Positions 1-56,323 of a stretch of DNA of 56,323 nt are shown in pieces; position 1 is the first letter of the stretch; each line of letters opens with the position of its first letter. A model generated the notes under the pieces. That model had not been told where the DNA came from. It made no database searches and saw only the letters and a program-made list of their open reading frames with translations. The stretch is taken from the NCBI GenBank assembly GCA_000252525.1, contig JH611156.1, forward strand, positions 497,503 through 553,825, in the 5' to 3' direction. This DNA comes from SAR86 cluster bacterium SAR86A (GTDB lineage: Bacteria; Pseudomonadota; Gammaproteobacteria; Magnimaribacterales; D2472). Position numbers and translations under genes: made by a program.

Positions 1-689
1 GGTGTCCATCAGACAGGGTTCAAAAAGGTAGATTTGGTGCATGTTTAATGTTGGAACCTGAACATGTTGCCAATTGCTTGGCCGAGATGCAAAATGCAGT
101 AGAGATACCGGTTACTATCAAGTGCAGATTAGGCGTTGATCATCATGAATCTTATGAGTTTATTCATAACTTTATTTCTACAGTAAAAAAATCAGGAATT
201 AAAACTTTTATCATTCACGCTCGAAATGGAATCTTGAAAGGTCTTAGTCCAAGACAAAATAGAAATATACCCCCGCTAAAATATGATTATGTATATAAGC
301 TCAAACAAGATTTTCCTGAATTAGATATTGTTATCAATGGTGGTATTAAGAATCTTGAACAATCACAAATGCATCTAAAGTATGTTGATGGAGTTATGAT
401 CGGTAGATCAGCATATGACAATCCATTTATGTTAAAAGATATCGAAAAGATTATATTCAACGAAGAACCTTTAGTTAAATCAAAAAAGGAAATACTTAAT
501 AAATATCTAGACTATGTTGAAATAAAAGCATCTGAAGGTCATAACCTACCAAAAATGCTCAAACATTTATTTGGTCTTTCGAAAGGTGACAAGAATGCTA
601 AAAACTTTAGATTAAAAATAATTGAAGCAATGAAAAATAACGAAGTAACAAGTGTTAGAAATGATCTTGAGGATTTACTCGTCTATTAA
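1..689 (+). CDS. dusA: tRNA-dihydrouridine synthase A, 5'-truncated by window edge
   Basis: This is a FMN-dependent enzyme that reduces uridines in the tRNA D-loop. The open frame continues upstream of the first ATG (48): codons from position 3 read CPSDRVQKGRFGACLM, the conserved DusA segment with the catalytic Cys, so the true start lies outside the window. Downstream are the TIKCRLGVD segment, FIIHARNGILKGLSPRQNR and the FMN-phosphate region INGGIKN...GVMIGRSAYDNP, all in DusA order. The 3' end overlaps the convergent mlaA gene by 15 bases. Identity as DusA rather than DusB or DusC rests on the GLSPRQNR stretch and is fairly secure. Confidence 0.93.
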   Translation, partial: CPSDRVQKGRFGACLMLEPEHVANCLAEMQNAVEIPVTIKCRLGVDHHESYEFIHNFISTVKKSGIKTFIIHARNGILKGLSPRQNRNIPPLKYDYVYKLKQDFPELDIVINGGIKNLEQSQMHLKYVDGVMIGRSAYDNPFMLKDIEKIIFNEEPLVKSKKEILNKYLDYVEIKASEGHNLPKMLKHLFGLSKGDKNAKNFRLKIIEAMKNNEVTSVRNDLEDLLVY

Positions 690-1376
690 AAAATCATCCA
701 TATCATCAATAAATTCATCCTCAACATCAATGCCATCTTTGATCTCATAATACATTGATTGGATATATGCATCTTTTACAAAAGAGTATTTGTCTCCAGA
801 AAGGAGTGTTTCAATACCCAAAAGTTTTTCTCTTGTTTCAATAGCATCAATACCCTTTAAAGCAATATTTACATCAGTTTCCGTCATATGAAATGTTACA
901 GATAAATATGAGGAAACTGGACGACCAAAAGTATCGCGAAGTGTTGAAGGACCAAGAACAGGCAGCATTATATAAGGCCCTTGTCCAACCCCCCAAACAG
1001 CTAGAGTTTGACCAAAATCCTCTTCATGTCTTTCAAGGCCAATTTTAGATGCAACATCTATAAAGCCGCCTATGCCAATAGTTGTATTTATTACAAATCT
1101 TGTAAGATCATTAATTGATTTTTTTGGTTTACCTTGAAGCATTTGATTTACAAATGTTTCAACCTCTTCAAGATTATTAAAAAAATTAGAAATTCCAATT
1201 TTTATATTTGGTGGAAGTTTTGCATATTTTTCAGCAACTGGTTTTGCAATTTTTTCATCTAACTTTTCATTAAATTCAAATGTTTTTCTATTGAAATCCT
1301 CAAAAGGATCGTTCACCTCATCAGAAAACACATTTAAGCTCAAAATTATAATTGTTAATAAAAATGAAAACTTCAT
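675..1376 (-). CDS. mlaA: MlaA/VacJ family phospholipid-trafficking protein
   Basis: MlaA family proteins remove mislocalised phospholipids from the outer leaflet of the outer membrane. Family marks seen are NDPFEDFNRKTFEFN near the mature N terminus, then FVNQMLQGKPK, RFVINTTIGIGG and GPYIMLPVLGPSTLRD. The ATG at 1376 is preferred over an upstream in-frame ATG at 1430: it starts a clean signal peptide (MKFSFLLTIIILSLNVFS) and leaves 7 bases after the mrp stop, suggesting co-transcription. Most MlaA proteins are lipoproteins, but no lipobox Cys is visible here; the leader looks like a signal peptidase I type. The length of about 233 residues is normal. Confidence 0.9.
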   Translation of the reverse strand: MKFSFLLTIIILSLNVFSDEVNDPFEDFNRKTFEFNEKLDEKIAKPVAEKYAKLPPNIKIGISNFFNNLEEVETFVNQMLQGKPKKSINDLTRFVINTTIGIGGFIDVASKIGLERHEEDFGQTLAVWGVGQGPYIMLPVLGPSTLRDTFGRPVSSYLSVTFHMTETDVNIALKGIDAIETREKLLGIETLLSGDKYSFVKDAYIQSMYYEIKDGIDVEDEFIDDMDDFLIDE

Positions 1377-1383
1377 AGATAAA

Positions 1384-2064
1384 TTATACATGTGCAATAA
1401 TTTTCTTAGAGATAAGATCTGCATCTTCAATATCGTTATCTAAGTCAAAATTCAGCATTTTTTCAGAAAAATTAAATTTGCCTAATTTATTAATACTTAA
1501 TTTTTCTGAGAAAGTATCTTTATCTTGATTAAAAATATTATTTTCAATATAGCCCATAATGGGAACATTAAACTTATTAACTAAATTAATAGTTTTTTTA
1601 ATATCTGCATGTGAAAGCTTATTTGGTGTAGTAACAAGAATTACATTTGATAAATTTAATTCCTTAAAAATAGTTAGGTATGTATCACCAGTGCCAGGTG
1701 GCATATCTATAAATAAGAAATCTAAATTACTCCATTTAGTAGAATTCGAAAGTTGTCTAACAGCACTGCTTAACATTGGGCCTCTCCATGCAACAGCTTC
1801 GTCAGATTCAGTCATTAAACCCATAGACATAATCTCAATATTTTTACTTATAAATGGTTTTATGTACTTATCATCATTCTTTGTTATGAACTGAGGCTTA
1901 TCCTTTATATCAAATAGTATATGTTGATTCGGTCCATAAACATCAGCATCTAAGATACCGACTTGATACTGTTTTGATATGCTTAGTGCAATAGCAGCCG
2001 TAATTGTGCTTTTGCCTACACCGCCCTTAGCAGAACAAATTGCGATAATATTTTTAATGGACAT
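1384..2064 (-). CDS. Mrp/NBP35-family P-loop ATPase, short form without CxxC
   Basis: Mrp (ApbC) proteins are deviant-Walker ATPases that carry Fe-S clusters to apoproteins. The P-loop AICSAKGGVGKST lies at residues 9-21, followed by LDADVYGPNQH and DMPPGTGDTYLTI, all diagnostic for the family. At 226 residues it lacks the N-terminal DUF59 domain of E. coli Mrp (about 370 residues). It also lacks the C-terminal CxxC: where relatives have ENMSYF-C-xx-C this protein reads YIENNIFNQDKDTF, and the only Cys is in the P-loop strand. Cluster carriage by the usual dimer-bridging cysteines is therefore doubtful. Its start codon is 35 bases from metG, which runs the other way. Confidence 0.88.
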   Translation of the reverse strand: MSIKNIIAICSAKGGVGKSTITAAIALSISKQYQVGILDADVYGPNQHILFDIKDKPQFITKNDDKYIKPFISKNIEIMSMGLMTESDEAVAWRGPMLSSAVRQLSNSTKWSNLDFLFIDMPPGTGDTYLTIFKELNLSNVILVTTPNKLSHADIKKTINLVNKFNVPIMGYIENNIFNQDKDTFSEKLSINKLGKFNFSEKMLNFDLDNDIEDADLISKKIIAHV

Positions 2065-2088
2065 ATCAATTAATATTTCACATATAAT
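2058..2088 (+). promoter_or_regulatory. Predicted metG promoter
   Basis: TGGACA (2058-2063) lies 19 bases before a perfect TATAAT (2083-2088). The predicted transcript would begin about 5 bases before the metG ATG at 2100. The -35 box overlaps the start codon of the divergent mrp gene, so both promoters share the 35-base gap. Confidence 0.55.
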
Positions 2089-2099
2089 ACATTTATTAG

Positions 2100-4055
2100 A
2101 TGGACATACCTACAAAAAATAATAGAAAAATACTTGTTACACAGGCCTTACCTTATGCAAATGCGCCATTGCATCTTGGGCACATTCTAGAAGCAGTTCA
2201 AACAGATATTTGGACAAGATTTCAGAATCTGAATGGCAATGATTGTCATTTTTTCTGCGCTGATGATACACACGGAACACCTGTGATGCTTAAAGCAAAT
2301 GAGATGGGTATTACGCCTGAGAAATTAATTGAAGATGTATATCAAGACCATAAATCTACTTATGAACTTTATGATATTAATTTTGCCAATTTTTATTCAA
2401 CTCACAGTGATGAAAATAAAAAATATTCTGAATTTATATATAAATGTGCAAAAGAAAACAAACTAATATCAAAATCAGTTGTAGAACAATACTTTGATGA
2501 AACAGAAAAGATGTTTCTTTCGGATAGATTTATTAAAGGTACGTGCCCAAAATGTGGTGCTGAAAATCAACACGGTGATAACTGTGGAGTATGTGGCGCA
2601 TCTTACAATGTTCTAGAAATTGAAAACCCAGTTTCTACAATTTCAAATACAAAACCTGTTAAAAAAGAAAGTGAGCATATTTTTTTTGATCTGCCAGCAA
2701 AGAGAGATATGCTCAAGGAATTTATAGAGAAAGTCGATATTCAAGAATCTATTAAAAATAAGTTAAAAGAATGGCTTGGCGATGATTTAAAAAAGTGGGA
2801 TATCTCAAGAGATGCACCTTATTTTGGTTTTGAAATTCCTGGTGAAGATAATAAATTCTTTTATGTTTGGGTGGATGCACCAATAGGATACATCGCCTCG
2901 ATCTCTAACTGGGCAAATTCAAATCAAATTGAGATGGAGGATCTATGGTCAGAAAACTCATCATATGAAATTTATCATTTCATTGGAAAAGATATTGCAT
3001 ATTTTCATGGGCTCTTTTGGCCAGCTTTGTTAAGCTCAGCAAAATTGAAACTTCCAAGTGGTATTAATGTTCATGGTTTTTTAACTATAAATGGAGAAAA
3101 GATGTCAAAGTCTCTTGGAACTGGAATATTAGCAAAGGATTTTGCAAAGATTACCAATCCAGAAACATTACGATATTATTTCGCAGCAAAACTTAATAAT
3201 AAGGTTGAAGATATCGATCTAAATTTTGATGATTATGTACAAAGAATAAATTCTGATTTAGTGGGCAAGTATCTCAATATAGCATCGAGATCAGCTTCTT
3301 TTTTAAAGAAAAATAAAAATAACTTATCAGATGACATAAATGCAGAAATAATTAATTCATTGCTTAATAAAAAAGATGAAATAATTAATTTATATGAAAA
3401 AAGAGAATACTCAAAAGTAATAAGATTAATTATGGATTTAGCTGATTATGTCAATAAATATATTAACGAAGAAACGCCTTGGAAAAAAGATGAAGATGAA
3501 GCCGTAAAAATAAGCACTACCGCACTTAATGCATTTAAAATCTTATCGATTTATCTTCATCCAGTAATACCAAACTTAACAAATGAGGCATTTAATTTTT
3601 TAAATATTATTGACTTTACATTTGATAGCATTGAAAAACCCTTAACTAAAAAAATAAATAATTACAAACCATTGCTAAATAGACTTGAAAAAATAATAAT
3701 TCCAGAGGAAGAAGATATGGATAACGTAAATTTAATTGATATTAATCATTTTTCATCAGTTGATTTAAGAGTAGCTAAAATCACTAAAGCCGATGATGTT
3801 GAAGGTGCTGACAAACTACTACAGCTAACTCTTGATGTTGGTGACCTTGGAACAAGAAATGTTTTTGCGGGTATTAAAAGCGCTTACAAGCCAGACGAGT
3901 TAACTGACAGATTAGTTGTTCTTGTAAATAATCTAGAGCCAAGAAAAATGAAATTTGGAATATCTGAGGGAATGGTTCTAGCTTCAAGCAATGACGATGG
4001 TATTTATTTAGTTTCACCTGATGAAGGTGCTGAACCAGGAATGAAAGTAAGATAA
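2100..4055 (+). CDS. metG: Methionyl-tRNA synthetase
   Basis: This enzyme charges tRNA-Met and initiator tRNA. The class I signature HLGH is at residues 25-28 and the KMSKS loop ([11 protein letters not shown]) near residue 335. A zinc-knuckle insertion (CPKCG...CGVC) lies around residues 147-163. The last ~110 residues form a Trbp111/EMAP-type tRNA-binding OB fold ([15 protein letters not shown]...GISEGMVLA), present in E. coli MetG but missing from shorter versions. The length of 651 is typical for the long form. The stop codon overlaps the start of the next gene by one base (TAATG). No Shine-Dalgarno sequence is visible; the promoter predicts a near-leaderless mRNA. Confidence 0.97.
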
Positions 4056-5092
4056 TGAATAAAACAGACATATTAATTATTGGTGCTGGGCCAGTAGGAT
4101 TATTTACTGTATTTGAGGCTGGCTTACTCGGTTTAAATTGTACACTGATTGATAATCTTGATAAGCCAGGTGGTCAGTGTGCTGAGTTGTATCCTGAAAA
4201 ACCAATATACGATATTCCGGGAGTACCCTTTCAAACAGCACAAGAACATGTAGATGCTTTATTAGAGCAAATCAAACCTTTTAATTATGATCTTCATTTA
4301 TCTGAGAGAGTTGATTTGATTGAAGAGATTACTCTTGAAAATGAATCTTTTTGGAAAGTTAAAACAACAGAAGACAAAGAATTTATATCAAAAAATATAT
4401 TTATTGCTGCAGGGGCAGGATCATTTGAGCCTAGACGACCACCAAATATTGAAGATCCAGATAAATATCTTGGCAAAGGTGTGGAATATGCTGTTCGCTC
4501 AGTTGATAAATATAAAAATAAGAATGTCGTAATATTTGGTGGAGGTGACTCTGCACTTGATTGGACAGTAGAGTTATCTAAAGTTGCTAAATTAGTGACA
4601 TTAGTTCATAGAAGAGATGCTTTTAGAGGTGCACAACATACCGAAGAGCAGATGCGTGCATTGGTTGAAAAAGGAAAAGTTAATTTATTAACGCCTTACC
4701 TTATAAACTCAATTGAAGGAGATGACATCGTTCAGTCAATCACATTAAAAAATTTTGAATCAAATGAAATTGAAGATTATGAGGCTGATGAATTATTATT
4801 TCTATTTGGATTAAATAAAAAACTTGGTCCAATTTTAGATTGGGATATTGACCTAAATGGTAAAAAAATAAAAGTAAATACTGAAAACTATCAAACAAAT
4901 AAAGATGGTATTTTTGCAGTAGGTGATATTAATGATTATCCAGGCAAATTAGATTTAATACTTTCAGGATTTCATGAAACAACTCTTGCGGTTCAAGAGG
5001 CTTATAAGCGAATATATCCCGGTGAAAGAGTTCCATTTGGATACACTACTTCAAATTCAAAACTTCAAGAAAAATTAGGTGTTAAAAAATAG
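4055..5092 (+). CDS. Ferredoxin/flavodoxin-NADP+ reductase, thioredoxin-reductase-like (type 2)
   Basis: This FAD enzyme moves electrons between NADPH and ferredoxin or flavodoxin. It has an FAD-binding GAGPVG at residues 10-15, a second Rossmann motif FGGGDSALDW around residue 160, the family stretch GGQCAELYPEKPIYDIPG near residue 40, and a C-terminal FAVGDINDYPGKLDLI. The redox CxxC of true thioredoxin reductases is absent, which places it with the YumC-type FNRs. It starts in the TAATG overlap with metG and runs 14 bases into rnt, so the three genes are probably one transcript. The electron partner is not in the window. Confidence 0.92.
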   Translation: MNKTDILIIGAGPVGLFTVFEAGLLGLNCTLIDNLDKPGGQCAELYPEKPIYDIPGVPFQTAQEHVDALLEQIKPFNYDLHLSERVDLIEEITLENESFWKVKTTEDKEFISKNIFIAAGAGSFEPRRPPNIEDPDKYLGKGVEYAVRSVDKYKNKNVVIFGGGDSALDWTVELSKVAKLVTLVHRRDAFRGAQHTEEQMRALVEKGKVNLLTPYLINSIEGDDIVQSITLKNFESNEIEDYEADELLFLFGLNKKLGPILDWDIDLNGKKIKVNTENYQTNKDGIFAVGDINDYPGKLDLILSGFHETTLAVQEAYKRIYPGERVPFGYTTSNSKLQEKLGVKK

Positions 5093-5663
5093 ATTTAGAA
5101 AATACCTTCCAGTCGTTGTAGATATTGAAACAGGAGGCTTTGATCCAAAAAAGAATGCCATTCTAGAAATTGCTATAACTTTAATAGAGTTTGAAAATGG
5201 AAATATCATACCTGGTGAGACTATCAGACATCATATAGCACCCTTTCAAGATTCTATAGTTGAGAAAGAGTCTCTTGAATTTACTAAAATAAAATTAGAT
5301 CATCCCTTAAGAAATGCTATTAATGAGATTGAAGCTCTTGATGACTTATTTAAAATAATTAATAAAACAAAGAATAAATACGAATGTTCTAGAGCAATTT
5401 TAGTTGGACATAATGCTCATTTTGATAAATCTTTCCTTGATGCCGCTGTTGAAAGAAATAATATAAAAAAAACACCATTTCACAAATTTTCAGTAATTGA
5501 TACTGTATCTTTGGGCGCCCTTGCCACCGGTCAAACTGTTTTAGCCAGAATTTGTGATGAATTATCAATAGAATATGACAACAATGAGGCACATTCTGCA
5601 GCCTATGACACAAAAGTTACAGCAGAGGTTTTTTGTAAAATTGTAAATGATTTTGATAACTAG
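5079..5663 (+). CDS. rnt: Ribonuclease T
   Basis: This 3'-5' exoribonuclease of the DEDD family trims tRNA and stable-RNA 3' ends. Exo I is VVVDIETGG (Asp15, Glu17), Exo II VGHNAHFDKSFLD, and Exo III HSAAYDTKVTAE, all in the RNase T arrangement. The start is a GTG at 5079 inside the end of the upstream reductase; no later Met precedes the Exo I motif, so the alternative would lose catalytic residues. The length of 194 is slightly below the usual ~215. The 3' end overlaps the convergent grxD gene by 4 bases. Confidence 0.93.
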   Translation: MLKNRFRKYLPVVVDIETGGFDPKKNAILEIAITLIEFENGNIIPGETIRHHIAPFQDSIVEKESLEFTKIKLDHPLRNAINEIEALDDLFKIINKTKNKYECSRAILVGHNAHFDKSFLDAAVERNNIKKTPFHKFSVIDTVSLGALATGQTVLARICDELSIEYDNNEAHSAAYDTKVTAEVFCKIVNDFDN

Positions 5664-5974
5664 GCGTTTATTGAATCAATAAGTTTCTTCAGTTCACCGC
5701 TCTCATGCATTTGAGCAATTATATCTGCGCCACCTATTAGCTCACCTTTAATAAATACCTGAGGAAATGTTGGCCAATCTGAGACTTTGGGAAGTGTTGT
5801 TCTTACATCATTGTTTTCAAGAATATCAACATAGCTAAACTCTGAGTCACATTCAATTAATATCTGCACGGTTCTGGCCGAAAAGCCACATCTTGGCTCA
5901 TAGGGAGTACCTTTCATATATATTAATATATTATTTTCTTTAATTTGTTCTCTCAGTTTTTCTTCTATATTCAT
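5660..5974 (-). CDS. grxD: Monothiol glutaredoxin, GrxD type
   Basis: Monothiol glutaredoxins bind and pass on [2Fe-2S] clusters, usually with BolA partners; one BolA family protein is encoded at 30775-31077. The CGFS active site (Cys29) sits in MKGTPYEPRCGFSARTV. The later segments WPTFPQVFIKGELIGGADII and a GELKKLI tail match the family, and 104 residues is the standard size. It follows pdxJ after a single base, so pdxJ and grxD are almost certainly co-transcribed. Confidence 0.96.
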   Translation of the reverse strand: MNIEEKLREQIKENNILIYMKGTPYEPRCGFSARTVQILIECDSEFSYVDILENNDVRTTLPKVSDWPTFPQVFIKGELIGGADIIAQMHESGELKKLIDSINA

Positions 5975-5975
5975 A

Positions 5976-6719
5976 TTAATTCCTAATAATATCCAAATAT
6001 TTTTTTATGGTTGTTTCAAAACCAAAGTTTAATGAGTCTACTATAATAGCATGTCCGATAGACACTTCATTTATGTTTCCCATGTCGACTAGATATTTCA
6101 GATTATCTAGATTTAAATCATGACCTGCATTAATTTTCAAACCCAATTCATTTGCAAGATTTATCATATTTTGAATATTTGTTAGAACAGACATGTCATT
6201 TTTTTCAATTCCTTTTGAGAATTCTCCTGTATGAATCTCTATTAAATCGACTCCCATTTCATATGCATATTCAATTCCATTTAAATTATCAATAAACAAG
6301 CTAATTTGAGATTTATTGGATACATCTCTTAATTTCATAATAATATTTTTTAAATCAATATCATGATCCCCGCTTGACCATCCATGATCGGATGTTATTT
6401 GATCTACATTATCTGGAACTAAGGTGATTTGATCTGGAGTAATAATTTTAACCAGTTCATAAAATCCTTGAAAAGAATTATTTGGTTTAGAAAATGGATT
6501 ACCTTCAATATTGAATTCTACGGATCGATTTTTGGCAATTTGAGCTAAATTTATAACATCATTACTGGTAGCATGTCTGTGATCTGGTCTTGGATGAAGA
6601 GTTAAACCGTCTACACCTAAGTCAATTGCTTTATTTGCATAAAGTTCAAGATTTGGATAATTCTCACCTCTTGCATTTCTTAATAGAGCAATTTTATTTA
6701 AATTAATACTTAACTTCAT
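5976..6719 (-). CDS. pdxJ: Pyridoxine 5'-phosphate synthase
   Basis: PdxJ condenses 3-amino-2-oxopropyl phosphate with deoxyxylulose 5-phosphate in the last step of the DXP-dependent vitamin B6 route. The N-terminal NLNKIALLRNARG motif, GLTLHPRPDHRH, FNIEGNP, TLVPD and the C-terminal INAGHDLNLDNL...VSIGHAIIVDSL are characteristic. The length of 247 is normal. It is preceded by the cofE-like gene (15-base gap) and followed by grxD (1-base gap). Confidence 0.96.
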   Translation of the reverse strand: MKLSINLNKIALLRNARGENYPNLELYANKAIDLGVDGLTLHPRPDHRHATSNDVINLAQIAKNRSVEFNIEGNPFSKPNNSFQGFYELVKIITPDQITLVPDNVDQITSDHGWSSGDHDIDLKNIIMKLRDVSNKSQISLFIDNLNGIEYAYEMGVDLIEIHTGEFSKGIEKNDMSVLTNIQNMINLANELGLKINAGHDLNLDNLKYLVDMGNINEVSIGHAIIVDSLNFGFETTIKKYLDIIRN

Positions 6720-6734
6720 AAAATAATTATAAAT

Positions 6735-7493
6735 TTATCTATATAAATCATCATCGTCTTTAACAATCAAATTTACAGCATCTTTATCAATTTCATTAAT
6801 ACCTTGATAACCTTTAATAATTACAACAGGCTTTTTTTCATTACTTTGCCCCATTAATAAACCTGCAGCTGCTGCTAATTCATCTGCTAGTGCTACTTCT
6901 GTTCCTTTTATTTTATTACCATAAATATCATTACTTCCCTTTAGATCAATTAGACTTTGAATTTTTGAACTAGATAATGCAAAGTTTATAACACCATACC
7001 TGAAAGGTCTTGTCATAGAGTCAGTGATAATAATAGAAATATTTTTATTAAGTAAATGTGACAATTTCCTCTGAAGCTGTTTTGAAGATTCTGATGGATT
7101 CTCAGGTAGTAAAAGTACTGAGTTGTCATTTGCTATATTTGATTGATCAACTCCTGCATTTACGCATACATGTCCAAGCTTGTGTTCAACTATAAGTATT
7201 TTTTTTTCTATTGAAATAATTTTATTAGATTCATTAATTATTGTTTGGACTAATCTAGGATCTTTGTTTAACTTTAGAGCAATTTTTTCAGCATTTTTAG
7301 TTGTCTCCACTTCATCTAAATTCATATACCTATTTTCAGATTTAGAAATTATCTTTTGTGCAATAACAAAAATATCATTATCAGAGACTGCAACTTTATT
7401 TTTGTTTATTGAATTAAAAATGATCTCAGCGATGTCATCCCCAGGTTTGATAAAAGGAATATCTTCTAATGCGATTAAATTAAGTGAATTCAT
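6735..7493 (-). CDS. cofE: CofE-like F420-0:gamma-glutamyl ligase
   Basis: CofE adds gamma-linked glutamates to the deazaflavin F420-0 using GTP. The frame carries the family stretches FVIAQKIISKSENRYM (~43-58), a basic RLVQTIINES region, LGHVCVNAGVDQSN, TDSMTRPFRYGVINFAL (the DTFGRPWR-like motif) and GTEVALADELAAAAGLLMG. The length of 252 matches archaeal stand-alone CofE; actinobacterial FbiB fuses this domain to a nitroreductase-like part that is absent here. Cofactor F420 is unusual in gammaproteobacteria. No cofC, cofD, fbiC or F420-dependent oxidoreductase is seen in the window, so the true substrate may be another gamma-glutamyl acceptor. It is probably co-transcribed with pdxJ and grxD. 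Confidence 0.85.
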   Translation of the reverse strand: MNSLNLIALEDIPFIKPGDDIAEIIFNSINKNKVAVSDNDIFVIAQKIISKSENRYMNLDEVETTKNAEKIALKLNKDPRLVQTIINESNKIISIEKKILIVEHKLGHVCVNAGVDQSNIANDNSVLLLPENPSESSKQLQRKLSHLLNKNISIIITDSMTRPFRYGVINFALSSSKIQSLIDLKGSNDIYGNKIKGTEVALADELAAAAGLLMGQSNEKKPVVIIKGYQGINEIDKDAVNLIVKDDDDLYR

Positions 7494-7530
7494 ATATTTA
7501 AAGTATTTTTAGGGTAACAAGAAACATATA

Positions 7531-7559
7531 TAAACAAAATTTCTTTCATCATGTATACT
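7531..7559 (+). promoter_or_regulatory. Predicted promoter for the Trm112-like gene and tRNA-Arg
   Basis: TAAACA (7531-7536) and TATACT (7554-7559) are separated by 17 bases. The expected start of transcription is about 1-2 bases before the ATG at 7568, which predicts a leaderless mRNA that continues into tRNA-Arg. Confidence 0.45.
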
Positions 7560-7567
7560 TTCCGGCT

Positions 7568-7738
7568 ATGGCAATTATAGATGAACAATTACTAGATATT
7601 CTAGTATGTCCTGTAACAAAAAAATCACTGTATCTGAATGAAGATACACATGAGCTCATTTGTGAAGAGTCTGGCTTAGCTTATCCTATCAAAGATGGTA
7701 TTCCAGTTATGTTGCCAGAAGAAGCAAGAAAACTTTAA
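7568..7738 (+). CDS. Trm112/YcaR-type mini-protein (UPF0434)
   Basis: This 56-residue protein is homologous to E. coli YcaR and to the zinc-ribbon subunit Trm112 that activates methyltransferases. [16 protein letters not shown] is followed by [21 protein letters not shown], which matches YcaR almost position for position. The second Cys of the usual CPxC is a Thr here (CPVT), so zinc binding may be lost, as in many bacterial members. The stop codon is 4 bases before tRNA-Arg(ACG), implying a joint transcript. The bacterial partner methyltransferase, if any, is not in the window. Confidence 0.88.
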
Positions 7739-7742
7739 AATC

Positions 7743-7820
7743 GCGCCCGTAGCTCAGTTGGATTAGAGTGCTTGGCTACGAACCAAGAGGTCGGGAGTTC
7801 AAATCTCTCCGGGCGCGCCA
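7743..7820 (+). tRNA. tRNA-Arg(ACG)
   Basis: The acceptor stem GCGCCCG pairs with CGGGCGC, with an encoded G-CCA end. The anticodon stem is CTTGG/CCAAG with loop CTACGAA, giving anticodon ACG at 7778-7780; A34 would be converted to inosine by TadA. The T-arm GGGAG-TTCAAAT-CTCTC contains one G-U pair. It lies 4 bases downstream of the Trm112-like gene and is probably processed from that mRNA. Confidence 0.97.
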
Positions 7821-7864
7821 TTCTATATAATCATAATTGGCATATAAATTGCTTTAATATAGTT

Positions 7865-7975
7865 ATGACTGACTATATTTTAAGAGTTATACACTTTTGT
7901 AAAACAGAGCCACTTTGGGCTTTTGCATTTTTTATGTGCGGTTATATTATTGGAGAAACTTACTTTATCTTATAA
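7865..7975 (+). CDS. Possible 36-residue single-pass membrane protein
   Basis: A short open frame starts at an ATG 44 bases after tRNA-Arg(ACG). A charged N-terminal part (TDYILRVIHFCKTE) is followed by a hydrophobic stretch PLWAFAFFMCGYIIGETYFIL that could span the membrane. It ends inside the last codons of the convergent hydrolase gene (11-base overlap). No family is recognised and no ribosome binding site is clear. It may be a chance frame. Confidence 0.3.
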   Translation: MTDYILRVIHFCKTEPLWAFAFFMCGYIIGETYFIL

Positions 7976-8873
7976 CCATTAGGTCTTTAGCAATAATCGC
8001 GTTGCCATCGAAATTAGACTTTACATCATCAAGAAGTGACTCCTCTGTTGCCCCCCAGAATAATATATGGGAAAGAACTAATTTTTTTGGCTTGAGTTTA
8101 TTAGCAATAATCCCAAGATCGATTGAAGATGTATGATGAGCATTGTGATAGATTTGCCAATCATCTGTTTTATTTTTAAAAGTCTCACTTGAATAGACTT
8201 CGTGGACTAGTATGTCTAAATTTTCTCCATAATTCATTAAATTATCACTTACGCCAGTATCTCCAGAGAATAAAATTCGTTTGTCTTTTGTAATAAATAA
8301 AAAGCCAAAAGAATTTTCAAAGTCTCCATGATCGTTTTTAAATGCAATGACTTCAACATTTTTATCTTTGTAAATAGATCCATCATTTTCAATCTCTTCA
8401 ACTATAGATATATAACCCTTATTATTAGCGGGCTGAGATCCATATAATCTATAGTTAATGTCGTCTTCATATGCTTTAGTTATATGTTCTGCCATTTTTT
8501 GTAAACCAGGAGGACCAAATAGCTCTAATTCAGTTGATCTACCCATCACCCAAGGCGTAAGTATTAAATCTGACAGTCCTGCTGAATGATCACTATGAAT
8601 ATGTGTTAAAAAAGCTATCGAAATATTTTGTAATTCAAGCTGTTCAAATTCTCCACCCCAAGTTTTTGACATTGCGGCCATGCGTCTGACTGAACCAGGA
8701 CCAAAATCTACTATATAAGCTTTATCATCAACAACAACGGCATAACTTGATCCATATCTTTCAGGGTTTGGATTAGGAGTTCCTGAACCAAGAATTATTA
8801 ATGTAGTTTCAGAAATTAAGGATAATGAAAAAAATAAACAAATAGATGTAACGAAATATTTATACATTTTCAT
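7965..8873 (-). CDS. Secreted metallo-beta-lactamase-fold hydrolase
   Basis: This is a binuclear-zinc hydrolase of the RNase Z/arylsulfatase-like branch. A signal peptide covers about residues 1-21 (FFSLSLISE). Then come GSGTPNPNPERYGSS, the Zn motif THIHSDHSAG (His91, His93, Asp95, His96), LFSGDTGVSDN (bridging Asp), YHNAHHTS and the final LVLSHI. The length of 302 is usual. The export signal argues against a role as tRNA 3'-endonuclease; a small periplasmic ester, lactone or sulfate substrate is more likely, but none can be named. It is the last gene of the DUF3604-PPIase-HupE operon, 8 bases after hupE. Confidence 0.85.
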   Translation of the reverse strand: MKMYKYFVTSICLFFSLSLISETTLIILGSGTPNPNPERYGSSYAVVVDDKAYIVDFGPGSVRRMAAMSKTWGGEFEQLELQNISIAFLTHIHSDHSAGLSDLILTPWVMGRSTELELFGPPGLQKMAEHITKAYEDDINYRLYGSQPANNKGYISIVEEIENDGSIYKDKNVEVIAFKNDHGDFENSFGFLFITKDKRILFSGDTGVSDNLMNYGENLDILVHEVYSSETFKNKTDDWQIYHNAHHTSSIDLGIIANKLKPKKLVLSHILFWGATEESLLDDVKSNFDGNAIIAKDLMVIR

Positions 8874-8881
8874 ATATTAAA

Positions 8882-9838
8882 TTAATAAAATAAATTAATA
8901 AAACGACTTATAACCCAATATGCGCCCATTGATCCAACAAAATATGAGCTAAAGACAACACTTTTTTTATAAAAATTATAGTTATTTGCAATAAAAATAA
9001 ATATCCATATAAAGGGTATGAGAACCAACTGCCCTATTTCTATGCCTATATTAAAAAATAATAAAGATAAAAGTATTTCATTATTTTCTATGCCAATATC
9101 AGACAAAGCGCCTGCAAAACCCAAACCATGCAATAAACCAAATCCAAAAGCTAAATTCCAAGGAGTAAATTCATATTTTTTTGAATTTTTTATTTCTGCT
9201 GCCAAGTAGACTATCGTCAATGCAATCATTATCTCAATTGTAGCTTGAGGTAATTTGATTATATTAAAAACTGATAATCCAAGAGTAATGCTATGTGCAA
9301 TAGTAAATGCGGTGATTGTTTTAATAAGATTTATAGTTCCTACAACTAAGAACATAAGGCCAACCACAAATAAAATATGATCTAGTCCATTTAATAAATG
9401 ATCAAAACCGAGATAAATGTATGAAGTTGGCAAATATTCGTTCTTATTTGGGACTAATATAGATGTATTTTTATTATTAACTAATCCCTCGAATGTTTCG
9501 TCATTAGAGAAATTGATTGTTACTAATGCATCTGTTAAAACACTTAATTTTGTAATCTCAATTAAGGATCCTTTAATTGTTGAAGAGCAAGTCAAATCTA
9601 ACTCCTCATTAATATACTTCCCTTGGTAATATAAATCTTTTGATTCTACTGAACAAAAATCTGGGAAGATTACTTCGCCTCTTGTTCCTATATTTTTATA
9701 TGGATACATCCAGGTTGCTTCGTATGTATTTAATTCATCATTTAATTCATTAATAACTAGATGTGCCGGATTAAATTCATGCGCATTAACATGTGTAATG
9801 GTAAAAAGAAATAAAACAAGATAAAGCTTCTTTATCAA
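8882..9838 (-). CDS. HupE/UreJ-family membrane protein
   Basis: A signal peptide (to about residue 19, VNA|HE) precedes a periplasmic domain of about 120 residues beginning HEFNPAHLVINEL. Six or so membrane helices follow. HupE-type histidines are present: FDHLLNGLDHILFVVG, TAFTIAHSITLGLS and FGLLHGLGFAGAL. HupE and UreJ proteins move nickel or cobalt, but the version with a large N-terminal domain is much less studied. No hydrogenase or urease genes are nearby, so nickel delivery to those enzymes is not supported here. It overlaps the PPIase gene by 4 bases, indicating translational coupling. Confidence 0.85.
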   Translation of the reverse strand: MIKKLYLVLFLFTITHVNAHEFNPAHLVINELNDELNTYEATWMYPYKNIGTRGEVIFPDFCSVESKDLYYQGKYINEELDLTCSSTIKGSLIEITKLSVLTDALVTINFSNDETFEGLVNNKNTSILVPNKNEYLPTSYIYLGFDHLLNGLDHILFVVGLMFLVVGTINLIKTITAFTIAHSITLGLSVFNIIKLPQATIEIMIALTIVYLAAEIKNSKKYEFTPWNLAFGFGLLHGLGFAGALSDIGIENNEILLSLLFFNIGIEIGQLVLIPFIWIFIFIANNYNFYKKSVVFSSYFVGSMGAYWVISRFINLFY

Positions 9839-10629
9839 AATGTTAACTCTGGATTTATGTAAATCTTATATTCTGACTGTATTTCTTCTAAATATTCTTG
9901 AATTGCACTATCTCTTCTTAATTGGAGTAAGTCAATTTCAACTTGTTTCAATACCATAGATATTTCTGGAAAATACCCACTCTTATAATTTGAAATAAAA
10001 ACTATATGATGCCCATAAGGTGATTTAATGGGTCCTACCCATTTATTTAACTCCATATTTTTAATAGACTGAGTAAAACTTTCTCCAAAATCATTTTTAA
10101 TTTTATTAAGATTAACATCAACAAAATTTTTTCCTAATAGAAAAGGGTCAGCATTAATTTGTTTATTTCCATAAATATCTTTTATTGCTTTATTTGATCT
10201 ATCAAAAGAGTTGTTTTCAGAAGAAAAAAAATAGTGGGTAAATGTATATTCAGGTTCTATATAATATTTTTCTTTATTGTCATTAAAAAAATCTTTTAAT
10301 TCTTGACTTGATGGTAATTTTTCAACTGATTCTTGTTTTAAAAATGATAATTTTTGAGCTAGTCTCCTTTTAATAATTCTATCGTCTTGATCAAGACCCA
10401 ACTTTAATGCTTCTCTGTATAAAATTTCCTCTTGGACTAGATCGTTGATTATCCTTGCAACTTCGTCATCATTAGGGTTTCTACCTACTTGAGATCGCCA
10501 TGCAGTAATTAAGCTTGTAATTTCGCTGTCGCTAATGAAGATTTCTTTATCATCATAATTATTTAAGCCTATATCAATAAGATATAGAACAAAGCCAATA
10601 ATAAAAAATACAAGAATTTTATTTTTCAA
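9835..10629 (-). CDS. Membrane-anchored parvulin-type peptidyl-prolyl isomerase
   Basis: One N-terminal membrane segment (residues about 4-20) anchors the protein facing the periplasm. A helical chaperone-like region follows (NPNDDEVARIINDLVQEEIL, EALKLGLDQDDRIIKRRL), as in SurA and PpiD. The C-terminal half is a PpiC domain ending in VGPIKSPYGHHIVFI, the parvulin signature. The length of 264 is that of the smaller single-domain members. It lies between DUF3604 (7-base gap) and hupE (4-base overlap), so it probably helps fold a product of this operon. Confidence 0.85.
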   Translation of the reverse strand: MKNKILVFFIIGFVLYLIDIGLNNYDDKEIFISDSEITSLITAWRSQVGRNPNDDEVARIINDLVQEEILYREALKLGLDQDDRIIKRRLAQKLSFLKQESVEKLPSSQELKDFFNDNKEKYYIEPEYTFTHYFFSSENNSFDRSNKAIKDIYGNKQINADPFLLGKNFVDVNLNKIKNDFGESFTQSIKNMELNKWVGPIKSPYGHHIVFISNYKSGYFPEISMVLKQVEIDLLQLRRDSAIQEYLEEIQSEYKIYINPELTF

Positions 10630-10636
10630 GTTTAAC

Positions 10637-12784
10637 TTAATCTATGTTTCTAAGCTGTATTGTTCCACCAAGAGGAATAACTTCAACTTCAGACTGTTTT
10701 GGAATATACCAAATAGGAGATGACCATGCTCTTTCCTGAATTGTTTCATGGAGACCTTCTCGTGGTTTAAATCCTGATTTAATGGCATCCCATGTACTCC
10801 ATCTACAAGTTGGATTTTCAAGCACTCGAACATAATAAAAGGCTTTGTCATCAACTTTAAATTCAGGATCTTTCCATACAGTTTTTAATTCTGAAGATCC
10901 AACATTTGAAGTGATAGAACAATCATTTATATTTACTCGTGCTCCATTGTCAGGGCATCTATTTGTAATTGGATCTGGCTCCAAACCATCTGAACAAGCT
11001 ACATCAAAAACCTTTTCTTTTGGTCTACCGCTATTCATATCAATCCAACCTTTAATGATTTGAATTCTCTGCAGCGGTGCACTATTCATATCTCTTAATG
11101 CCCATACAATAAATTCTGGTATTTGGTCATCATTATTTAAAAGATCAGCTCCCATAGTCACTCCTTTTGAGTAAGCTTCGCTTACCAAAGATTCAGAATT
11201 TAGATCAATTGACGAAAGATTATATCCACCAAAAAATCTTACTGATATTCTAGGACCAGTTGTTGCAAATGTTTCTTTCCTTCTAAATGCTGCAAATAAT
11301 GATTCTCTTGTATTTTCTTCAGCCCAAGCAGCAGCAAGACCCGATGCTCCCCATTGTGTAAAGCCAGTATTTGCATATTCTCCTTGTTCTAAAGAAACAG
11401 TGCTTATCGGTTGATTAAAAGCCCTCATGTATTCTTCTAATCTTGCAACATTTTCTTCTTTTAATGGGACAGATCCCCTATTCTCTGGATCGCCATCAAG
11501 GAGACCTACTTTTGACCAATAATTTGATTCATCTAAAGATGACGCTACAACATGAGTATCGGTCGAACCAATTAAACCAAATTTGTATGGATTGCCTTGT
11601 TTTGTGAACTCTAATGTCAATCCATTTAAGTAAGCCTCTCTTACATATGAACCAGATGGCTTGCTGTATGTTGGTGGTCTACTTCCAACCCTAACATCCA
11701 TGATTTCAAAATCAGCCCACTCATCATCAGGTGATAATAATGGATGAGTTTCAGATGTTCCTTTTACTTGTGTAATTTCTACCAGTGGCTCGTTTCTCAT
11801 TCTTTTCTCAGCATATTCAACATCAAGAGCATTTCCTTTAAATGATTCCATTTCAAACATTTGACCGTTTGAACCGTTAGAATTGTGTGGCATTGAAATT
11901 GTGTCCACCCCTTTTTCTCTTAGTCTATCTTGCCATGTCCAAAGATCTTCAGGATTAATAGAATCGATTCTTGTCCATGGCCTAATTGAGGCTTTTGACG
12001 ATTCAAATATTACATTTCTATGTAAATTACCACCTTCAATATCTGTTGAGGTCGTAAATTCGTACCCAATAAAAGTGGTAAAATTACCAGGATCATTATG
12101 TTCATTTGCTGATCTTGCTACATCAGCCCAAGCTGATTTATGAATATCATAATCAAAAGATCTTAAGGCACCTTGTGTATTTCTTGAAAAATATGCTTTA
12201 AGTAAATTTGGATGCCAATCAGGATATGGTTTAATGATCGTAGCTCCCAAAACAGAACTAAAAATATTTGACCTTTCGCCTGCTGATTCAACCGTTAAGT
12301 TATCTAATCTATTAAGATTATGAAAAGGTTCTGCAAAATCATTTTGAGAAATATCTGTTGAGGTGTCAGCATATGCTTGGATCATACCCATATAAAAACC
12401 ATGATCTGTAACAGCATAAAAGTCCAAAGGCTCTCGAAGTTTCATTTCGTATCCTAAAGGGTGTTTCACAGCTGCTCCTTTGGCATATCTGTATGCGTCA
12501 TCTGGAGATGCTGTTACACCAAATACATATGCATCAAATGAATATTTTGTATGAACATGCAAATCACCATAATAGGGATTTCTGTCTTTATTTGGCATAG
12601 GTCTAGAATTTGAATTTTTTGTGCTATCTACAGAAAAATCAACAACTTCAAGAGCAGAATCTGATTGCATTTTTTTAAATAAACTTATTAAAGGTCTGCT
12701 GTCATAAACATCAACATATACAAGACCAAGCGTAAGAATATAAAGCCCAACTATAAGAATAATAAGATTTCTAAGATACTTCAT
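10637..12784 (-). CDS. DUF3604 protein with PHP-like metal site, membrane-anchored
   Basis: This 715-residue protein has one N-terminal membrane segment (MKYLRNLIILIVGLYILTLG) and an exported body. DUF3604 proteins resemble PHP-family metallophosphoesterases. Metal-ligand motifs visible in order are GDLHVHTKYSFD (about 94-105), YAVTDHGFYMG, TISMPHNSNGSNGQ and GLIGSTDTHVV. The substrate of this family is not established. AGGGGAG lies 2 bases before the ATG, a strong ribosome site for this genome. The gene heads the four-gene operon that ends with the metallo-beta-lactamase-fold hydrolase. A Cys-rich segment (DVACSDGLEPDPITNRCPD) sits near residue 600. Confidence 0.9.
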   Translation of the reverse strand: MKYLRNLIILIVGLYILTLGLVYVDVYDSRPLISLFKKMQSDSALEVVDFSVDSTKNSNSRPMPNKDRNPYYGDLHVHTKYSFDAYVFGVTASPDDAYRYAKGAAVKHPLGYEMKLREPLDFYAVTDHGFYMGMIQAYADTSTDISQNDFAEPFHNLNRLDNLTVESAGERSNIFSSVLGATIIKPYPDWHPNLLKAYFSRNTQGALRSFDYDIHKSAWADVARSANEHNDPGNFTTFIGYEFTTSTDIEGGNLHRNVIFESSKASIRPWTRIDSINPEDLWTWQDRLREKGVDTISMPHNSNGSNGQMFEMESFKGNALDVEYAEKRMRNEPLVEITQVKGTSETHPLLSPDDEWADFEIMDVRVGSRPPTYSKPSGSYVREAYLNGLTLEFTKQGNPYKFGLIGSTDTHVVASSLDESNYWSKVGLLDGDPENRGSVPLKEENVARLEEYMRAFNQPISTVSLEQGEYANTGFTQWGASGLAAAWAEENTRESLFAAFRRKETFATTGPRISVRFFGGYNLSSIDLNSESLVSEAYSKGVTMGADLLNNDDQIPEFIVWALRDMNSAPLQRIQIIKGWIDMNSGRPKEKVFDVACSDGLEPDPITNRCPDNGARVNINDCSITSNVGSSELKTVWKDPEFKVDDKAFYYVRVLENPTCRWSTWDAIKSGFKPREGLHETIQERAWSSPIWYIPKQSEVEVIPLGGTIQLRNID

Positions 12785-12902
12785 AACTCCCCTTTTTATA
12801 AGAATCTATGATTGCATAATAAATTATGAGTAATCTTATGACAATAATATCTAAAATTTATTTTGATACTTAGATCACTTTCAATTAACCTATAGCTTCT
12901 CT

Positions 12903-12979
12903 GCGCCTGTAGCTCAGTTGGACAGAGTACTTGGCTTCGAACCAAGGGGTCGGGAGTTCGAATCTTCCCGGGCGCGCCA
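12903..12979 (+). tRNA. tRNA-Arg(TCG)
   Basis: The acceptor stem GCGCCTG pairs with CGGGCGC (one U-G pair) and CCA is encoded. The anticodon arm is CTTGG-CTTCGAA-CCAAG, so the anticodon is TCG. The gene closely resembles tRNA-Arg(ACG) at 7743, pointing to duplication and anticodon change. A strong terminator follows at once, indicating a monocistronic tRNA gene. Confidence 0.95.
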
Positions 12980-12982
12980 TTC

Positions 12983-13015
12983 AAAAAAAAGGGGGCCATA
13001 TGCCCCCTTTTATTT
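12983..13015. terminator. Bidirectional intrinsic terminator
   Basis: GGGGGC (12991-12996) pairs with GCCCCC (13002-13007) around loop CATAT. An A-run lies on the left and TTTTATTT on the right. It ends tRNA-Arg(TCG) on the plus strand and the TonB receptor gene on the minus strand. Confidence 0.9.
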
Positions 13016-13028
13016 ATTTAAGATTCAA

Positions 13029-15458
13029 TTAAAAACTATAGTTTACTGTTAGTCCATATGATGAATATGCATTCGGATATCCAAAAAAAGTAGTAAACGT
13101 TGGATCAGCAACTGCTGGGAAAGCAGAAATCAAGTACTTATCATCATTTATATTTTTGCCCCATAACATAATTGATAAATTATCTTTCTCAATTCCCGCT
13201 GAGAAATTCAAGGTATCTTGTGTTTTAATCCCATTACCTGCTGCTTCAAGTATTGCCTGCCATGCTGGATTCTCAAGCATCTTAGCTTCACTAGCATATA
13301 AATGACTCAATCTAAAATATCCATCCCAGTTATTCACATTCCAATTCCAAGTGACCGTTGATGAAATAGTATCTTTTGAAACATTTGATGGCATTGTGCC
13401 GGTAAGATCTCCAGCACTTGAGTTAGGAAATGAATCATATATTGGATCCATAAATAGACCACTAATTGCAAGATCAATTGACTCTGTAGGTGACATTACA
13501 AGATCAAACTCATATCCCTCAGTTGATTGTGATCCTGCATTAGCAAGAATGAATCCAGTTCCAACAAAAGTATTAGACTGAAATCCTTCAATTTTTTGAT
13601 CAAATACTGCAATATTTAAATATCCTGTTGGTAATTTGATTTTTGCACCGATTTCAAATACTTCAGATTCTTCAGGATCAGCATATCGCCTTCCAGTACC
13701 CGTATTTGCTCCTACAGGAGTTCCTGCTGCGGCTAAAGCTGCAATTTCAACAGCATCAGGCAATGAGTCTCTGGAAATATTCCAAGCTGTGGCTTTATAG
13801 CCAGTTGAAATACCTCCATAGATTGAAGTTTTATCGTTTAATAGATATGAAAGTTTAAAGGTATAATCAACATTATCATCAGAGCTTTTTCCAGTTTGAG
13901 CAGCATTAGGAAAATTAACAAATTGTGGTAAAAATTGAATACCCTGCAATCCTAAAAGAGGATTAAAAGCAGGATCAAGTGCCAAAACAGCTGCTTGTGC
14001 AGGTGGTATGCCAGCAGCAATAAGCCCTAATGTACCTGCTCCAACAAAATCAAGATTTGAAAATACATCTGTGTTGACTTGATTAACTGAGACTGTCTTC
14101 TCATCTTCAATATAGCTAGCACCAATTAATGCATTTAAATTATCTGAGACTTTAATATCCAGCTGAGCAAAAATTGATGTTGTTTTGTTATCTTGTTTTG
14201 AGATCTCATTTACACCTTGTCCTTCAGCAAAAAGCATTGAGTTTGGAATACCAAACGCAGCAGCAACTCCTGCGAGAGCACCAGGTGCTAGAGCATCAAT
14301 ATATGCTCTCCAGAGAGAACCAAAGTATATTGAGTTATCATAATGCATATCTTCTTGATAATAGTATGCACCTAGCAACCAATTAATATTTTCGTTATCT
14401 TCAGAAAAGATTCTAAATTCTTGGGTAACCGCATCTAGATCTTTAACAAGTCTATTTGCATCTATTTGATCAACTGATTCAAAGTCAACATCTTGAAGCT
14501 CTAAATTGTAAGAGTTTCTACTTGAGGTAATACTTTCAATTCTAATATTTTCTAAGTTCTTCTCAATATATATTGATATTCCTGAGTTATCTCCATCTGA
14601 TATAGGATCGAAATCAAAGAAAGCTTTTTCTGTGTAAGGATCATTTGGGATAATCTGTCCACCAAATAAGGCGGTAACAACATTTGCTGTTCCATAGCTT
14701 GTACTTCCAACTGCACAACAAATTTCATCATATTCATCATAATCTGCTGTAACTCTGATAGATAAATCGTCTGCAGGAACAAATAAAAGTTCCGCTCTTA
14801 TTCCAAACCTATCTCTATTATTTACTGAATTACCAGTTACTGGATTATCTGAGTGCCCGTCTCTCTTATTAAAGTTTGCATTAAAGCTATAGGCAGTTGT
14901 GTCACTGAGTGGTCCAGTTGTATAAATTTTTCCAACCCTTGAATTATATTTACCGATACCTGCTGATATCATTGTCGATTCTTCAAATGAAGGTTTTTTA
15001 GTGACTATATTTATTACACCAGCCGAAGCATTTTTTCCAAAGAGTGTACTTTGAGGACCTCTCAAGACTTCAATTCTTTCTAGCATTGGAAGATCTGATA
15101 TCTGTGATTGAGTTTTGCTTCTATAAACTCCATCAACAAATAATGCTACTGATGGTTCAACTCCAGGATTGTTAGATCCATTACCAAAGCCTCTTATAAA
15201 AAATGTAGCATTGGTTGAAGATTGATATTGTCTTGAGTCCAATGAAGGAATGACAGACTTTAAATCAAATGTATCTAATATTGTGGCTTTCTCAATAACA
15301 TCAGATGTAACAACTGATACAGCAACAGGAACTTCTTGAAGTGTTTTCTCAGTCTTAGTCGCAGTAACAATTACTTCCTCAATGGCGTTATCTTGTGAAG
15401 AAATTGATACTGAAAAAATAATTAAAAAAAATAAGCTTAAATAAGTATGTTTATTCAT
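13029..15458 (-). CDS. TonB-dependent outer-membrane receptor (CirA/FecA-like)
   Basis: This 809-residue receptor has a signal peptide (to about residue 21), a TonB box-like EEVIVTATKTEK, and a plug domain with FFIRGFGNGSNN, VALFVDGVYRSKT and ERIEVLRGPQSTLFGKNASAGVINIVTKKP. A beta-barrel follows, ending in the aromatic YGLTVNYSF needed for BamA assembly. The LRGPQSTLFGKNA plug is common in receptors that SAR86-like bacteria use for unknown organic ligands. The ATG at 15458 is preceded by AGGGGA. A CC pair (YDEICCAVGS) near residue 235 is unusual. No ligand can be assigned; the adjacent rhodanese offers little help. Confidence 0.95.
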   Translation of the reverse strand: MNKHTYLSLFFLIIFSVSISSQDNAIEEVIVTATKTEKTLQEVPVAVSVVTSDVIEKATILDTFDLKSVIPSLDSRQYQSSTNATFFIRGFGNGSNNPGVEPSVALFVDGVYRSKTQSQISDLPMLERIEVLRGPQSTLFGKNASAGVINIVTKKPSFEESTMISAGIGKYNSRVGKIYTTGPLSDTTAYSFNANFNKRDGHSDNPVTGNSVNNRDRFGIRAELLFVPADDLSIRVTADYDEYDEICCAVGSTSYGTANVVTALFGGQIIPNDPYTEKAFFDFDPISDGDNSGISIYIEKNLENIRIESITSSRNSYNLELQDVDFESVDQIDANRLVKDLDAVTQEFRIFSEDNENINWLLGAYYYQEDMHYDNSIYFGSLWRAYIDALAPGALAGVAAAFGIPNSMLFAEGQGVNEISKQDNKTTSIFAQLDIKVSDNLNALIGASYIEDEKTVSVNQVNTDVFSNLDFVGAGTLGLIAAGIPPAQAAVLALDPAFNPLLGLQGIQFLPQFVNFPNAAQTGKSSDDNVDYTFKLSYLLNDKTSIYGGISTGYKATAWNISRDSLPDAVEIAALAAAGTPVGANTGTGRRYADPEESEVFEIGAKIKLPTGYLNIAVFDQKIEGFQSNTFVGTGFILANAGSQSTEGYEFDLVMSPTESIDLAISGLFMDPIYDSFPNSSAGDLTGTMPSNVSKDTISSTVTWNWNVNNWDGYFRLSHLYASEAKMLENPAWQAILEAAGNGIKTQDTLNFSAGIEKDNLSIMLWGKNINDDKYLISAFPAVADPTFTTFFGYPNAYSSYGLTVNYSF

Positions 15459-15483
15459 TTAAAATCCCCTAATTTTGTATGCA

Positions 15484-15489
15484 ATTATA
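15484..15489 (-). promoter_or_regulatory. Candidate -10 box for the TonB receptor gene
   Basis: A perfect TATAAT (minus strand) lies about 25 bases before the receptor ATG, leaving room for a leader of roughly 18 bases carrying AGGGGA. No good -35 box is seen in the end of the rhodanese gene. Confidence 0.35.
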
Positions 15490-15494
15490 CATAA

Positions 15495-15896
15495 TTATAG
15501 ATATGGTTGTATCTCTCCACCAGAATTAATCCACTCATCAAAGCCCCCAATATTAAATACATTAGGAAATCCTAATTCGATAAGTGTTTTTCCAGCTAGA
15601 GCGGATCTATATCCACCAGCACAATAAACTAATATATTTGTATTCTCTTTTATTTCAACAGGGTTGTTAGGTGAATTTGGTGATAATTTAAATTCAATAA
15701 GACCTCTTGGAATATGAATAGCCTCTTTTATAAGTCCATAATTAATAACTTCTGACTCTTCTCTAACATCGATAATAACTGTCTCTTTATTTTTAATAAA
15801 ATCTATTGTTTCTTCAAAAGAAAGTCTTGGTACCAGTTCATTAGCTTCTTTTAGGAAATCATCTAAACTTTTATTTTGCACGAGCTTCTCCCTCAA
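15495..15896 (-). CDS. Rhodanese-domain protein
   Basis: This single-domain rhodanese of 133 residues has the active-site loop VYCAGGYRSALAG (Cys near residue 92) and the CH2A-like stretch VIIDVREESEVINYG. Such proteins move sulfane sulfur or act as thiol carriers; no signal peptide is present, so it should be cytoplasmic. The GGYRS loop is common in single-domain rhodaneses of unknown partner. The start overlaps the end of the DMT permease gene by 26 bases, so the two are likely co-transcribed. Confidence 0.9.
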   Translation of the reverse strand: MREKLVQNKSLDDFLKEANELVPRLSFEETIDFIKNKETVIIDVREESEVINYGLIKEAIHIPRGLIEFKLSPNSPNNPVEIKENTNILVYCAGGYRSALAGKTLIELGFPNVFNIGGFDEWINSGGEIQPYL

Positions 15897-16752
15897 GCTT
15901 CTTAATTTTTTTAGAAGTTGCTAAAAATACTCCAATCAATATTGTTGCGCAACCAACTATTACACTTAGAGTTATTAGCTCATCTAAAAAGATATTTCCC
16001 CAGATGATACCAAAAACTGGTAAAAAATATGCCACTGTTGATGTTTTAACAGCACCGATTTTTTCAATTAACCTCACATATCCTAAAAAAGCTAAACCAG
16101 TTGAGACACCACCTAACCATGCAACAGATAAGAAGGCATCTGATGAAGGCATCTCAGGCGGTAAATAAAACAATGTAACAGGCATCATAATAAAAGCACT
16201 AAAGATTATTGACCAACCTATCAACACAAGCTTATTAGTTTTTGCTGAATTCTTTTGAATAAAAACTGTTGAGAATGAGTAGCAGGCTGCACCCATTAAA
16301 CAAAAAACTGCAGAAATAATCGATGTTGATGATGACTCAGGATTTACCAAAATTACAACTCCAATAAATCCCATTATTAAACCAGTCAACTGTTTTATTG
16401 TTACATCTTCTTTTAACCAAAAGTATGCAATTATCATAGTATTAAAAGCTGTAGTTGCATTTAATATTGCAAGCATGTTTGAATCTGATCCAAAACTCGC
16501 TAAAGAAAACATAGTAAAGGGAATTGCATTATTAGTAATAGCTAACAACATAGAGTGCTTCCATATTGGTCTTAACTGGTTGAGGTATTTTTTTCTTAAT
16601 AAAACTGGTATGAAAATTAATGAAGCGATTATTAATCTAGCCTGTACAAGTGGAACTGCACCAAATTCAGGTGCTGCAACTTTAATAAAAATAAATGCAC
16701 TACCCCATACAGCACCAAGTAAAGTTAATAATGCCCAATATCTTAATTCCAT
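15871..16752 (-). CDS. DMT-superfamily (EamA) permease
   Basis: This integral membrane protein of 293 residues has about ten hydrophobic helices and two EamA repeats. The first starts LLTLLGAVWGSAFIFIKVA and the second begins near residue 148 (ISAVFCLMGAACYSFSTVFI). Family members export amino acids, nucleobases or other metabolites, and the substrate cannot be read from sequence. The U-tract of a strong terminator ends only 10 bases before the ATG. Transcripts from upstream must read through it, or a promoter must lie inside the hairpin; attenuation control by the structured leader is plausible. Confidence 0.9.
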   Translation of the reverse strand: MELRYWALLTLLGAVWGSAFIFIKVAAPEFGAVPLVQARLIIASLIFIPVLLRKKYLNQLRPIWKHSMLLAITNNAIPFTMFSLASFGSDSNMLAILNATTAFNTMIIAYFWLKEDVTIKQLTGLIMGFIGVVILVNPESSSTSIISAVFCLMGAACYSFSTVFIQKNSAKTNKLVLIGWSIIFSAFIMMPVTLFYLPPEMPSSDAFLSVAWLGGVSTGLAFLGYVRLIEKIGAVKTSTVAYFLPVFGIIWGNIFLDELITLSVIVGCATILIGVFLATSKKIKKLEGEARAK

Positions 16753-16762
16753 AATTTAAAGT

Positions 16763-16790
16763 AAAAAAAACCCCCAATTTAAATTGGGGG
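16763..16790 (-). terminator. Strong intrinsic terminator in front of the DMT permease
   Basis: A perfect 10-base arm palindrome CCCCCAATTT/AAATTGGGGG (16771-16790) is followed in the minus direction by eight T (16763-16770). On the plus strand no T-run follows, so it acts on leftward transcripts only. Confidence 0.9.
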
Positions 16791-16966
16791 TTAACTAACT
16801 ATTGTTTACTAACAAGTTGTTAGCCGGAAATCAAAAGCATACCCCTGTCAAAAGGTAAATCCTCCGTTTCCTGTTGTTTTATAAATACTAATAGGACCAC
16901 CTCCATGTTCAGGGTAGTAATAAAATATCTAGCAATCCCCTTAAAAAATTACTAAATAAGACACCA
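16763..16966 (-). ncRNA. Uncharacterised structured RNA or attenuator leader
   Basis: The gap between two minus-strand genes holds a candidate RNA of about 200 bases, with a TATAAT just upstream (16973-16978) and a perfect terminator at its end. A nested hairpin can be traced by eye (RNA sense). UACCCUG (16916-16910) pairs with CAGGGGUA (16847-16840). Within it GAGGU (16903-16899) pairs with ACCUU (16856-16852). At the top UCCU (16896-16893) pairs with AGGA (16872-16869). A CUAAC/GUUAG hairpin follows before the terminator. The GGGGU of the outer helix could instead pair with ACCCC at the terminator base, the usual logic of a switch. It matches no 6S, SRP, tmRNA or familiar riboswitch consensus I can recall. 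Confidence 0.6.
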
Positions 16967-16972
16967 AACTTA

Positions 16973-16978
16973 ATTATA
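16973..16978 (-). promoter_or_regulatory. -10 box for the structured RNA
   Basis: TATAAT on the minus strand. A TTTACA lies upstream (16991-16996) but at a 12-base distance, too short for a standard -35; a weaker TTTATT sits at 16 bases. Confidence 0.45.
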
Positions 16979-17015
16979 TACACTCAGTTATGTAAATAAA
17001 GTTATTTTTATGATA

Positions 17016-17228
17016 TTAAAATGAAAATTCTAGCTGCGACTTAGGTTCAAATGCTATATGAGCAATTGAGCTGTTATCAATTACGTCTTTATCTTTTAAA
17101 TATTTGTCTAAAAGGCATATGTCATTACTAAAATATTTGAAAGCAATCATTTTTTTTGCAGATTCTTTATCAACAGAAGAATTATATTCAATCAATATTG
17201 GATCGTTAATGTGAATTATTTTACTCAT
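17016..17228 (-). CDS. Small hypothetical protein, 70 residues
   Basis: No family is recognised. The sequence is hydrophilic, with no signal peptide or membrane helix: it starts MSKIIHINDPILIEYNSSVD, has a Lys/Asp-rich middle (LDKYLKDKDVIDNSS) and ends PKSQLEFSF. Its stop is about 40 bases upstream of the promoter of the structured RNA. It lies 37 bases downstream of the 198-residue membrane protein in the same direction, so it may be the last gene of that operon. Codon use looks like that of the neighbours. Confidence 0.5.
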   Translation of the reverse strand: MSKIIHINDPILIEYNSSVDKESAKKMIAFKYFSNDICLLDKYLKDKDVIDNSSIAHIAFEPKSQLEFSF

Positions 17229-17265
17229 AAATAAATTATACTGTATATTTATACAGTAGTAAAGT

Positions 17266-17862
17266 TTATTCTTCTTCAGGTGATACTATAAGCCTTGTAT
17301 CTACAAGTGTTGTAAAAATTATCCATAACGCAGCAACTAGAGTACATGCTCCTATAATATCGCCAATAGTGAATCTAAAAACAGTACTCACATCGACAAT
17401 AACTGAACTATTAACTAGAGATACTATTAGATTAGCTAAAACACCATTTAAAAGAGCAGAAATTACAATAACTAAAAAAAGATACTTATAATTTTTAAAG
17501 CTTACTGGTTTAAATAATGAAAATTTACCAGGTGCAATTCTTGACCATTTCACCAACTCTACTGCTATTGCCACAGCAATCAATGATCCAACTGCTCCAT
17601 AGTTCCATCCGTCTACATATCCGAGAGGATCGATAAGAGCAGGTCCAGTAATTTCAGCCAAATATAACGCTGGTATTGCGTAATATCCAAAGAAACATAC
17701 CATTAAAACTCTTGAGCCATGAGGAAGATAACAAATACTTCCCAACCACTCACGCTCTGGATTTAAATTAAATAAATCTACAACTTGTAAATATGACCAT
17801 ATTGACCAGACAAACATTGAAAATACATATACTGTTATTGACACTTTTATAAAATGTTTCAT
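17266..17862 (-). CDS. Membrane protein with MASE1-like helices, 198 residues
   Basis: About five hydrophobic segments are present (near residues 7-27, 46-70, 88-105, 126-148 and 160-187). The segment ICYLPHGSRVLMVCFFGYYAIPALYLAEITGP resembles MASE1-type sensory membrane domains, which usually carry a cytoplasmic signalling domain; here the protein ends with only EEE after the last helix. It could be a stand-alone sensor or an unrelated membrane protein. It follows the winged-helix regulator by 14 bases, which supports a sensor/regulator pair. The function is not known. Confidence 0.7.
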   Translation of the reverse strand: MKHFIKVSITVYVFSMFVWSIWSYLQVVDLFNLNPEREWLGSICYLPHGSRVLMVCFFGYYAIPALYLAEITGPALIDPLGYVDGWNYGAVGSLIAVAIAVELVKWSRIAPGKFSLFKPVSFKNYKYLFLVIVISALLNGVLANLIVSLVNSSVIVDVSTVFRFTIGDIIGACTLVAALWIIFTTLVDTRLIVSPEEE

Positions 17863-17876
17863 CAGAATTAGAAATT

Positions 17877-18167
17877 TTAATTTGCAAGAATTAAATTAAA
17901 CTCTCTTTTGTCTCCTTGTGACTGCTGAATATAAACTAAATTCGCTTGTTCAAATTTTTTTATAGTTTTATATACTGTTGATCTTGAAAAACCTGAATTT
18001 TGAATAACATCGGTAATATTACAGTTTCCGTAAGTAGATAAATGCCAAGCAATTACATGATAGACCTTTTTTTCTGTTTCGCTATAGGAGGCTAAATTTA
18101 AATCTTTTTCAATGTTCCATAACATCTCAAGAATGTTTGTTAAATCTTTGGTGTATTTTGAAGGCAT
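17877..18167 (-). CDS. Winged-helix (MarR-like) transcription regulator
   Basis: This 96-residue DNA-binding protein contains SETEKKVYHVIAWHLSTYGN, then the helix-turn-helix ITDVIQNSGFSRSTVYKTIKKFEQANLVYI and a wing rich in charged residues (QSQGDKREFNLI). An in-frame ATG at 18227 would add 20 hydrophobic residues with no clear role, so I chose the ATG at 18167. The gene is divergent from a lipoprotein gene (start 18274) and is followed by the MASE1-like membrane protein after 9 bases of intergenic sequence. Control of one or both neighbours is a reasonable inference. Confidence 0.75.
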   Translation of the reverse strand: MPSKYTKDLTNILEMLWNIEKDLNLASYSETEKKVYHVIAWHLSTYGNCNITDVIQNSGFSRSTVYKTIKKFEQANLVYIQQSQGDKREFNLILAN

Positions 18168-18237
18168 CAATAAATAATACATAAGAAAATAAAGTGTTAC
18201 AAGATATAACAATTTGTTAAATCCCATTCATACGTTA

Positions 18238-18264
18238 TTGCAAAATTATTCTCAATTAGATAAT
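18238..18264 (+). promoter_or_regulatory. Predicted promoter of the propeller-like lipoprotein gene
   Basis: TTGCAA (18238-18243) and GATAAT (18259-18264) are spaced by 15 bases. The start of transcription would fall within about 3 bases of the ATG at 18274, again a leaderless layout. Confidence 0.4.
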
Positions 18265-18273
18265 GTTAATTTT

Positions 18274-19506
18274 ATGAAACATATATTTTTGAAACTATTT
18301 TTGGTGCTTATCTTGATCTCATGTAATAAGAATATTTCTAACGATAGTGATCAATATTTGTACGTTTGGATGCATGATATTGGCTTTGAGGATCCAAACT
18401 TCCTTGCGGTTATTGATGCTGATGATGAATCAAGAACTTATGGTAAGTTATTAAACACAATACCAGCTACTAAGACCGTGGGAATGGCTCACCATACGCC
18501 ATTGTTTTTACCAAGTTCTGGCATGATCTTTGCAAATGATTTTCATAATAGCCATACCTATGTATATGAATCATCAAATCCAGTAAAACCAAAAATAATT
18601 AATGATTTTAATAAGATAGAGCCCTATTCTTTTCCTCATAGCTATTCTGAACTTCCAAATGGAAATATTCTTACAACTTTTCAAACAAAAAAAGGATTAG
18701 AAACCGTTGGTGGAATTGTTGAATTAGATTATAAAGGCGAATATTTGAGAGCATCAGATGCTCAACCACTTGATGAGACAATTTTTATGAGGCCTTATGG
18801 AATTGTGCTTGTACCTGAGCATAATAGAATTGTTACAACAAATTATGATATGCATGAAACCGATAATGGATATCATATTCAAATATGGAATATGGAAAGT
18901 TTGGAACTTCTTTCTACAGTAAAGTTACCTAATGTTAATGGCATGATTAATGATCAAAATCCGTTTGAGGGCCGACTATTGACTGATGGAACAACAGTTA
19001 TGTTTCAAACATTCTCTTGTGGTTTGTTTGTTCTCGATGGAGTTGAAACATTAAATCCAAATATAACTAAAGTATTTAAGTTTGCAGATAAGCCATTTTG
19101 TTCAGTGCCGGTTAGACTTGAAAATTATTGGATTCAAACTGTTGCCAGTGATAGCGGTGGGTTTAATGGGCTAGTAGTCTTAGATATTTCAGACCCATAT
19201 AATCCTGTTGAAACTTACAGACTCAATACAGGAGAAGATATAGGTCCTCACTGGTTAAGTCCGAATGTAACTGGCAACAAAATTGTAATGACTGGTTTTT
19301 TTAAAGAACTTGAAAAGAAAGTTTTAATGTTAAATTTTGATTCTAAATCTGGAGAGTTATCAATTGATGACAAATTTGGTATCGGTAATCAAAGTGGTGC
19401 TGGATTTATGATTGATCGAGAGGAATGGCCTCATGGTGGTAAAGGTCCGGCAATGGCTCATGGAGCAATATTTTGGCCATCGGCACCTCCTGATTGGAAA
19501 AATTAA
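18274..19506 (+). CDS. Lipoprotein with beta-propeller fold, distantly SBP56-like
   Basis: The ATG at 18274 is chosen over one at 18214 because it begins a lipoprotein signal with lipobox LISC (Cys near residue 17). The mature part reads YVWMHDIGFEDPNFLAVIDA..., GMAHHTPLFLPSSGMIFAND, FPHSYSELPNGNILTTFQ and MRPYGIVLVPEHNRIVTTNYD, and ends near GPAMAHGAIFWPSAPP. Order and motifs recall selenium-binding protein/methanethiol oxidase (DPNFL..ID, repeated His in loops, a final His near the C terminus), but similarity is weak. If right, it would be a copper- or thiol-handling envelope enzyme. It could equally be an unrelated propeller. Confidence 0.65.
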   Translation: MKHIFLKLFLVLILISCNKNISNDSDQYLYVWMHDIGFEDPNFLAVIDADDESRTYGKLLNTIPATKTVGMAHHTPLFLPSSGMIFANDFHNSHTYVYESSNPVKPKIINDFNKIEPYSFPHSYSELPNGNILTTFQTKKGLETVGGIVELDYKGEYLRASDAQPLDETIFMRPYGIVLVPEHNRIVTTNYDMHETDNGYHIQIWNMESLELLSTVKLPNVNGMINDQNPFEGRLLTDGTTVMFQTFSCGLFVLDGVETLNPNITKVFKFADKPFCSVPVRLENYWIQTVASDSGGFNGLVVLDISDPYNPVETYRLNTGEDIGPHWLSPNVTGNKIVMTGFFKELEKKVLMLNFDSKSGELSIDDKFGIGNQSGAGFMIDREEWPHGGKGPAMAHGAIFWPSAPPDWKN

Positions 19507-19575
19507 TTTAGAAATTGTATAAGACACTGTAATCAAAACAAATAGGTTGTTGTTTAAGTGTTCAATTTCAAGAGT

Positions 19576-19581
19576 TATAAT
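19576..19581 (+). promoter_or_regulatory. -10 box for tRNA-Ser
   Basis: Perfect TATAAT ending 9 bases before the tRNA 5' end, consistent with initiation a few bases upstream of the mature tRNA. The -35 region (around 19553) is weak. Confidence 0.5.
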
Positions 19582-19590
19582 TCTTGCCAC

Positions 19591-19678
19591 GGAGGAGTGT
19601 CTGAGCGGTTTAAGGTGCGGGCTTGGAAAGCTCGTGTGCGGAAACGCACCGTAGGTTCGAATCCTATCTCCTCCGCCA
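19591..19678 (+). tRNA. tRNA-Ser(GGA)
   Basis: A class II tRNA of 88 bases including the encoded CCA. The acceptor stem GGAGGAG pairs with CTCCTCC. The anticodon loop is TTGGAAA between CGGGC and GCTCG, giving anticodon GGA. The long variable arm GTGCGGAAACGCAC is as expected for Ser, and the T-arm contains GGTTCGAATCC. Confidence 0.97.
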
Positions 19679-19702
19679 TCAATTTAGTAATAAATTATCT
19701 TC

Positions 19703-20422
19703 TTATTGATTAAATTCTCTAAAATTATTGAATAAAATCTTTTTTTTTGTGCCACGAATTGGATTAATATCAATTCCTCCCCTTCTTTGAAATCTTCCAC
19801 AAACCTCAATATGATCTGGCTTAAGCTTTGAATACAGATCTATAAAAATTTTATCAATACACTTTTCATGAAATCCTCCATGCTCCTTATAAGACATTAG
19901 ATATTTATTGAGATAACCCACATCAATACTCTTATCTAAATACAGATAAATGTTTGCAAAATCTGGTTGAGATGTCACTGGGCATATAGACCTAAATCCA
20001 TTGAATTTGATTATTGTGTTTGGCTTGGTTTTTTTTAATTTTGTATTATTTAAATCCAAATATTTAGGCTCAGGTCTGAATTTCTTTAGAACTTTAATTT
20101 TAATAGGATGCTTAATGGTTAATTCTAATTGTGATTTTATCTTTTTAATTAAAACTTCCTTATTTGAAAATGATTTTTTATAGAACTCATTTAAATATAA
20201 TTTTAATGATTTAGACTCGATAATTAGATCTGATTCATAAGGGATTACAATTTCAAGGACAACAAGTTGGGGAATTTTATTATGATTGAGATACATAAAA
20301 TCATATACATTCCAAATATCAATTCCATACTTAATATTATCCTTTTGTCTTTTGATAGGATCCAACAAGCTTAACCCCTTCTTACGAGGATTTATTTTTT
20401 TACCTAGTGCTGAAGTTTTCAA
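19703..20422 (-). CDS. queF: NADPH-dependent 7-cyano-7-deazaguanine (preQ0) reductase, bimodular type
   Basis: QueF makes preQ1 for queuosine in tRNA. The N-terminal module has GIDIWNVYDFMYLNHNKIPQ and the ESKSLKLYLN substrate motif. The C-terminal module has the catalytic Cys in FRSICPVTSQPDFA with the nearby Asp, and GGFHEKCIDKI with the His-Glu pair; RRGGIDINPIRG closes it. At 239 residues it is shorter than E. coli QueF (282), mainly through a shorter linker between modules. It overlaps the upstream ABC permease gene by 4 bases and is the last gene of a seven-gene minus operon. The partner genes queC, queD and queE are not in the window. Confidence 0.93.
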   Translation of the reverse strand: MKTSALGKKINPRKKGLSLLDPIKRQKDNIKYGIDIWNVYDFMYLNHNKIPQLVVLEIVIPYESDLIIESKSLKLYLNEFYKKSFSNKEVLIKKIKSQLELTIKHPIKIKVLKKFRPEPKYLDLNNTKLKKTKPNTIIKFNGFRSICPVTSQPDFANIYLYLDKSIDVGYLNKYLMSYKEHGGFHEKCIDKIFIDLYSKLKPDHIEVCGRFQRRGGIDINPIRGTKKKILFNNFREFNQ

Positions 20423-21204
20423 TCTCTTATGCCAATGCCCTTATTTAACAGATATAAAGAGCTAACTGTAAAAAATATTATAAAAATCGATATCATTGTC
20501 AGAGAAAATGATATTGAAACATCGCTGATTCCAAGCATACCTTCTCTAAAAGTATTTACCACATAAAGCATAGGATTTGCTAAGGATATTGATCTCCAGA
20601 ATTCAGGCAAGATGTTAATCGAATAAAAAACCCCACCTAAATAAATGAGTGGAGTGAGAACAAAAGTAGGTATTACTGAAATATCGTCAAAACTATCTGC
20701 AAAAACTGCATTAATGAATCCCATCAAAGCAAATAATATTGAAGTTAAAAATAATACTAAAATAGTTAACGCCGGATTAGCAATTGAAAAATCTGGATAA
20801 AAGAATAAGCTTACACAAAATACAATAATTCCTACCATAACCCCTCTGCAGACTCCACCTAGAATAAATCCCAGTAATATTGTCCAATTTGGCATAGGTG
20901 AGATTAAAAGTTCTTCAATTGATTTTTGAAATTTTACAGAATAGAAAGAAGATACAACATTAGCATACGAGTTTGTTATTACAGACATCATTATTAATCC
21001 AGGTATCATAAATTGCACATAATCAAAACCATCCATTGAGCCTATTCTTGGACCAATTAATGATCCAAATATTACAAAATATAATGTCATTGTTACTGCA
21101 GGAGGTACTAAGGTCTGAATCCAAATTCTCATAAATCTTCTGATTTCTTTGGATGTTAAAGTCCATAGCGTTACTGAGATATTTATATTTGTTTCTTTAT
21201 CCAT
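20419..21204 (-). CDS. ABC-2 type permease (YadH-like)
   Basis: This 261-residue membrane subunit of an ABC exporter has six hydrophobic helices and the ABC-2 signature region NPMLYVVNTFREGMLG. FVIFGSLIGPRIGSMDGFDYVQFMIPGL matches YadH-type proteins. It pairs with the ATPase gene one base upstream. YadGH-type exporters are ubiquitous in gammaproteobacteria, but their cargo is uncertain; it may be a lipid or glycolipid. Confidence 0.9.
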   Translation of the reverse strand: MDKETNINISVTLWTLTSKEIRRFMRIWIQTLVPPAVTMTLYFVIFGSLIGPRIGSMDGFDYVQFMIPGLIMMSVITNSYANVVSSFYSVKFQKSIEELLISPMPNWTILLGFILGGVCRGVMVGIIVFCVSLFFYPDFSIANPALTILVLFLTSILFALMGFINAVFADSFDDISVIPTFVLTPLIYLGGVFYSINILPEFWRSISLANPMLYVVNTFREGMLGISDVSISFSLTMISIFIIFFTVSSLYLLNKGIGIRD

Positions 21205-21205
21205 A

Positions 21206-22117
21206 TTATTTTTTTACCATTTCAATAAAAAGTTCTTCAAGTCTATTTGATTCATTTCTCATAGATTTAACTTTTATGTTTAACTTATTGAGTTCATCAA
21301 ATAAGTTATTGATTGACTTTTCTTTATTTACAGCTGCTATTAAAGTCAAAGGATCTTCTAATCTTAAAGAATAGTCTTTTATAGTTGGCACTTCTTTCAA
21401 TGGATCTTCAAGATCTAAAACAAAACCTTGAACGTCCAGTTTTCTGAGCAGCTCTTTCATACTTGTATCAACAACTATCTCCCCATGATCAATTATTCCA
21501 ATATTTCTACATAACTGCTCAGCCTCTTCTAGGTAATGTGTTGTAAGAATAATGGTTGTTCCATTAGAATTAATTTCTTTCAAGAAATCCCACATTTCTC
21601 TTCTTAATTCAATATCTACCCCAGCAGTAGGTTCATCAAGAATTAACAACTTTGGTTCATGAATTAAAGCTTTTGCAATCATAAGCCTTCTTTTAAATCC
21701 ACCTGATAATGTTCTTGCTTGATCATGCCTCTTATCCCACAGGCCTAGCCTTTTTAACATTTTTTCTACTTTTGGCTGAGCAATTGATTTTTTAATGCCA
21801 TAAAAACCTGCTTGAGTAGTAACAATATCTAATACTTTTTCGAATTGTGAAAAATTTATCTCTTGTGATACAACTCCTAACATTGACTTAGCCTGTGCAA
21901 CATTTTCGTCAAGATCTATCCCAAAAATTTTTACATTACCAGATGACTTTGTTACTAGTGTCCCTATTATTCCAATAGTGGATGATTTGCCTGCACCGTT
22001 TGGACCAAGTAAAGCATAAAAGTCACCTTCATTAACTTTCAAAGATATGCCTTTTAGAGCTTCTGTTCCACCAGAATATATTTTTTTAAGATTATCAATT
22101 TCTAGTGCGTAACTCAT
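21206..22117 (-). CDS. ABC transporter ATPase (YadG-like)
   Basis: Walker A is GPNGAGKSS (residues 38-46), the ABC signature LSGGFKRRLMIAKAL and Walker B LLILDEPTAGVD, followed by the switch His in LTTHYLEEAE. The variant FKRR after LSGG is typical of YadG. The C-terminal 80 residues form a small extra domain with no catalytic motif. The length of 303 is normal. The start overlaps the preceding permease gene by 4 bases, and its own membrane partner follows after one base. Confidence 0.94.
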   Translation of the reverse strand: MSYALEIDNLKKIYSGGTEALKGISLKVNEGDFYALLGPNGAGKSSTIGIIGTLVTKSSGNVKIFGIDLDENVAQAKSMLGVVSQEINFSQFEKVLDIVTTQAGFYGIKKSIAQPKVEKMLKRLGLWDKRHDQARTLSGGFKRRLMIAKALIHEPKLLILDEPTAGVDIELRREMWDFLKEINSNGTTIILTTHYLEEAEQLCRNIGIIDHGEIVVDTSMKELLRKLDVQGFVLDLEDPLKEVPTIKDYSLRLEDPLTLIAAVNKEKSINNLFDELNKLNIKVKSMRNESNRLEELFIEMVKK

Positions 22118-23481
22118 GACTGGTTTGAAGATGTTTGTTTACCAACTACAAAAATACTTAAAAATATTCCTATAAGAAGACCTAGCCATACATATTCACC
22201 GGTAAATGCAATCAGTAAAGATATAAACAATGCCGATGCCATTTCTGCATTCGTTTTTGGTATAGCCAATGCAACATATGCGCATGCAAAACCAGTAAGT
22301 ACCAATGTTAAGTTAAGTGCAATATTCATCAGCGGTTCCATTAAAGTAATGAAAGGTAACGTTACATATAAAAAAGGTATTGCCATAAGATAATAAGAGC
22401 CCAGTCCATCAAATATTGATGGCATTTCATTTGGTCCCTTTTTCCATCTTTCTGCAACTACAACATGAACACCTGTCCATAATGCGCCTTGAGTTGGAAA
22501 ATTAGGATTAAAAATTAAACCTATTAGGTTTCTTACTGCGATTGATAGATGAAACCTATTAGAGTCAACTTTTAAAGGCTCGTCTGGCCTCTGTTTTTGA
22601 GCATCATTTAGAATTTCTTGTCCAGTAATAATATCGCCAAACAAAATAATATAACCAATAATTACTAATGGGATTGCATCTAGGTACATACTAAGTGATG
22701 GAAAGCCTATAGAAAATGGAGAAGTTCTTTCAAATAAAGTAACTACATCAGGAAATGCAAATCCCCATGTAACATTTAAAGAAGCTTCACCTATTGAATA
22801 TGCAACAACAGCAGCAATCAAAAAACCTGGTAAAAGTCCAAGAGAGCTTATTTTTTGAAAGAAAACATTCTTGCTTGCTAATTTTTTAAATGGATCTGAA
22901 AATGTTGTAAGTATGCAAAGAACAATTGCAATTGTCATAGCAATCGGTTGGTCCATATATTTTGCATCGAATTCCTTAAAAAAGACTTGATAAAACGCTG
23001 CGACTGCAGCCCCAAGAATAATTCCAGATTTAAGTGCATTAGGAATGTTATTTACAATCTTTTCACTTAGTCCAGTCATACCTAAAAAAGCGACCAAAAT
23101 GGTAAATTCAATACATATTGCTGCCATGAACTGAAAAGTTTCAACTTGATACTCAGCTCCTGTAGGAAGGTAAAATCCCATTGTGGCAAAAACACCTATT
23201 ACTATTGGGTAAGCTGGAGTTATCCAGCCAGGTGCAAATGGAACACCAAAAACAATTGGGCCAGCAGCAATTAAAGTTCCTGAAATAAATGATAATGCAA
23301 CACCCTCTTCAAATGATAATCCCATACCCATAGCAATTGGGATGCCTGCAAAAGCTGTAGCGCCAGAAATAATCATTCCTTGAAGGAATTCAGCTGTTCT
23401 AAATTTTATGTGAATAAAAGGGATTCTAAGTCTAAATGGGCCCCATTTAATTCCATTTATCTTAACTTGCTCGACATTCAT
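22114..23481 (-). CDS. Polytopic transporter, NCS2/SulP-like
   Basis: This 455-residue protein has about twelve to fourteen hydrophobic segments. The arrangement of two half-helix-like stretches (GTLIAAGPIVFGVPFAPG and SPFSIGFPSLSMYLDA) recalls the 7+7 fold of nucleobase (NCS2) and sulfate (SulP) carriers. There is no STAS domain, and I cannot see the full NCS2 signature, so the substrate is open. It overlaps the VWA gene by 4 bases on one side and the ABC ATPase gene by 4 on the other, so it is fixed in this operon. Confidence 0.7.
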   Translation of the reverse strand: MNVEQVKINGIKWGPFRLRIPFIHIKFRTAEFLQGMIISGATAFAGIPIAMGMGLSFEEGVALSFISGTLIAAGPIVFGVPFAPGWITPAYPIVIGVFATMGFYLPTGAEYQVETFQFMAAICIEFTILVAFLGMTGLSEKIVNNIPNALKSGIILGAAVAAFYQVFFKEFDAKYMDQPIAMTIAIVLCILTTFSDPFKKLASKNVFFQKISSLGLLPGFLIAAVVAYSIGEASLNVTWGFAFPDVVTLFERTSPFSIGFPSLSMYLDAIPLVIIGYIILFGDIITGQEILNDAQKQRPDEPLKVDSNRFHLSIAVRNLIGLIFNPNFPTQGALWTGVHVVVAERWKKGPNEMPSIFDGLGSYYLMAIPFLYVTLPFITLMEPLMNIALNLTLVLTGFACAYVALAIPKTNAEMASALFISLLIAFTGEYVWLGLLIGIFLSIFVVGKQTSSNQS

Positions 23482-24653
23482 TTTGACAGATCCGCCATAC
23501 CATCTTCTAGTCCTTTAAGGGTGAGAGGATACATTCTGTCTTCAAATAAATCTCTTAATATGCATATTGATGAAGTATAGTCCCAGTGGTCGTCTGGAAC
23601 AGGATTCAACCATGCCATATTTTCAAAATGATCTGACAATCTTTTGATCCAAACATGTCCAGCTTCTTCATTCCAATGCTCAATACTTCCACCAGCATTA
23701 GTTATTTCATAAGGTGCCATTGTTGCATCACCGACTACAATAATTTTATAGTCAGATGAAAATTTGTTGATGATATCTTGGACTAAAAATCTTTCCTGAG
23801 TTCTTCTCCTATTATCTTTCCAAACAGACTCATAGATACAGTTATGAAAATAAAAATATTCTAAATTTTTAAATTCTGTCTTGATTGCAGAAAAAAGTTC
23901 TTCACATAATTTTACATATGGATCCATTGATCCTCCAACATCAAACATGACAATAACTTTTACAGAATTTAGTCTCTCGGGAACCATTTTTATATCTAAA
24001 TAACCTGCATTTTTAGCTGTAGATTTAATGGTGTCATCCATATCAAGCTCTAAATCATTGCCTTGTCTTGCAAACTTTCTTAATCGCCTCAATGCCATCT
24101 TGATGTCTCTTGTTCCTATGATTACAGAATCATCAAGATTTGAATATTGTCTTTGTTCCCAAACTTTAACTGCCTTTTTTTGACCTCCTTCACCACCCAC
24201 TCTGATGCCTTCAGGATTTTGACCTCCATGACCAAATGGTGAAGTGCCATTTGTACCAACCCATTTATTGCCACCTTCATGTCTGTCTTTTTGTTCTTCA
24301 AGTCGCTTTTTAAATTCTTCTAATAATTTCTCTAAGCCACCTAAAGACTGAATTTTTTTTAACTCGTCTGGATCTAATTCTTTTTCAAAAGCTTTTCTAA
24401 GCCAATCTTCTGGAATAAGTGCTTGAAACACATCTTCTAACTTTTCAATTCCTTTGAAGTAGATATCAAAAGCTTTATCAAACTTGTCATAATGTTTTTC
24501 ATCTTTTACTAATGTAGCTCTTGATAAATAATAGAAATCATCTAAATCAGCATAAACGAGTTGATTTTCTAGTGCTCCAAGCAGATCTAATAACTCTCTT
24601 AGAGTACACGGCACACCCGCAGATCGAATAGTTTGAAATAAATTTATTAACAT
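23478..24653 (-). CDS. VWA-domain CoxE-like protein
   Basis: This 391-residue protein has a charged N-terminal half (KKRLEEQKDRHEGGNKW) and a C-terminal von Willebrand A domain with KVIVMFDVGGSMDPYVK. The metal site reads DVGGS rather than DxSxS, which I believe is usual in this subfamily. VWA proteins next to MoxR ATPases act as chaperone pairs that insert metals or remodel complexes. The start follows the MoxR stop with no gap. The client could be the permease that follows or a distant enzyme. Confidence 0.88.
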   Translation of the reverse strand: MLINLFQTIRSAGVPCTLRELLDLLGALENQLVYADLDDFYYLSRATLVKDEKHYDKFDKAFDIYFKGIEKLEDVFQALIPEDWLRKAFEKELDPDELKKIQSLGGLEKLLEEFKKRLEEQKDRHEGGNKWVGTNGTSPFGHGGQNPEGIRVGGEGGQKKAVKVWEQRQYSNLDDSVIIGTRDIKMALRRLRKFARQGNDLELDMDDTIKSTAKNAGYLDIKMVPERLNSVKVIVMFDVGGSMDPYVKLCEELFSAIKTEFKNLEYFYFHNCIYESVWKDNRRRTQERFLVQDIINKFSSDYKIIVVGDATMAPYEITNAGGSIEHWNEEAGHVWIKRLSDHFENMAWLNPVPDDHWDYTSSICILRDLFEDRMYPLTLKGLEDGMADLSK

Positions 24654-25505
24654 TTATTTTGAATTAGCTTCTCTTCTAGACATAAATGCTAGTCTTTCTA
24701 GCAATTGAACATCTTGCTCATTTTTTAACAATGCTCCATACAATGGAGGAATTGCTTTTGATGAATCAGCATTTTTAAGAATTTCATCAGGCATATCATC
24801 TGACAAAAGAAGTTTTAGCCAGTCTATTAACTCTGACGTAGAAGGTTTTTTCTTCAATCCAGGTATTTTTCGAAGATCAAAAAATATCTCAAGTGCTTCT
24901 TTGACTAACTTCTTTTTAATTTTAGGGTAATGTACATTTACGATCTGATTCATAGTTTCACGATCGGGAAATTGAATGTAGTGAAAAAAACATCTTCTTA
25001 AAAAAGCATCTGGTAGTTCTTTTTCATTATTTGATGTCATTATGATTAATGGTCTGTGTTTTGCCTTAATTGTTTCTCCTGTTTCATAACAGAAAAATTC
25101 CATACGATCTAATTCTTGTAATAAGTCATTAGGAAATTCGATATCAGCTTTATCGATTTCGTCAATTAATAAAACTACTTGCTTGTCAGATGTAAAGGCC
25201 TCCCATAACTTACCTTTTTTTATATAATTTGAAATGTCTTTAACTCTTTCATCACCTAATTGAGAATCTCTAAGCCTAGTTACAGCATCATATTCATATA
25301 AACCCTGTGATGCTTTAGTTGTTGATTTTATATGCCACTCAATTAGATCCATTTTTAAGGCTTTAGCAACCTCTATGGCAAGCAATGTTTTACCAGTTCC
25401 AGGCTCACCTTTCACTAATAGAGGTCTTTCTAACGATCTTGCAGCATTAACAGCCATACTTAGATCATCGGTCGATATATAGTCTTTTGTTCCTTTAAAT
25501 TGCAT
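24654..25505 (-). CDS. MoxR-family AAA+ ATPase
   Basis: The P-loop is KGEPGTGKT (residues 32-40), Walker B QVVLLIDEIDKAD, sensor 1 IIMTSNNEKELPDAFLRRC with the arginine finger, as in MoxR proteins. The length of 283 is standard. It is translated immediately before the VWA partner. Together they form the MoxR-VWA pair used to activate or assemble target complexes such as CO dehydrogenase (CoxD-CoxE); no dehydrogenase subunits are nearby. Confidence 0.94.
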   Translation of the reverse strand: MQFKGTKDYISTDDLSMAVNAARSLERPLLVKGEPGTGKTLLAIEVAKALKMDLIEWHIKSTTKASQGLYEYDAVTRLRDSQLGDERVKDISNYIKKGKLWEAFTSDKQVVLLIDEIDKADIEFPNDLLQELDRMEFFCYETGETIKAKHRPLIIMTSNNEKELPDAFLRRCFFHYIQFPDRETMNQIVNVHYPKIKKKLVKEALEIFFDLRKIPGLKKKPSTSELIDWLKLLLSDDMPDEILKNADSSKAIPPLYGALLKNEQDVQLLERLAFMSRREANSK

Positions 25506-25514
25506 TTAACTTCC

Positions 25515-26366
25515 TTATTGTTGTGATAATTTTTCCTCTGACTTTAGTATTCTAGTTAGTTGTCGGCTCGAAGCAACTAAATTTCCATTTAAATCCCATA
25601 AATTACAATCTTGTTCAAAATATCCTTTATTTATATCAGTTGCTTTAAAGTCAGCATAAATATCTTCTGTTGTTGGTAATTGCCTAATATGAGTGGTTAA
25701 CGTAATTGTAGGAACCCATCCCAATGCACCGTATTTATTACAAACCACAGGAGGTAAAATATCAGAATAAAAAGATAGGCAAAATTGATCTGGTTTACCT
25801 CCACCCATTTTTAAGTAAGCTGAACATCTTGCATCATATTGAGAAGAATCAGTATTTTTTTCTCTTTTCCACCAAACATGATCTGGATGAATTGAACATT
25901 CAAGTTGATGAATAAAAGATGGAGTGAAGCCTTTAGTGATTTCGTCATAATTTAATGCTACATAATCACTTTTGTCTTTATCATTAAAAATCTTTGGTAA
26001 TGCTGTTTCAAGGCCATCAAAACCTTTCATATGATTAAAGTCTGAGCATGTTCCAGTAAAAGTTGTGCAAACTCTATTATTTTGTATCAATTTTACAATA
26101 CCTGATGAACTACCTCTTCCAGCTTTGAATGTCTCAACCTCTAAAGTAATAGGCTCAGGATCAATTCGATCAAGGTATTGGACAGAAGAACTGATTGCTG
26201 TTGAGTGAGGCAAAACATTAGTCAGGGCTCTGTGCATTACAGCCATCAAATATCCTCCATGTGGTGTATTTCCAACAAAATAGTTTGTATTAGGAATTAG
26301 AGTAAAGGTATTTTCACTTTTTTGTTCAATCTCTAATGCCTCTTGAAATTTTTCAAAATGATTCAT
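25515..26366 (-). CDS. Acyl-CoA thioesterase, double hotdog (TesB-like)
   Basis: This 283-residue protein has an N-terminal hotdog with NTPHGGYLMAVMHRAL and a C-terminal hotdog ending in CNLWDLNGNLVASSRQLTRIL, the pattern of TesB-like thioesterases that hydrolyse fatty acyl-CoA. It lies 9 bases before the MoxR gene and 48 bases from the divergent tatD gene. A TAAAAT box 8 bases ahead of its ATG suggests a leaderless transcript. The acyl preference is not known. Confidence 0.85.
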   Translation of the reverse strand: MNHFEKFQEALEIEQKSENTFTLIPNTNYFVGNTPHGGYLMAVMHRALTNVLPHSTAISSSVQYLDRIDPEPITLEVETFKAGRGSSSGIVKLIQNNRVCTTFTGTCSDFNHMKGFDGLETALPKIFNDKDKSDYVALNYDEITKGFTPSFIHQLECSIHPDHVWWKREKNTDSSQYDARCSAYLKMGGGKPDQFCLSFYSDILPPVVCNKYGALGWVPTITLTTHIRQLPTTEDIYADFKATDINKGYFEQDCNLWDLNGNLVASSRQLTRILKSEEKLSQQ

Positions 26367-26370
26367 GTTG

Positions 26371-26376
26371 TATAAT
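26371..26376 (+). promoter_or_regulatory. -10 box for tatD
   Basis: Perfect TATAAT within the 48-base divergent gap to the thioesterase gene; TTGAAA lies upstream (26343-26348), but at 22 bases the spacing is long. The expected leader is about 30 bases. Confidence 0.4.
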
Positions 26377-26414
26377 TTTAGTTCATAATCTTATTTTTAA
26401 AAACATATTCATAT

Positions 26415-27197
26415 ATGCATACTATCTTTGACATTGCTTGCAATTTTACTAATGAAAGGTTTGATAAAGACCTCAATGATGTGATTTCAAGATCTTTTGA
26501 TAATAATATTACAAAGTTTGGGTTGATTTGCAGTCAGTTAAAAGATGTTCAAAGGATTATTGAAATTAAAGATTTGTACCCAGATAGCATATATTTTACT
26601 TTGGGCGTTCATCCTCATAATTCTAATGAAATAAATGAATTTAGTCTTCAAGATTTACATGATTTCATTAAAAAATTTAATCCAAATGCTGTTGGTGAGA
26701 CTGGTCTTGATTTTTATAGAAATCTTTCAACATATGAAGAACAAACTTTTGCATTTGAAGAGCAGATCAAAATAGCTATAGAATTAAATAAACCCTTATT
26801 TTTACATCAAAGAGATTCACATGATGAGTTTATGAAAATTATAAAAAAATACTCCTCAGATATTCCTAAGGCTGTAGTTCATTGTTTTACAGGCACTCAA
26901 TCTCAGCTAGATGATTATCTAGAACTGGATTTTTATGTAGGCTTAACAGGCTGGATCTGTGATGAAAAAAGAAATATTGATCTTCGTAAGGCTATAAAAA
27001 ATATACCTCTCTCTAAATTAATGATTGAAACAGATTGTCCATATCTTATTCCTAAAAATCTTCCAAATAAGTCTAATAGAAATGAGCCATCAAATTTAAA
27101 TCATATAGCCAATGAAATTGCTTTTCTTATGGAAGTTGATGAAGATTCTTTGAGAAAAGAAACTTATGAGAATAGTGTAAATTTTTTTGATGCTTAA
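26415..27197 (+). CDS. tatD: TatD-family metal-dependent deoxyribonuclease
   Basis: TatD is a cytoplasmic TIM-barrel nuclease with 3'-5' DNase activity. FDIACNFTNERFDKD at the N terminus (Asn in place of the HxH of paralogues) is exactly the TatD form. LGVHPHNS, VGETGLDFYRN, FLHQRDSHDEF, VVHCFTG and MIETDCPYLIPK carry the metal ligands and active-site Asp. The length of 260 equals that of E. coli TatD. The 3' end overlaps the convergent CaiB-like gene by 4 bases. Confidence 0.95.
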   Translation: MHTIFDIACNFTNERFDKDLNDVISRSFDNNITKFGLICSQLKDVQRIIEIKDLYPDSIYFTLGVHPHNSNEINEFSLQDLHDFIKKFNPNAVGETGLDFYRNLSTYEEQTFAFEEQIKIAIELNKPLFLHQRDSHDEFMKIIKKYSSDIPKAVVHCFTGTQSQLDDYLELDFYVGLTGWICDEKRNIDLRKAIKNIPLSKLMIETDCPYLIPKNLPNKSNRNEPSNLNHIANEIAFLMEVDEDSLRKETYENSVNFFDA

Positions 27198-28297
27198 TTA
27201 AAAACATCAATTGATAAATCGAACTCTTTACATATATCTTCTAAATCTGTGCCTATTTTTTTTGCATTATGTCTGATTTCAGGTTTTGTTTTTGAATATC
27301 TTGGTGATGGACTTGGTTGATTAAAGCCATCCACCTCAGTAAAAGCATTTCTGCTCAAATTATGAGCGTTTGTTTGAGCTTCTGACATATCTAAAACAGG
27401 TGTTACACATGCATCACTGTCTGAAAAAATTTTTTCCCATTCTGATCTTGTTTTTAGTTTTATCTTTTGAGCCATTATTTCTTTTAGTTTTGGCCAATTA
27501 TCTTTGTTATGCTGATCCTGGAATATTTCGTCGGTAATTTCCAGTTTCTTAAGTAACTCAGAATAAAATTGAGGCTCAATTGAACCAACAGCAATATATT
27601 TCTCATCCTTGCATTCATAAGTATCATAAAAATGAGCATAGCCATCTAATAAATTAGATTCTCTACCATCTTGCCAATGTCCCATTTCTTTAAGAGAGTA
27701 AAAAAACGACATGAGAGATAATGAGCCGTCAACCATTGCAGAGTCTACAACTTGTCCTTCATTTGTTTTCATAGAATGAATGAGGCCTGAAACAATTCCA
27801 AGAGCAAGATGCATACCTCCTCCTCCATAATCTCCTATTAAATTTAAAGGGGGTGTTGGAGTAGAATCTTTTCTTCCTATAGCATTCAAAGCTCCTGAAA
27901 GACCTATGTAATTGATATCATGACCCGCTAGTTGCGACATTGGTCCATCTTGACCCCACCCAGTCATTCTTCCATATACTAATTTTGAATTTGCTTCTAA
28001 ACAAACTTCCGGTCCAAGACCAAGCTTCTCCATTACACCAGGACGAAAACCTTCAAATACAACATCTACTTGTTTTATTAATCTAAGAAGTTCATTAACA
28101 GTAGCTTTGTTTTTTAAATCAGCAGTGATTGTTCTTTTAGACCTATTGTGAACGTCGTATTTACTCTCAAGACCTTGTGTCTCTTTTCGACTAATTCTTA
28201 TAACGTCAGCGCCCAAATCAGCTAATAACATGCCACAATACGGGCCAGGACCGATTCCTGAAAATTCTAAAATCTTTATATCTTTTAATGGTCCCAT
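27194..28297 (-). CDS. CaiB/BaiF family CoA-transferase (alpha-methylacyl-CoA racemase-like)
   Basis: The family III CoA-transferase fold is shown by KILEFSGIGPGPYCGMLLADLGADVIRI at the start, VDVVFEGFRPGVMEKLGLG, YGRMTGWGQDGP and HDINYIGLSGALNAIG. NLIGDYGGGGMHLALG (Asp near residue 153) is typical of alpha-methylacyl-CoA racemases, which epimerise 2-methyl branched acyl-CoAs. At 367 residues it is in the racemase range. It follows the MMPL gene by 9 bases. Branched-chain or sterol side-chain breakdown is a reasonable guess, not shown. Confidence 0.9.
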   Translation of the reverse strand: MGPLKDIKILEFSGIGPGPYCGMLLADLGADVIRISRKETQGLESKYDVHNRSKRTITADLKNKATVNELLRLIKQVDVVFEGFRPGVMEKLGLGPEVCLEANSKLVYGRMTGWGQDGPMSQLAGHDINYIGLSGALNAIGRKDSTPTPPLNLIGDYGGGGMHLALGIVSGLIHSMKTNEGQVVDSAMVDGSLSLMSFFYSLKEMGHWQDGRESNLLDGYAHFYDTYECKDEKYIAVGSIEPQFYSELLKKLEITDEIFQDQHNKDNWPKLKEIMAQKIKLKTRSEWEKIFSDSDACVTPVLDMSEAQTNAHNLSRNAFTEVDGFNQPSPSPRYSKTKPEIRHNAKKIGTDLEDICKEFDLSIDVFN

Positions 28298-28306
28298 ATA
28301 TTTATA

Positions 28307-30775
28307 TTATTGAAAAATCTTATGTTTTGCTAATAGATTTGGTAGTAATGTAAGAGATGATAAAAAGGCAAGAATCATTGCTATTGCTGTAAAAAATCCA
28401 AATAAAATTGTTGGGAAGAAATTTGACAGAGATAAAATTAAAAATCCTGCTGATATCGTAGAAGCTGTATAGAATATTGCCCTTCCTGTTGTTGAATGTG
28501 CATTACACAAAGCTTCATTTACTGAACCAGTATTTTTTAATTCTTTTTTATATCTGTATATGTAATGAATTGTATTATCGACAGCCATGCCAACACTTAT
28601 TGCAGCAACTGTAATAGTCATAATGTCTAGTGGAATATTTAATAACCCTAAGAGTCCCATTACTGATGATGCAACAAACACATTTGGGATTAATCCAATT
28701 ATCATTACTTTAAAAGACCTAAAAATAATCAATAACATGAGAGAAATTACTGCAAATACTATCATCAATGATCCTACTTGAGACTTAAATAGAGATTGAA
28801 GCATATTGTTATATAAAACTGCTAATCCAGTAATTTCAAATTGTGAAGGATCTAGGTTGAACTTATTTTGAAGATCATTATTTATCTTTTTTAATAAATC
28901 ATTTCTATTAAGTTCCGATGCTGATTCGTTGACCCTGGTTGATATTCTCACAACAGAATCATCTTTATTTATATATGAATAAAGAAGACTCTCTCTAATA
29001 TCTTCAGGTAATACAGATCTTAAAAGTGCCAACTCAAGATCATTGAGATCTTCGCCATTATTAATTTCTCTTGCTAATTTAACTCCACTTGCAACACTTA
29101 ATACTTTTCCAATTTCTGGAATTGAATCTAGATAATCATGAATTTTTTCTAATTCGTTTAATGAATATATATTCCACCAATAACCTGCAGCAGAACTAGT
29201 TTCGTCTTCAAAAAGATCATCGTCAAAAATATCATCTTCTATTTCAATTGATTGAAAATCGTCCTCTGGTTGTGAAATGATGATATCTAACGTTGCTGTT
29301 CCGCCTAACTTAGAATCAATTTCGTACATCCCTTTATAAATTTCAGTATCTTTATCAAAATAATCAATAAATCTATTTTCAACTTCTAATTTAGATATTC
29401 CAAAACATAAAAGAACAAATGTTAAAAAGAATGTTGAAGAGATTGATTTTTGATATTTTTTTGAAAAATTTAAGAGAAAGTTTGTGATCTTATAAAGCGA
29501 AAGATAATCTTTACCAGAAATATTTTTAATTAAATACAATAAACAAGGAAGAAATGTAAAAGTTAAAATAAAGGCAATTGTTATACCGAAAGCCATCATT
29601 TTTCCAAATTCAATTACTGGCTTTAACTCACCAAAAGTAAGTGATAGGAATGCCACTGCAGTAGTCAATGCAGCAAAAAAGCATGGAGCAAACATTTGAT
29701 CATAACCTTTAATTATTGCATCCTTGTAATCAGCTTCCTTTTTTATTTCATTAATCTTTACAAGCAGATGAACAGTTAATGAAATTGTAAGAATTAACAA
29801 CAGAGCTATAAAATTTGAAGACACAACACTTATCTTCCAATCCATAAAACCTAAAAATCCAGCTGTTATAAATGCTGCCATAAATGCATTTGATAAAGGT
29901 AATAAAACCAACCAAAATGAACCAAAGAAAAGATAAAGCATTATTGCAAATATTAATGCGACCGCTGAACCAAAAACTACCAAATCTGATTCAATATAAT
30001 CCATCATATCTGTAGCAATCATTGATGGGCCACCCAAATATATTGTGGCCTCATCTCTATATTTATCTAAAATTAATCTAATTTCAGAAATTAAAGATTT
30101 GCTAAATTCAGACTCATCATTGTTTAGTTGACTAATTCTCTTATTGATCTCGCTGAGTTCTTCATAAAGAGCTGACTTATTTTTACTTGTAAGAATTTCT
30201 TTAGAATCTAATTTTTCAAGAATATTATATCTTTGAGATATTAACTCATCATATTCATCGTTACCTCTCAATACGACCTGCATTGCAGTCACTTTTCCAT
30301 CATTACTAATAATAAGCTCTTTATAAATTGGATTATTTATTATTTCCTCACGAGCCTCAGTGAGATTAATGTTTTCATCGGTTAAGTCTTTTAAATTATC
30401 AGCAACCTCAGTAAGACCTACTCTTGGTTGAAAAAATATTGGAGCGTCTAAAATTGATAAAACAGAATCAACGCCGTCTATATTTTTAAGATCGTTTTCT
30501 AGATTAGCAATTCTATTTAAAGAATAATCAGAAAATAATTCTTTATTTGGTTCATATGTAACTATTAAAAAACTTGAATCTCCAAATTCATCTTCTGCTT
30601 CTCTATAAGTTTTTAATGATTCATCACTTTCAAGAACCAAAGCATCAGATGAAGCATCAAGTTTAAAATTATTTAATCCAACAGCCGAGGTTATAGTTAC
30701 CAAAAATGTAATAAAGAGAACAAGCAAATACTTTTCTAAAAGAAAAGATGCAAGGTTTTTAATATCTATTCTCAT
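28307..30775 (-). CDS. MMPL/RND-family transporter
   Basis: This 822-residue protein has two repeated halves, each with one helix, a large periplasmic loop and about five further helices. The SVGMAVDNTIHYIYRYKKE segment in the second half has the conserved Asp of proton-driven RND exporters. The second loop carries a very acidic run (IEIEDDIFDDDLFEDE). Members export lipids, hopanoids or siderophores. The start overlaps the stop of bolA by one base. Linkage to an acyl-CoA enzyme (CaiB) supports a lipid cargo, which is inference. Confidence 0.9.
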   Translation of the reverse strand: MRIDIKNLASFLLEKYLLVLFITFLVTITSAVGLNNFKLDASSDALVLESDESLKTYREAEDEFGDSSFLIVTYEPNKELFSDYSLNRIANLENDLKNIDGVDSVLSILDAPIFFQPRVGLTEVADNLKDLTDENINLTEAREEIINNPIYKELIISNDGKVTAMQVVLRGNDEYDELISQRYNILEKLDSKEILTSKNKSALYEELSEINKRISQLNNDESEFSKSLISEIRLILDKYRDEATIYLGGPSMIATDMMDYIESDLVVFGSAVALIFAIMLYLFFGSFWLVLLPLSNAFMAAFITAGFLGFMDWKISVVSSNFIALLLILTISLTVHLLVKINEIKKEADYKDAIIKGYDQMFAPCFFAALTTAVAFLSLTFGELKPVIEFGKMMAFGITIAFILTFTFLPCLLYLIKNISGKDYLSLYKITNFLLNFSKKYQKSISSTFFLTFVLLCFGISKLEVENRFIDYFDKDTEIYKGMYEIDSKLGGTATLDIIISQPEDDFQSIEIEDDIFDDDLFEDETSSAAGYWWNIYSLNELEKIHDYLDSIPEIGKVLSVASGVKLAREINNGEDLNDLELALLRSVLPEDIRESLLYSYINKDDSVVRISTRVNESASELNRNDLLKKINNDLQNKFNLDPSQFEITGLAVLYNNMLQSLFKSQVGSLMIVFAVISLMLLIIFRSFKVMIIGLIPNVFVASSVMGLLGLLNIPLDIMTITVAAISVGMAVDNTIHYIYRYKKELKNTGSVNEALCNAHSTTGRAIFYTASTISAGFLILSLSNFFPTILFGFFTAIAMILAFLSSLTLLPNLLAKHKIFQ

Positions 30776-31077
30776 TATTTATTTGCACAATTTGGAGAAT
30801 CTATTACTGATGGATTCTTTTCTATTTCGTCAAGATCAAATGCATAAATTGAAAGCGCATGTATTTTGTTCATCACATTTTCTAAACTCTTATAAATCAA
30901 TTGATGTCTTTTAACATTTGATACGTCTTTAAAACAGTCAGATGCCAGAATAATCTTAAAATGACTCTCTGAATTCTCTGGAACGTTATGCATGAAGCTT
31001 TCATTTTCAATGATTAATGTTGCAGGATTAAATTCAGTATTTAAAAGATCTTTAATAGTATTTTCAATTTTCCCCAT
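30775..31077 (-). CDS. BolA family protein (IbaG/BolA-like)
   Basis: This 100-residue protein has the class II KH-like BolA fold: SHFKIILASDCF, then VKRHQLIYKSLENVM with the conserved RH, and the C-terminal IHALSIYAFDLDEIE. BolA proteins bind [2Fe-2S] clusters with monothiol glutaredoxins such as the GrxD encoded at 5660. The last base of its stop overlaps the MMPL start. The acidic C-terminal extension is specific to this protein. Confidence 0.92.
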   Translation of the reverse strand: MGKIENTIKDLLNTEFNPATLIIENESFMHNVPENSESHFKIILASDCFKDVSNVKRHQLIYKSLENVMNKIHALSIYAFDLDEIEKNPSVIDSPNCANK

Positions 31078-31094
31078 AAACTAGCGAATCTTAG

Positions 31095-31547
31095 TTATCT
31101 TTTCCAAATCTTATTGTATATCAAAGCAAAAATTACTATGAAGGATGCTCCGATAGCAACAGGCATTATAACGAACTCAAATGACTTTGCTCCTAAAATA
31201 GCAATTATAGGATTTGCACCTGCTGGAGGATGAACAGTGTTTGTTATTATCATTAGAATGATTGCAAAACTTAATCCAAGCGCGATAGCAATTGGAGCAT
31301 CTCCAAAAAAATAATAAATCATAACTCCAGAAGATGCAGAGAGAACGTGACCAAAAAAAACATTTCTTGGACTAGCAAGAGGACTATCATGCACCGCCAT
31401 AACAAGAACCAAGCTCGCTCCAAAAGGAGGAATTAACCATACATTAGTCTCATCAATTAAATTTAAGTATGCAATAGCATAAATACACAAAAAAGCTCCA
31501 AGTGAAGATATCACTATAGTCTTTATTTTTTCATTAAATATTTTCAT
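31095..31547 (-). CDS. HPP-family membrane protein
   Basis: This is a 150-residue protein with four hydrophobic helices. It contains PPFGASLVLVMAVHDSPLASPRN and NTVHPPAGANPIIAILGA; the latter holds the HPP tripeptide that names the family. A plant plastid member transports nitrite; bacterial roles are mostly unknown. It lies 17 bases before bolA and 12 bases after the small upstream gene, in one operon. Confidence 0.92.
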   Translation of the reverse strand: MKIFNEKIKTIVISSLGAFLCIYAIAYLNLIDETNVWLIPPFGASLVLVMAVHDSPLASPRNVFFGHVLSASSGVMIYYFFGDAPIAIALGLSFAIILMIITNTVHPPAGANPIIAILGAKSFEFVIMPVAIGASFIVIFALIYNKIWKR

Positions 31548-31559
31548 GTTTAATTCAAA

Positions 31560-31751
31560 TTAACCATCTAGTTTAGGAGATTCGTTCATTGAGTGAATTT
31601 TTTTAATTATGTTTTCCCACTTAATCCATTCTTCATTATTCAAATCAGCAGCATATTCAGCAGCTCGAAGCATAGCAACTGCCTCGGCATCGTCGCCATA
31701 TTGAGATATGAGAGTGTTTGCTATTGTCTCTATGCTTTTGTTATCGCTCAT
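31560..31751 (-). CDS. Small hypothetical protein, 63 residues
   Basis: The frame is open further upstream to 31898, but that would run into the divergent gene. The ATG at 31751 gives a compact hydrophilic protein that begins MSDNKSIETIANTLISQYG, is Ala-rich and helical in the middle (DDAEAVAMLRAAEYAADL) and ends WIKWENIIKKIHSMNE. No signal peptide or membrane helix is seen. It heads the HPP-BolA-MMPL-CaiB operon. I cannot assign a family. Confidence 0.65.
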   Translation of the reverse strand: MSDNKSIETIANTLISQYGDDAEAVAMLRAAEYAADLNNEEWIKWENIIKKIHSMNESPKLDG

Positions 31752-31789
31752 AATCAAATAATAACTAATATTGATAACATTATCCCATG

Positions 31790-31795
31790 TATAAT
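31790..31795 (+). promoter_or_regulatory. -10 box for the ELM1-like/glycosyltransferase pair
   Basis: Perfect TATAAT 27 bases before the ATG at 31823; a TTGATA (31771-31776) sits at only 13 bases, so the -35 is uncertain. Confidence 0.4.
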
Positions 31796-31822
31796 TCTTT
31801 CTATACACACTGATAAGCTTAA

Positions 31823-32743
31823 ATGAACGTACTTTGGGTAAAAGATAATAATATTGGGCATGAGAAACAAGTAGATGTTCTTTTAAAAGAGTTATCAAAA
31901 AAACTTAATTTAAAGATTGATTCTAGGATAGTAAAAAACAGTTTCCTATTTCAAAAAAAAATTGATAACGTCAAAAGCAATTATTACGATATTTTAATAG
32001 GTGCTGGACATAAAACACACTCAATATTACTCAAAAATAAAAAAAATCAAAAAAAAACTACAAAGGTGATAGCGATATTGTCTCCTACATTTTATAAATC
32101 CAAATTTGATATTATTTGTACACCATCTCACGATAAACATAAATTTAATTCTAAAGATAATGTCATTTTCTATGAGGGATCTTTAGTAACTGTATCTTTA
32201 AAAGAGACAAGAGAAGATGTCGTCATGATTGCTATTGGAGGTAAAAATAAACATTATATTTTTGATCAAGATCATATATATGATCAGATGGAATATTTTT
32301 TATCCATTAATTCAAATAAACATTGTTATATATTCAATTCTAGAAGAACTCCAAGAGAAATATCTAAAAAAATATCATCGCAATATAAAGATAATGAAAG
32401 AATTACATTTGTAGATTTTTATGACAATAGGTCTAATATTTCAATCGAGGAAATAATGCATCAATCACAATCAAAGCTCATAACAAGAGATAGCGTAAAT
32501 ATGGTTTATGAAAGCCTATCTTGTAAGGGTGATACATATTTATTTAATATGCATGCTAGAAGGGGTAGTAATAAAGTTGTAGAAAATATAAACACGTTAA
32601 TTAAAAATAGGAAAATAGGTTATGTAGACTGTTCAGAATTAACAAAAGGATTTTCTAAAATGAAGCTTGAAAAGCAAAATATACACAATGATGTTTTTGC
32701 TGAAGTAGAAAAAGTGGCTTACGAGATTCAAAATAAATTATGA
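31823..32743 (+). CDS. ELM1/GtrOC1-like putative glycosyltransferase (mitochondrial-fission ELM1 family)
   Basis: This 306-residue protein fits the DUF1022/ELM1 family: MNVLWVKDNNIGHEKQV at the N terminus, ILIGAGHKTH near residue 55, AIGGKNKHYIFD, and the late TRDSVNMVYESL. The fold is that of GT-B glycosyltransferases. The plant name (mitochondrial fission) does not apply in bacteria, where the genes sit with LPS or capsule loci. The stop overlaps the start of a GT4 gene by 4 bases. Lys-rich runs (KKNQKKTTK) reflect the AT-rich codon bias. Confidence 0.75.
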   Translation: MNVLWVKDNNIGHEKQVDVLLKELSKKLNLKIDSRIVKNSFLFQKKIDNVKSNYYDILIGAGHKTHSILLKNKKNQKKTTKVIAILSPTFYKSKFDIICTPSHDKHKFNSKDNVIFYEGSLVTVSLKETREDVVMIAIGGKNKHYIFDQDHIYDQMEYFLSINSNKHCYIFNSRRTPREISKKISSQYKDNERITFVDFYDNRSNISIEEIMHQSQSKLITRDSVNMVYESLSCKGDTYLFNMHARRGSNKVVENINTLIKNRKIGYVDCSELTKGFSKMKLEKQNIHNDVFAEVEKVAYEIQNKL

Positions 32744-33714
32744 AAATAGTTCACTTTGTCCTTAGTGATAGTTTTGCAGGAATAGAACAGCACGTCGATG
32801 AAGTTTTAACAAATTTTTCATCCCACAAATTAATCCTTATATGTAATGAATCTATTGCTAGCTATTTTGATAAGAGTATAAATATTTATAAAGTAAAAAA
32901 CTTTGGAAGAAGATCTTTTTTTGGCAAGTACCAATTGAAAAAACTTATAAAAGATATAGATCCAGATATTATTCATACACACGGAAGTAAAACCTCATCA
33001 ATAATCTCTTCCATAAAAACAAAAAATTATAAACATGTTGCAACCATACATGGTGTGAAAAAAAATAAAAAAATTTACGAAAAAGCAGACTTAATTATTG
33101 GAGTTAGTGATAAAGCGCTAGAAGGCATAAATCATGAAACGATTTGCATCAACAATTGGTGGCATCCGAAACTAAAAAAGATACAAAATAAAAAAAATAA
33201 ACATGCTCTTGCAGTAGGAAGATTAGAAAAGGTAAAAGGCTTTGACTTGCTTATAACATCTTGGAAAAACATTGATACAAATTTAGTAATCATCGGATCG
33301 GGTAAAGAAAGAAATAAACTTAATGAATTAATAGAGCAAAATAATTTATCTGAAAAGGTCAAAATAATCGATGCTGTTAAAAAAGAAGAACTTCTAAACT
33401 ACTATCAAGATGCATCTGTCCTAATAATCTCTTCAAGAGATGAAGGAGGACCAAGAGTTGCATTAGAAGCTTTATATTTAGAAATACCTGTAATTTCCAC
33501 TGATGTAGGACACATGTCACAAATTTTACCTAAAGAATTGTTAGCAGAAAAAAATAATCAAAGCGCTCTCCAAGATATGCTTGAAAAATATGTTGATAAT
33601 ATTCATCTATATAATCAAAAAGCGATTTTTAATTTTGTTGAAAGAGAATTTTCAATAGAAGAAAAAATGCAAGAACTTAATGACGCTTATAGTCTTTTGG
33701 CTAGTAAATCTTGA
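32740..33714 (+). CDS. GT4-family glycosyltransferase
   Basis: This 324-residue GT-B enzyme has an N-terminal MKIVHFVLSDSFAGIEQHVDEVL and HTHGSKTSS. The nucleotide-sugar domain holds ALAVGRLEKVKGFDLLI, VIIGSGKERNKL and the EX7E motif SSRDEGGPRVALEALYLEIPVISTDVG. Donor and acceptor cannot be read from sequence. It is co-transcribed with the ELM1-like gene. Its last 28 bases overlap the convergent second glycosyltransferase gene. Confidence 0.9.
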   Translation: MKIVHFVLSDSFAGIEQHVDEVLTNFSSHKLILICNESIASYFDKSINIYKVKNFGRRSFFGKYQLKKLIKDIDPDIIHTHGSKTSSIISSIKTKNYKHVATIHGVKKNKKIYEKADLIIGVSDKALEGINHETICINNWWHPKLKKIQNKKNKHALAVGRLEKVKGFDLLITSWKNIDTNLVIIGSGKERNKLNELIEQNNLSEKVKIIDAVKKEELLNYYQDASVLIISSRDEGGPRVALEALYLEIPVISTDVGHMSQILPKELLAEKNNQSALQDMLEKYVDNIHLYNQKAIFNFVEREFSIEEKMQELNDAYSLLASKS

Positions 33715-34787
33715 TATAAACTAATAGTCTGATTTGTCATTCTCTCTGAGGTAAATATATTTTCTTTTGGCATATTGTTGGTCATATTTGATAGATTTAT
33801 AACTTTTTCCGCCAAATCTTCAATATTATCAAGCTCCACAAGACCATCAGGATATAATTCTTCCAATATTTCTTTAGTGCCTCCATGGTTCCAACCAATG
33901 ACTTTACTGCCACTACTAATTGCTTCGATTGTTGTTCGCCCAAATGGCTCAGGTTTAATAGATAAATTAAAAACAAAATCAGAAATTTTATAAATATTTG
34001 AAATATCATTTCTTGACCCAGTTATTGTTATCTTATCTTCAATACCATAATTTGAAATTTTGTTTTGTAATTGTTTTAAATAAGATTTTTTTGATTTAGC
34101 TGTCGGCCCAACAATCAAGGCATGATAATTATCATCATCAAGTAAATTTACAAGATCAATAAAACTATCAACACCCTTCCATTTAGATATTCTTGTTGGC
34201 ATGGTAAGAATGATTTTGTCTTGTGTTTGTGGAAACTCTTCATACCACTTTTTAATCCATGTTTCTTCAACAGGATTTTTATTAAATATTTCTGGATCAC
34301 AGCCCCTTGGAATAACTGTAATTTTTTCGTTGGGAACCTTGTAAGTGCTTTGTATGTAATCTTTTACAGTTTTTGATATAGCAATAATATGATCTACTTT
34401 TGACATTACTTGGCTGTATAAAGGTGTGCTGTATAAACCATGAAATGTAGAAACTAGAAGAGGTTTATGTGATAGCTTTTTATAAGCAAAATAATTTATC
34501 CATGCTGGCATTCTTGACCTTACATGAACAATGTCTGGTTTTTCAGATAAATATATATCTCTTAGATCTGAGGCATATCTAATTGAAAATAGGCTTTTTT
34601 TATGGATCGGTAAGTTGATATGTTTACCTCCATCTTCAATTATGTCTTTTTCAAAAATTCCTCCGTTAGAAATAACTAGAGAATCGTGCCCTCTTTCAAC
34701 CAAAACTTTTGAAAAGTCTTTAGTGCCTCTCTCAACACCACCGATGTTTAACTCTGGAAGTAACTGAATTACTTTAAATTTACTCAT
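33687..34787 (-). CDS. GT4-family glycosyltransferase
   Basis: This 366-residue GT-B enzyme begins VIQLLPELNIGGVERGT, the usual glycine-rich acceptor-side loop, has HVRSRMPAW, and in the donor domain LTMPTRISKWKGVDSFI, ALIVGP and the EX7E motif EPFGRTTIEAISSGSKVIGWNHGG. It resembles WaaG/RfaG-type LPS transferases in layout. It is the last gene of the long TonB-MacAB run and overlaps the MacB-type permease gene by 8 bases. An LPS-core or O-chain role is likely but not proven. Confidence 0.9.
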   Translation of the reverse strand: MSKFKVIQLLPELNIGGVERGTKDFSKVLVERGHDSLVISNGGIFEKDIIEDGGKHINLPIHKKSLFSIRYASDLRDIYLSEKPDIVHVRSRMPAWINYFAYKKLSHKPLLVSTFHGLYSTPLYSQVMSKVDHIIAISKTVKDYIQSTYKVPNEKITVIPRGCDPEIFNKNPVEETWIKKWYEEFPQTQDKIILTMPTRISKWKGVDSFIDLVNLLDDDNYHALIVGPTAKSKKSYLKQLQNKISNYGIEDKITITGSRNDISNIYKISDFVFNLSIKPEPFGRTTIEAISSGSKVIGWNHGGTKEILEELYPDGLVELDNIEDLAEKVINLSNMTNNMPKENIFTSERMTNQTISLYQDLLAKRL

Positions 34788-35988
34788 ACCTCAAAGAAAC
34801 GGCTGGATCTAGTTGAGCCGCCCTTTTTGCTGGCCATATACCAAAAAATAATCCAACAAGTGCTGAAAATGTTATTGAGCCAATAATTGCACTAATTGGC
34901 ATCGCAAATGGCCAATCATTAAAGGTTGCAAATAAATATAACAATGAAGTGCCTATAAATACTCCAATAAGTCCTCCTAAAACACAAAGTAGCACTGCTT
35001 CAATTATAAACTGCATCATTATAGATTTATGCGTCGCACCAAGTGCTTTTCTTAAACCAATTTCTCTTGTTCGTTCGGTAACGGAAACCAGCATTATGTT
35101 CATTACACCAATTCCTCCAACAATAAGACTTATTCCAGCAATTCCAGCAATTAAAGCAGTAAATATTCCCGTAGCTTGTCTTCTTAGATCAGAAAATTGA
35201 CTCCAGTCGTTTATGCGAAAATCATTCTCTCCACCTGGTCCAATGTCATGTTTTTGTCTTAGGATTTCTTCAATTGTCATCATTACATAATCAACATTTG
35301 TGTCATTTGAAATTCCAACATTTATCCAACCAAGCCTATCAGTACCAAATATTCTTTGTGATGCGGTCAATAATGGTACATAAAGATCGTCATCAGGATT
35401 TTGCCATCCAGTAGACCCTTCTTCTTCTAGAACTCCTATCACTCTATATGAAGTTCCTGCAATTAAAATATCTTGATTAAGAATATCTTTAACAGATTTT
35501 TTTAACTCTCCAGGAACTTTTGATCCTAATACAACAACCTTTTTCCTTCCAAGGTTCTCTTTGTCAGTAAATAATCTTCCATGGCCTAAATCGAATCCTC
35601 TTACTTTAAAGTTAATTGGTAAGTATCCGTTAATCTCACCACTAATATTATTATTTTGATATTTCACCTGCCTGTTTCCAGACATCGCTGGAGCAATCAT
35701 CCAATTATGTTCTGTATTTTTTGCCAGAGCTTCAGCATCTTTTATAACGAGAGGGTTAAATCCAGAAGAGACACCTCCTCTTTTTCTTTGACTGGGAAAA
35801 ATAGATAGAGTTCTCGGACCTAATTCATCTATATCTTCTTCGAGAGCCTTGCTTGCGCTAGAACCAATACCAATTACAGCAATTACTGCAGCTGTTCCAA
35901 TGATAATCGCTAATGCTGTTAAAAAAGATCTTACTCGGTTAGTTTTAATCGATGATATGGCTGACTTGATTGATTCTTCAACTAACAT
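34780..35988 (-). CDS. MacB-type ABC permease
   Basis: This 402-residue protein has one N-terminal helix, a large periplasmic MacB_PCD domain of about 240 residues, and three C-terminal helices with GIGVMNIMLVSVTERTREIGLRKALGA, the FtsX/MacB signature. Such permeases work mechanically with an adaptor and TolC to expel substrates from the periplasm. It overlaps the adaptor gene by one base and the glycosyltransferase gene by 8. In MacB itself the ATPase is fused; here it is separate. Confidence 0.94.
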   Translation of the reverse strand: MLVEESIKSAISSIKTNRVRSFLTALAIIIGTAAVIAVIGIGSSASKALEEDIDELGPRTLSIFPSQRKRGGVSSGFNPLVIKDAEALAKNTEHNWMIAPAMSGNRQVKYQNNNISGEINGYLPINFKVRGFDLGHGRLFTDKENLGRKKVVVLGSKVPGELKKSVKDILNQDILIAGTSYRVIGVLEEEGSTGWQNPDDDLYVPLLTASQRIFGTDRLGWINVGISNDTNVDYVMMTIEEILRQKHDIGPGGENDFRINDWSQFSDLRRQATGIFTALIAGIAGISLIVGGIGVMNIMLVSVTERTREIGLRKALGATHKSIMMQFIIEAVLLCVLGGLIGVFIGTSLLYLFATFNDWPFAMPISAIIGSITFSALVGLFFGIWPAKRAAQLDPAVSLRYE

Positions 35989-37178
35989 TAACCAAATCCA
36001 AAAGTACCACTTACACGTTTCTTAAATCGTTCTTGATAATCAAATAAACTTTTACTTGGAAGAATGTAAACAATATCGTCAGATGACAAACCTTCTACAA
36101 TCTCGACATTAACTAAATCAGAAACCCCTACTTTTACCCATGTAAGATTTGGGCCTTTTCTTGAATCAGTAATGACAATAAATCTATTAAAATTTTCTCC
36201 TTTTACCTTTTCTGCTAAAAATTTATCAATCTCTTCTTTTTCTATATTTATTATTGATGCTGCCGTGTAGATATCTTTTCTGGTCCTAAGTGACATTGTT
36301 GGAACGCTCATGGCTACATCTTTCTTCAGGACTTCAATAACCACATCCGTATTCATTCCAATTAGAAGAAGATTTTCATCATTATCAATATCTATTAAAA
36401 CAGGAAAGGTAGTTACATTTTGCTGAACATATGCCTTTGGCTCAATTTTAGATACAGTACCAATAAATTCTTTATCTCTGTATGCAGCAACTTTAATTGA
36501 AACAGTTTGACCAATTGATACCTTACCTACATCAATCTCATCTACTAAAGCTCGAACTCGAACCTTTGAGAGATCTGCCATAGTCATTAATATACTGCCC
36601 TCGCCAAAAGCAGATGTTGGAGAGGATATAACCTGACCAACTTCAACTGGTCTAGAAATAATAGTTCCATCGATGGGTGATTTAACAACAGTGTCATCAA
36701 GTGAAATTTTTGCATTTTCAAATGAAACTTCATTTCTAACTAATGTAGATTTTGCTTGAGCATAATTTTCTTTTATATCTTCAAAATCTTTATCAGAAAT
36801 ACTTGCATTAGCATGTAATTCTTGTCCACGCTCAAATTGTGATTCAGCATTTAATAATCTTACTTTAGAAGCTTCTAAATCTGATTTTGTTTGATCGACA
36901 ATATTATTAGCTGTTCTTTGATCAATTTGAGCTAACATAGAGCCCTTTGTAACAAAGTCTCCAACTTCCGCCCCTAAAAATAATACCTCACCGGAGGCTT
37001 TTGATTTAATTTCTACAGATGAGATTGCCTCTATAACACCAGATGCTTCAATTGAAACCTCTAGAGTTTCTGCAACAGTTTGCTGTTTTTTGTAAAATTG
37101 AGTTTCTTTGGATTGATCCGTGCCACTGCATGCGACAATCATCAATACAATAAATGTAAGTGTTAAAGTTTTAGTCAT
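35988..37178 (-). CDS. MacA-type periplasmic adaptor (HlyD/RND MFP), lipoprotein
   Basis: This 396-residue adaptor has a lipobox (LMIVAC, Cys near residue 17). Then come a biotinyl-lipoyl half domain (SVEIKSKASGEVLFLGAEVGDFV), an alpha hairpin (VRLLNAESQFERGQELH...), the second half DTVVKSPIDGTIISRPVEVGQV and a beta-barrel. It links the MacB-type permease to an outer membrane channel such as TolC, which is not in the window. It overlaps the ATPase gene by 8 bases. Confidence 0.93.
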   Translation of the reverse strand: MTKTLTLTFIVLMIVACSGTDQSKETQFYKKQQTVAETLEVSIEASGVIEAISSVEIKSKASGEVLFLGAEVGDFVTKGSMLAQIDQRTANNIVDQTKSDLEASKVRLLNAESQFERGQELHANASISDKDFEDIKENYAQAKSTLVRNEVSFENAKISLDDTVVKSPIDGTIISRPVEVGQVISSPTSAFGEGSILMTMADLSKVRVRALVDEIDVGKVSIGQTVSIKVAAYRDKEFIGTVSKIEPKAYVQQNVTTFPVLIDIDNDENLLLIGMNTDVVIEVLKKDVAMSVPTMSLRTRKDIYTAASIINIEKEEIDKFLAEKVKGENFNRFIVITDSRKGPNLTWVKVGVSDLVNVEIVEGLSSDDIVYILPSKSLFDYQERFKKRVSGTFGFG

Positions 37179-37857
37179 GTGTGCCCCTGTTATCTGATTT
37201 TATCAGACCATCCTTGATAGTTATAATTCTATTTGACTGATTTGCAATACTTTCTTCATGGGTAATTAAAATAATTGTTTGTCCGCTAGCATTTAATTCT
37301 TTAAATATAGTCATAACCTCTTTACCAGTTTTAGAATCTAAATTTCCTGTTGGCTCATCTGCGAAAATAATACTTGGTTTATTAACCAATGCTCTTGCAA
37401 TAGCAACCCTTTGTTGTTGACCACCTGAGAGCTCCGCAGGCGTATGTGCTAACCTATCAGAAAGCCCAACTTTATCAATTACCTCATTAGATTTTTTTAC
37501 AGCTTCAGACTTTTCAAAGCCAGCATATTTAAGCGGTAACATAACATTTTCTAATACTGAATTCTTTGCGAGAAGATTAAATGACTGAAATACAAAACCA
37601 ATTTCTTTATTTCTTATACGAGCAAGTTCATCGTCTTCAAGCTTACTAACAAGACTTCCATTTAATTCGTATTCACCACTTGAAGGTGTATCTAAACAAC
37701 CGATTATATTCATCAGTGTTGTTTTTCCTGAACCAGACGGCCCCATGATTGAAATAAATTCACCTTTTTCAACAGACAGATTTATTCCTCTCAAAGCATT
37801 TACTTCTTGAGTTCCAACTGTGTAAGACTTTTTTATGTCTTTTACATTAATAATCAT
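37171..37857 (-). CDS. ABC ATPase of MacB/LolD type
   Basis: Walker A is GPSGSGKTT (residues 39-47), the signature LSGGQQQRVAIARAL and Walker B IIFADEPTGNLD, with the switch His in LITHEES. GFVFQSFNLLAKNSVLENV is characteristic of the MacB/LolD group. The length of 228 is standard. It is 17 bases after the TPR protein, continuing the minus run that starts with DUF3450. Confidence 0.94.
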   Translation of the reverse strand: MIINVKDIKKSYTVGTQEVNALRGINLSVEKGEFISIMGPSGSGKTTLMNIIGCLDTPSSGEYELNGSLVSKLEDDELARIRNKEIGFVFQSFNLLAKNSVLENVMLPLKYAGFEKSEAVKKSNEVIDKVGLSDRLAHTPAELSGGQQQRVAIARALVNKPSIIFADEPTGNLDSKTGKEVMTIFKELNASGQTIILITHEESIANQSNRIITIKDGLIKSDNRGTHD

Positions 37858-37874
37858 CTTATTTTTAGACAGAG

Positions 37875-39095
37875 TTATGTATTCTGAGTTCCAAGAATAT
37901 CATTTATGTAATTGATCCATCCTTCAGCTGCAGAGGTGGATTGATCAATTTCCAAAGACTCATTTAAATAAACTAGAGCTTGTTGATATTGAGAAATCTC
38001 AAAATAAGATATTCCAAGCAAAAGTTCTAATCTTCCTGGATATTTATCATATCCTTGGTCTTTAGCTTGTTTGAAATAATTGATCGATTTTGACCAATCT
38101 TCATTTTCAAAAGCAAATCTAGCGATCTTGTAGGATAAATTAGCATCAGATTCTATAGATTCAGCTTTGATTAAGGCATCTATGCCTTGAACTTTCTCTT
38201 TTGACAAGAAATAAGCATCAGCCAAAAACTCATAATTTTTTCTTGTTTTCTTTACTTTTTCAATCGAAATACCGTTGTTCAAGACATCTACGGCTTTTAT
38301 TGGTAACTCTTTGTACATAAAGTATCTTGCAAGGTCGATGTAATCCTTTTCTTTATCAAGTACTTCATTTTCATAAGCAAGCTCTAGTCCAGCCAATGAA
38401 AGTTCTTCAGATTCGCTACCATAATAAACACCGCTCAATTGTTTCCAATAGGACTTTTTCTCAGGATTAACAAAAATTAAGAACTGTCCAACTCTGACTG
38501 CATCATCATATTTTTCAAGCTTTACTGCTAACGCAAATTCATATTGGAGCCATTCTTCATTAAGTTTTGTGGCGGTGGCATTTGCTTCAGCAATATTTAG
38601 GTAAGCATTAAGAGTGTCTTGTTCCTGATAATAGGCTATTCCAAGCAACATAAGCTGAATTGGAGCCATATTTTGTCCACGTTTAGAAGCTTTATCTCTA
38701 TAGTTTTCAAGTGTTGCGATGACGTCTTTGTATCTACCTGTTTGGAAATAGCATTGAGCTAGACTATAAGAAACTTGAAGATCTGCTGCAAAAGGAAGTC
38801 TTCCTTTAGCAATAGCTTTTTCAAACCATGGTATTGCATTCTTATAATCTCTTTGGAGAGCATAAAACTGTCCATAAAGTTGATTTATAAGTGCTCTTTC
38901 GTAACTATCTTCATTTTTAAAATATCTTCTCGCTGTAACCTCAAGTTCTCTTTTTGCATTAATCCAGTCCTCATCCTCCATATATTTATGAATTCTGGTC
39001 AAATACCGAGCAACAGCCTGGCTAACAGTATCTTCGGTTGAAAATACCGGCTGATGAAACTGCAATAATGCAATTAAAAATAATAGTCTAAACAT
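37875..39095 (-). CDS. Exported TPR-repeat protein
   Basis: Several tetratricopeptide repeats follow a signal peptide (MFRLLFLIALLQFHQPVFS). Clear repeats include YALQRDYKNAIPWFEKAI, YSLAQCYFQTGRYKDVIATL and FENEDWSKSINYFKQAKDQG. In marine gammaproteobacteria a TPR protein commonly ends the TonB-ExbD-ExbB-DUF3450 set, and this position matches. The ATG at 39095 is preferred over a TTG at 39104; it overlaps tonB by 8 bases. It probably holds receptor or energiser parts together in the periplasm, which is inference. Confidence 0.88.
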   Translation of the reverse strand: MFRLLFLIALLQFHQPVFSTEDTVSQAVARYLTRIHKYMEDEDWINAKRELEVTARRYFKNEDSYERALINQLYGQFYALQRDYKNAIPWFEKAIAKGRLPFAADLQVSYSLAQCYFQTGRYKDVIATLENYRDKASKRGQNMAPIQLMLLGIAYYQEQDTLNAYLNIAEANATATKLNEEWLQYEFALAVKLEKYDDAVRVGQFLIFVNPEKKSYWKQLSGVYYGSESEELSLAGLELAYENEVLDKEKDYIDLARYFMYKELPIKAVDVLNNGISIEKVKKTRKNYEFLADAYFLSKEKVQGIDALIKAESIESDANLSYKIARFAFENEDWSKSINYFKQAKDQGYDKYPGRLELLLGISYFEISQYQQALVYLNESLEIDQSTSAAEGWINYINDILGTQNT

Positions 39096-39759
39096 CACAA
39101 ACAAACTCCACGGTTAGCAATCCTAATTGAGGAACGGTAACTCCGTCAACTGATTTAGGTTTAAATTGCCATCTTCTAACTGCTTTTAGAGCTTCTTTAT
39201 TAAAGATTCTTGATGGTCTTGCTTGCTTAATCTTAATAGTTTCTACTCTTCCTGATTCATTAACAAGAAGTTCTAACACCACAGAACCATTAATGCCGCC
39301 CATGGCAGCTTCACTAGGACATCTAGGTGCAATTTTTACCAAAGGTATGAGCTGACTTGTCCCTCTTCCCATATCATTTATGTTCCCTAAAAAAGCTCCA
39401 CTGAAATCAGTAGGTAAATTGAAATCGGGCAGATCAAGATCAAATTGTTGCACCGGAGGTGGAGTTTTATCATCTAGTTCAATTTCAGGTTGAGGTGGTC
39501 TTTTTGGTTGAGGTGGTTTTTCTGGAATTTGTCTCGTTCTCTCTTGCAAATTATCATCCTGATTGATACGAATAAATTCAACTAAGTTCGGATTTTTTTC
39601 TTTTTGATCAAGGTTAGCAGATCTACTTATCAATGATTGAATAATCAAAAAAATAATTATAGTTATTATTATTGAGGCAACTACAACAAATGCTCTGTTG
39701 TCATCAGATGAAACTAATTTTAATAGTTTAGATCTTATTTCAGCTATATTAGTTGTCAT
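39088..39759 (-). CDS. tonB: TonB-family energy transducer
   Basis: This 223-residue protein has an N-terminal membrane helix (VVASIIITIIIFLIIQSL), a proline-rich periplasmic spacer (EKPPQPKRPPQPEIEL) and a C-terminal TonB domain with GSVVLELLVNESGRVETIKI and ALKAVRRWQFKP. It carries proton-motive energy to outer membrane receptors. The ATG at 39759 is preferred over one at 39795 since it gives a normal short N terminus and an 11-base overlap with exbD. Confidence 0.93.
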   Translation of the reverse strand: MTTNIAEIRSKLLKLVSSDDNRAFVVVASIIITIIIFLIIQSLISRSANLDQKEKNPNLVEFIRINQDDNLQERTRQIPEKPPQPKRPPQPEIELDDKTPPPVQQFDLDLPDFNLPTDFSGAFLGNINDMGRGTSQLIPLVKIAPRCPSEAAMGGINGSVVLELLVNESGRVETIKIKQARPSRIFNKEALKAVRRWQFKPKSVDGVTVPQLGLLTVEFVCDV

Positions 39760-40153
39760 TTTTTGCTGCAATTGAAATGTTTTGAATTCCAGCAAGTCTA
39801 ATCTGATCCATTGTTTCTACTAATAAACCTGATTTGGATAATGTGTCAGCTTGGATGATGACAGATCCTTCTGGATATTCGATTTTTAATCTTTCTATGT
39901 TTGCTCTAACTGCTTTAAGATCAACTCTCCTCTTATCAATCCAAATTTCATTGTTTTCTGTGATTGCAACTAAAATATTTCCCTTTTCATCTCTTTCTGC
40001 TGTTTCTGCATTCGGTCTGCTAATATCAACTCCAGTTTCTTTTACGAATGATGTTGTAACAATGAAGAAAATAAGCATGATGAATACGATATCCATCATA
40101 GGTGTTAAATCTAAAGGATTCTCGTCTGAAATATTTTTTCTTTTTCTTCTCAT
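39749..40153 (-). CDS. exbD: ExbD biopolymer transport protein
   Basis: This 134-residue inner membrane protein has the essential membrane Asp (Asp21) in LTPMMDIVFIMLIFFIV and a periplasmic domain that ends IRLAGIQNISIA. It forms the proton channel with ExbB. It overlaps the upstream exbB gene by 4 bases. The N terminus is very basic (MRRKRKN), in line with the positive-inside rule. Confidence 0.95.
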   Translation of the reverse strand: MRRKRKNISDENPLDLTPMMDIVFIMLIFFIVTTSFVKETGVDISRPNAETAERDEKGNILVAITENNEIWIDKRRVDLKAVRANIERLKIEYPEGSVIIQADTLSKSGLLVETMDQIRLAGIQNISIAAKNDN

Positions 40154-40659
40154 AATTGGTAACCTTCAGATTTTAGAGAGTCCCTGAGATTAATTATGAT
40201 CTTATCCATTCGTTGATTAAGATCTTGTCTAAAATACAGTCCAAATAAGGAAATAACCATTCCAGCCATTGTTGGAATTGTTGCTTTAGCAACTCCTGAG
40301 GACATTGCTCTAGGGTTTCCTGTTCCCATAAATGATAAGACCTCAAAAACTTCAATCATTCCATACACTGTTCCAAGCAAACCTATCATTGGGGTCATGC
40401 CAATTAGTCCATCGAGAACTTTTATATTAGATGCAGTTTTTCTCTTAACATTTGATATTAAGGTAGCTTCTACAAACTTATATTTTGTTGAACTAGGTGG
40501 GTTTGAATTAACAAAGCTAGTAAACTTTGCGTTAACCCATGTTTTACTTTGAACGAATATAAATAGATATTTATCAACCAGAAGCGTAAATATTAGAAAC
40601 GTCAAACCAAAAAGTATATACAGTACTGGTCCACCTCTAATAAATAATTCATCAAGCAT
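40150..40659 (-). CDS. exbB: ExbB-type proton channel protein, short form
   Basis: This 169-residue MotA/TolQ/ExbB family protein has three hydrophobic segments, with GLIGMTPMIGLLGTVYGMIEVFEVLS and the C-terminal SGVAKATIPTMAGMVISLFGLYF, which line the channel. It is the second ExbB-type gene in the run, after the long TtpC-like one, the pattern of TonB2-type systems in Vibrio and relatives. The gap to the long form is 2 bases. Confidence 0.94.
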   Translation of the reverse strand: MLDELFIRGGPVLYILFGLTFLIFTLLVDKYLFIFVQSKTWVNAKFTSFVNSNPPSSTKYKFVEATLISNVKRKTASNIKVLDGLIGMTPMIGLLGTVYGMIEVFEVLSFMGTGNPRAMSSGVAKATIPTMAGMVISLFGLYFRQDLNQRMDKIIINLRDSLKSEGYQL

Positions 40660-40661
40660 GA

Positions 40662-41993
40662 TTAATCCTGTGCAAGAAGATAGGATGCTTTTTCTTCTAA
40701 TACTTGAGAAAGATTAGATACTTTTTGAGATATATACGTATATAAACCTAATAATGGTGCAGCAACAATTAGACCCAACATCGTTGTGACTAATGCTTGA
40801 GAAATCCCTCCAGCCATTTGTTTTGGATCTCCAGTACCAAACAATGTGATAGCTTGGAATGTTTCAATCATACCTATAACAGTTCCAAGCAAACCGAGTA
40901 AAGGTGCAACTGCTGCAAAGAATTTCACCCAATTTGCGCCCCATTCGAGTTTGCCTGTGTAATTGATTATGAACTCATCTAATATGTTTTCTTTGGACTC
41001 ATAGCTTGTAGTATTTTTAATGCTATTTTCCATCTCAATTTTAACTCGCGCATCATCAGCAATAATATCTTGTTCTTGCTCGCGTAATTGATAGATTTTA
41101 TATATTGAGAAAACAAAACCACTAATACCAATTAATATGATGATGAATCCAATTGATTTACCTTGGGCTATTCTGTCAATCCAGCCAGGCTTATCTAGAT
41201 AAAGGGATAGTAAGAATCCTCTTGTTGGATCTATAGAAGTAATCCTGTAATCGTCACTTCGTTGATGTCTCCTAATATTTTTTAAGATTTCCCTTTCAGG
41301 TTGTCTTTGTAATAACTCAAAGCCATTAAGTTCTGGAACTGGTGTTACAAATTTATTTTGATATGTAGTTGTAAAGTGTCCGTATCTTACAATTTCACCA
41401 GTTATAGACTCACCATTTTTATCAATGATATTTGCATCAATTGTTTTTACTTCACCAGATGAAACTATCTCATCTAAGTAACTAATCCAGAGGTTTTGTA
41501 ATTGATCTAGACTATGAACTTGCGTTTCTCCAATATCCCTAAGAACGCCGCCTCTATCTGGATATTCTGAGAAAGTAACTGCTTTTTCAGTTGATGCAAG
41601 CAGCTCACCCGCAAATTGTCTTGTAACACCAAATAACTCTCCAAGAACACCAATCTTAATTTGCAATGATTCCTCAAGTTCAGCTAGCTGCTTTTCATTA
41701 GCTTCAAATCTAGCCTCTAGTCTCTCATTTCTGAGTTTTTCATTTGCTAGATCTTGTTTAGCTTTTGCAAGCATTGATTCTCTTTCATCAACCAGATCTA
41801 AGAAATTTTTTACCCTGACTTGGTCTTTTTGAACATAAATAGACTTGTTTTCTTTTACGACATCTAGCAATGCTTTTATTTTGTTATTTCTTTGCTCTTC
41901 AATTGGGATTGGAACTTCTTCCTCAGAATCATTTTCCTGAGCAAATAGAAATAAAGGTAAAGATAATAATATGGCAATTAGTTTAATATTCAT
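40662..41993 (-). CDS. Long ExbB-like (TtpC-type) energiser protein
   Basis: This 443-residue protein has a signal peptide (LPLFLFAQ), a long periplasmic coiled-coil (LVDERESMLAKAKQDLANEKLRNERLEARFEANEKQLAELEESL region, about 66-110), a helix near residue 280, and a C-terminal MotA/ExbB domain with APLLGLLGTVIGMIETFQAI and GGISQALVTTMLGLIVAAPLLGLY. TtpC in Vibrio is the similar extra subunit of TonB2 systems. It follows DUF3450 by one base. Confidence 0.92.
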   Translation of the reverse strand: MNIKLIAILLSLPLFLFAQENDSEEEVPIPIEEQRNNKIKALLDVVKENKSIYVQKDQVRVKNFLDLVDERESMLAKAKQDLANEKLRNERLEARFEANEKQLAELEESLQIKIGVLGELFGVTRQFAGELLASTEKAVTFSEYPDRGGVLRDIGETQVHSLDQLQNLWISYLDEIVSSGEVKTIDANIIDKNGESITGEIVRYGHFTTTYQNKFVTPVPELNGFELLQRQPEREILKNIRRHQRSDDYRITSIDPTRGFLLSLYLDKPGWIDRIAQGKSIGFIIILIGISGFVFSIYKIYQLREQEQDIIADDARVKIEMENSIKNTTSYESKENILDEFIINYTGKLEWGANWVKFFAAVAPLLGLLGTVIGMIETFQAITLFGTGDPKQMAGGISQALVTTMLGLIVAAPLLGLYTYISQKVSNLSQVLEEKASYLLAQD

Positions 41994-41994
41994 A

Positions 41995-42750
41995 TTATTT
42001 CTCCACTGGCTGAACTGGCAGACTTATAAAATTTGGAGGCGTCTGACGATTTGCAATATCAAGAGCAAGCTTAATTTCATCATTTAACTTTCCATTGGTA
42101 TGAACCCAAGCCTCATTGAATTTATCCCAATATCCGGTTTCTCTTCCATTAGCACTTCTGTAATACCAACCTAACCTACCAATCCTGAAATAATCTACCG
42201 TTATTGTTTGATCATCAAGCTCTATAAATCCTGGGTATGTTTCAATGGTATTACCAAAGGCAGCTTCTAACTGATAAGCTTCAAATACCTTTCTAAATTT
42301 TTCAGCAGTCGTTACATTAGACTGAAGTATTATTGAATCAAGATCATCTATTCGTGCAATACGACTTTCTTTAAGAAATGGCATATCAAGATTGATGAAT
42401 TTTCTTAACGAATCTACAGTTTCCTTAAGAAAAGGTAAGATCTCTTTGTTAACATTATCAAGAGAATCGATTTGTCGAATAATATCTCTTATTTCATCTT
42501 CTTGAGAAAAAACAATTTTTTCTAACTGATCGTCATATCTTTTTAGACCTTCATACTCACTAACGGTATCTTTAAACTCGTAATAAAGTTTCTTGGCTTG
42601 CTCATCTAGATTATCAATTTCTTTTTGAGCAACGACTCCAGGAATATTAGCATCGACTTGAGTATTAAGAGTTTCGTCAACAATTTCTTGAGCTAAAACT
42701 CCAATAGAAAAAATAAAAGTTATAGCTGAAAATTTAAGCGTATTTTTCAT
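41995..42750 (-). CDS. DUF3450 coiled-coil periplasmic protein
   Basis: This 251-residue protein has a signal peptide (FIFSIGVLAQ) and a predicted coiled-coil across about residues 40-140 (DNLDEQAKKLYYEF..., EDEIRDIIRQIDSLDN...). Then comes a domain with TITVDYFRIGRLGWYYRSANG and YWDKFNEAW. This is the usual first gene of the TonB2-like operon in marine gammaproteobacteria. Its exact role is not known; a periplasmic scaffold for the ExbB-like complex is likely. It begins the ten-gene minus run that reaches the glycosyltransferase. Confidence 0.9.
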   Translation of the reverse strand: MKNTLKFSAITFIFSIGVLAQEIVDETLNTQVDANIPGVVAQKEIDNLDEQAKKLYYEFKDTVSEYEGLKRYDDQLEKIVFSQEDEIRDIIRQIDSLDNVNKEILPFLKETVDSLRKFINLDMPFLKESRIARIDDLDSIILQSNVTTAEKFRKVFEAYQLEAAFGNTIETYPGFIELDDQTITVDYFRIGRLGWYYRSANGRETGYWDKFNEAWVHTNGKLNDEIKLALDIANRQTPPNFISLPVQPVEK

Positions 42751-42830
42751 TGTGCAATTATATATGATTTGTATATATTATTTCGGTATTAGTTGTATAT
42801 TGTGATAAATCCTAAAAATTAAAGTCCTAA

Positions 42831-42859
42831 AAAAACACCCGCTTAAAGCGGGTGTTTTT
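42831..42859. terminator. Bidirectional intrinsic terminator
   Basis: Perfect 13-base arms AAAAACACCCGCT/AGCGGGTGTTTTT around a TAA loop. The T-run exists on both strands. It ends the TonB receptor transcript (minus) and separates it from the DUF3450 operon. Confidence 0.92.
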
Positions 42860-42875
42860 AAATCATTATTCTATA

Positions 42876-45800
42876 TTAGAATCTGTAGTTAAAGCCTGCA
42901 CTAGCATATCTACCGAATACGCTAAATACACCTTGATAGTAGTATGGATATCCAAAACCACCATCTTTTTGTGGCATAACATCAGTCAAGTTTCTCACAC
43001 TTAAGTATAAGTTGATATCAGGACTGTAATCATATCCATATGACATGTTATATGTTATGTGCGGATCACTGACTTCACCTCGATACATATTCATATGACC
43101 AAGTCTATCAGCAAATAGAGTCAAGCCATGATCTTCTCTTGACCAGCTAACTGTCATATTTTGTTGTGATCTTGGCTCGTATATGAAGTACTCAAGTAGA
43201 TCAACTTCAGGAGAACTTGCATATTCTTGTCTATTAACTCTAACAATTGTTGAAGAAGCTAATGAAACTCTAAAGTCACCAGCATTCTCTGTTTCTTTAG
43301 TCCATGTAAGGTATGAATCATGACCAATAAACTCAAGTTTTGTTTGGTTATACGGATACATTGTACCTGAAACAATAGGGCCAATTGATAAGGCAGCACC
43401 AGTTATTGGATCTGTTGTTGATCCACGAACGAGAAGTTCGCTAACCTGATTACAATCAGCTGGAGGTAAATTACCATCTAAGAATTCTAAGAATGCATCA
43501 CCATAAAGACAAACACCTTGTTGGTGAACAAGCTCTTGATAGCTTCCTGATCTTACAGCTTCTTCTAGAACCATTTGGTATGCGTCCCATTGGAAAGAAA
43601 CATTTTCAGCAAGCTCTGTAACTATACCAAAACTGTAGTTAGTTCCTTGCTCTTCATACAGCTCAGTGTTACCACCAGTAAAACCTCTTCTAGTTGCAGT
43701 ATATTGAGCATCACAGAATTGATACAGACCAGGCCCTATCGAATTTGTTGAAGAACCACCTGCATCCAAGAAACAAGCAACACTATCGGTTATACCACCA
43801 TAAAAAGCAGAGGATGAACCAGCATAAACTCTGTGCATATCTGGAGCTCTAAATGATTGTGATGCTGAAGCTCTTAAAAGTACATCTTCAGTTGGTCTGT
43901 ATGCTAGATTCATCATAGATGATACTTTTCCACCAACGTTAGATGAATCGTCATCGTATTTGTCATATCTTGTAGCAATACCCATTTCAACGTTATCAGC
44001 TAGAGGTAAGCTAAACTCAACACCAACAGAATATCTATCTCTATCACCACCACCATACCTAGTAGAGCCTTGGATGAAATCAATAGCATTGTCGCCACCA
44101 AATTGTTCATCATCTAATCTACCAGCTGAAGGAGTAATAAAGTATTCTTGTGTCTGATATTCTGCATGAAGCGCAAATCCAATTGGAGCTCCTTTGATGT
44201 CTCCAATTTCACCATTCATTGTGAAGTCAATAAGCATTTGTTCTGAAGCTGAATCAGTGCTGTCATCGGCTAACCAACTATCAAATTGTTCTGGAGAAAT
44301 TGCTCCGTAAAGAAGATCGGGTCTCCAACAGTTATTTCTTCCATAGAAAACATCAACTCCACATGGTCCACCATTTCTGCCATACTCAGCATATGCATCC
44401 CACAACTCATATGCAGGACCAAAGTTATATGCCCAATATGAACCATAGCAAAGTCCGTCTGGTCTAATTGAATCTTCACAAGTCGTTCCAACACCAGCCA
44501 TATAATCTCTAATTCCAGATGTTAGTGTTTTTCTTGTAATAAGAGCGTTATATTCTGTAGCGTTAACACCAGCTTGCCATTCAAAACCGTTATCAAATAC
44601 ACCGCTGAAACCAACGAATAAATCTGTTACGTCCTCTGTATAGTCACTCTTAGACTCAAAAGCTTCACCCATTGCTGGTGTGAAATATCTTAGAGAATAG
44701 GTAATTTGTTGACCAAATTGAATTGGAACAAGATCATTTGATTGAACGGTACTCAATATACCTACAGGGTCTAAGTAATCACCCATAGATACATATCTAG
44801 AAACGTTGCTTCTTAGATATGCTGTATCTTCATAATAGAAAAGTCTAGCATCCATTTGAATACCGTTATCAAAATTATGAGTGAATGTTCCCATAACTGT
44901 TACATCTTCTCTTTCGTTAACTATAGTTTGTGTATCACCACCATTAGCTCCACGGCCATACATACAAACATATCCTTGATAAGATCCTGGATAATTAGTA
45001 ATACCATAAATTTCTGGTTTATCTCTACTGAAATCTCTAAAGACTCCACCAGACAACTCATTAGAGTTACAAGCCGGTCCTCCAAAGTCTGCTGGTCTAT
45101 ATGAAGCAGTATCTGCACCAAAACCTGCCATTTGAACTGCAGCACCCCATCTTGGGTTCATATAAGTAGTCGAATAATCTGGGCCGTCAGTCCAATCATC
45201 AAAACCTTCTCTATCACTTAAATACATTGGGTCAACTTGAGTAGCGTCAATACCTATAGTCCAGCTTGAACTTTCAGTAAATCCACCAGTTGAGAAAGTT
45301 AAACTGCTAATCATGTCGTTACCATGCTCAGTTACAGAAACATTAGCTTCAATCTCAGAGAAGTCTTTACCAGTTGTTGTAATAATGTTTATAACACCAG
45401 TAACAGCATCTGAACCGTAAATCGCAGATGAACCTTGAGATACAACTTCAATTCTATCAACCAGACCACGGGGAACGGTGCCTGTGTTTACAAAGTTTGA
45501 AGCATTGTTATAAGGAAGTGGATAGTCAGCAGTTCTTCTACCATTAATGAGGTATAAAACTCTTCCAGGACCAATTCTTCTTAAATCAATCTCGTTAGCG
45601 TTCGGTGTAAATGTATTAACGTTCTGTTCGTCTTGTCTGTAAGCATTAGCTTGAGGCAAAGACTGAAGTGCTTCAGTTACACTTCTAAAACCTGATGCAT
45701 CAATATCTTCCTTTGTTATTACAATTGTAGGAAGTGCTCCTTGAACGTCAGTTCTTTTAATTCTTGAACCTGTTACAACAACCTTCTGCAGCGTTACAAC

Positions 45801-45992
45801 CTCATCATCATCTGATGTGGTCACTGGTGCAGGAGCATCGTCGGATGAAGAATCATCACTTGAAGACTCTGTTTCAGTAGATTCTTCAGCAACTACAGGC
45901 TCTTCAACAACCTCTTCGCCTGGGTTGTCTGCAAAAACATTTAATGAGAGCGTAAATGCAAAAAATAAAGTTAAAAATAGCTTATTATTCAT
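42876..45992 (-). CDS. TonB-dependent outer-membrane receptor, large
   Basis: This 1038-residue receptor has a signal peptide (LSLNVFA). An acidic and Ser-rich linker follows (about residues 23-66, EEVVEEPVVAEESTETE then SSSDDSSSDD), then a TonB-box region and a plug with VVVTGSRIKRTDVQG, IDLRRIGPGRVLYLINGRRT and RIEVVSQGSSAIYGSDAVTGVINIIT. The barrel ends in GRYASAGFNYRF. The plug type (GSRIKR, RVLYLINGRR) is that of receptors for peptides, glycans and other organic polymers. Eight or more Cys occur in barrel loops. GGGG precedes the ATG. It is divergent from an S9 peptidase, which would suit peptide uptake. Confidence 0.95.
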   Translation of the reverse strand: MNNKLFLTLFFAFTLSLNVFADNPGEEVVEEPVVAEESTETESSSDDSSSDDAPAPVTTSDDDEVVTLQKVVVTGSRIKRTDVQGALPTIVITKEDIDASGFRSVTEALQSLPQANAYRQDEQNVNTFTPNANEIDLRRIGPGRVLYLINGRRTADYPLPYNNASNFVNTGTVPRGLVDRIEVVSQGSSAIYGSDAVTGVINIITTTGKDFSEIEANVSVTEHGNDMISSLTFSTGGFTESSSWTIGIDATQVDPMYLSDREGFDDWTDGPDYSTTYMNPRWGAAVQMAGFGADTASYRPADFGGPACNSNELSGGVFRDFSRDKPEIYGITNYPGSYQGYVCMYGRGANGGDTQTIVNEREDVTVMGTFTHNFDNGIQMDARLFYYEDTAYLRSNVSRYVSMGDYLDPVGILSTVQSNDLVPIQFGQQITYSLRYFTPAMGEAFESKSDYTEDVTDLFVGFSGVFDNGFEWQAGVNATEYNALITRKTLTSGIRDYMAGVGTTCEDSIRPDGLCYGSYWAYNFGPAYELWDAYAEYGRNGGPCGVDVFYGRNNCWRPDLLYGAISPEQFDSWLADDSTDSASEQMLIDFTMNGEIGDIKGAPIGFALHAEYQTQEYFITPSAGRLDDEQFGGDNAIDFIQGSTRYGGGDRDRYSVGVEFSLPLADNVEMGIATRYDKYDDDSSNVGGKVSSMMNLAYRPTEDVLLRASASQSFRAPDMHRVYAGSSSAFYGGITDSVACFLDAGGSSTNSIGPGLYQFCDAQYTATRRGFTGGNTELYEEQGTNYSFGIVTELAENVSFQWDAYQMVLEEAVRSGSYQELVHQQGVCLYGDAFLEFLDGNLPPADCNQVSELLVRGSTTDPITGAALSIGPIVSGTMYPYNQTKLEFIGHDSYLTWTKETENAGDFRVSLASSTIVRVNRQEYASSPEVDLLEYFIYEPRSQQNMTVSWSREDHGLTLFADRLGHMNMYRGEVSDPHITYNMSYGYDYSPDINLYLSVRNLTDVMPQKDGGFGYPYYYQGVFSVFGRYASAGFNYRF

Positions 45993-46277
45993 AAGTTTTT
46001 CCCCGTAAAAATGCGCATAAATACTATGATTTGCGCTAAATATTAAATATCCAGACTAAATAGTAACCAAATGCTAGTATAAATCAAGTTTAATGTTAAA
46101 AATATTTAATCGTAATATCATTTAAAATCATTGATTTAAAAGCAAAAATATCAAAAATTTGTATCTTTTTTTGTATGAATACCTTTGATTATTTGAATTT
46201 AAAAATTTATTATATGAATTAATTATATTTATACATAAGTATAGATAGCTAAATCCACACTACTTTAAGGTAAAAAT
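45993..46277. other. Divergent intergenic region, receptor and peptidase genes
   Basis: A 285-base AT-rich gap with no open frame of note. The receptor side has GGGG as ribosome site. The peptidase side has TTTAAGG 7 bases before its ATG. Many TATA-like strings make promoter calls unreliable. A run of T/A tracts (46090-46200) could be curved DNA. No clear operator is seen. Confidence 0.5.
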
Positions 46278-48341
46278 ATGTTTAAAAATGTAACGATTTC
46301 TTTCTTATTACTGTTTTCATTTAATGTAGCCTCAGAAGAATTCTATGAGCTTCCAAACGAAGTTTGGTCATGCTGGGGTGATACACCTACGTTCTCTATA
46401 TCTCCAAATGGTAAATATTTAGCCATCATGAGATCTCCAAGAGAAGATGTCTGTGATATCGAACAAGACAAAATTAAAGGTGTTGAGGATGAGATGACAT
46501 ATCAGTCACTCACATTCATAGATCTTGAAACTATGCAATCAAGAGTCTTTAGTGATGGTGTTGGAGAAAAAAGCATTTACGGATTCCAGTGGGTATCTGA
46601 TGATAGATTTATTTATAGACCTGGTTTAACAAATGCCAAAGGTAGAAACATGAATTCACTTGTAACATTTGCTGTTAATGTTGATGGATCTAAAAGAAAA
46701 ATTATTGGCAAACAAGAAATGAAAGGTGGTCAAGGTAGTTGGACAAATATTAGTGTGGTCGACAGACTTGATGCTGATCCAGACCATGTAATCGTTACAT
46801 CAAATGAAAGGAGAGCTTTCAGAAGTGACTTTTACAAAATGAATATTATGACCGGCAAGAAAAAACTTTTAGCAATCGGATTTGTACCAAAAAATGCTAA
46901 AGGCGATAGAGTTTATGGAACTTACAGAGACCAAGATGGCTACCCAATTGCAACACTTGTCGATGAAAGTCTAGACCGAGTTATTTATACATATAATAAA
47001 GATACTCAAGATTGGAGCGAACATGTGCGTTTTACTTGCCAGCAACCTTCTTTCACTCCTATTGCTGCAACGAATAAAGGCTGGCTAGTAACAGGATCAA
47101 AATTTTCTCCAAGTGGTGAACTTATTGAATATAACGATACAAATGCATTGTATCTATACGATCCTGAGACAAAGGAATTTAGTGAAAAACTTTATCAAGA
47201 TCCAAACTATGATGTTGGTGGGTTTACTGGAACATGTAGAAATGCATCTGGATCTGCTGGTGTTGATTATGATACTAGAGAGCTTTTATACGTAACCTAC
47301 GAAGCGCAAGAGCCAGTTAATGTATATTTTGATGAAGAGATCGCTCAGATCTACAATGGCTTAGAAGCAGTTTTCCCTAATGAGTGGGTAAGACCTGTTA
47401 CCAGAGATAAGGATAGAAATAAGATGGTTATAAGAGTTTCTAGCCCTTCAAATCCAGGTGATTATTATTTTTATAATAGAGAGACTGCACAAATAATTCC
47501 GCTTTATAACTATGCACCTTGGATAGATAGAAAAATTATGGCTGAAACTATACCAGTCAAATATACCGCCAGAGATGGTCTTGTAATTCCTGCTTACTTA
47601 ACTTTGACAAAAAAGAAAACTGAAAGAAATTACATGATTGTTTTACCTCATGGTGGACCTAACACAAAACAAGGAATTGGTTTTGATTGGTGGACACAAT
47701 TTTTTGCTAATAAAGGTTATAACGTTTTAAAAATGGACTTCAGAGGCTCAACTGGACTTGGTACTAATCATTATGTGCTTGGTAACACTCAATGGGGAAA
47801 GAAAATGCAAGACGACATCACTGATGGAGTTCTTTGGGCAATTGAAAATGGTTATGCCGATAAAGACAGAGTATGTATAGCTGGCGCAAGTTATGGCGGA
47901 TATGCGACTATGGCAGGTTTGACTTTTACTCCAGATCTTTACAGATGTGGCATTAATTCTGTAGGTGTTGTAAACCAACAAAAACTTCTTGAAAACTATA
48001 CAAGTAAATCAAGTGTATTTAACAGTTGGGAAGATGAAGCGAAACTTGAATGGGGAAATCTTTCTTCTGAGGAAGGAAAAAAATATGCTGATGAGACATC
48101 CCCTAGCCTTTATGTAAAAAATATAAAAGCTCCAGTTTTAGTGCTTCAAGGTACAAATGATAGAATTGTTCCTCCAGAGCATGCTAGAGAATTAATAAGA
48201 AAACTTGAAAAAGAAGGTAAAACTTACATGTCAATGTTCCAAGCTCAAGAAGGCCATTGCGTAAAATGCAGAGGCGAACTTGCAACTTTAGAATATTTTG
48301 ATATTCAAGAAGAATTCTTAGAAAAGTATCTAGAAAATTAA
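46278..48341 (+). CDS. S9-family prolyl oligopeptidase-type peptidase, secreted
   Basis: This 687-residue protein has a signal peptide (LLLFSFNVAS), an N-terminal propeller-like domain of about 400 residues, and an alpha/beta-hydrolase domain. VLPHGGPNTKQGIGFDWWTQFFA leads to the nucleophile in CIAGASYGGYATMAG (Ser538), the acid in LQGTNDRIVPPEHA, and the base in QEGHCVKC. Such enzymes cleave short peptides in the periplasm. The neighbouring large TonB receptor suggests joint use in peptide uptake, which is inference. Confidence 0.93.
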   Translation: MFKNVTISFLLLFSFNVASEEFYELPNEVWSCWGDTPTFSISPNGKYLAIMRSPREDVCDIEQDKIKGVEDEMTYQSLTFIDLETMQSRVFSDGVGEKSIYGFQWVSDDRFIYRPGLTNAKGRNMNSLVTFAVNVDGSKRKIIGKQEMKGGQGSWTNISVVDRLDADPDHVIVTSNERRAFRSDFYKMNIMTGKKKLLAIGFVPKNAKGDRVYGTYRDQDGYPIATLVDESLDRVIYTYNKDTQDWSEHVRFTCQQPSFTPIAATNKGWLVTGSKFSPSGELIEYNDTNALYLYDPETKEFSEKLYQDPNYDVGGFTGTCRNASGSAGVDYDTRELLYVTYEAQEPVNVYFDEEIAQIYNGLEAVFPNEWVRPVTRDKDRNKMVIRVSSPSNPGDYYFYNRETAQIIPLYNYAPWIDRKIMAETIPVKYTARDGLVIPAYLTLTKKKTERNYMIVLPHGGPNTKQGIGFDWWTQFFANKGYNVLKMDFRGSTGLGTNHYVLGNTQWGKKMQDDITDGVLWAIENGYADKDRVCIAGASYGGYATMAGLTFTPDLYRCGINSVGVVNQQKLLENYTSKSSVFNSWEDEAKLEWGNLSSEEGKKYADETSPSLYVKNIKAPVLVLQGTNDRIVPPEHARELIRKLEKEGKTYMSMFQAQEGHCVKCRGELATLEYFDIQEEFLEKYLEN

Positions 48342-48342
48342 T

Positions 48343-49500
48343 TTAAAAAGATTCATGGTTTGTTTGGGCTTTGCCTAATATCAAACCATGGATGTCTGAT
48401 GTACCTTCATAGGTATTCACTGCTTCAAGATTCATACAATGTCTAATAACATGATACTCATCAGATATTCCATTACCGCCATGTATGTCTCTCGCTACTC
48501 TTGCAATGTCCAGAGCTTTTTGACAGTTATTTCTTTTTAAGAGTGAAATCATTTCTGGTTTCATCTTATTATCATCAATAAGTCTACCTAGTCTAAGAAC
48601 TGATTGAAGTCCTATCGTAATTTCAGTTTGCATGTCAGCAAGTTTTTTCTGAACAAGCTGCTTGGCTGCTAATGGTTTACCAAATTGAACTCTTTCAAGA
48701 GAATAATTTAAACTAGCTTCCCAACAAAACTCTGCTGCGCCCATGGCCCCCCAAGCAATTCCATATCGAGCCATATTTAAACATGAAAAAGGACCTCTAA
48801 AACTTTGAACATTGGGTAGCATTTTATCTTTTGGTACAAAAACATCTTCAAGAAATATCTGGCCAGTAGTAGATGCTCTTAATGCGAATTTTCCATCAAT
48901 TTTTGGAGTTGATAAACCTTTTGAATCCCTATCTACAATAAAGCCTCTTAAGATTTCCTGTTCGTCTTTAGCCCAAATTATTAACACATCCGCAATTGGT
49001 GAATTTGTAATCCAATTCTTTGAACCATTCAAAACATATCCGCCATCTTTCTCAATTGCTTTAGTTTTCATTGAGGCAGGATCTGAACCAGCATCAGCTT
49101 CAGTGAGACCAAAACATCCAAGCTTATCCCCTTTAGCCATAACGGGTAAGTAAAAATCTTTTTGTTCTTCTGAACCAAATTCATATATTGCATGCATTGC
49201 AAGAGAAGTTTGCACACTAAATGCAGACCTATAACTTGAATCTACTCTTTCTATTTCTCTAGCAATTAATCCATAAGAAACATAGTTTGTCCCTGCACAT
49301 CCATATCCTTTGATAGGAGCGCCAAGAAAACCAAGGCTTCCCATTTCTTTATAAATACCAATATCAAAAGTTTCATTACGGTTTGCATCAACTATTCTAG
49401 GTAATAATTCTTGTTGGCAATATTCACGAGCTGAGCGATGAATTATTAGCTCCTCTTCTGAGAGCTGATCATTAAAAAGTAATATGTCTTGTAATTCCAT
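48343..49500 (-). CDS. Acyl-CoA dehydrogenase, glutaryl-CoA dehydrogenase-like
   Basis: This FAD enzyme of 385 residues has [43 protein letters not shown] and the catalytic Glu in [17 protein letters not shown]. The substrate-loop form and [10 protein letters not shown] match glutaryl-CoA dehydrogenases, which oxidise and decarboxylate glutaryl-CoA from lysine and tryptophan breakdown. The ATG at 49500 is preferred over one at 49533, which lies within the end of the Smr-like gene. No other glutarate-route gene is present. Confidence 0.88.
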
Positions 49501-49504
49501 AATC

Positions 49505-49738
49505 TTAAATTTTTTCAATACGTATGATACCAAATCTTGGTGACGAGAAGGTTATTGAATGTGATATTAAAGATTCTTCTGCAAGATTAATCATGCGTTG
49601 ACTATTTCCACAAATTATTCGTAATGGAAGTTTATCTTGATACCTGTAGGTAAAGTCAATTACAACATCTTTTACATCAGGGTGTCTCTCCCCATGTAAA
49701 TCTAAGCATGTAATACCATTCTCTAAAAAAACATTCAT
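49505..49738 (-). CDS. Smr-like mini-protein, 77 residues
   Basis: The protein consists of a small Smr domain: [19 protein letters not shown] carries the DLHG motif, and [11 protein letters not shown] stands where Smr proteins have HGKG. The reduced size and CGNS instead of HGKG may mean it binds nucleic acid without cutting it. It ends 4 bases before the dehydrogenase ATG, so the two are co-transcribed. It is divergent from tdk (34-base gap). Confidence 0.65.
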
Positions 49739-49765
49739 TCAGATATACTTACTTCAATATATAAT
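49738..49765 (+). promoter_or_regulatory. Predicted tdk promoter
   Basis: TTCAGA (49738-49743), 16 bases, TATAAT (49760-49765). The start of transcription would fall at or one base from the tdk ATG (49773), a leaderless arrangement. The -35 box lies at the smr start codon. Confidence 0.5.
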
Positions 49766-49772
49766 AAATTAT

Positions 49773-50354
49773 ATGGCAAAACTTCATTTTTTTTATTCTA
49801 CAATGAATGCAGGTAAATCAACCGCCCTTCTTCAATCAAACCACAACTATCTTGAAAGTAATTTAAAAACTATTTTATTTTTACCAGAAGAAATTTCAAA
49901 AAAATCTGATAAAAAAATTGTATCAAGGATTGGACTTGAGGCCGAGGCGATACCGATTGATAAAGATTTTAATTTCTTTGACTACATAAAAGATCAAGAC
50001 CACAAATCATTAAGTTGTGTATTCATCGATGAGGTTCAGTTTCTCAGTAAAGAGCAGATTCAGCAACTAGGGAGAATTGCTGATGAAATTAATCTTCCTG
50101 TTATGTGTTATGGAATAAGAACAGACTTCCAAGGAAAGTTATTTGATGGCAGTTCGGAGTTACTTGCAATTGCGGATAATCTAATTGAATTAAAAACTAT
50201 ATGTAGTGAATGCGATAAAAAAGCTACTATGGTGGTTCGACTTGACTCAAATGGTAAAGTTTTATTAGAGGGTGAAAAAGTTCTAGTAGGTGGTAATGAC
50301 ATATATAAAACTGTCTGTAGAAAACATTTTAGAGATTTAACAAAATTAATTTAG
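49773..50354 (+). CDS. tdk: Thymidine kinase
   Basis: This type II thymidine kinase of 193 residues salvages thymidine. The P-loop is STMNAGKST (9-17), the Walker B-like VFIDEVQFLS (~87-96) follows, and a zinc ribbon has CSECDKKATMVVRL with a later CRKH. YGIRTDFQGKLFDGSSELL is the lasso/active-site segment. The 8-base gap to the MDR gene indicates co-transcription. Confidence 0.95.
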   Translation: MAKLHFFYSTMNAGKSTALLQSNHNYLESNLKTILFLPEEISKKSDKKIVSRIGLEAEAIPIDKDFNFFDYIKDQDHKSLSCVFIDEVQFLSKEQIQQLGRIADEINLPVMCYGIRTDFQGKLFDGSSELLAIADNLIELKTICSECDKKATMVVRLDSNGKVLLEGEKVLVGGNDIYKTVCRKHFRDLTKLI

Positions 50355-50362
50355 GAAAGAAA

Positions 50363-51376
50363 ATGGCGAATATAAATAGAAAATACTTATTAGACAAAAG
50401 ACCAACTGGAATGCCTGAGGACGAATGTTGGAAATTAGTAGAAGAAGAAACAGTTCCTCTTAAAAGTGGTGAGATTTTAATCCAGGTAAAATTTTTATCT
50501 ATTGATCCGTATATGAGAGGCAGAATGAATGATGGTGTTTCTTATGCTGCTCCAGCAAAAATTGGAGAGCCAATGACAGGTGAGACTGCTGGAACTGTTG
50601 TTGAAAGTAAATCAGACGTATATAAAGTTGGTGATAATGTTTGTATTCATAAGGGTTGGCAAACACTTATAAAAGCTAAAGATACTGATCCATCAATATA
50701 TAAAGTACCCCTATCAAATATCCCTTTATCGGCCTATCTTGGAGCTGTTGGTATGCCTGGAAGAACAGCATATTTTGGTCTGAATAAAGTGGGCAAACCT
50801 AAAAAAGATGAAACCGTCGTAGTATCTGCTGCATCTGGTGCAGTTGGATCTGTGGTTGGACAACTTGCAAAAATGCATGGCTGTAAAGTTGTAGGAATTG
50901 CTGGAGGTCCTGAAAAGTGCTCTTTTGTAAAAGAAACCCTAGGATTTGATGATTGTGTTGATTATAAGTCTGAAAACTTTGAAGATGCTCTTTCGAATGC
51001 ATGCAAAAATGGAGTAGATATTTATTTTGAGAATGTAGGTGGTCCAGTCACACAAGCTGTCTCAAAATTACTCAATGATGATGCTCGTGTTCCGATTTGT
51101 GGATTTATATCTCAATATAATGAAGAAAATATGATTGAAGCTGATACACCTTTTAAAATACTTGGCAAACTTGATAAAAAACCTGAGCATCGATTCTTTG
51201 TTGTTACTGAATGGATGAACGAATGGGCTGAGGCTACAAGTATCTTATCCGATCATGTTATGAACGATAAAATTAGATATGAAGAAACTATAACAGATGG
51301 TTTTGAAAATGCTCCACAGGCCTTGAGAGATGTTTTAACTGGGAAAAACTTTGGAAAACAGATCATCAAGATCTAA
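50363..51376 (+). CDS. MDR-family NADP-dependent oxidoreductase (curcumin/enone reductase-like)
   Basis: This zinc-free medium-chain reductase of 337 residues has SIDPYMRGRMNDGVSYAAP, GMPGRTAYFGL, VVSAASGAVGSVVGQLAKMHGC (NADP-binding) and YFENVGG, all typical of the leukotriene B4/curcumin reductase group. It reduces activated double bonds. AGGAAAG lies 4 bases before the ATG, one of the clearer ribosome sites. Its end overlaps the convergent phzF gene by 4 bases. Confidence 0.92.
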   Translation: MANINRKYLLDKRPTGMPEDECWKLVEEETVPLKSGEILIQVKFLSIDPYMRGRMNDGVSYAAPAKIGEPMTGETAGTVVESKSDVYKVGDNVCIHKGWQTLIKAKDTDPSIYKVPLSNIPLSAYLGAVGMPGRTAYFGLNKVGKPKKDETVVVSAASGAVGSVVGQLAKMHGCKVVGIAGGPEKCSFVKETLGFDDCVDYKSENFEDALSNACKNGVDIYFENVGGPVTQAVSKLLNDDARVPICGFISQYNEENMIEADTPFKILGKLDKKPEHRFFVVTEWMNEWAEATSILSDHVMNDKIRYEETITDGFENAPQALRDVLTGKNFGKQIIKI

Positions 51377-52140
51377 TTCAACTCAATTTCTCCTCTCATG
51401 TATATCTTGGCTTCTCCACCTATCAGTACTCTATTATCTAAATTTTCACAAAAAAGTTCCCCGCCTCTTTGTGAAACCTGTTTTGCATGAAGTTTATCCT
51501 TGCCAAGTTTTTCTGCCCAATATGGGATTAAAGTTGTATGAGCAGACCCGGTTACAGGATCTTCGTTTATTCCATACTTTGGACAAAAATATCTTGATAC
51601 AAAATCAAACTCATCATCAGTAGAGGAAATGATAAGTCCCTGACCATCTAAATTTTTTATCTCATCAAAATTTGGTTGAATATCTTTTATATTGGTTCCC
51701 CTATCAAAAACTGCAAACATATTAATATCTCCGATATATGTTTCTAAGGGCTTAACACCAGTAGCGATCTCTATACTTTTAATTGCATCAATTTGCTGAA
51801 AATTATCCTTTGGAAAATCAAGCTCATAAATATTCGATCTTTTATTTACTTTTAGTATGCCGCTTGCAGATTCAAATTCTATTGATGTTGCAGCATTATC
51901 AATGTAGTTGAAATAAACAAACGCTGATGCAAGTGTAGCGTGTCCACAAAGATTAACTTCTATAGTAGGTGAAAACCACCTAATGTGGTTATTTTCTATA
52001 AAGGCTGTTTCAGATAAATTATTCTCAGCAGCAATTTGTTGCATTATTTTTTCATCAAAGTGTTGAAATATCACAGCTGCAGGATTGCCTGTAAAAGCTT
52101 TATTGCTAAAGGCATCAACATAAAAAATTTCGTGTTTCAT
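51373..52140 (-). CDS. PhzF-family isomerase/epimerase-like protein
   Basis: This 255-residue protein of the diaminopimelate-epimerase fold begins VDAFSNKAFTGNPAAVI, has NLSETAFIE with the catalytic Glu (near residue 44), LCGHATLASAFV and EDPVTGSAHTTL. PhzF itself acts in phenazine synthesis, but the family is broad and no other phenazine gene is present, so it should be read as an isomerase of unknown substrate. It is divergent from the lyase gene (50-base gap). Confidence 0.92.
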   Translation of the reverse strand: MKHEIFYVDAFSNKAFTGNPAAVIFQHFDEKIMQQIAAENNLSETAFIENNHIRWFSPTIEVNLCGHATLASAFVYFNYIDNAATSIEFESASGILKVNKRSNIYELDFPKDNFQQIDAIKSIEIATGVKPLETYIGDINMFAVFDRGTNIKDIQPNFDEIKNLDGQGLIISSTDDEFDFVSRYFCPKYGINEDPVTGSAHTTLIPYWAEKLGKDKLHAKQVSQRGGELFCENLDNRVLIGGEAKIYMRGEIELN

Positions 52141-52181
52141 TTTTAATAGAAATAATACTTATCTTACGCAATCATAACTCA

Positions 52182-52187
52182 TATAAT
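52182..52187 (+). promoter_or_regulatory. -10 box for the lyase gene
   Basis: Perfect TATAAT ending only 3 bases before the first ATG (52191) and 6 before the second (52194). If used, transcription would begin near the second ATG, giving a leaderless mRNA that keeps the putative signal peptide. Confidence 0.4.
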
Positions 52188-52190
52188 GAG

Positions 52191-53561
52191 ATGATGAAAA
52201 ATCTACTTTCAGTTCTTTTGATCTTTTCAATGTCTGTTGTTACAGATGAAACAAAAGATATTGCCTATATTTACAGCTATGATAATACTAATCAGATTGT
52301 AATGAATATTGAGGCTGCTCTTGCACGAGCCCAAGCATCTCAAGGGATAATTCCTGAGTGGGCTGCAGAAGAAATTACAAAAAAAGCTGAAGTAAGATAT
52401 ATGCCTAAAACTGAAGTTGATGCTGAAAATGAGTTTGTAAGACATAGACTAGTTTCACGACTGAATGTATGGAAAAGATCTTTGGATAATGGAGCTGAAG
52501 AATATTTGCATTATGGAGCAACAACAGTTGATATTTTTGATACTGTTTTAGTTTTACAAATAAAAGCATCGCTTGGAATTCTAATTGACGATCTTATTGA
52601 AATTGAAAATCTTCTTCTCAAATTAACAAAGGATAATATTGAAACTTATATGGCTGGAAGAACCATTGGCCAACATGCACTTCCAATAACATTTGGTAAA
52701 AAAACCAGCACATGGTTGGCTGAAAATAGGAGAAATATTGAAAGGCTTAAAGCTGTGGAAGAAAAAATAAATCGTTCAGTTATTTTAAAAGGTGCTGTAG
52801 GTACATATTTAGGTCTTGGTCCAAAAGGTATAGAGACCGAATTGCTTATGTCACAAGAACTTGGCTTAGGAACACCCTACATTGCGGATTGGCATGGAGT
52901 TAGAGATGTTTTTGCTGAATACGCTCTTACACTTGCTTTAATATCAAAATCATTTGGGCGCATTGGAGACGAGCTTACCCTGCTTCAAATGACTGAAATT
53001 GGTGAAACTCTTGAAAATCTAGGTTTTAAAGCGATTGGAAGTAGCACAATGCCTCATAAGAAAAATCCAAGAGGTCCAGGCAACCTTGTAAACTTTTCCA
53101 GAATCATACCAAGACAATCAGAAATCATATTGGATGATATGGTCAACAGTTTTGAAAGAGATCAACCAAGAAGCGATGAAACGCTCAAAGACATATCAAT
53201 TACTGCAGAATTAATGACCAATACTGCTATTAGACTTCTTAATGAACTTGAAGTTAATAAAGATGTAATGCGTAAAAATCTTAACATTACAAATGGATTG
53301 ATCTTATCGCAAAGAGTTACATATTTCTTAGCTGACATAATTGGGAAAGATACTGCTGAAAGTATGATTCACGATATAGCAATGAAAGCAATTGCAGAAA
53401 ACATTTCACTATCAGATGCAATCAAAAATGACAAAATAGCATCTCAGTATTTCACAGATCAAGATCTCAAAAATCTATTAGATCCAGAAACATATATTGG
53501 TCTTGCCATTGAGCAAGTTGAAATAATTATTAATCAAATAGAATCTAATAGATTAGATTAG
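52191..53561 (+). CDS. Fumarase/aspartase-superfamily lyase (adenylosuccinate lyase-like) with a possible signal peptide
   Basis: This 456-residue protein has the superfamily signature GSSTMPHKKNPRGPG (about residues 281-295), a HYGATTVD motif near residue 110 and GRTIGQHALPITFGKK with the catalytic His. It is closest in layout to adenylosuccinate lyase and carboxymuconate cycloisomerase. The core would start near residue 25 (IAYIYSYDN). Ahead of it is MMKNLLSVLLIFSMSVVTDE, which has the charge-hydrophobic-polar layout of a signal peptide. A start at Met14 (52230) would give a cytoplasmic protein. A cytoplasmic purB function is therefore not assured. No pathway neighbours help. Confidence 0.8.
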   Translation: MMKNLLSVLLIFSMSVVTDETKDIAYIYSYDNTNQIVMNIEAALARAQASQGIIPEWAAEEITKKAEVRYMPKTEVDAENEFVRHRLVSRLNVWKRSLDNGAEEYLHYGATTVDIFDTVLVLQIKASLGILIDDLIEIENLLLKLTKDNIETYMAGRTIGQHALPITFGKKTSTWLAENRRNIERLKAVEEKINRSVILKGAVGTYLGLGPKGIETELLMSQELGLGTPYIADWHGVRDVFAEYALTLALISKSFGRIGDELTLLQMTEIGETLENLGFKAIGSSTMPHKKNPRGPGNLVNFSRIIPRQSEIILDDMVNSFERDQPRSDETLKDISITAELMTNTAIRLLNELEVNKDVMRKNLNITNGLILSQRVTYFLADIIGKDTAESMIHDIAMKAIAENISLSDAIKNDKIASQYFTDQDLKNLLDPETYIGLAIEQVEIIINQIESNRLD

Positions 53562-53570
53562 TTTTCCTTA

Positions 53571-53612
53571 TTTACTTATATATTAATAATATATATAATT
53601 ATATATAAGGAG
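53571..53612 (+). promoter_or_regulatory. Alternative-oxidase promoter with an internal dyad
   Basis: TTTACT (53571-53576), 17 bases, TATAAT (53594-53599), then AGGAG (53608-53612). The dyad TATATATT-AAT-AATATATA (53577-53595) fills the spacer and touches the -10 box, the place for a repressor or spacer-twisting activator. In such AT-rich DNA short dyads arise easily by chance. Confidence 0.4.
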
Positions 53613-53624
53613 TACTTATAATAG

Positions 53625-54227
53625 ATGCAAATTCTAGATAAAATTAGCAGAGAAAATATCTCTGACGCTTTTGCCCTATCCATGACAAAATTCTTTAGGT
53701 TTATCGCGGATACATTCTTTGCAAAAAGATATGGTCATAGAGCTGTTGTATTAGAAACAGTCGCTGGTGTTCCAGGAATGGTTGCAGGTGTTTGGATGCA
53801 CTTCAAAAGTTTGAGAAAAATGAAGGTTGGATATGGCGAACAGATCAGAGAAATGTTGGCTGAAGCTGAAAACGAAAGAATGCATTTAATGTTCTTTATT
53901 GAAATAGCTAAACCTAATTATTTTGAAAGATTCATCGTCTTGTTTTCTCAAATGATTTTTGGATTATTTTATCTATTTATGTATGTCTTCTTCACTCGAA
54001 CAGCACATAGAATGATTGGTTATTTCGAAGATGAAGCAGTAAAAAGTTACACCGAATATCTCGAAATGGTTGAATCAGGTAAAGTTGAAAATATTCCTGC
54101 CCCAAAACTAGCAATTAGTTATTATGGAATAGGATCTGATTCTAAACTTTCAGATTTAATCAGGTGTGTTCGTGCAGATGAAGAACATCATAGCGAAACA
54201 AATCATAACTACGCTGACAATTTATAA
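53625..54227 (+). CDS. aox: Alternative oxidase (diiron ubiquinol oxidase)
   Basis: AOX oxidises ubiquinol with oxygen without pumping protons. All four diiron motifs are present: LET (Glu44), NERMH (Glu84, His87), FEDEA (Glu135) in place of LEEEA, and RADEEHH (Glu187 and His). It is a compact 200-residue protein with an amphipathic membrane-facing region and hydrophobic segments around residues 48-60 and 103-122. Plant forms carry N-terminal extensions that are absent here, as in other marine bacterial AOX. AGGAG is 12 bases before the ATG, long but in range. A dyad sits in its promoter. Confidence 0.95.
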   Translation: MQILDKISRENISDAFALSMTKFFRFIADTFFAKRYGHRAVVLETVAGVPGMVAGVWMHFKSLRKMKVGYGEQIREMLAEAENERMHLMFFIEIAKPNYFERFIVLFSQMIFGLFYLFMYVFFTRTAHRMIGYFEDEAVKSYTEYLEMVESGKVENIPAPKLAISYYGIGSDSKLSDLIRCVRADEEHHSETNHNYADNL

Positions 54228-54269
54228 AATTAACTTTTATTTCTAAACAAATACTGGTTCAATATCTAC

Positions 54270-55718
54270 ATGCATAAAGATGTTGTAGTGGTTGGAGCTG
54301 GCATTTCAGGTATTGCTGCCGGTTATAACCTTAAAAAATCATGTCCAAATAAATCCTTTTCTATTCTTGAAGGAAGAGAAAATATTGGTGGCACTTGGGA
54401 TCTATTTAAATATCCAGGTATCAGATCAGATTCAGACATGCATACATTAGGCTTTAGATTTAAACCATGGATTCATGATAAATCAATTGCTGATGGACCC
54501 TCAATCATGGAGTATCTTCATGAAACAATTGAAGAATACGAACTAAAGAATGATATTTTATTAAATCATAAAGTAAGTTCTGCTAATTGGAATTCTGAGA
54601 AGTCCATTTGGGAGCTAAAAATTAATGTTAATGGGAAATTTGAAGATATGACATGTAATTTCCTCTTCTTATGCGGCGGATATTATAGTTATACAAAACC
54701 TCATATGCCTGCTTTCAAAAATCAAGAGAATTTTTTAGGAAAAATCGTTCATCCGCAATTTTGGGATGAATCTCTAGATTATAAAAATAAAAAAATTGTA
54801 GTCATTGGAAGTGGAGCTACTGCAGTAACCATAGTTCCAGCAATTGCCGAATTAGCTGAACATGTTGTTATGTTACAAAGATCGCCAACCTATGTTGTAT
54901 CAGGTCCGAGTGAAGACTCAATTAATAAGTTTTTAAGAAAAATACTTCCGACAAAAGTTACATACTTTTTAATTAGATGGAAAAATATTCTCTATCAAAG
55001 TTTTACTTTTTACATGGCAAGAAAATATCCAGAAAGAACAAAAAATAGGATTTTAGAGCTGGCTAAAAATGAAATCGGTTCTAATGAAGTTGATAACCAC
55101 TTTACACCTTCTTATAAACCTTGGGACCAAAGGATATGCTTGCTTCCTGATAGCGATTTATTTAAATCAATTAATAACAAAAAGGCGTCAATAGTTACCG
55201 ACACAATTAAAGAATTTCTGTCAGATGGAATATTGCTTGATTCAGGTAAAAAAGTTGAAGCAGACATCATCATTACTGCAACTGGCATTGAACTAAATGC
55301 CTTAAATGATATCAATGTATCGATTGATAATGAGAAAGTTAATCCTAATGAGAGATTAACTTACAAAGGAATGATGCTTAGTGGGGTTCCAAATTTTGCT
55401 ATTTCATTTGGATACGTGAACGCTTCATGGACTCTTAGAGCTGATCTTACATGTGAGTATGTTTGTAGGTTGATTAACTTAATGGATAAAAAAGGCGTTA
55501 GCTGTTGTGAGCCAATTGATGATAAAACTGCATATGGCGATGATCAATTAATTGATTTTACTTCCGGATATTTCCAAAGAGGCTTAAATCAAATGCCCAA
55601 ACAGGGTAATAAGGCGCCTTGGAAAAATTATCAAAACTATTTGAAGGATATTTTTGCAGTAAGGTTATTTTCAATTAATGACTCAAATTTAGACTTTTAT
55701 AATTCTAAAAGGAATTAA
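54270..55718 (+). CDS. Flavin monooxygenase, Baeyer-Villiger type
   Basis: This 482-residue FAD/NADPH enzyme has VVVVGAGISGIAAGYNL (first Rossmann), GRENIGGTWDLFKYPGIRSDSDMHT, the Baeyer-Villiger fingerprint FLGKIVHPQFWD (F-x-G-x3-H-x3-W-D, near residue 151) and a second Rossmann VVIGSGATAVTIVP. Such enzymes insert oxygen next to ketones or oxidise sulfides and amines. The gene follows aox by 42 bases in the same direction and could share its transcript. No substrate is indicated. Confidence 0.92.
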   Translation: MHKDVVVVGAGISGIAAGYNLKKSCPNKSFSILEGRENIGGTWDLFKYPGIRSDSDMHTLGFRFKPWIHDKSIADGPSIMEYLHETIEEYELKNDILLNHKVSSANWNSEKSIWELKINVNGKFEDMTCNFLFLCGGYYSYTKPHMPAFKNQENFLGKIVHPQFWDESLDYKNKKIVVIGSGATAVTIVPAIAELAEHVVMLQRSPTYVVSGPSEDSINKFLRKILPTKVTYFLIRWKNILYQSFTFYMARKYPERTKNRILELAKNEIGSNEVDNHFTPSYKPWDQRICLLPDSDLFKSINNKKASIVTDTIKEFLSDGILLDSGKKVEADIIITATGIELNALNDINVSIDNEKVNPNERLTYKGMMLSGVPNFAISFGYVNASWTLRADLTCEYVCRLINLMDKKGVSCCEPIDDKTAYGDDQLIDFTSGYFQRGLNQMPKQGNKAPWKNYQNYLKDIFAVRLFSINDSNLDFYNSKRN

Positions 55719-55765
55719 ATCTTTGGCTGGTCTACTTTTAAAAAGTTAGATAAGATATTTTAATT

Positions 55766-56245
55766 ATGAAAAACAAATTTATTTTATTAACAACACTACT
55801 AATAACCTTTTCAGGTATCACATTTGCAAATCCAACATACGAAAACGCTGAATCATTAATCCAAAAAATGTGGGATTCGTTCATTGATGGCGATATTGAT
55901 GCATTTTCTCAAACTATGTCAAAAGATGAAGATATGGTTACATTTGGAACAGATGCATCTGAGAGATGGGATAGTTGGCAGGAGCTAGAAGATTCGGTTG
56001 CTCTTCAATTTGATGCTTTTGATGTGATTAGTGTAGAAAGGAAAAATAAATCACTCAAAATTAGTAATTCAGGGAATACTGCATGGTTTTCTGAAACTGT
56101 TGATTGGGAGTTTTTATCAAATGGCAAAACTGAAGCAGTTAAAGACATAAGATATACCGGAGTAATGGAATATAGAAATGGACAGTGGAAGATTGTTCAA
56201 TTTCATTGTTCTGTTGGAGTTGCTGGTCAAGTAATTGAGTACTAA
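55766..56245 (+). CDS. Exported NTF2-like (SnoaL/DUF4440-type) protein
   Basis: This 159-residue protein has a signal peptide ending ITFA|NP and a single cone-shaped NTF2-like domain: LIQKMWDSFIDGDIDAFSQTMSKDEDMVTFG, then WDSWQELEDSV and the C-terminal YTGVMEYRNGQWKIVQFHCSV. The pattern GQWKIVQFHCS is typical of DUF4440/SnoaL proteins, which bind small ligands or act as isomerases. It follows the monooxygenase by 47 bases and may belong to its unit. The 78 bases after the stop hold nothing recognisable before the window ends. Confidence 0.85.
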   Translation: MKNKFILLTTLLITFSGITFANPTYENAESLIQKMWDSFIDGDIDAFSQTMSKDEDMVTFGTDASERWDSWQELEDSVALQFDAFDVISVERKNKSLKISNSGNTAWFSETVDWEFLSNGKTEAVKDIRYTGVMEYRNGQWKIVQFHCSVGVAGQVIEY

Positions 56246-56323
56246 TCGCAAATATGCCTAAATGTCTTTAAAAATTAGATAACCATTGTTATTGGGGTTC
56301 TAGTTTGTGGTGTTGTATATCTA

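Follow-up and report, generated by a model that had tools for sequence, protein, structure and literature searches.

A single-copy structured RNA gene of the SAR86 order, most likely a new RNA family, with a 14-codon frame whose translation may be functional

The gap upstream of an EamA/DMT permease gene in a 56,323-nucleotide stretch of DNA from SAR86 cluster bacterium SAR86A (the window) carries an RNA that most likely represents a real SAR86 RNA family, of a kind bearing a short open reading frame, which is new in that it is present neither in Rfam nor in the literature searched. As read from sequence, it is a free-standing RNA gene of the SAR86 order, producing a terminated transcript with a translated mini-ORF in which translation itself would be the functional event; this reading is given a probability of about 0.5. 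It is supported by the order-wide single copy, the open frame, the complementarity to 16S rRNA, the conserved P1, pseudoknot and P3 structures, and the changing neighbours. The unusually strong ribosome site and the conserved frame with its rare AUU start codon suggest that ribosome passage, rather than a bound metabolite, is the mode of action. If this is true, the RNA would be a new family and a clear, testable case of regulation by mini-ORF translation inside a free-standing RNA gene. SAR86 bacteria are abundant in the sea, and the genomes searched are without Hfq, and in families f1 and f4 also without CsrA. The literature searched, mostly outside subscription journals, contains no description of SAR86 small RNAs or riboswitches. 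The features of the locus are collected in Table 1.

Table 1. Features of the RNA locus and the gene downstream of it, in window positions.
Feature	Positions	Strand	Details
Promoter	16973..17000	(-)	-35-like TTTATT 17000-16995; -10 TATAAT 16978-16973; from sequence
RNA gene	16763..16966	(-)	5' end inferred, placed by the -10 box; the U-run is the 3' end
P1 hairpin	16926..16958	(-)	arms 16958-16947 and 16937-16926; loop ends AAGGG
Pseudoknot 3' strand CCCU	16911..16914	(-)	partner strand: P1-loop AGGG, 16941-16938
Extended Shine-Dalgarno GGAGGUGGUCC	16894..16904	(-)	complements 16S 3' tail GGAUCACCUCC, one G-U pair
14-codon ORF	16848..16892	(-)	AUU to UGA; ISIYKTTGNGGFTF, then stop
P3	16826..16871	(-)	GGAAA 16871-16867 with UUUCC 16830-16826; encloses P4 and the stop codon
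P4	16840..16857	(-)	UACC 16857-16854 (codons 12-13) with GGUA 16843-16840 after the stop; RNAalifold and single-sequence fold
P5 hairpin CUAAC/GUUAG	16795..16823	(-)	arms 16823-16819/16799-16795; predicted in the window
Intrinsic terminator	16763..16792	(-)	arms AACCCCCAAT/ATTGGGGGTT; eight U at 16770-16763
EamA/DMT permease gene	15871..16752	(-)	Pfam EamA 2.3e-33; follows the RNA in f1 and f4

By blastn, 27 of 60 relatives have the RNA, and among them is a second family of the order. A covariance model located it in 137 of 203 SAR86-order genomes, many of the scanned genomes being incomplete and the large searches using stricter filters, and in 35 of the 40 genomes of high quality. These copies cover 21 of the 22 genera and all four families (f1 to f4; the window belongs to f1), at one place per genome. 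Run on a sample of 369 genomes of the class, the same model gave no match outside the order. When 84,980 species, each represented by one genome, were scanned for an exact pattern, 69 loci came back, and in every case the title names SAR86, Gammaproteobacteria or Proteobacteria. The pattern that picked these loci fixes the Shine-Dalgarno together with codons 1 to 4; the loci from blastn or the covariance model were not picked in this way and keep both motifs with small changes. A viral origin was rejected, viral contigs containing no match to the pattern. There is no covariance-model match in 5 of the 40 high-quality genomes, and the RNA went undetected in several near-complete SAR86 genomes; it therefore seems to be dispensable.

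The TATAAT box, nested hairpin, CUAAC/GUUAG hairpin, terminator with eight U and 10-base gap between the U-run and the EamA ATG (16752) that had been described in a sequence-only reading of this DNA are all borne out by the sequence and its predicted folds. The TTTATT/TATATAAT block of the promoter is conserved in the alignment of the genus, and a loose TANNNT match lies within the 24 nt that precede the 5' GTC in 92 of 92 distinct loci, which is weak alone in such AT-rich DNA. A terminator-like hairpin and U-run are present in the 88 distinct sequences scanned, with a mean dG between -12.8 and -19.1 kcal/mol depending on the family. The transcript is most likely terminated, with a predicted length of about 200 nt in f1 to about 230 nt in f2. 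Against dinucleotide shuffles the whole 208-nt RNA has a folding z of -2.70, with 1 of 200 shuffles as good. Folding energy alone proves little, because the 161-nt part without the terminator reaches a z of only -1.39, and it was dropped as proof of an RNA.

Comparative sequence evidence, in the form of conservation in relatives and covariation in P1, instead establishes the RNA as real. At fixed coordinates, with no fitting to each sequence, 94.2% of the cells are paired across 46 distinct arm pairs and 12 base pairs, compared to 34–46% when the arms are slid and 73.3 ± 1.3% when they are shuffled (0 of 500 shuffles reach the observed value). Double changes are seen at 10 of the 12 pairs, and under constrained folding a helix of at least 9 bp forms in 89 of 89 sequences. 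The covariation by which the earlier reading proposed to judge the RNA is strong in P1. The G-rich P1 loop pairs with a CCC-type strand to form a pseudoknot, which has 4 to 6 of its 6 positions paired across the sequences examined; f4 has GAGA/UCUC in place of GGGG/CCC. Further 3', P3 has at least 5 consecutive pairs in 67 of 88 sequences, its fifth pair being seen as AU, UA, CG, GC, GU and UG, and the g14-type sequences (GAAAAC/GAATTC) fall outside its register. P4 in f1 pairs better with its own partner (-8.88 kcal/mol) than with those of other sequences (-7.08 kcal/mol), and f2 and f3 show no difference of this kind. At the position of P5 the relatives have, by eye, a hairpin of other sequence. 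An additional 3' hairpin with the loop (A/G)G(U/C)UGAGAU(A/G)C is present in 18 of 19 f2 and 7 of 8 f3 sequences and in none from f1 or f4. A helix between the Shine-Dalgarno and CCUUY, proposed by RNAalifold as sequestering, fits f1 and f2 and on inspection breaks in f4 and part of f3, and is not claimed.

Three features were overlooked in the sequence-only reading: the pseudoknot, an extended Shine-Dalgarno and the AUU-started frame, the last two of which give the strongest signals. The most conserved part of the RNA is GGAGGUG(A/G)UC, complementary to the whole single-stranded 3' tail of 16S rRNA, which in the window's genome (G000) ends in GGATCACCTCCTTA. This complementarity is kept in all four families, with both A and G pairing at the one variable position, and the f4 sequence AAGGAGGUGAUCC, compared with the 16S end of G000, complements it perfectly over 13 bases. 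The motif GGAGGTGRTC occurs at three places in the window's genome, which are the 16S complement, the RNA, and one other site within an apparent coding stretch. Conservation of this kind, and the location of the sole other non-rRNA copy, would also suit a ribosome decoy, in which the RNA ties up the 16S 3' tail and lowers initiation, much as RNA polymerase is occupied by 6S RNA, and the ORF would only keep the trapped ribosome cycling. Such a decoy is rated unlikely, having no need for a stop-free 14-codon frame or for the P3/P4 helix, and some near-complete genomes gave no match to the RNA. A low probability is also given to a decoy initiation site by which free 30S subunits would be sensed or limited, built from the full-length 16S-tail complement and an AUU start beside a pseudoknot; in a streamlined bacterium lacking Hfq, the RNA would then do for translation what 6S RNA does for transcription.

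The frame that follows the Shine-Dalgarno starts at AUU or AUC and always ends in UGA. It has 14 codons in all but one of the 64 distinct sequences (63 of 64); the exception has 13, through a 3-nt deletion that is the only indel within the frame. The other two frames contain stops in 47 and 59 of 62 sequences. Permutation of letters within columns over codons 5–7 gave a stop-free set in 1 of 20,000 trials, in a test that ignores relatedness. An extension of the frame upstream of the AUU is excluded by the spacing between Shine-Dalgarno and AUU, which varies in steps of one. Part of the ORF lies in RNA helices, so that conservation of the frame could be partly structural. The putative product has an I[SN]I-type start, in most cases a glycine at codon 8, and a fixed length and stop, traits that would suit a bioactive peptide of 14 residues, encoded by an mRNA whose fold tunes how it is translated. 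Its residues vary widely, however, the last being F, S, A, C or I, and in a BLOSUM column-shuffle 14 of 400 shuffles reach the observed value, which is marginal; the peptide explanation is accordingly rated improbable. In these alignments constraint appears to act more on the frame than on the peptide, and the weak constraint on residues points to translation rather than to the peptide sequence.

Translation as the functional event could proceed as follows. The pseudoknot, whose CCCU strand ends a few bases upstream of the Shine-Dalgarno, may gate or position the ribosome site, and the long Shine-Dalgarno would enable 30S subunits to initiate at the weak AUU. The 5' strands of P3 and P4 are within the last codons of the ORF and the UGA is in the loop, and a ribosome crossing the ORF would be expected to melt both helices. 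Selection would then maintain the translation event and not the loosely conserved peptide, for instance as a readout of initiation or of ribosome state that alters the fold or stability of the RNA. In f1 and f4, where the transcript may also be an EamA leader, ribosome transit could alter read-through of the terminator.

No Rfam 15 family matches the window RNA above its gathering threshold, and none of note does so at permissive E-values; the RNA in two relatives (L024 and L026) is likewise without a match over threshold. The leads MicC, Arrc14, ncr1575 and RsmY were rejected, being below threshold and mostly driven by the terminator. The Rfam comparison thus agrees with the earlier reading, and 6S RNA, tmRNA and SRP RNA are ruled out as identities for this RNA. 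The 6S match of the genome is elsewhere (C2:331207-331379), as is tmRNA (C1:43417-43762), with no tmRNA match in the RNA. There is no RF00169 match here, and the lack of a match in several near-complete genomes is unlike an essential RNA such as that of SRP. The 92%-complete genome G000 itself has no match to SRP RNA (RF00169) and none to IF3_N (PF05198) at E 0.001, likely due to missing sequence or divergence; a change in IF3, if true, would bear on the use of AUU starts.

Hfq (PF17209) is absent from 60 of 60 SAR86-order genomes searched. CsrA is absent from 36 of 36 f1 genomes and from the f4 genomes searched; every f2 and f3 genome searched has it. Neither protein is therefore a likely partner here, and an Hfq-dependent trans-acting sRNA was rejected. 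A CsrB/RsmY-type sponge for CsrA, to which several GGA motifs and a weak match to the RsmY model (E 0.063) might point, is very improbable, since the RNA and its GGA motifs persist in the f1 genomes without CsrA.

Among known systems, the dual-function sRNAs SgrS/SgrT, RNAIII/hld and Spot 42/SpfP are similarly free-standing, terminated and structured with a short frame, which in SAR86 is putatively translated. The enterobacterial examples use Hfq, which the SAR86-order genomes searched lack, and these sRNAs have AUG-type starts and are not known to have a complement to the full-length 16S tail or a pseudoknot near the Shine-Dalgarno. In the rpsO leader, as in the SAR86 RNA, a pseudoknot is placed next to the ribosome binding site, a hairpin loop pairing with the strand just upstream of the start site. 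The SAM-II-like motif of marine alphaproteobacteria has the same design (PMC2704228). Unlike in either of these, the SAR86 pseudoknot precedes a 14-codon frame and is tied to no single downstream gene. Extended Shine-Dalgarno motifs are reported to direct non-AUG starts in Staphylococcus aureus, at cvfC1 (AUU), ccpN (AUA) and infC (AUA), and an upstream ORF in that species regulates its gene (PMC13009471). These sites share with the SAR86 RNA a long Shine-Dalgarno directing, putatively in SAR86, an AUU or AUA start; they precede ordinary proteins on mRNAs, whereas the SAR86 frame belongs to a gammaproteobacterial gene for a structured RNA.

The neighbours of the RNA differ between the families. 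In f1 a small conserved protein is mostly upstream and EamA is downstream on the same strand, and the downstream arrangement is the same in f4. In f2 the gene after the RNA is usually convergent and cupin-like, and where it is on the same strand it is sometimes panB, a phosphatase or others; f3 has a convergent SDR downstream and a DASS-type transporter upstream (functions in f2 and f3 by eye). Since a convergent gene is usually downstream in f2 and f3, gene order across the order shows the RNA to be a gene of its own, with the link to EamA belonging to f1 and f4. The earlier reading had proposed a new attenuator or riboswitch for an exporter, or a new small RNA, and favoured control of the permease by read-through. 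A structured, conserved RNA outside Rfam stands, and its placement in f1 and f4 does allow read-through into EamA. The view of it as, in essence, an attenuator or riboswitch for the exporter is not supported: EamA follows only in f1 and f4, f2 and f3 mostly have a convergent gene after the RNA and its terminator, and one f4 genome has EamA with the RNA undetected.

Leader-peptide attenuators have a short leader ORF overlapping a hairpin, then a terminator and a downstream gene, and the SAR86 ORF in f1 and f4 resembles this arrangement. It differs in lacking a run of codons for one amino acid, and in many SAR86 copies the terminator is not followed by a co-directional gene. A cis-acting leader for EamA, either an upstream-ORF attenuator or a riboswitch, would work through translation opening P3/P4, the freed G-rich strand then pairing with the 5' arm of the terminator to allow read-through. 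The short distance to EamA in the window, and its position directly after the U-run in some f4 genomes, are consistent with this. Likewise, of eleven f1 and f4 genomes without a significant RNA match ten are also without a close EamA homologue, yet this joint absence may reflect deletion of one block or missing assembly. The antiterminator pairing itself does not co-evolve. The switch suggested earlier between CAGGGGUA and ACCCC at the terminator base can form in the window, but across sequences the own duplexes average -6.69 kcal/mol compared to -5.93 for cross-sequence pairs (sd 2.9), and CCCCC-type sequences pair with their own arms no better than with arms of another type. Runs of GGGG/terminator pairing are longer than in letter-shuffled controls; the switch was rejected despite this, and no conserved alternative pairing of terminator and antiterminator, as expected of an EamA attenuator or riboswitch, was found in these comparisons. 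As a general explanation the cis leader is unlikely, and in f1 and f4 attenuation of the exporter may be a secondary role, alongside the function of translation preferred for the RNA as a whole.

The small protein that immediately precedes the RNA at most f1 loci has 70 aa (17016-17228 of the window, minus strand) and belongs to no Pfam family; a similar short ORF with an AF.YF motif is found in f4. In three f4 loci (L138, L139 and L141) the 3' arm of the terminator and the U-run are directly before the EamA ATG, and the GAGG of this arm could serve as the Shine-Dalgarno of EamA.
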